This document shows positions 1 to 32,634 of a DNA stretch of 32,634 bases, in pieces. The stretch covers positions 1-32,634 of the forward strand of contig JAIWWG010000170.1 in NCBI GenBank assembly GCA_025435555.1, given 5' to 3'. Source of the stretch: Chytriomyces cf. hyalinus JEL632. Its lineage: Eukaryota > Chytridiomycota > Chytridiomycetes > Chytridiales > Chytriomycetaceae. The position numbers were made by a program, and so were the translations under genes. Numbering within the stretch: position 1 is the first letter of the stretch; every line of letters begins with the position of its first letter. The notes under the pieces are model-generated. The model was not told the DNA's origin and ran no database searches. It saw nothing but the letters and a program-made list of their open reading frames with translations.

Positions 1-575
1 ATCCTCCTCCCAAACCATCCAATGCCAAAGACTTTTTTGCACCAATTGTAACTGCTATGAACACAGAACAATGTGCAATTATAAGGAAATGCATTATGGA
101 CACATGCCGGGAATTGGATCTCCCTTGCTATTGAATCCTGGCATCCCCAAAAAAGAAGGAAAACAGGAATGCATTGTCTCATATCTCATACCTCAATAAT
201 GATGCCACAAGCAAGATACCGCTTATCTTTGACTTCTACATAGGGATGCCAATCATGATTACCAAAAGGATTCCCAAAATTGAGCACCTCAAGGTCTTTG
301 CAAATGGAACACTTTGCTTCATTCTGGGAATTGTGAAACCTGATGGCCCAACATATCAAACATCATCAGTGCAAGGAGTCACTGTCAGACAGTTTAATAC
401 AACACCACTTCTACTTTGGATCAAAGTCGGAACTGCAACAACGTTCTGGTACCTGGCTGCCCCTGGTTATGTTGCCATTCCACCTCTCACATTATCAGTT
501 GCCATCAAGATGCCTGCAACAGGCAAAATGTGGAGTCCTACACTCACTCAGTTCCCAGCTATACCAGCAATGGCC
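1..575 (+). repeat. Left arm of a long inverted repeat (Helitron helicase copy)
   Basis: Positions 1-575 match the reverse complement of 17330-17907 with only a few substitutions and three extra bases in the right copy. The match runs into the left window edge, so the repeat is longer than what is seen. On the inner side it stops abruptly after CCAGCAATGGCC. The two arms are about 16.75 kb apart. Confidence 0.85.
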
Positions 576-854
576 TACACTCCTGAAAAACTCCAAGGAA
601 TCACATTAGAGCATTGGATAACAATTTCTATGGTTGATAGAAAAAATTATAACCCACAAACTTTCTACGTGGCATTTTGTAGTGTCAGGACGTTAGACTG
701 TATCAGAATGACAAGGAGCATCTCCCTTTCTTATGCAGAAATGTTGAGACTTATTGACTTAGTAGAGATGCCAGCTTATGCTTCTTCTGAAGTAAGATCT
801 GTTTTTCTGTCCTTGACTGATGAGCAGAAACACTATGGCACTTTATTACTATAG
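1..854 (+). pseudogene. Helitron PIF1-like helicase, C-terminal fragment (open at left edge)
   Basis: The frame starting at position 3 reads the C-terminal half of a PIF1-family helicase of the kind fused to Helitron Rep proteins. Visible landmarks are FFAPIVTAMN (about 45-75), GMPIMITKRI (about 243-272), the QGITLEHW segment (about 592-615) and YVAFCSVRTLDCIRM (about 666-710), which matches the usual YVALSR motif VI region. An in-frame TGA lies at 132-134, so the fragment is not an intact gene. After it the frame is open to TAG at 852-854. The 5' part (Rep, Walker A) lies to the left of the window. The first 575 bases recur inverted at 17330-17907, where the same TGA is present. The family call is firm. 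The exact element boundary is not visible. Confidence 0.75.
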
Positions 855-3260
855 AAATAAAACTACTTTCATGTCATAATATCATTTATGTATAAAAGCT
901 AAAAAGGTCCATGCGTACCACCATACGCACCCCAGTCACTCATAGGTGGAAAATTGTGGGTATCTCCCTGGTTTGTAATTTTCATGGTAGAAATTATAAA
1001 GAACCGAGATGGAAAACCCCCGAACGTCCCCAAGGACTGTTGGGCCTTTACCAATCCAAAAAGTTACTATTTGAATAAGAAACTATCCAACCAACGTCCA
1101 AAGTGCATATGACTGTATCCTTGGACCTCTGACAGGGCCTCTCCTGCCTGGGTTGGGAGCTGTGGGTCCAAGTGACAGTGTATCAGTAAGCAGTGCTGCC
1201 AGCTGTCAATGTACGTTTCAGTGTGTCAGTTTGACTGTGGTGTACTAACTTCAAACTTTGCTTATGCAAGATCTAGGTCCTCAAGTGACACCTATGCAGG
1301 CTCAAACCTTTGTTTCAACTACACAAGCTATGTACTAGTGTGTTTCTGCCAAATGCTTGGTGTTGCAGGTAGTTTGGCTTAGTACTGTTGGTATTCTCTA
1401 GAGTGATAGAGTCTGATACCTTATGACCACTTGGTGAGGGTGTCATGTGAAGGTGTGTTATTGTGGTAGATTGTTTAAGTCCCAACTTTGTGTAAATAAA
1501 GATTTATTGGGGTCTTGGTAGTATGCCTCACAACTTCTCATCCAGTGACCATAAATAGCCGTGGATGGCACGTGGGTGCTTGTAGGACTTGGCAGATGTG
1601 CCAGAGACCTGCGTGTGTGATTGACATTGTGTTACTGCCCCTGTGGCTTGTCTATACTTATACGAAGTCGCGTGGATTTCATGTCTTTGTTACGTATGGG
1701 GTCTGCAGGTGCTCAAACACCTGTTTCCCACATCTTCATGTATTCCAGAGATTTCGAGCTCTCCTTTATGTTGAGTATATGAGGAGACTGCTGGTCCACC
1801 TTGACCAGGATCCACAACAAGAATGAAGGACACTTATCTGGTTTCTTGTTGCGTCTATAAGGATATTCAGACTCTAAATCTGTTGACAGGTGGCTTTGGG
1901 CACACAGATGGGTGCTGGACTCAGAGAGAAACATGAGTGAGGTTACAGAGAAACCAAGGGCAATTTGGAGAGAGAAGAATTGAATTTTATTATTGAGACA
2001 CATTTTAAGTTCACTTGCCTGGAATCACTTCTCAATACAACTGAGCCAATATGATTGCACTTCCAGTCATATGCTATGCACTTGCAAGCATAACATGCCT
2101 TCAATCAAGCACATCACATAGTTGAGGTAACTGTGAGGTGCTTTTTTGCACCCCTCACATCCAGACAAGGCATATAAAGCATCAACAAAAAATACATTCC
2201 ATAGGAGTGTCATGACAGCCAAAGTCCCCCTGACATGACTATTTTTTCATTGTACCACCCTTTCTCATTTCAAACCCACTTGTTGAATATCAGTCTCAAG
2301 TGATGGAGCACTGCTTACTTCAATAAAGGTTAATTCTCCCGGATTCATCTCTTATTCTCTACTACAGATAAAGAAGAGTCCTGCACCTCATCATTCCACC
2401 AACCTCAATACATATGGGCATGAATTATGACATTGAGTAGGGTAAACTTCTGGTAGATAACAAGGAATGAATACATGAATCTTCGTGTTCTATAAAGGGT
2501 GCAGACTTGTAGATGACGATAGCTTATTCTATTACATGATTTCAACTATTCTTGCTCTGATCAAGCATAAACATGGTTGGAAAGCAAATGTATGGAATTT
2601 ATATGATTCTGGCATAGCTGGTGAGGTTCGCAACCACAGACCCTCAGGTCACTGGTTCCCCACACTGCTGCCAACTCCATGCAGCTATCTTCTGATCTTT
2701 ATAGGGAAATAAGCAGAAGAAGAGAAAATAGAAATCAACTTAGACAAGTATTCTATTACCACTTTTGTATGACTAATCTGTCAAGCCAGTCAAGCAATTA
2801 ATCAATAACCTTACCCACTGTGGGGATATTGATTATAATTGACAAGCCTTTGCTGTCAGCCCAGTTCTGATTAATGAATCAGCCTGAAAACTGAATTGTC
2901 AGCACTGACTCACTTTTTCAGCAATTTCAAACTGGAAAATGACAAATGAGTGATTTCACATCCATAATGACTTTTCTGACTGAAAATCTCAATTATGACA
3001 AATGAAATGGAAAAAAAGGTGGCTGAGAAGTGAAATTGAAGAAAGCCTAATTAGATTTTATGAGAGACAAAAATGTATATAAGGAGAGCTGTTTTGATGT
3101 GTTGTGATTCACCCTTAAGATACTAAATACTTATCAGCCCAAGTTCAAAACCAAACACCAGTCAAAAGAAAGTATCCACCCACTGACTTGCTAAAAAAAA
3201 TCTGCAAACTAACTGGAAAATGCATATAGATATGTTGGATGGACTTGATTTCAGTGTGAG
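855..3260. other. Intergenic or repeat-derived stretch, no gene recognised
   Basis: No reading frame here has recognisable motifs, and every open frame is short. A perfect 6-bp stem hairpin (TGCGTA, loop CCACCA, TACGCA) lies at 912-929, about 58 bases after the helicase stop. Helitron 3' ends carry such hairpins, but no CTRR end follows at the expected distance. The stretch at 2700-3200 is AT-rich with a TATATAA-like site near 3074. Confidence 0.5.
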
Positions 3261-3268
3261 AAATAATA

Positions 3269-4198
3269 TTGCATATCAGATCTGTTGTCTCTCAGGCACA
3301 ACTACTGCAGCAGTTGTTTTGGCCTTGTAGTCCTCCTGGTTCATGTCCTCCATCTCATCCTGGTCCACAGCCTCATGGTCTGCCCCTAAACAGTAAGAAC
3401 CACCCACACTTTGTGAACATGCACCATGAGTGTATTGGCATCAGTGATGGCATATTCTGTTGCCAAGGTAATATCCTCAGTGAAAAAAGTTATGTTGGCA
3501 AAGACGAGAATTTTTTTCTCACCATCTCATATTGTACCTCCGACAAACAGGACAGCAGCAGCAAGAAAACTGCTTGGGTAACTGGCAGTCTTTGGTGCCA
3601 GCACCACCATGTCCCATATGGTCATAAAAACAAGTGTTTCTCAGACTGTTAGAGAAAATGAATGATCTATGAACACAGGTTAATATCAAAAAAATTCAAG
3701 CATGCAGATAAGAAAAGAAATAAGGTTTTTACCTGCAAGACCATCTTGGATTCCTTCTCCCCAAGTACTTTTGGGTTGTTGTACCCAAAATTCAGGAACA
3801 ACTGTTTGGAGAGTGTTTTGTTCTTTGGAGTGTCTTCAAATCCAGGCAGCACTTTTGGAGCATGGCTACCAAGCATTTGAATTTGGTGTTGAGTTTATTG
3901 TTGGTCTGGTTCAGCTCTGGAGTGCCCTTTTGTATCAACACAGCGTGAGAAAGGTCGGTGGTGTGAGAACGTCCAGCGTGAGAACATCCAGCATGGGAAT
4001 GTTGTCAAGATGAGGAGAGGTGGTATTGTTCAACACAACCCTCAACTGCACTCGTTTTGCAACAAACCTTACCTTTCCTGCCGCTGTTGAAATGTGAAGA
4101 AATGAATGGTTTCCTTCAATCTTGTCCAAGACAACAGTTGAAACACGTGTGATGGATGGATGGCATTTTATTTGAAACAGCAAAACTAACATCGAAAT
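3269..4198 (-). pseudogene. Possible decayed spliced gene, function not recognised
   Basis: On the minus strand several short open segments end at good splice donors. One ends HISTAAGK followed by GTAAGG (near 4070). One runs from GSHAPKVLPGF to ESKMVLQ and ends at CAG|GTAAAA (near 3730). Later segments read PSSFLAAAVLFVGG (about 3540-3580) and ADHEAVDQDEMEDM (about 3340-3385). These do not join in one frame, and stops interrupt them. The middle segment resembles a helical cyclin-like stretch only weakly. I infer a degraded gene or captured exons and assign no function. Confidence 0.22.
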
Positions 4199-4199
4199 C

Positions 4200-4884
4200 T
4201 CATCTTTTGTATGCCATGTGCATGCGTCCGCATGAGTGACTCATTAGTGATACCCAACATGAATAAATGCAAGTCACAAAAAAAACTGCATCCTTCCCCA
4301 CATCAAGTTCATTCAAAAATTCGAGCTCCGGAAATTCTTGACAACCTGTCTTCGCATGACATGCACGTTGTTTCTTGTCACCAGCTTCCATCAAGAGAAT
4401 ATGCCTCAACCGTGGATTCGATCCAACTCCACGCTTGATAGACGCTTGGTGGCTCTTACTGCAAACCCTGATGTGCGCCAAACTCTTCCGCATCTTTGCC
4501 GCTGAGAAAATCTGTGGGTGTTGGGTGCTTTTCGAGACCAGTCGGGCAACTGGGGATTGGGTTTTTGAAATTGTTTTTTCGCGCCAGCCATTATGCAACG
4601 ATAGACAGCGTGTGTTTTCGAAATTATCTTTGATCGCAGCGCGGATTTCGTCTATTGAGACAAGGACTGTTTGTTCCACCAGATAGATCATTGCAGATGT
4701 CGTTTCCGACAACGCCAACATGCAAATAAACCCATATCATCCAGCAACACTCTTTTCCCCAATTTGATCGGTCGACTGCATCAAGGGCTCTGAATCGAAA
4801 ATTTCCACAGCCACAATATTGATTCACGAAACGACGGAGACAACTTCAGCGGCCAGGCCGGCCACGTCCTCCTCCGACGACGAA
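4200..4884. other. Mosaic region, no supported gene
   Basis: A 173-codon open frame on the minus strand (4721 down to 4200) lacks recognisable motifs, competes with overlapping frames of similar length, and has no convincing start or splice context. I see no other feature. Confidence 0.35.
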
Positions 4885-5000
4885 AGAAAAATAATGCTCT
4901 GATTGTTTCGAACTTGGCGCAAGACTTTGATCCCAGTGGGTTCTTGTGCTGGATTCAAATATATATCGGTAGTGTGATGCGATGACACACGGCCATGATC
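4885..5000 (+). repeat. Dispersed gene fragment, inverted copy at about 14480-14590
   Basis: The plus strand here matches the minus strand near 14590-14480. Both copies can be read as a peptide of the form (A/V)LIVSN..QDFDP.GFL. Both continue into a shared GACACACGGCCATG sequence. The matching peptide suggests the source was coding. Neither copy has a complete gene around it. Confidence 0.5.
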
Positions 5001-5903
5001 CCAGTGGGTCCCAGTTGACAGTTGGGTTCAAATAAACATAGAGATGAGGTGCGTGTCACAGGAGCGCATACGTTTCTACATGTTGCGGTGCGGCCGGCGA
5101 GTTGGTGCACGGCAAGGTGCACTGCGATGCTGATGAGGAGTTCTCAATTTTTAAAACAGAGCCGACCCTTTTCATGCTGCGCGAAATATGGAACTGCATG
5201 ATTTCTATGCCTAGCGCTTGGAAATGCCGGCAGAAGCAAGGCGCAAGCGTCAAATGTTGCTCTTTCCAGGAACAGGCGCGTTCGTATTCTCGACGCGGCA
5301 CGGGGACGCAAATTTGAGAACTAGTTTTCTGGCGTCGGGGGCTTTGAAGCGCGTTTCGAATGCGAGAATGTTGTTGAACAACGGTCGTTCTTGGTTTGTT
5401 GCGATAATTAGGTAAGTCACTGAGGCACAAGATCAAGACGACAAGCACCTGCATGCCTCCATGTTCATGAGTCAGTAGCAGCCTGGTGGTAGTCCGCCAC
5501 ACATAAAAGTCTGCTCGATTGGACTGTGGATTCCCACCTTCTGCATCGCAGGACACAGCGCCTGCGTGTACATGCCAGTGACAAACTCTCGCGGAGCAAC
5601 GACCTTTTCGATGCCACAGTGCCGTGTCAGGTGCTCGATGCTTGTGACAAATACGCTGAGTCGGAGAACTGCACAGCGGTAGGCCGGAATGCAGAGACTC
5701 TGCCTGTACATGCGACATTTTTTTGCTTTGCATCAGTATTATTCACAGTTTTTCCATGTCCCATCTTCTGCTTGGAGGAGCGCCCCGCTGGCTGGGCCCA
5801 GCGCATACACACCTGCAACAATGGCATGCAACAATATGCAGCCTGTCTTTAGTCGGTGTCAGCCGGTGAAAAGGGTCGGGCCATGCAGGTTGGGTTTATT
5901 CTG

Positions 5904-5979
5904 GCACTGATTTCAACACAGGCTCACTCCATCTCATTCTCGCACTGATTTTAACACAGGCTCACTCCATCTCATTCTC
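5904..5979. repeat. 38-bp tandem duplication
   Basis: Two adjacent 38-base units (5904-5941 and 5942-5979) differ at one base. Each begins GCACTGATTT and contains ACACAGGCTCACTCCATC. Confidence 0.9.
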
Positions 5980-6395
5980 GCGTCTTCAAAGCGCATGGTC
6001 AGCTTGTCTTGTCCGTTACTGCCCTCAAACCCGCTCTCAAAATGGCGCTGCAACTGCATCTTGAAAAGCAGCGGCCAGATCTTCCAGCCTGGGATCAAGG
6101 CGAGCGAAGGCGTCTGTTGTTCCGTCTTCTGTTCCACACTCTTCAATCGCAATCGTTGTCATATCGCTTCAGCTAACTTGTGGAATGAAGGGATCACGGA
6201 GCAACATCTCTTCGGAAGACTCCCGCAGTGGGTGGGAAAGATGCAAACAGACTCTCTGTTCGACTGGGACAACTTACTCGTTCAACCAGGTTTTATCACT
6301 GTTACGGCGACAATCGAAGCAGCGTTCTCAACAAGGAGAACGATATGGATCCGCGCTGAATTCCTGTTTGCGAAGAAGTTTATCCACGCGGCGTT

Positions 6396-6630
6396 CCAAT
6401 TTCCAATGAAGCGCGCCCCGCAAATTCCTGCACAGACCCCGCGCATCTTTTCTAAATCTGTCTTCGCGTCCGCAAAAGATGCCGTCATTTTATCGAATTC
6501 AAACCATCAGCGAAAAGTAAATTTCCCGCCCGCTCGTATTTCGAACTTACTTTCGAAAATTGGCAGATATTATGAGAGTGATGATGGTGATGACATTATG
6601 CTTGCGCCAAAGAGAACCGAATGCCCTCCC
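6396..6630 (-). repeat. Dispersed fragment copy 1, encodes a FADAxTDLEKMR motif
   Basis: Read on the minus strand this copy has the frame EFDKMTASFADAKTDLEKMR followed by a GICGARF-like end. Diverged copies lie on the plus strand at 10645-11058 and 12896-13104. All share flanking sequence such as ACTCTCATAATATCTGCC. I do not recognise the protein family. Confidence 0.6.
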
Positions 6631-6639
6631 GTTTTTTCG

Positions 6640-6910
6640 CTTTTTTTTTTTTTCGTATTTTTGATTGTTGAGGTTTTCTTCATTTCCGATCTCTATTTTA
6701 TTCTATCTTCTTTTGAATTAAATAATAAATAATAAATAAAAAACACGCCTCTAAAACCCATCTACCCATCTATCTCTTCTACCACCTCTATCCTGTTGTT
6801 GTTGTTGTTTTTTTTTTTTTTTTTTTTTTTTTTTTTGTTTTGTTTTTTTTTTGTTTTGTCTTTTTTTTTGTTTTTTTTTTGTTTTTTCTCTTTTTTTTTT
6901 TTTTGGTCAA
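6640..6910. repeat. Poly-T and T-rich low-complexity tracts
   Basis: Long T runs lie at about 6644-6656 and from about 6809 to 6904, broken by single G or C bases. Frames of Phe/Leu/Cys repeats across them are compositional and not genes. The tract lies just downstream of the 3' end of the minus-strand gene ending at 6974. Confidence 0.8.
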
Positions 6911-6973
6911 GCCCACCTCTGTCCGTCTACACCTCTATCTTCCACAACTCACCTCTATTTTCCACAACTCACC

Positions 6974-9891
6974 TCATTGTTTTTGTAGGCATCGTCCGTT
7001 TTCCTTGTCATCCGAGTCACCCAAATCAGCTTCTGATGGCGCTAATCTTCGCTTTTTCGCCGGGTGACTCGGATCACTATAACCCGACGATGCCTGAGGA
7101 AGCGGCCGTTTCTGGCTTTTGTGCGTTGGAGCGGGGGGTGGAGCAGGGGGATATTTCTGGTCCACTTCGCGCTGCAGACGGGCCGCTTCCTCGAAAAACT
7201 CTTCAAGTTCAGGCACATTGGCTTCCCAGATTGCATTTGGGTTTCCCGTCACCGGCCAAGCGATAAAGTATCGCTGGCCATTGGCGAAGAATTCGTCGGA
7301 CTCTGGTGCGCGGTCCGAAAACTCGCAGTCGTTGTTTGGGAGTGGCCGGAATCCGACTTCCGCGCGCCTTCGCTTGGAGACTTCCACGTCGTCGTACAGT
7401 TTTTTAAATTCTGGTTTCGGGATCCCAGTCCCAAGGCCCGTGTTTACCGTTATCTGTTTCCAGACATGCCTCCCGGGTGGTTGTTCCCAGTTTGTTCCCG
7501 CGGTACTTATGACGAGGTCCAGTACTGAAAGAGCGACATCTTTTACATCGCCACTCCGCCTTTTTCGTGCCGTCCCTGCCTCGAGACTTGCATACACCCC
7601 CTCGCTATTTTTCTCAAATGAGACATGCTTGCACAGGTCTTCGTACTTGAAGAATGGCCCTTGATCCACCTGGTCCAGTGGATGTTCCACCATCAGAGAA
7701 AATGGTTTCATGTTCTGGTGGCAGCGTATCCAGACGTGCGGGCGCTCTGTATACTTGCGCGTCTCCTGCTGGTACTGCGGAGGAATCAGATTGAATGCCT
7801 CCAGCTTGAGGATCCTCACTGTCGCAGTCATTACAACGGCGGAGTGTCCAGCAGGAAAGGCTGAGAATATGATTCGATTGAATTTTCTGTTGTTGCCCAC
7901 GGTGACGACACGGTTTCCTGGAACGGGGATGGAGATTGCTCTGCGTATTTGGGCCTGGTAAATCAAAGAATGAATAAACAGATCCAACAAGAGCAAGCCA
8001 AAAAATGTCAAGGCACCTTAATTCGCTGACTTTCCTCCCTACTAATCGGATACTCCTCAAGCAGCTTTTTGTTGATTGCCTGGTGCACGCATAAAAACAA
8101 ATCAAACAATTAATAAGCTGATCCAACAAGAGCAATCAAGCAAACATCAAGTCACCTCAACAGAAGCATCAGCTGCGTCTTTTTGCCGTTTGGCCAATTC
8201 CCGCATCTGTTCTTTTGTCGGAGGAAAAGGAATGGCAGCGCGCACTTCTGCAAATTAAAAAACAAGCAATTAAGCTCATATCAACCAATAAACGCGACGC
8301 TTCATTTTACCTTTTCCCTTTCCTTTTCCGTTTCCAGGAGCAGCAGTTGGTTTAGAAAAACTGCCGGATGCAGGTGGATTCTCTTGATCCTTTGGAATAA
8401 CAGTTGATGTTTCAGCGGAAGCAGCCGCCCTGGAGCCCGGAAAGTAATACCTCAACGCGAGTTGATGATTGCCAAGCATTTGGACAGCCGTCGGCTCGCA
8501 GTTAGCCGGAATACCAAACTCAGTATAATCAATAGTAGACCGAGGATCATTCGGAACGACGGTAGATGTTCTGGAGGAAGTAGCCGCCGCGTGCATGGGA
8601 GCCGGAATGGAAACAGACTTCGAAGTGGATGCAGCAGAAGACGTAGCAGCATTTGTTATGGAGTTTAACATTCCAGAAGAACCAGGCAACGTGTCGATGG
8701 GAGCCCCAAAAGCCGTCTTAGTGGTATCGGTAGCAGTGGAAGAAGAAGCGTTTGGAATGGAGGTCGATGTTTCAGCGGAAGCAGCCGCCCTGGAGCCCGG
8801 AAAGTAATACCTCAACGCGAGTTGACGATTGCCAAGCATTTGGACAGCCGTCGGCTCGCAGTTAGCCGGAATACCAAACTCAGTATAATCAATAGTAGAC
8901 CGAGGATCATTCGGAACGACGGTAGATGTTCTGGAGGAAGTAGCCGCCGCGTCCATGGGAGCCGGAATGGAAACAGACTTCGAAGTGGATGCAGCAGAAG
9001 AGGTAGCAGCATTTGTTATGGAGTTTGACATTCCAGAAGAACCAGGCAACGTGTCGATGGGAGCCCCAAAAGCCGTCTTAGTGGTATCGGTAGCAGTGGA
9101 AGAAGAAGCGTTTGAAATGGAGGTCGATGTTTCAGCGGAAGCAGCCGCCTCTTGGACCCGAAACCAAAACTTGGTCGGAGAACGAAGAGCAGTAGAGAGG
9201 TCAATTTCAGAAACTAGTTTGTATGGGTTCGTCGGGTTGCAGGGGGCCCCAAAACCAGACTCAGTAGTCTTCGGAATGGCGGTCGATGTTCTGGAGGAAG
9301 TTGAAGCCGCGTCAATGGGAGCCGGAATGGATACAGAATTCGAAGAAGAAGCAGTGGAAGGAGTAGAAGCAGCAGTAAAACTGGATGTAGAAGCAGCAGT
9401 AAAAGTAGAAATAGAAGTAATAGGAGCGTCCGAATTGTTAAGGATATTGGTGGAAAAGATAGGGCCGGATTTTGCAGGCTCAGAGGGAAGCGCACGGTCA
9501 CATGTTGGGCAAGTTTCCGCAACATCTGTATTGAACGGGAGAAATACAGTTTGGCTCATATTATCAACCAATAAACGCGAAGCTTCCTTTACCTTTTCCT
9601 TTTCCTTGTCCAGGAGCAGCAGTTGGCTTGGAAGAAACGTTCGATGGACACGCTGGGTGATTAGCAGCTGTGGCTGAAGCGAGCTGTTCAAGCAGCTGTG
9701 TGATGGTGTTTCGCAAGTGGTCCTCCTTTTGCTGAACAAGTACGCGAATAAACTCGTCCTGTCTGCGTACAGATTCCATAAGGAACTGCAGGATCGTAGG
9801 GTCTGTATGAATGTTCGTGCTGTTAGAAGAACAGAAGGGTTGCAGGACCAACGAACGCGGACTCGCCTGGGGAGTTGGTGGTAAAGTTCAT
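6974..9891 (-). CDS. Six-exon gene for a repeat-containing, basic-tailed protein of unknown function
   Basis: The exons on the minus strand are 9891-9849, 9802-9593, 9525-8311, 8247-8156, 8079-8017 and 7954-6974. The introns are 46, 67, 63, 76 and 62 bases with GT-AG ends, and all phases join to give 867 aa. The first donor (GTCCTG) is the weakest; without it the start would be the ATG at 9779. Exon 1-2 gives a short coiled helix (LMESVRRQDEFIRVLVQQKED). The large third exon holds a CPTC pair and a Ser/Thr/Ala-rich region with a 120-residue tandem repeat. The 326-residue last exon looks globular (VPGNRVVTVGNNRKFNRI) and ends with an acidic tail after the nuclear-localisation-like HPAKKRRLAP. 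A TATAAATAAA box lies about 56 bases upstream of the ATG. I do not recognise the family. A broken inverted copy of the 5' end lies at 14675-15009, which suggests a mobile or amplified gene. Confidence 0.62.
8405..9350. repeat. 360-bp coding tandem repeat (two full units plus a decayed third)
   Basis: Units 8405-8764 and 8765-9124 are nearly identical with a period of exactly 360 bases, or 120 codons. The 5' part of a third, more diverged unit follows from 9125 to about 9350. The whole array lies in the large exon of the minus-strand gene. The period is a multiple of three, so unit gain or loss keeps the frame. Confidence 0.92.
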
Positions 9892-9946
9892 CTTAATCGT
9901 TGTGTGCGTTGTATCAATATTCTAGTTGCCAAAATATGCAGACCGC

Positions 9947-9956
9947 CCTTTATTTA
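9947..9956 (-). promoter_or_regulatory. TATA box of the six-exon gene
   Basis: TATAAATAAA on the minus strand is followed by GGGCGG and lies about 56 bases before the proposed ATG at 9891. The same box and surroundings recur at 14630-14639 in front of the inverted copy, so the promoter was duplicated with the gene. Confidence 0.55.
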
Positions 9957-10028
9957 TATCGGCTTTGCATCCCGCCCGTTTTATTAACACCCCTTGTTGG
10001 TGCAGCCGACCCAAGCATTTCAAGCAGA

Positions 10029-10460
10029 TTTCCAAGAAAATTATTTGCCAAGCGCGCAAAATAAGGCACGCGGACCGACAAAGCAGCAACATTGCTGCCT
10101 GTGTCGCGCTCACTGTGAATTAACTAATGCAGCAGTGCTTTGTATCGGGCATATTGTGGCCATTAACCTCGTCAGGGGGGCCTTTCAGCGAGGGGGCCGT
10201 TTCAGGCAGTGGGGCATTTCAGGCAGGGGTATTTCAAGCAGGGGGTGGGGGAGAGAAAATTTCCAAGAAAATTCTTTGACAAGGGCGCAAAAGAAAGCAC
10301 GCGGACGGACAAAGCAGAAACGTTGCTGCTTTCGTCATTTTCAGGGGGGCATTTCAGGCAGGGGGTGCATCAAGCAGGGGGCTGGGGAGAGAAATTTCCA
10401 AGAAAATTCTCTGACAAGCGCGCAAAAGAAGGCACGCGGACCGACAAAGCAGCCTGCTTT
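10029..10460. repeat. G-rich repeat module upstream of the six-exon gene
   Basis: A core beginning TTTCCAAGAAAATT and running to a GCACGCGGAC.GACAAAGCAG end occurs at 10029, 10260 and 10395. G-rich stretches between the cores repeat TTTCAGGCAG and GGGG runs. The module lies about 70 bases upstream of the TATA box and could be regulatory or satellite DNA. No gene is seen. Confidence 0.75.
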
Positions 10461-10644
10461 ATTCCGGACCTATTGTGTTTATTTACCTTGTCAAAAACCA
10501 TAAATACCTCAAACAACGCACACTAATTCATGGTGGCGGTTCCAGAGAAACGCGAGGGCATTAGATGATCCGAGCTTCCCTTTCTTCCTCAACCACTCTT
10601 GCTCTCTGTGCTCTTTTTCTGCATCTTCCAATCGAGCAAGGCGT

Positions 10645-11058
10645 GCACTTCCGCTCTCTTTGGCGCGAACCTAGTTGGAACTAACCAGGCATATCATCAT
10701 CATCACTCTCATAACATCTGTAAATCGAAACATCAGTGAGCAAGAAGAAGAAGAATAATACAAAGATTCCTTACACCAAAAACGCTCCAAACATGCTCAT
10801 TCTTGACGTTGCCGCAGTCTTTGTGCAACAGGCGAACAGGAGGTCTCTCGCATTGCAATCTCTTTCTTTGTCCGAGCCGCTCATCATTTTCTTTGTCCGC
10901 TGAGGTCCACTGCCATTTGCCAAAGTTGCTGCCACGCGTTTTGTTCAGTTTCTATTTTATTTTCTTTTGAAGACGCGCTCTTTATTGCTGGCTGATGGCT
11001 TCATATTCGATAAACTGCCGTGATACTTTACGGATGCGGAGACAGATTTAGAAAGACC
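10645..11058 (+). repeat. Dispersed fragment copy 2 (interrupted)
   Basis: This copy has the shared ATCATCACTCTCATAACATC region at about 10695-10715. About 250 unrelated bases follow, then the coding part (FDKLP, stop, YFTDAETDLER) at about 11005-11055. The stop and the interruption show that it is dead. Confidence 0.5.
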
Positions 11059-12069
11059 CAACCGGGCTTCGATCCCGCACATCGAACGCGGTGCCTGCCT
11101 GTCGCGTCTGATCAGCATTTGAAACCGTTTCGATCAAGCACTGCACTCAAAATAAACAATTGATTGAAATTTATAAAAATCTGGACATGTGACACTCTAA
11201 TATAATTTTCCCGGCTCTTTTCGGCTGACAATTTTTTCAGATGTCTATTCTGTCTATTCTGCAACAAACATGGCAAACATGGTAACGCCCACATCACCCC
11301 GTGCGATCGTTGTTTCTGGCGTACGGAGTGCAGCCGTAACTCGGTTTCTTGGAAATGGGAGAAGCCAGAGAAGGGAGTATCATGGAAGCGCAGATCCAAA
11401 AACCAAACATGTCACCTGGCTGAGCGGGTTGCTTTGGCGGCTGAGCGCAACGAATCAAGCAAGACCCATGCAGGCACATTGATGAGCGCAGCAGGGACCA
11501 TTCAAGATAGTTAGTCATGAGGTCAGGCATGCGAGTAATGGTCTAGTTACCGCGACGTCAAGCAGCGTGCGCTGATGTTGGATCTTTGTTCATTTTTGCT
11601 TTTTTATTTTTCAAATGAACCAATATTTGTTCACAGCTTAGAATCACAACGAAAGGACTCGCACAAAAGAAGTTTGGCGGCAGACATGAATCCCAGCGTT
11701 TTATGAGCGTCGCCGCTTTTCGTGGCTGCTAATTCGGGGCATAAATTCTTTCGTCAGGCTCATCGCGACAGGGACAACGTTCGCAGAAGAAGTCTTTCGT
11801 AAGAAGCATGAATGCGCAGCGACAAACAAGACCCCGTCTCGTGGTGTGTCTTGGTCAGGTGCAAGATGGAGTTCTCTCAAACAGCAATGAAACATGAGAC
11901 TCACCACATCTCCTTCACTCGCAGGCACAGCCAGATCACCAAAGATGCCGACAACTCGCTCAAGACTGCTGCGTGCATCGAGGAAGGCAGTGATTCTGAT
12001 CCAGAAGTACGGATCAGCGAGATCAAAGACATCCAGCTGGAGCATGAAGACCTCATCTGCAGCAGGCCT
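11059..12069. other. Mosaic region with one possible minus-strand exon (12045-11701)
   Basis: A 114-codon minus-strand frame reads VFDLADPYFWIRITAFLDAR and runs into a GTGAGT donor-like site after PASEGDV (about 11910). It could be one exon of a lost gene. No homology is recognised and no partner exons are found. The rest shows nothing clear. Confidence 0.25.
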
Positions 12070-12157
12070 CTTAAACAGTGCCGCTCAAGACCGAAGTCCC
12101 ACCCCAAATTGCCAACGGGAACCGAACAGCGGTCGCAAGTTGTTCGACGCATGGGGG
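12070..12157 (+). repeat. Dispersed 88-base fragment, direct copy at 14241-14328
   Basis: Both copies contain AGTCCCACCCCAAATYGCCA followed by ACGGGA, and end at a G run (6 G here, 28 G in the second copy). They are about 80 percent similar by eye. The function is unknown. Confidence 0.65.
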
Positions 12158-12895
12158 GATGCGCGTTGAAATTCGATGTGGAACGTACACTGAAATGGAC
12201 GACGATATCGCTGCCTCGGAACGTGCGCGGAAAGGGATGGCTGGCGGGTTAACTGCCAGCTCACAGTGTGTTTATTTCCCAACAAAGGGGCACCGGCGCG
12301 ACGATCAAAACGAGCGAACTGTCGTTTGCACCATTTCAATTCATTGCTGCATCCATCAGAAACATCAGTTTTTGCGTCGCCATTGGTGAGGCCTACAATT
12401 GGGCTTCTTTTGACATATTTACTGATGAATATTCGATGGTTGAATAAAGATTACGCTTTCGAGAAATGCGGTTCAAGTGGGGGTTTAATCAATGAACAAA
12501 GGAACGCGACCAGTAGCGCGCATGTCCAGGTGACTTTCTGATGGAACTCGTGTTCATTTGCCACGTTTGGAAAAATGACCGTTTTCATTCATTTCTTTGT
12601 TTCCCAGCAGTGCGACTGTCGCCAGACGTTAATCATCCACTCTGCCGCCGCCAAAAGACTGAATATCTCTCAATTGGTTCTGGATGGTGGACATGCATTC
12701 CACACTTTATGGTGAATGAATTCATGGCCTGCAATCCACGTTTTTTGTAAACTCAACGTGATTAGAAGTAGCGCTCACCATCCAGGCGGAAGCAGAGGAA
12801 GTGGTGCAAACAGTGCCTGATCGATGGGGTGGTGACACAAGAGTTTTATGATCTGGTCAAGTGCTGAAAACCAAGGAGCGCGAATATTTCAACAG

Positions 12896-13104
12896 TCATC
12901 TCCATCATGACTCTCATAATATCTGCCAATTTTCGAAAGTTAGTTCGAACGGCTCGGCGACGGGCCGGCGGGAAATGTACTGCTGTCTGATGGCTTTGAA
13001 TACGATAAACTGACGCGATACTTTGCGGATGCAGAGACAGATTTGGAAAAGATGCGCGAGGTCGTCGCAGGAATTTGTGGCGGTCCACTTCATTGGAAAT
13101 TGGG
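12896..13104 (+). repeat. Dispersed fragment copy 3, longest open version
   Basis: The frame reads EYDKLTRYFADAETDLEKMR, then EVVAGICGGPLHWKLGC, and stays open to about 13260. It is the best-preserved of the three copies (see 6396-6630 and 10645-11058). No start codon or downstream domain is recognised. Confidence 0.5.
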
Positions 13105-13456
13105 ATGCAAGTGTCAAGCGACTCTGCCCATGGCAAACAATTCACAGAAACGAAGTCACTCAACGGCTGACCCAAAAAGCATCAAACAAGTCTGGACACT
13201 TGTACGGTCGCTGGTACTTCAAGTCCGTGGTCTTCTTGAAGCTTTCCGAAACAGGTCGTGAAGTGCCGTTGCAAGTTGCTTGACGGTGATGGGATCCCCT
13301 TGACTGATGAAGTACCTCCTTCCCTCGCTTTCAGAGACTGCGTAGATCAGGACCCACTCCAAAATTTTGTGCGGGAATTGAATAAGCTCTTCTCAAGTGA
13401 GGATGAATGCCCTGCCGTTTCTTTTTTTTACTATTATTTTGGGAAAAGTCTATTTG

Positions 13457-13492
13457 CCCCCCCCAAAATGGTTATTTCCCCCCCCCCCCCCC
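13457..13492. repeat. C8 and C15 homopolymer tracts
   Basis: C runs lie at 13457-13464 and 13478-13492, just before the FAR1-domain frame. The minus strand is strongly G-rich here and could fold into a G-quadruplex. Confidence 0.9.
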
Positions 13493-13531
13493 TGAAACTG
13501 GCGTCGCACAAATCATTTTCTTTCACAATAA

Positions 13532-13879
13532 ATGAACCTGGGAGTTTCTCCGGATCGTCAGCAACTTATTGACGCTGTCAAGGCCCATTATATTGCATCA
13601 AGCATATCTGTCATGCTGCACAAGCGCAGTGACAAGCGACGAGTCATTTTCAAGTGCTATCATGGCAACGAGTACAGGAACCCATTGCATCTGACAAACG
13701 AGTCTCGACGGCGAAACAGCGCAAGTTGCTTGCTCAGATGTCCTTTCAAGGTTGTTGCGAAACTGCATGTGGCTGGATGGACTGTCATAACTGCTGATGA
13801 AACACACAACCATGAGCTGCCTTCAAACATTGGCAGGTACTCAACTGTGCGGAAGCTGGCTGCTGATGAAAAGGCTGCA
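13532..13879 (+). pseudogene. FAR1/WRKY-GCM1-type DNA-binding domain fragment of a Mutator-like transposase
   Basis: The frame starts at a genuine ATG (13532). It encodes 116 residues with C42 (FKCYHG), C66 and C70 (ASCLLRCPF), a tryptophan (GWTV) and H92-x-H94 (THNHEL). This Cys/Cys/His-x-His layout with the RCPF and HNHE signatures is that of the FAR1/MULE N-terminal zinc domain. The frame ends at a donor-like GTGAGG (13880). No DDE catalytic domain or SWIM finger follows in the next kilobase, so this is a detached exon or a truncated element. A host FAR1-like regulator is a less likely reading. Confidence 0.55.
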
Positions 13880-14240
13880 GTGAGGACACTTTTTTTTTGC
13901 GCCAGACTTTTTCGGACGTGTGCATTCACTGATGTATTTTTTTGTCCATAAAATGAAGCGAGCGAGCGATGATTGCGATGCCGAACAAGACCCAAACATG
14001 ACAAAGGACGCAGGGCATACCATCTCCAACTTCTCATTAGAACGTCCATATACGCAGTGAAGGTGTGTCGCAATTTTTCGACCGTGGACATACGGCGCTG
14101 ATACCAACAATCATCGCAGAACCGGTTCAACGTCCATTCGAATGTGCCATCGATTGAGCAAACAAACTTGGCATCTCAAAATCATGCATTCTCGTCACGG
14201 TGATCTGTTTCTTCGGAGTTCATCTGAAAACCATTCCAAT

Positions 14241-14350
14241 CTTTAACAGTGCTACTCAGGAAAGAGTCCCACCCCAAATCGCCAACGGGAGCGAAGCAGC
14301 GGTCGCGAGATGTTCGATGCACGGGGGGGGGGGGGGGGGGGGGGGGGGGG
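14241..14350 (+). repeat. Second copy of the 12070 fragment with a 28-base G tract
   Basis: The fragment 14241-14328 matches 12070-12157 and runs into an uninterrupted G28 tract at 14323-14350. The length of this tract may be inaccurate in the assembly. Confidence 0.8.
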
Positions 14351-14479
14351 ATTTATTGGCGGAAGTATCTGCAACACAACAAGAGTTCAGCAAATTCAGC
14401 AGCAGCAACGTGAGATTGAACAAGTTGAGAAACTCATTTTGGCAAGTCCATGCTTCCTTGGAGGACAAGGTACCAAGTG

Positions 14480-14590
14480 TGACATGGCCGTGTGTCATGT
14501 CATCATGCTGTTGATCAACAAGAACCCATTGGGATCGAAATCTTGCTCAAAGTTCGAAACAATCAGAACAATATCTTCATTTTGGGGGCC
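14480..14590 (-). repeat. Inverted partner of the 4885-5000 fragment
   Basis: The minus strand reads VLIVSNFEQDFDPNGFLLIN and matches the plus-strand peptide at 4885-5000. Confidence 0.5.
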
Positions 14591-14629
14591 TGGCTGCCGG
14601 TTAATAAAACGGGCGTGCTGCAAAGCCGA

Positions 14630-14639
14630 TATAAATAAA
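14630..14639 (+). promoter_or_regulatory. TATA box of the duplicated 5' gene fragment
   Basis: TATAAATAAA lies about 36 bases before the ATG at 14675. Its context (AAAGCCGA before, GGGCGG after) is the same as the box of the six-exon gene. Confidence 0.5.
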
Positions 14640-14674
14640 GGGCGGCCTCATATTTTGGCAACACAACGATTAAG

Positions 14675-15009
14675 ATGAACTTCACCACCAACTCCCCAGG
14701 CGAGTCCGCGTTCGTTGGTCCTGCAACCCTTCTGTTCTTCTAACAGCACGAACATTCATACAGACCCTACGATCCTGCAGTTCCTTATGCAATCTGTACA
14801 CTGACTCGAGAGAGAAGCGGAACGAAAGGACGACTACATCCGCACGCTTGTCCAGCAAAAAGAGGTGTGTTTGCAGAGCACCATCCAACAGCTGCGTGAA
14901 CAGCTCAACTCAGCTCCTGGACAAGGAAAAGGTAAAGGTAAAAAAAGGAAGCTTCACGTTTATTGGTTGATAATATGAACCAAACTGTTTTGGGGCCCCC
15001 TGCAACCCG
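14675..15009 (+). pseudogene. Inverted, truncated copy of the six-exon gene's 5' end
   Basis: The copy keeps the ATG (14675), the first short exon to 14717, the 46-base intron, and an exon from 14764 to 14931 ending GQGKGK before GTAAAG. An in-frame TGA at 14802-14804 breaks it. After the second intron's start the copy jumps from CCAAACTG straight to GGGGCCCCCTGCAACCCGAC, so about 300 bases of the parent are missing. It is then interrupted by the insertion at 15023-16845. No downstream exons of the parent are seen to the right of the insertion. Confidence 0.7.
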
Positions 15010-15022
15010 ACTAACCCTTACG
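15010..15022. repeat. 13-bp target-site duplication, left copy
   Basis: ACTAACCCTTACG lies here and again at 16846-16858, directly flanking the insertion. It matches the position where the parent gene has the related ACGAACCCATAC. Confidence 0.7.
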
Positions 15023-16845
15023 ATCTCATGTTGTCTTTATTCAGTGAAGTAAAAGCTCTCAGTACGTATAAGTTTCGATAATAAAAAACTATCGGTGACG
15101 GTGTTAACAAAAAACCCACGCATAGGCGATGGGAAAAAGTCCGTGGCTAGACCTGTGTCTTTGGAGATCTTTTCGCAAGCTCCAGGATCCACTCTTGCAT
15201 TTTCGAGTTGGCTCCCACCAACGCCGCCTTGCGAAGAAGCTCGAACCGACCACGACGGTAGATTCCAGCACGTCAAGCACAGAAGCGCTCCTTGACCATT
15301 TCCTCGGTAGTATCCACCATGTAGAACGGAACCTCAAAAGGGTTGAAGCCCTCGAGAAGGAACTGCTGCTCACACAGCTTCGACTTGACCTCGTCGTCAT
15401 GGCATCCATCGCAGAAGATCTCACAGATCGAGATTTCCTTGCCAAGTGGACTGATTTCGTCGATATACGGCAACTTGCACATTGACTTGAACACGGCGCG
15501 GATGGCCTTGATCGGTCCGTTGCGTTTGGCCTCACGCCGGAGGAAGTTGGTGCTCACATAGCACCACTTGATGGACTCGGCACGCGGGCGGCTTGGAGGG
15601 TTGGACTCAGCAGCACCAGGGAAGGCACCGCGGTGCGTAACCAGCTTGGCTAGCTCATCGTCCGTCTTTGCGTTTCGGATCTGCGTGTCGACACGAGATT
15701 CGGCTTTTCGGCCAGCACGGCGAGTTGCAGGCTTGGCGGCGGCTTCGGCAAACGTCTTAGGGGCTCCAGACGGTCCAGCGGTGGTTTCGGAGGGTTTCGC
15801 GGCCTTGCGGCGACCTCGGCTCTTGCTTCGCGGCTTCGGATCAGCGGCGGTTCGAGTTCCGGTTTGTTGGCTGGCACTGCGACCAGCAGCCAAGTCCGGC
15901 GGCAGCGGCGGCGCGACCCGCGTACTGAGGGCACGTTCCAGCTCCGAGACACGCTCCAGAAGGGAGCTGATCGTTGCTGCGTCGGCTTTGCGTTGCTCCT
16001 GCAGTGTCTTGATGGTTTCCAGCAGTTCACTGGTCGGTGGTGCGGCCTCCCCAGCGGCAGAGCGGCTCGTTGGAGAGTCCTGTTCCATAGCTGCGTTGTC
16101 GTCGACTTCGTGCCATGGCTGTGTGGGTGTTGCGGCCTCCAGGGGTGCTGCCTTGGTGTTTTTTTGTTTGTTTGTTTGTGGCTCAGCAGGCTGCTTTGCC
16201 ACAAACAAACTTTTGACAGGTGCTGACTCCATCACACGCGCGGGCTGGTCCGATGTGCGAAGGGGCTGCGGAGTTGGGTTGGGTTCCACATGTTTCTTGG
16301 CCTGGGCCTGCGTTGTGGGTGCTGTCTTGCGGTTGAAGTGAACATGAAGGTAGTCGTCAAGTTTGACAGCCAGAAGACCAAATTCGCGAATGTCGTCAAA
16401 CTTGGAAGCCCGACACGTGTCCCATAGTCGTGTTCGAATGCTGCACTTGGAGCACTGGATGGAGATCAAGCACACGCCAAATGGGGTGGGGTTTCCACAG
16501 CCGGACTTGTTGATAAACAGACTGTTGCAGACTTCGTTGAGGGCGTTTGGGGCGTCGGCAGAGCAGCGGAGCCTCGTCTTTGAGAATTGCCAAAGATCCT
16601 TTTCAAGGTCCTTGTAGCCGTCTGGGGTGCGTGGTCGCAGGAGATCTGCAAGTGGGTCCACCGGTGGAAGTTTAGACGAGGACGAGCTTGCACTGGCCTG
16701 GGTCTCAGAGCCGGTTCCTTCTGGGTTGGCGCCGGAGCGACCGAGCGTGAAGAACGGGTGCGTTGTTGTGATGGCTGGTGCGGGGTCGCGTCGTTGGTGT
16801 GTGCAAAATGTACACAACCAACTCCAATTTTCACAAATTTTTTTT
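15023..16845 (-). mobile_element. 1.82-kb retro-type insertion carrying an ORF1-like gene
   Basis: The segment is flanked by perfect 13-bp direct repeats (15010-15022, 16846-16858) and lies inside the truncated gene copy. Read on the minus strand, it begins AAAAAAAATTTGTG, carries one long reading frame, and ends about 13 bases after an AATAAA signal (15036-15041 on the minus strand). That is where an mRNA 3' end would fall. A 13-bp target duplication together with an mRNA-like 3' end suggests insertion by LINE-type retrotransposition. No reverse transcriptase or endonuclease is present, so it would be non-autonomous, a half-LINE or a retrocopy. Confidence 0.5.
15147..16817 (-). pseudogene. 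ORF1-like nucleic-acid-binding protein gene, one in-frame stop
   Basis: The frame is open from the 5' end of the insertion to TGA at 15275-15273. It then continues in frame for 41 more codons with plausible protein sequence (RRGRFELLRKAALVG) to TAG at 15149-15147. Features in order are a Cys cluster (CGNPTPFGVC, QCSKC, LWDTC), a Pro/Ala-rich linker, a predicted coiled coil (TSELLETIKTLQEQRKADA), a basic stretch (KPRSKSRGRRKAAK) and a folded C-terminal region (WCYVSTNFLRREAKRNGPIK). The order of Cys cluster, coiled coil and basic region resembles ORF1 proteins of fungal non-LTR retrotransposons. That is inference, since no CCHC knuckle or RT is seen. The first in-frame ATG is deep inside (about residue 196), so the 5' end or start is uncertain. 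Confidence 0.45.
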
Positions 16846-16858
16846 ACTAACCCTTACG
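16846..16858. repeat. 13-bp target-site duplication, right copy
   Basis: This ACTAACCCTTACG is identical to 15010-15022. Confidence 0.7.
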
Positions 16859-17329
16859 TTTTCAGGTTCTTTTAATCAAGTTACACCGTAACACAAATGC
16901 GGGGTTGAAAGATAGCAAAAATCACTCAAAAAAACTTCAAAACAACTCCAAAAAAATCAGAAGTAAAGTGCGGAAATGTTAAGAAAACAGTTGGTCGGTA
17001 AAAGTAGTAAAGTACATATGGTCAGTTTGGGCTTGGCGGTTAATTATCCAGGCTCCAAGTTTTGCCAAGGTCGCCCAAGCAGGGCTCCCCCAGGTTGAGG
17101 TATGCGATTTTGCGGTCTTCAAGGTGGCAGTGGTTGTGCAGGTGCATCCAGCTTGGCCCAGTAGCCATTGGCTTGCTGTTGGAGGTGGTGACATTTGGTG
17201 TAGATGAGAGCTACTGCAGAAGAGACTTCGGTGTATGTGTCAACTTCAGAGGGTGGTGTGTTCCAGACTTTGTTCAGGATTGTGTTGAGCCATGTCATGT
17301 GGCCAGCAGGGGGCACAAGCATTTCCCAG
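16859..17329 (-). other. Fragment fused to the Helitron helicase copy, minus-strand open frame 17329-17119
   Basis: The helicase similarity stops at 17330. A minus-strand frame then reads WEMLVPPAGHMTWLNTILNK and ends QPLPP at 17119. It is in a different frame from the helicase, so it is not a natural C-terminus. It looks like part of another protein, not recognised. The stretch 16859-16980 is AT-rich with no feature. Confidence 0.3.
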
Positions 17330-17907
17330 GGCCATTGCTGGTATGGCAGGGAATTGAGTGAGCGTAGGACTCCACATTTTGCCTGTTGCAGGCATCTTGA
17401 TGGCAACTGATAATGTGAGAGGTGGAATGGCAACATAACCAGGGGGGCAGCCAGGTACCAGAACTTTGTTGCAGTTCCTGACTTTGACCCAAAGTAGAAG
17501 TGGTGTTGTATTAAACTGTCTGACAGTGACTCCTTGCACTGATGATGTTTGATATGTTGTGCCATCAGGTTTCACAATTCCCAGAATGAAGCAAAGTGTT
17601 CCATTTGCAAAGACCTTGAGGTGCTCAATTTTGGGAATCCTTTTGGTAATCATGATTGGCATCCCTATGTAGAAGTCAAAGATAAGCGGTATCTTGCTTG
17701 TGGCATCATTATTGAGGTATGAGATATGAGACAATGCATTCCTGTTTTCCTTCTTTTTTGGGGATGCCAGGATTCAATAGCAAGGGAGATCCAATTCCCG
17801 GCATGTGTCCATAATGCATTTCCTTATAATTGCACATTGTTCTGTGTTCATAGCAGTTACAATTGGTGCAAAAAAGTCTTCAGCATTGGATGGTTTGGGA
17901 GGAGGAT
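17330..17907 (-). repeat. Right arm of the long inverted repeat (helicase C-terminal copy)
   Basis: This is the reverse complement of 1-575 with few differences. One extra base and, about 35 codons later, two extra bases shift the reading frame locally (VRNCNKVLVPGCPP against VGTATTFWYLAAP in the left copy). The left copy is therefore the better-preserved sequence. The TGA at 17776-17774 is shared with the left copy. Confidence 0.85.
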
Positions 17908-18150
17908 TAGCTTGGATTGCAGAGGCTGTGTGCTTGTTGATATCTCTGATATCTTGGGTGGTAAGTTAGCCCCAGCGCATGTGTAATAGCATTGACAGAA
18001 AGGGCAGATCATCTTTTTACGCTACACCTACCACAATTGTTTTCTTTAGAAAGGGCAAAGAAGCAAACTGAGAACTACCTTTGTCAGAAAAGCAACCCAA
18101 TTCAGATTGTTCTACAGTTCTTGACCAGATAGGACAAAATGGTTGTCTAG

Positions 18151-18819
18151 CTATGCAGTAGATCCAGTGTCAAATATAGGCCAACCTCCAACTGGAGGAA
18201 GTTGCAACCAGTCTCCACACATCAACAGATGCTTCCCACCCCACACCTTGGTTCTGCGTATGTCACCAGTGGAGTACACTTCCCTAGTTCTCTCTTCAGC
18301 AGCTCCCGTGACATCAATTTTAGTCATTGAGACCTCATCTACAATTGACAAAACTACACAGCGGATTTTTTCCTTCATAGTATGAGACAGCGGTTGTGAC
18401 TGGGCCAAGTCAATAGCAAGGTTCCTCTTAGAATGGATAGTGTGACCATCTATCATCAGTCCAGCCAGGCCCATGAATGCCATTGTCTCAATAGTGTTTG
18501 GGTGACCCCAGAGCTTTGCAAAGAGAAGCAGGGCTGCAATAACTGCTGATTTGCCTGTACCTGCCTCTCCTCCTAAGTACCCTATCAGTTGTGGCTTCAG
18601 ATTATACGGAGGGGGAGACACTTTGAGCTGTTTATCTTGGGCATCTGTCAGGTAGGCAAGCAGCAGATGCCTGGCGTAAGTTTCAAATGTGTAGTGTTGC
18701 CAGAAATCCAATTGGAAGCTTTCTGACATTTGGCCAATGCAAGCAAAATTCTGGAGGTGTGACTTTGGAGTTGGGGGTCCAGAGGGGGAAGGCAGGGTCC
18801 ATGGAACAGGCTGCAGCAA
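18151..18819 (-). pseudogene. PIF1-type helicase ATPase segment of the Helitron gene
   Basis: This is the best-preserved block of the Helitron gene, 222 codons. It holds Walker A (GGEAGTGKSAV at about 18574-18542), Walker B (VDEVSM at about 18347-18330) and the superfamily 1 motif III-like CGDWLQLPPVGG (about 18220-18185). PIF1-like helicases unwind DNA 5' to 3' and in Helitrons support rolling-circle transposition. The frame stops at 18151 (TAG). The helicase continues in other frames to 17330. Confidence 0.7.
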
Positions 18820-20168
18820 GTCATGTAGTCAGAACCTTCTCATGCTGAGGAAGGGAGGAATGGTACTTGGTAGCTCCATCCTCAAAAGAATCTGCAGATA
18901 TTGAAGATGAGCGAGGTGGGGTAATGGCTTTCAAGTAGGTATCAAGATTTGGAAAGAATGGCAGTAAAGCAACTGGAGGGGAGGGGGTAGCATGTACTGA
19001 TAGAGTTAGAGCCACATCCAGAAAGTTGTCAATTTTTTCAGAATCCTCCAAGGTTGAGCATGCAATAGAGTTTGCCAACTCTTCTTCAAATTGATGGAGT
19101 GTCATGGGATCTACTTGGTCTTATTCAATATCTCCTGGAAATGGCATGTCTTCTGCAAACAAGTCTTGCAAGGGGTGCTCATGCAGAATGTGATCTTCAT
19201 CTGATTCCTCTACTTTGTAGTCTTTTTCATTGCCTTCGTAATGATTCTGATTTAGTGCCTCATGGAGTTTGGCAGCATCTGCTAGATATGAAGGGGCAGT
19301 ATCCAAAAACTGGAGGTAGGCATCTTTGAAAGATTGACCTGAAATGAAGGGAGCAAAGATCAGAAGAAACATGAGACAGGAATATGAGATATCCTTTGGC
19401 ATACCTGGATGAAACAGGAGACCATTCATTGAATGATGTGGTTTGAACAGAATCAACAGGCTTTTGTAGTAGAACATCAATTCTTCCTCTGTCAAAGCTC
19501 TTGCCAGATTAGGTAGCTGATGTACAGTTATGATGAGGACCTTCCTTTCAGACGAAGAGTTTTTCACCCAATAATCAACATCTTTGCCTTTGGTTTTGAT
19601 TGGATGGTACAGTTCTACACAGTCAATATAACAGATATCAGCCATGCTCGGTGGACGATCCCAATACAGATGCATGGGAGACAGATCAACAGATGAACTG
19701 TTGATGGATACAAGTGGGATTGAAACATCCACAAAGTGATCAGATGAGTTTGCAGGCGAGACAGACTGCTGATCGGGATATGATGCATGAATAAGTGACA
19801 GACTTTTATAAACAAACCGGTGAGAGCTCTCAAAGAGAACCCCTTCAGTCAGAATCAGGTAGGCGGCCATAGTAGTGCAAACTTCCACCAGTTTGGTCAA
19901 GGAGTACAGGAACTTGTTGATGATGCGAAGAGAACAGTCTTCCTCCATGATGGTATCATTATCAGGGCGGTCCAAGACAGAAGACATATTCTTGCAGTAC
20001 AGGCCGATCCGCATTATTGCAGATGACTCCAAGGATTGGCACTTGAATGTATACTTGATAGTGTATGCGGTCATCTTACAAGTGCTATTTATACGGAGGA
20101 AGTAAATGAATATTTGGGATACAAGGATGGGATCAGCGGGTGGGAATGAGATGGTAACGAGGATGGTC

Positions 20169-20290
20169 AATCCGCTTTTTTTATAACCGTGGGTTCCCTT
20201 AACAGAATCCGCCGTTTTTTAAACGTGGGTTCCCTTAACAGAATCCACTGTTTTTTAAAATGCGGGTTCCCAAAGATGGAAGCCATTCCT
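20169..20290. repeat. 36-bp tandem repeats, CTTAACAGAATCC type
   Basis: Units of 36 bases start at 20188 and 20224 (CGTGGGTTCCCTTAACAG, then AATCC). Partial units lie on either side. They fall inside an apparent intron of the Helitron gene (donor CAG|GTAAGA near 20351). Inverted copies lie at about 21720-21866. Confidence 0.7.
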
Positions 20291-21719
20291 CCAATGCAAA
20301 GTCAGCGACTGCAACTATTTGTTTATGAGAGTCTGGGGGAGAAGGTCTTACCTGGAATTCATAAGAAACTGTTGTCCATTGACAAGCATGCCCAATAGAG
20401 ATTGCAGAGATTGTAGTATTCAAGTCCAAGCGGGTGAAAGGACCTCATAATGCACGTTTCTGGGTCAAGGGAAGATGGTTGCAAGTTTGGCAGCTTTGGA
20501 ATCAAGAATCGACAAATTTTGCCGTTTGGCGTTCGTGATGTACATTTAAAGCAACTTGACATGTGTGTTGCGTGATGGAATTGGAACTCCAACAGGTTCA
20601 TAGCAAACAGGCAGAGATCTGAGGGGGGCTGCAAGAAGGAGACTGATGGCGGAGAACAATATTTGCATATTTTCGTAGCATGTGCGAATATTGTCAGGCG
20701 TCCAGGTGCCAGCCTGATGTGTAGACTTTCATAAGCTCATGGAAAGGAATTGCTTAGAAAATGCTTCGTTGGTAGCAATGTAATCGTAAATGATGGCTGT
20801 GAATCCCCAATGCTCCTGGAAATTCCCTGCGTACAGTCCCAATGCCGTGGTGAGAGTTGCACTTCTCTATCCATGCTTGGCCCTCCAAGGCCAAACAGCA
20901 TCAAAGTTGGAAAGAACAAAGGTATGTTGGCAAGGTTCCTTGCTTTAGATAAACGCAAAGTGCGAAAGACCACCTAATCAGCGCTCCTGTTGTCTCGGGG
21001 TTCGGCCTGTGATTGTTCCACATTTGGATTGCCTGTTGAAGAATGCAGGATGTGGGCGGTAGCTTCCTCAAAGGCAGTATCAGCACATCCAGTATTGTAG
21101 GTGGTGTGATTGAGCATTTGAACAAGGTGCACATTTACCGGGACTGAGCTTGTGTCAGTTCGATCAATATGCACTGTACAACCAGTCAGTTTGTACAATT
21201 GGACCAAATGTAAACATCAGTTTACCTTCACCAAAGTCATAATTTCCAGCTGCTGCTGGCCTAATTAGATCCGCGTGTTCCTTGTGCCATTTGTTGTGCT
21301 TCTCAAAGAATGACAAGAGGTCTCCAGCAAAGTTTTGGACAGAGTACCTGGCCTGCATCTGAGCAAATTCTTCAGTCGCGAAGGAACCAACAAAAGTTAC
21401 TTGAAGGTGATCCCAAGGCATTGCTGGTAAATGGCACAGGACTGGTTGGTCAAACACAGATATGTAGTGGTGAGATTTGATGGTCTTTCGGGATGAATTC
21501 CCAATCACAGATGACAGAGAAATACACAGTTGCATCAAACTGACAACGGATTCAGTTGTGCGGGAAACATTGACGAATTCCTCTGGAAGGTATCCAATCC
21601 AATTTCCGTTTGCAATGGCCTCGGCAGGTTTTTTGGAAGATAGTGATGTAGAATTCTCTCCTGAAATATGCTATAGAACGGATTAGGGACCATTATGAGA
21701 TTGGAGGGATGCTGCAGTG

Positions 21720-21866
21720 ATTCAAATCTGCCATTTTTTAAATCGGTGGATTCTGTAATGGGAGAATAGGATTGACAAAATGGAAAGGATTCCTCCAATT
21801 TGAAAAACGGTGGATTCTGTTAAGGAAACCCGCGTTTTAAAAATCAGCAGATTCTGTTGAGGGAGA
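21720..21866. repeat. Inverted copies of the 36-bp CTTAACAGAATCC repeat
   Basis: The minus strand reads CAACAGAATCTGCTGATTTT, then TTAACAGAATCCACCGTTTTT, and a third, weaker unit TTACAGAATCCACCG. Together with 20169-20290 they bracket about 1.4 kb of Helitron-derived sequence. Confidence 0.65.
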
Positions 21867-22333
21867 ATAGAAGTGGACACTTGCATGAAGATAAGGATTG
21901 AGAAGTAGGTAACAGAATTATTGCTACCTTCCAACATTCCAGACACATGGCTATTTGCATCATGTCTTTCTGCACTGGTGCGAATACTCCCGGAGTTGCT
22001 TCATAAAATGTATCGTCCATGTCTTTTTCCCAGTGAACAGGATACTGCAAGTTATTGACCTTTATGTAGAATGCACTTCGGCTCAACAGCAGTCCACAAA
22101 GATGTTTGTCAAATTCCGACACGGCGTACATTTGTACAAGCTTGGCATCCAACGATTTCATCACTTCATCATCAATTTTCAGGATCCGCTTTAGATTCTG
22201 TTGAAAGTTGCGCAAAAATACAACATTGGTTCACTTGCCAAACACTTCAGAAGGACATGTACTTACAGGAAGGCACACGAATTTCCGATTTATATTTTTA
22301 TTCATTATAAATAGTGAAATAAACGTCTTTTGC

Positions 22334-23299
22334 CTATTCCAGTTTTCCGTTTAAGCTATAAAGTGGTTGGCGGCGTAATTTCACTTGCGTGATTTGTGAA
22401 ACTGCTTTGAATATTTGATGGTGGCTGTTTCTTTCAGATCGAAACATCAAGGTGAGAATCCCGAAGTCTTTAAATCTCCTGTTCACTGTCTCATGATGGG
22501 AACCCATCTGTCTCAGGTTGTGATTGTGCGCAATTGTGGCTGCAGAGGTGGGAGGCATTTTCGTAATCAGCCGCAGATCTCCAATGTAGCCTTGATCAGC
22601 TGCAATCCTCTCACCAGGTCCATTGAGGCACAGGAGAGTCTGGCAAGCCATTGTCAAGTCCAGCCACTTCCCACACAGGACCCCACCACCCACATAGACA
22701 ATTTTGCTGGTTCCCAAAGCCACTGCCACTTGATACCTGTAACCAGCTCTCTTGAACTTGTGGCTAAACAGATCCTTATCCAAAGGCCGTGCTTCCGAGA
22801 CCATCATGTCCACCCCATCAACGTAGCAGGATGGCTGTGTGCAGCTCCAGTGCTCAAACTGATCCTCAAAATGGATCTGAATTTAAATAAAGCAAATTTT
22901 AAAGTTTCGTAACAAAATTTTTGTGCAACAGAAAAATTTTACCTCATCCATGAAACCAAAACAGCTGATGCTGTAAAACACCTTGTCCCTCCAGTTGCTT
23001 TCAGATGTGTTGAACTTGGCAGCAGCGACTGCCTCAGTGGGATACACCTTGAGGTAATGAAGAGCCCAAAGGTAGTGGATCTTGAGCAACTGGTAGTTCT
23101 TGAAAAATTTTTCGACAATCAGCCAGACATCAACAGCAGAGAGGATAGTCAGGCCAAAGTGGGCAACAAAGTGGCGGTCCCAAAGGTCTCGGTGGCGGTG
23201 GTAGGACAGAGCAGACTTGCCAATGTGGGGAGAAGCAAGTTTGATGAAAGAGCCAAGGAGCTCATTCCAAATGTGTGAAGGTGTGTACTGAAGAGACAT
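22334..23299 (-). CDS. DDE transposase, PIF/Harbinger-like (copy 1)
   Basis: The exons are 23299-22943 and 22876-22334, joined in phase 0 across a 66-base intron, giving 299 aa with no stop. The ATG at 23299 is chosen over an upstream TTG. The N-terminal exon is helical (HFGLTILSAVDVW, WALHYLKVYPTE, TSESNWRDK) and probably binds DNA. Exon 2 is the DDE nuclease with D139 (CYVDGVDM), D213 (AADQGYIGD) and E248 (HHETVNRRFKDF), so all three catalytic acids are present. Family members cut the element ends for excision and integration. A TATATAAA box on the minus strand (about 23334-23327) lies about 30 bases before the start. It is about half identical to the copy-2 transposase. Confidence 0.75.
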
Positions 23300-23933
23300 G
23301 ATCAAGAAAGTCGAAAAAAGGCTGTCTTTATATACTGGTAAAGATCAATGCTGTAACAACCATCAACGTGATTTGCGCGTGACTTTGTGAGGGAGAATGC
23401 ACTGAAACATGGGCTTGTTCAAAAAAATTGTGCAAAATTATGTAAGAATTTTGGTCATGCCAAAAAACTGTAACGCAGATCAATCGGTGAAATCAGTTCA
23501 TCTGAATTCATTCATGTTTTACCACTCTCTACATCCATAAACTGTTTCTCAGGGAATTGGATGAACGTGTGAATGAATTGGTGAACAGCTATGAACCCAA
23601 CTGCACAGAATCACATATTGTAACGGTTCACAAGTTTGAACCATGAAAAAAAATTGGTGCACCAGTTCAGTTGAAAAAACACTGGTGCAGTTCCAGTGTT
23701 GTCTGAATAAATTCACTAAAATCACTAAAATCGGGTTCACAAGTATTCACTGTTTGATTTCCCAAAGTTGATGTGTTCATTCAGTGGCACCAACTGCATC
23801 TGAACAAGTCCGCTAATCTTTAAAAAAATTTTATTAAAAAAAGCCGAACACATAATTTTTTATTCCCATGCACTATAAAACCACTGCCTTTCAGTACCAA
23901 CTATTCCATTCATTCCAACAAACAATCCTGATA
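23300..23933. promoter_or_regulatory. Shared divergent promoter region, transposon copy 1
   Basis: This AT-rich stretch lies between the two divergent genes. TATATAAA (about 23327-23334, minus strand) serves the transposase, and TATAAAA (23874-23880, plus strand) lies about 54 bases before the accessory ATG at 23934. No gene lies inside. Confidence 0.5.
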
Positions 23934-24981
23934 ATGAGACGCAGTAGAGCTGAGCTACTTGGCAACCCTGACTGGAGACCCGAGCATGACATTGCCCTGT
24001 TCAAGTACCTCAAGGCCCAAGATGACGGCACCAAAACTGGCTCCCATATCAAGCAAGCCATTCCTGCCCTCGCTGCTTTTCAAGCGCCAGTCCTTAACTC
24101 AAAAATCAGGACCATTCGCAAGAAGATCCATGATTATGGTGATTGTAAGTAGAAATTTTTATTCAAAAATCTTAAAATTTTTCGATCCAAATGTTCTAAA
24201 ATGCGGTTACATTCAAGCAGTGTATGATCCACAGGCAGACAGCAAGCCCATGGATCTTTCTAGTCACCATTCACTGCTCTCTAGCAGTGGTGAGGATGGG
24301 CCTGGTGATTTAACTGGATCTCCAATCACCCCCTGGTTGACCCCACAAGGCCTACACTCCACTCCTGGTGCTCCACCGAGCCTCCAAACTAGTCCCCCAG
24401 GCATGCAAGACATTTGTCGACTGTCTGGATTGGTACCTGGATCAATCAAAAGGGTCAAAGTTGAAAGTCCATCAAAGTCTGGTGTAGTGGACTCCATGGT
24501 CTATACCAAGCCAGTCATCAAGGCCTCCCCAGTTCTGTCCACACTCCAACTCCATGAGCTGATGCGATTCAAAGATGACAAAACTGGTCTGCATCATGTG
24601 CAGATCATCTTCAAGATTCTCACTGACCATTAAATGGATTTTGATGTGTCATCAGACGGGAAGCAATTGGTGTACACTCTCACTCCAAAAACAGTTGCTG
24701 CCATTGACTTTATTGATCCCAGACACTCTGACATAAGCCACCCTCCCACCACTGCCATTGTGCAGTATTTTCACAATGATCCTGGCACAGAAGAATTCAC
24801 TTACACCATCACACTTCCTGAAGCTGTGGACTCAAACTGCATCAGTAAGAGATCTGTTTACAGAGCCATTCACACTACTGACCTTGCTGGGCACCCTGTT
24901 ACCATAATGCAAGCTGTTGCCAAAGTTCTGGTGTACATGGTTTCTGGTCAGCGCAGTGGCAATTGTGAGAGCGACTGGTGA
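23934..24981 (+). pseudogene. Accessory Myb/trihelix-like protein gene of transposon copy 1, with in-frame stop
   Basis: Exon 1 (23934-24144) and exon 2 (from 24221) join in phase 1 across GTAAGT...AAGCAG. Exon 1 encodes a small helical DNA-binding-like domain (NPDWRPEHDIALFKYLKAQ, LNSKIRTIRKKI), the place where Harbinger-type elements keep a Myb-like partner of the transposase. A Pro/Ser-rich linker follows, then a conserved C-terminal domain (LQLHELMRFKDDKTGLHHVQ to VLVYMVSGQ) ending in DW. TAA at 24631-24633 splits that domain, and the frame stays open and homologous to copy 2 beyond it up to TGA at 24979-24981. This is one point lesion in an otherwise intact gene, or a sequencing error. 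Confidence 0.65.
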
Positions 24982-25081
24982 AAAAGGGTTCAATAATTTT
25001 TTTTTTTTTTTGTGAATGTGAATGAGTCATGAAATATATGCAGTGCCTGTCTTTATTTATCCCATTCGTGTGCCTTCCTGT

Positions 25082-25262
25082 TTGTATTTTCTGAATTCAA
25101 AAAGTGAATTCGCTGAATTCATGAATTCACTAAATTCACTGTGGCCAAAAATTTAAAATTAAAAAAAATCAAAAAGCAAGCCACAAACACGTTGTCGACT
25201 TGTTTGCTCCTTCTTCCTGTTGTTTTTATTGTGCACCGTCCATATGAAGAAAACAAAGGCTA
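25082..25262. other. Spacer between the two tandem transposons
   Basis: The 181 bases contain short repeats of GAATTCA and TGAATTC and are AT-rich. No gene is seen. Confidence 0.6.
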
Positions 25263-25323
25263 GAGTGCACACCAATAAACCAAATAAACGTTTTTTATTT
25301 CAAACAAATGAAATGAGAAGTTG

Positions 25324-26258
25324 TTAATGTAATAAAGCATTGAGGGGATAAAGAGGCTCTCGCCTCAGTTTTACTTGTGTGATTTGAACTACAGCCTTGA
25401 AAATTCGATAGTGATCATCTCTGCTCAATCGATAGAGTCCATGCAATATGTGAAAGTCCTTCAGGTGTGCATTGACTGTTTCGTGTCTTGCACCCATCTG
25501 TTTTAGGTTGTGGTTATGATCCCTGATGTCAGCGTCACGACCTTTTAACTTGGTCATGATCTGATCATCACCACGGTAACCTTGATCAGCTGCCACCTTT
25601 TCTTTGGCTCCAATCTCACGAAGAATACCATGACGAACCATTTTGAGGTCTGGCCACAAGCCACAAGGAACTCCTCCATCAACCCAGACTATCTTGGAGC
25701 ACCCAAGAGCTGTTGCAACCTGATAACGGTATCCAGCATGGTTGAACTTGTGACTGAAGAGGTCAGCATCGTGTACACAGGTCTCGGTGACAAGGACATC
25801 AGTACCATCAACGTAACAGGATGGTTGGAGGTGGTTCCAGTTCTCAAAACGATCGTCGAAATGAATCTGTGAAAAATTAAATTTTAATCTCCAAAATTTC
25901 CAAAATTTTTTCAAATCACCTCATCCATTTCTTGAAAGCAATCCATTGCCAACTTCACTTTCACACGCCAATTTGTTTCAGATGTGCTGAACTTCGATGC
26001 AGCAGTCGACTTGGTTGGATGGACTTTGAGGAAGTAAAGGGCCCACAGAAAGCACACCTTTTTTAAACGAACAGCCCCAAACGATTCGTGAACAATTTCC
26101 CACACGTCAACTGCTGAGTCCACACTCAGTCCAAAATGGGCAACAAAGCGCCGTTTCCAAATGACTGGATGTCTGTTGAAAGAGTCGGCTGACTTGCCAA
26201 TGATTGGCGCTGCTCTGACAATGATCGAGGCAAGTTCATCATCCCAACTGAACACCAT
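25324..26258 (-). CDS. DDE transposase, PIF/Harbinger-like (copy 2)
   Basis: The exons are 26258-25920 and 25866-25324, joined in phase 0 across a 53-base intron (GTGATT...TTCACAG), giving 293 aa. The ATG at 26258 follows a TTG in the same frame. The catalytic residues are D133 (CYVDGTDV), D207 (AADQGYRGD) and E242 (RHETVNAHLKDF), with the same 74 and 35 residue spacing as copy 1. The N-terminal exon again carries HFGLSVDSAVDVW and WALYFLKVHPTK. The intron position is identical in both copies. The open frame and complete acid triad suggest it could be active. Confidence 0.76.
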
Positions 26259-26960
26259 TTCATTCAATTCTATTGAACATGAGCAAGCAGACTGTATTTC
26301 AAATGCAACAAGCCCTTAATTGCAAATGACAAATAAATGATCCATGCCACTTTGTCAGATTTAAGAATTTGCATTAAAAAAAAGGGGGGGACTTTATTTA
26401 CACAAGCCCAAATCAAACGAAGAAATGTTTTGTTCCGGATTCAAACCGTTTCTTCCGGAATCAAACAAAAATTTTCAAAATCAATGAAATTCAAAGAAAT
26501 CAAATGAAATTCAACAAAATCAAACGGGGAATCAAACAGACACACAGGATTTATGCTAACCTGATTCATTTGCTCTCAGTAAGGCACAGAGGCAAACCAT
26601 TGCAGTGATACGTATGCAGGGTGCGTGTCAACAACAGCATATTTAATTCAATAAAAACTGATTTTTTTCCAAGCGATGAACTTCAAAAAAGAGCGCATAT
26701 GGTCAAATGGTGTCATGCCACAAAGCGCTGCGCGCTCACAGTGCTGCAAAGAAAACCACAGCCGATTCACTTAAATCGCATATTTTTTTATTTGTTTGTT
26801 TGTGGTTTTTGTTTTTCTCTGCCCAACAACCCTTCCCAACCATCTCTCCATCTGATTAAATGAATTTTTTGAAATTGCTTGAATACTTATGCAAGGTGGC
26901 AAGCAACTTATATAACATAACAGATGCTCACCTCCCCAAGGAATAAAAACAGACAACACA
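26259..26960. promoter_or_regulatory. Shared divergent promoter region, transposon copy 2
   Basis: This lies between the divergent transposase and accessory genes. It is AT-rich with repeated AAATCAA-type words (26440-26530). A TTATATAACA site near 26909 precedes the accessory ATG at 26961 by about 50 bases. No other gene is supported. Confidence 0.4.
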
Positions 26961-28003
26961 ATGGCACCAAAGCAGATCAATGAAGTGGAAGCCAAGTCGT
27001 GGGGGAAGGACCATGACATAGCAGTTTACAACTGGATGCTTGAAAACGACGTTGAGGATGATGCAGGCAACCTGCCAACTGGCAAGCACCTGCTTACTGA
27101 TACCCCAGCACTGAAATCATGGAGCTCGAGCACCCTGAACTCAAAGATGAAAACAATCAGAAGACGTATGAAGGAAAAAAAAGGTGAGGTTCTTGGCATT
27201 TGTGCTGTTTATTTTGTTCAAAACATTTTTCTAAAATTTTTCAATTTGGTGGGAAATTTTGCAATTTGCAGATTGGCACCCATTAAACGACAAGCTCCCA
27301 ATGCGGTTGGGATTGGAGTCAACAGTGAAGAAATTGAACGCAGAGGAAGAGAGCGACAATCCTCTCTATGATCCTGAATACATGCCAATAAGTTCAATAC
27401 ACCAGTCGGGTGGTAGCAGCACTCCAAAGCCCTTCAAACCCAGCACGAGCCAACCTCAGAGTGCCTGCCAAACGTGCCAAGCTCGTGAGCCCATCCAAGC
27501 CAACCCTTTCACCTGCCAGCAACTACACCAAGGATGGCGTACGTGCTTCCCAGGTTGAAAGTACCCTTCGGTTACACGAAATCATGAGGTACGATGATCG
27601 ACAAACTGGCCAGCACTACATCCAACTCTACATCAGGCTGCTCACTGACATGAACTGCTCTTGCAAGATAATCTCAGATGGTCGCCAGCTCCTGTACACG
27701 ATCAGGCCCAAGTATGTTGATGCAGGTGCTTATGTTGATCCACAGCACCCAGAGATCACTTACCAGCCAACTGCTGCCTTTGTCAACTACTTCCACACTG
27801 ACACTGGGGCAGAGGAGTTTCGATACCTGATCAACTTACCCGATGCTGTTGACTTCAACCCTACCATGTCTCGATTTGTCTACCGCTTAATCAAAGTGGA
27901 TGATGTTAATGGGAATGTGGTGGAGATAGAGCAGAAGGTGGGCAGGGTGTTAGTTTATGCTATTTCTGGGCAGCAGGACGGGTGTATGATTGGGGATTGG
28001 TGA
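26961..28003 (+). pseudogene. Accessory Myb/trihelix-like protein gene of transposon copy 2, frameshifted
   Basis: Exon 1 (26961-27183) joins exon 2 (from 27272) in phase 1 across GTGAGG...TTGCAG. The intron phase and place match copy 1. Exon 1 encodes the helical domain (SWGKDHDIAVYNWMLEN, TLNSKMKTIRRRMK). The exon-2 frame holds until about 27440 and then must shift by one base to enter the conserved C-terminal domain (LRLHEIMRYDDRQTGQHYIQ to VLVYAISGQ, ending GDW, stop at 28001-28003). That domain is continuous here, unlike copy 1. The damage therefore differs between the copies. An unseen intron at the shift is possible but lacks clear splice sites. Confidence 0.62.
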
Positions 28004-28099
28004 TCGTGTCGCCTCTTTTTTTTTTTTTTCAATATATTTACGTAAATAAAACTTTATTTGGTGTGCACTCCTGGGCGAAGTTATTGAATCTGTCCAAAA

Positions 28100-31000
28100 A
28101 TGCCAATCCAACTTCCATGGACCATCCTGAAGTTTCGGTCAAAGTCAACCGGCGGAAACCGTACTGGAAATGGACTGCATATGTTCAGGCGGAGGAATGA
28201 AGAGTCTGTCGCTGACGACGCTGTCCAGACTAGTCCAGCAATGGTGCGCCAAGTGCGCAGGCACAGACGGAATTCGCAACCAACCTCATCACGAGAAGCC
28301 CTCGAAACAACCGGAGATGCTTCTTCAAAGGTGGTGAGGGCTGCGCTGGAAGGCGAGTGGATCTGTCAGCAACGAAAGAATAGTCACGACTCATTCATCA
28401 GGTTTGGGGAACATGTGTTTGCAGTCACTTAACCAGAGCATTTCTTCTCATCGTCGATCGTTTCGAAATGCAGCTATCGCGTGGCAGTACATGCGCACAT
28501 TGTTTCCGCAGTCCATTCCGCCATCTGTGAGGCTGACTCTTCGCATCACATGTTTTGGGACAAGCTCTGTCTTGTTTCAGCAGACGAGGTACGAGCGAAG
28601 TCATGTTTAGATATAAATATTACATGCAGTATCGAACAGCTTACCGCATTTGCAGTGGGAGGAAGACGGTTTCGTTCGCGCTCTTTCCGTGGCTTCGGTC
28701 GCTTTCCTCATTGTGACGCCATCGATTCTGTCGGACCCAAACAGCACACATCTACTCTCAAATTCGAACGATAATGTGTTATTGGAGGTGAGCATTTTTT
28801 TGTGTTGCCCCATTCAAATAAAACACTGACTAAGAATGCCGAAAATCAGTGGGAACTCGCGATCGACCATCACCTCAACAACCAATGCACGGTTGTACCC
28901 ATTTTCGTATCTTCATCTCCAGACACTTTGTTTTCGAAAGAGAGTTTGGCAATCAAGGACATGAACTCGTATCATACCCACTCGTACTATGAAAAATCGG
29001 GGTTGAAACCAAAGCGAACAATCTCTGAAACATTGGACGTAGTTTTGAGCCTGCGCGGAATTTGTATCAATCTGCAAGAACATGGCGAATTTTCAGATGA
29101 CGCCAAAACTGCAACGATTCTTAATCCAACGGGTGTTTCCGCAATGCTTCAACTGTATAGGATATCATCGAATAGAAATGACGCGCAAGCTCGAATACCC
29201 GATGTGAGCGCTCATGATTCTTTGAAAATGCTGTTGGGAGTCGAGAGTCCATTCGAACTGTGGTATTCTGACGTTTCAGCAGCTAAGGATGAGAATCGTA
29301 TTCCAAAGTTGAACGCGGAAAATTCATTGCTTGGTGTGGTCAAGAGAGATCTGCGCATTTGGATAGACAGTCCCAACACGGATGTGATCGTCATTCCAAC
29401 TGACCGCTTTATCGAAGTTTGCGAAGGCAGCAGTTCGAAAATTGATTCACGCGCAACAATGGTATGACAAAACCACTTCAATCCAGGCAATCACACAATA
29501 ACGTGTACGTTTTTTAAAGCCTCCTGCAGCTCATTTAATGGATGTTCTCACACATTTACAAGTTCACAACAAGTTTCTTGGCCTCCTTTCTCTGTCATCA
29601 AAGCCGCACACCATCAAATCCTCGGTGCTTCAGTTCATCTACTCCCTATGCCATTACAACTCTGCATATTCGAAATTCATCTTGGACTCTGCTAGCGAAA
29701 TACCGTCTTTCAACGTTACATCTTTGATGGCAAAACTTATATACGAAGCACTTGAGAGAAAACTTATTGCGAATGAACCGTCAATCATCTTGGTTGAATT
29801 ACTTTCAGACCATGAAACCTCCAACCATCATGCGCTGAAAAAGAATGAACTTCAGGTGCTGAGTTGGGTCATTAAACTGTTTGAAGGTCGTGCCAAGATT
29901 GTCATTTCAGGGGTCAACTCGCTTGTGCCTTGGAACTTCCTTGGCGAACATTTTGCTGATCGTCTTGCAGAATATCAATGGGAAGATGCGCTGGAGGAGA
30001 GTGCGAAGATTGCTGCCCGATCTGTTGGTGGGACATTGGACTTATCCGCGGTTCCTGGATCCGTAACCAAACCGCTTGGTGATGCTGATAAAGAACAGGG
30101 AAGCAGCCTATCCGCCGACTTTGAAAACTATGACCCGTCGCTGCCTGCAAAATTTGCAAAGCAAGACACATTCCTGATAATCTGTGGACCTTCAGAAGAC
30201 GATCAAGTAATTGCGCATCGACTGCGACTAGAACTCAATCAAGGGTCTTCATTGGCGATTTTGGTAAACGAAAATGTGGCCTGGACGAAATTCGAAGCGT
30301 TCTTGAATGCGACAAATCTTGTGATTGCGGTGGTTTCAGATCAACTGGTTCACAAGTTGTATTCCATGGAAATGCCCGATAAATTTGTGAAAATGGTATG
30401 TTCGAAACTTGTTTCTGCCTTCGATCGCAATTATGTCTTACCGGCGGTCCCCTTCAGATTCGGCTTGCACTTGATTTCGCGGAGCAAAAAGAATATGCTT
30501 TTATCCAAGCTGCATCATCAGACAGAGAGCGCCGCCGCAAAGACATTGTGAAAATTCTTCCTTTGCTTGTTGGATCTCCAACACGCCCATTCAGCTCGTT
30601 TGGAGGGATGATTCGTGTCAAGTCAGTTCGAGAGCCAATTTCACAGCTTTTCAAAATCCAAGGAGAGCATATTCATAAAGAAAACATTCCTGCGTAAGTT
30701 GGTTCAAAACTAAAAACCATACGTTCTCTCAACTCTAAGTGTTCTTTTGCGAATCGCATAGTACGGCCATTCGAATCACACAGATAAGGCAATTCCATCT
30801 GCAGTTGACTGCAGCAGATATGTTTGACACCCTGCAATCGGGACTTTCGGCAACTGAACTTCAAGACTTGCGAAACTGGCTGCTTCCAGTTGATGAACTT
30901 GAAAAGGCGCAACGTTCGTCTCTCATGCGTCAGTATGAGCCAGGAACTCGCGGTTGGCTGAATAAACGCGTCATTGACTGGGTCCAAACCAGTGAAAAGC

Positions 31001-32634
31001 GCGTCCTTTGGCTTCAAGGGAAGGCAGGTGTTGGAAAGGTGAGTTGCATTGATTGTATCATGCGACAAAAAGCATTAAGTACGTGTATAATGTCCCCACA
31101 GTCCGTCATGGCAGCTCTTGTGACTCAAACACTGGCGGACCGTCGAATGCTAGCCGCAACATTCTTTTGCAAATCCAACAACCAATCTCTAAATAGCGCT
31201 CGAAACATTGTCCGCACAATTGCGTTCCACCTCTGCACATGGCAACCAGCTTTTGGCCGAGTACTTTTGAAAATCAAAAAAGAATTGGACGCTGATTTTT
31301 TCACGAGCCCCGTGTCAATGATTTTTCAGCGACTGGTTCTTCAACCGCTTCAAGGATTTTCTGAATTCATGAGAGCGCAAGGAATGGAAAACAAGTTGAC
31401 AAGGGCAGTGATTGTTTTGGACGCGTTGGATGAATGCGGGACTTTGAACAAGCGGAGCGAGTTGCTCAATATTTTCAGGTTTCAATGCAACGCTTTGCCG
31501 TCGTTTGTAAAATTCTTTGTTACAAGTCGTCCGGAGCCTGATATTGTTGCGGCGTTTGAGACGTTGGATCAGGAAATGATTATTCCTTCAGACGCCGAAA
31601 ATTTGGAAGACGCCTTGATTGCTGCGAAAAATCGGCTGCACTCTATACAACCATCCATGGACTCTGAAAATCTGGACAAATTCGCAAACATGCTTGTGGA
31701 CAAATCGGGGGGCCTGTTTATTTGGCTGATTTTAGCCCTGTCAAACTTGGCGCAATCAGGCGTTGTTTCGGAAATCTCGATAGATCAGATTCAAGTCGGC
31801 ATGTCAGACACGTACTCTGAAACGTTCAAAAGCATGTTCCGAAACGCAACAGACCCTGTCTTGACTGCTTTAATCACGGCCATCACGATGCTTCTAGAGC
31901 CGCTGTCTCCTGTTGATCTGGCGTCGCTGCTTGGAGTGGATTTGAGGCAGATTCAATATTGTTTATCAGTGTTACAGCCAGTGCTTGGTGGGCATTCAAC
32001 AAACGAAAGGGAACCTGTTTCGTTTTTGCACAAGTCTGTGGTGGATTATCTGACGGGAGCTGGAAAATCTGCCGATGCAACATCCGAAACGATTCTTTCG
32101 CATTATGCCGTTGATCCCAGGTTTACAGTTCGAAAGCAGGTCGGCGATCTTTTGTTGGGCAGTCGCTGCCTCGAAATTCTCAATTCGAAACTTTCGGCGG
32201 AACCTCCACTCCACGAGGCTGGACATTTTGGTCAATATGCATCTCCTTTATTTCAAGGCTCCAGAGTCATTTTGTCCAAATCATTTTCGAATCGATATTT
32301 TGGAAACAAGTACACCGCAAGAGCCCTTGAAGTTGGAACGGCTTCAAAGTTTTTCACACCTGACCTTGTGCATGCGTGTAGATTCTGGGCAAGCTATGTT
32401 ACTCTGGAGAATGAAAGCGAGCTGCTGCATCTCCTACAAAGTTTCACTGAGGGCAACATTCTGCATTGGATTGAAGCCATGATTTACTTGCAGCAATTTG
32501 ACCAAATATCACCCATTGCATCATCCGTTTCCGTACTGCTCATGAAACATGGTGCGAGTGCGGACAAGACGGGCTTGCAATCCATCGGGCACCTGTTCCA
32601 CGACGTGGCTGTGATGGTTCAACGGTTTTCCACC
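28100..32634 (+). CDS. TIR - TIR-like - NACHT NLR protein (3' end outside window)
   Basis: The exons are 28100-28401, 28474-28588, 28656-28787, 28850-29461, 29520-30395, 30458-30693, 30762-31038 and 31102 onward. All join in frame to 1361 codons with no stop. A TIR domain starts at residue 97 (SFISYRV 98-104, FWDKLCLV, WEED 140-143 holding the likely catalytic Glu, DNVLLE then WELAI across an intron, VVPIF 198-202). Residues 605-718 form a second TIR-like fold (FLIICGPSEDD, WTKFEAFL, LVIAVVSD, ILPLLVG). A NACHT follows, introduced by EPGTRGWL, with P-loop GKAGVGKS (844-851), Walker B IVLDALDECG and TSRPE (991-995), then HACRFWA near 1274 as in fungal NACHT proteins. Known TIR domains cleave NAD or signal, and NACHT drives oligomerisation. 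I infer an immune or cell-death receptor. The exact N-terminus is the weakest part. Confidence 0.8.

What the first reader, a model, noticed from the sequence alone, without database searches (positions are those of the whole stretch)
28100..32634. Spliced TIR-NACHT receptor in a fungal-type genome
Seen: assembling eight exons by GT-AG rules gives one continuous frame whose first domain has the TIR signature order (SFISYRV, FWDKLCLV, WEED, DNVLLEWELAI, VVPIF) and whose later part is a canonical fungal NACHT with P-loop, LDALDECG and TSRPE. Known: TIR-STAND fusions are classic in plants and bacteria, while fungal NACHT NLRs mostly carry HeLo, Goodbye, PNP_UDP or lipase-like N-termini, and TIR is rare. 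Inference: an NAD-consuming, self/non-self or cell-death receptor in an early-diverging fungus.
Basis: partly seen in the sequence, partly recalled or inferred. Interest (0 to 1): 0.85.

Follow-up and report, generated by a model that had tools for sequence, protein, structure and literature searches.

The report
Fungal TIR-NACHT immune-type receptor gene, truncated
The window ends inside a gene for an immune-type receptor of a flagellated fungus that joins a diverged TIR domain to a NACHT switch; such receptors have been reported in chytrid fungi, so it is a new member of a known but little-studied kind, with an unexplained extra middle part of about 500 residues.

Summary
Eight exons joined at seven GT-AG introns (58-72 nt) give one open frame of 1361 residues, cut off by the contig end at 32634. 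The NACHT is certain (NPHP3_N E=2.6e-27, NACHT 2.2e-7). The TIR is diverged: Pfam TIR_2 E=3.1e-4 for the domain alone, 21.7 bits against a cut-off of 28, but only 1 of 1000 shuffles fits a TIR profile from the same genome as well. A 99.1% identical copy on contig C105 shows fewer amino-acid changes than expected (p=0.003), so the joined frame is or was coding. The genome has five other TIR-NACHT genes (three in tandem on C187, one each on C166 and C165); the one C187 copy read in full ends in WD40 repeats. Chitin synthases and IFT57 fit a zoosporic fungus. TIR in NLRs of Chytridiomycota is in print (PMC9815663, passage). About 500 residues between TIR and NACHT have no counterpart in those relatives; by eye they resemble a decayed NACHT plus a decayed TIR, but no test supported that. 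A DDE_Tnp_4 element ends about 30 bp before the ATG, so expression is doubtful.

The parts
28100..28401 (+). exon 1 (aa 1-100; basic N-terminus and start of TIR, ends phase 2)
   Evidence: open frame and GT donor; reads SFI|S
28474..28588 (+). exon 2 (TIR, YRV...FWDKLCLVSADE)
28656..28787 (+). exon 3 (TIR, WEEDGF...NVLLE)
28850..29461 (+). exon 4 (end of TIR WELAI...VVPIF, then start of unassigned region)
29520..30395 (+). exon 5 (unassigned region, 292 aa, single frame)
30458..30693 (+). exon 6 (unassigned region)
30762..31038 (+). exon 7 (lead-in to NACHT and P-loop GKAGVGK)
31102..32634 (+). exon 8 (rest of NACHT, following helical part, linker), cut by the contig end
28388..28939 (+). TIR domain (aa 97-213) with three introns inside
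   Evidence: Pfam TIR_2 aa 99-216, E=0.004 in the whole protein, 3.1e-4 alone, below cut-off; 1 of 1000 shuffles reaches its score on the own-genome TIR profile
29021..30691 (+). about 517 residues without a recognised domain (aa 241-757); possible decayed NACHT (aa ~330-590) and decayed TIR (aa ~598-757)
   Evidence: by eye; not supported by tests
30946..31656 (+). NACHT domain with P-loop, LDALDEC and TSRPE (aa 820-1035)
   Evidence: NPHP3_N 2.6e-27, NACHT 2.2e-7
32323..32634 (+). linker (aa 1258-1361) that in the C187 relative read in full leads into WD40 repeats
   Evidence: aa 1260-1326 match C187:92133-92333, 31% identity, E=4.5e-8; WD40 follows there
25263..28070 (.). DDE_Tnp_4 transposon (transposase on -, two open stretches on +) ending about 30 bp before the receptor's ATG; ends set by eye from inverted repeats
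   Evidence: similarity to C105 starts at 28078

Best explanation
An NLR (STAND) receptor gene of a zoosporic fungus: N-terminal TIR, long middle region, NACHT switch and, beyond the contig end, most likely WD40 repeats. Working model: the repeats sense a ligand or a modified self protein, the NACHT exchanges nucleotide and oligomerises, and the TIRs are brought together and act as an NAD-cleaving or signalling unit that triggers defence or cell death. Shown here: the open spliced frame under constraint, the NACHT, a diverged TIR, and TIR-NACHT (in one case with WD40) in relatives. Inferred: WD40 in this gene, oligomerisation, NADase activity, cell death.
For: Continuous frame over 8 exons; NACHT and TIR_2 matches; TIR fits the own-genome TIR profile, 1 of 1000 shuffles as good; a profile of that TIR group, the window TIR being 1 of 8 rows, matches solved TIRs such as Roq1 (1.1e-12), L6 (1.2e-10) and SARM1 (4e-9); constraint against C105; one C187 relative with TIR_2 1.7e-16, NPHP3_N 1.1e-24 and nine WD40 stretches and a shared linker just before WD40; in C187, C166 and C165 the end of the TIR lies in one open frame with the NACHT.
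Against: No transcripts. TIR_2 score below Pfam's curated cut-off (21.7 against 28 bits); hhalign gives the TIR only 6.7% probability against the own-genome profile (E=0.0054). The 3' end is missing. A transposon ends about 30 bp before the ATG and the 5' flank of C105 is not found in the window, so this copy may have lost its promoter. The C105 copy carries three one-base insertions in exons, so one or both copies may be dying genes (or assembly errors).
Confidence: 0.78

Rival explanations
1. Two adjacent genes: a TIR protein (exons 1-4 or 1-6) and a separate NACHT-WD40 protein, joined only in the model.
For: No transcript data; the residues between them carry no recognised domain.
Against: No stop across seven introns; the middle region has 5 synonymous and 8 amino-acid changes and the part before the NACHT 3 and 0 relative to C105, few but of coding type; in three relatives the end of the TIR and the NACHT share one open frame.
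Confidence: 0.12
2. A decaying gene: the C80 copy is cut off from its promoter by a transposon, the C105 copy is frameshifted; neither makes a receptor now.
For: Transposon end about 30 bp before the ATG; similarity to C105 stops at 28078 and the C105 upstream flank is not found in the window beyond matches of 21 bases or fewer; three one-base insertions in C105 exons.
Against: The C80 frame is fully open; overall changes show constraint (p=0.0028); single-base insertions near contig ends can be assembly errors.
Confidence: 0.3
3. A tandemly doubled TIR-NACHT unit with complementary decay: active TIR, dead NACHT, dead TIR, active NACHT.
For: By eye: the order of helices and strands in aa 330-590 follows a NACHT (strand DVIVIP, no P-loop, strand IILVELL, strand IVISGV), and aa 598-757 sits where the relatives have their TIR. 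HMM, hhalign and the core whole-profile run pick the same register around IILVELL, without significance. Introns of phase 0 lie at like places in both halves: NVLLE|WELAI and KFVKM|IRLAL.
Against: HMM score -1.6 bits, beaten by at least 15 of 2000 shuffles; whole-profile score reached by 118 (core), 27 (wide, in another register) and 333 (Walker B to sensor) of 1000 shuffles; second TIR reached by 183 and 212, and with checked rows 111, of 1000 shuffles; hhalign probabilities 0.17% and 0.19%; no Pfam TIR or NACHT match there; direct comparison of the halves reached by 72 and 980 of 1000 shuffles; structure model of exon 5 unusable, pLDDT 37.
Confidence: 0.18

Closest known systems
TIR-NACHT genes of the same genome (C187, three tandem copies, one read in full and ending in WD40; C166; C165)
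   Same: TIR N-terminal, NPHP3_N-type NACHT; C187 also shares the linker before WD40
   Different: About 223 (C187) and 202 (C166) residues from the SY motif of the TIR to the P-loop, against 746 here; their TIRs pass the Pfam cut-off and are of the WxD..MSG or similar type, ours of the FISYR..FWDKxCL type
TIR-containing NLRs reported in Chytridiomycota (PMC9815663, passage read)
   Same: TIR plus NLR in a fungus, probably the same lineage
   Different: The passage gives no architecture or sequence to compare; ours has a long extra middle region
HET-NACHT-WD40 receptors (HET-E/HET-D of Podospora; PMC4986451, PMC10197012, passages read)
   Same: NACHT plus WD40 with an N-terminal domain remotely related to TIR
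   Different: No HET match in Pfam; ours is a TIR
Plant TIR-NB-LRR receptors such as Roq1, L6, RPP1
   Same: TIR plus nucleotide switch; the own-genome TIR profile matches their solved TIRs
   Different: NACHT instead of NB-ARC; no LRR in the part that can be read
Single TIR exons of the same genome on C37, C46:6235 and C204
   Same: Same TIR type (FISYRV, FRDRDCL), 29% identity to the window TIR
   Different: Only a TIR exon seen; no NACHT match listed next to it

Membership tests
fungal NLR (NACHT STAND) | NACHT with P-loop, Walker B acidic motif and sensor motif | tested here: met
   NPHP3_N 96.5 bits (cut-off 24.8), NACHT 31.3 bits (26.7), motifs at aa 844, 955, 990
fungal NLR (NACHT STAND) | C-terminal superstructure-forming repeats | not testable with these tools
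   Contig ends at 32634; the C187 relative with the same linker has WD40
TIR domain | Sequence homology to TIR profiles | tested here: met
   TIR_2 E=3.1e-4 alone but 21.7 bits, below the cut-off of 28; 1 of 1000 shuffles on the own-genome profile; 22 and 28 of 1000 with the first, partly mistyped rows; hhalign E=0.0054, probability 6.7%
TIR domain | Glutamate between strands C and D needed for NADase activity (PMC7075850, passage) | tested here: inconclusive
   WEED (aa 140-143) lies in the right stretch and aligns with a glutamate of the C187 TIR, but which residue matches depends on the alignment; the SARM1 position compared by eye is recalled
plant TIR-NB-LRR | NB-ARC switch | tested here: not met
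   NB-ARC not among the 10 families listed up to E=1; NACHT instead
HET-NACHT-WD40 (HNWD) | HET domain | tested here: not met
   HET not among the 10 families listed up to E=1
doubled TIR-NACHT unit | Second TIR and second NACHT recognisable in aa 241-757 | tested here: not met
   Not significant

The most novel reading that the evidence does not exclude
The protein is a fused duplication of a whole TIR-NACHT receptor in which each half kept one working module: a first unit with a live TIR and a dead NACHT, and a second unit with a dead TIR and a live NACHT. A one-chain receptor with a built-in pseudo-receptor, comparable to a sensor-helper pair fused into one protein, would be a new NLR architecture.
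Probability: 0.18. Interest if true: 0.68.

Novelty: new member of a known kind. Interest (0 to 1): 0.42.

Why it matters
TIR-NLRs are studied mainly in plants and bacteria; fungi are better known for HET, HeLo and lipase-like N-termini. A flagellated fungus with a small family of intron-bearing TIR-NACHT genes, three of them in tandem, gives a concrete set of sequences to test whether NAD-cleaving TIR immunity runs through a fungal lineage, and whether HET domains descend from it.

Tried and rejected
Extension beyond 32634: impossible, the window is the whole contig; only C105 carries the gene again and it ends earlier, at the place of aa 1277. Single-sequence search of the TIR and of the second TIR-like part against solved structures gave only chance matches. 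PADLOC gave nothing for three pieces. Pfam PDU_like (0.003) and MGDG_synth (0.13) in the middle region are below their cut-offs and taken as chance. Structure prediction of exon 5 alone, pLDDT 37, not used for a fold search. Middle region against the whole genome up to E=10: 10 matches, all on C80 or C105 (6 candidates scored). Literature: 'fungal nlr' + 'nacht' + 'tir domain' + 'wd40' gave 7 papers; 'tir domain' + 'early-diverging fungi' + 'nlr' 0; 'tir domain' + 'chytrid' + 'nacht' 5; 'chytridiomycota' + 'tir domain' + 'nod-like receptor' 1; a five-term NADase search 1, not opened. I do not claim that the doubled architecture is absent from print; no search was made for it.

Full report
What is there. 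The window is a complete contig, C80, 32,634 bases, of an unnamed assembly of 37.8 Mb in 242 contigs. From 28100 to the contig end, eight exons join at seven GT-AG introns of 58-72 nt into 1361 codons without a stop. Pfam on the spliced protein gives NPHP3_N at aa 820-993 (E=2.6e-27) and NACHT at 838-995 (2.2e-7), both above the curated cut-offs, and TIR_2 at aa 99-216 with E=0.004; the TIR region alone gives 3.1e-4, 21.7 bits against a cut-off of 28. Seven single open stretches scanned apart (six of them of this gene) gave NPHP3_N and NACHT in one and no TIR in any.

Is the joined frame real? A second copy lies on contig C105, 99.07% identical from window 28078 to 32384, where C105 ends. In the joined frame it differs by 15 synonymous and 17 amino-acid changes; the sites available (948 and 3135) would give about 25 amino-acid changes of 32, p=0.0028. 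By part (synonymous/amino-acid): N-terminus 3/6, TIR 1/2, middle 5/8, part before the NACHT 3/0, NACHT onward 3/1. These are small counts; the total speaks for coding. C105 has three one-base insertions in exons 1, 5 and 6 and one missing base in an intron.

Is the TIR a TIR? Eleven TIR stretches from nine other contigs of the genome, each piece found by script in its locus, were aligned; the window TIR reaches a whole-profile score that 1 of 1000 shuffles of itself reaches. An earlier run with partly mistyped rows gave 22 and 28 of 1000 for two profile lengths. hhalign gives E=0.0054 but a probability of only 6.7%, so the comparison is supportive, not overwhelming. As a caution, the middle region of the same protein reached 28 of 1000 on the same profile. 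A profile of the window TIR with seven of those rows matches 60 distinct solved sequences at E<=0.001, led by Roq1, a TIR domain protein, L6 and other TIRs including SARM1. The window TIR is 29% identical to the TIR on C37, which is itself above the Pfam cut-off.

Relatives in the genome. TIR_2 matches 15 places and NPHP3_N 25 places at E<=0.001. On C187 three tandem genes have TIR_2 followed by NPHP3_N; the one read in full (L076) has TIR_2 1.7e-16, NPHP3_N 1.1e-24 and nine WD40 stretches. The other two share the linker match, but their WD40 was not looked at. C166 (TIR_2 3e-14) and C165 (2.5e-7) also have TIR before NACHT. In C187, C166 and C165 the end of the TIR lies in one open frame with the NACHT. 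C57 has a very weak TIR match (0.14), then NPHP3_N and WD40. Residues 1260-1326 of the window protein match the C187 stretch just before WD40 (31%, E=4.5e-8), so WD40 after 32634 is likely, not shown.

The unexplained middle. From the SY motif of the TIR to the P-loop there are 746 residues here, 223 in C187 and 202 in C166 (possible introns inside the C187 and C166 stretches not excluded). Residues 241-757 have no recognised domain and match only their own two copies in the genome. By eye they look like a NACHT without P-loop and a TIR without its motifs, in the order TIR, NACHT, TIR, NACHT, with phase-0 introns at like places in both halves. No test I ran supported this: pairwise comparison (72 of 1000 shuffles as good, in another register; TIR against TIR 980 of 1000), HMM (-1.6 bits, while at least 15 of 2000 shuffles scored 1.7 or more), whole-profile scores (118, 27 and 333 of 1000), second TIR (183 and 212, then 111 of 1000), hhalign (0.17% and 0.19%). 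The structure model of exon 5 has pLDDT 37. It stays a hypothesis.

State of the gene. A DDE_Tnp_4 element with inverted ends (GAGTGCACACCAA(A)TAAA) occupies about 25263-28070; no target-site duplication was sought. Similarity to C105 begins at 28078, 22 bases before the ATG, and the 423 bases upstream in C105 are not found in the window beyond matches of 21 bases or fewer. So the C80 copy may have lost its own promoter, while the C105 copy is frameshifted, unless these are assembly errors.

Organism. Chitin_synth_1 matches 18 places above the cut-off and none of 14 control genomes; IFT57, a flagellar transport protein, matches three stretches on one contig above the cut-off, and 3 of 14 controls only below it. 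The controls are prokaryotes, so they do not separate fungi from other eukaryotes. The pair fits a zoosporic fungus; the species was not identified.

Literature (passages read, not whole papers). [quoted passage not shown] PMC4986451 describes HET as remotely related to TIR. PMC7075850 describes the glutamate critical for NADase activity. PMC12881547 passages treat HET/TIR proteins in fungal cell death. So the kind is known; the gene is a new member with an unexplained middle region.

Noticed in passing
window 22260-25086 and about 25263-28070: Two neighbouring DDE_Tnp_4 transposons of similar layout, each with a transposase stretch on the minus strand and plus-strand open stretches; the first has 23-nt inverted ends 91% complementary.
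   Followed up: partly
window 18151-18828 (-): Fragment of a PIF1-like helicase (E=1e-16), possibly from a Helitron.
   Followed up: no
G000 C187:81000-95000 (L076 and neighbours): Three tandem TIR-NACHT genes, two of them with identical match scores; a kinase-like reading frame (FRDLKPANVLL, by eye) lies just before the TIR gene in L076.
   Followed up: partly
G000 C177:70136 and C109:431 (L026, L027): NACHT genes whose N-terminal part contains an EF-hand-looking stretch (VDVNMDGYVDVKEF in C177, by eye), an N-terminal partner I do not recall from fungal NLR lists.
   Followed up: no
G000 C37:67998, C46:6235, C204:209549 (L014-L016): Three copies of one TIR exon with equal scores, each within about 7 kb of a contig end.
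   Followed up: no
G000 C51, C53, C84: A separate group of NACHT genes with another, shared N-terminal region (EYxELPxQFQ..., by eye), all on contigs under 65 kb; a related NACHT stretch lies on C199.
   Followed up: no
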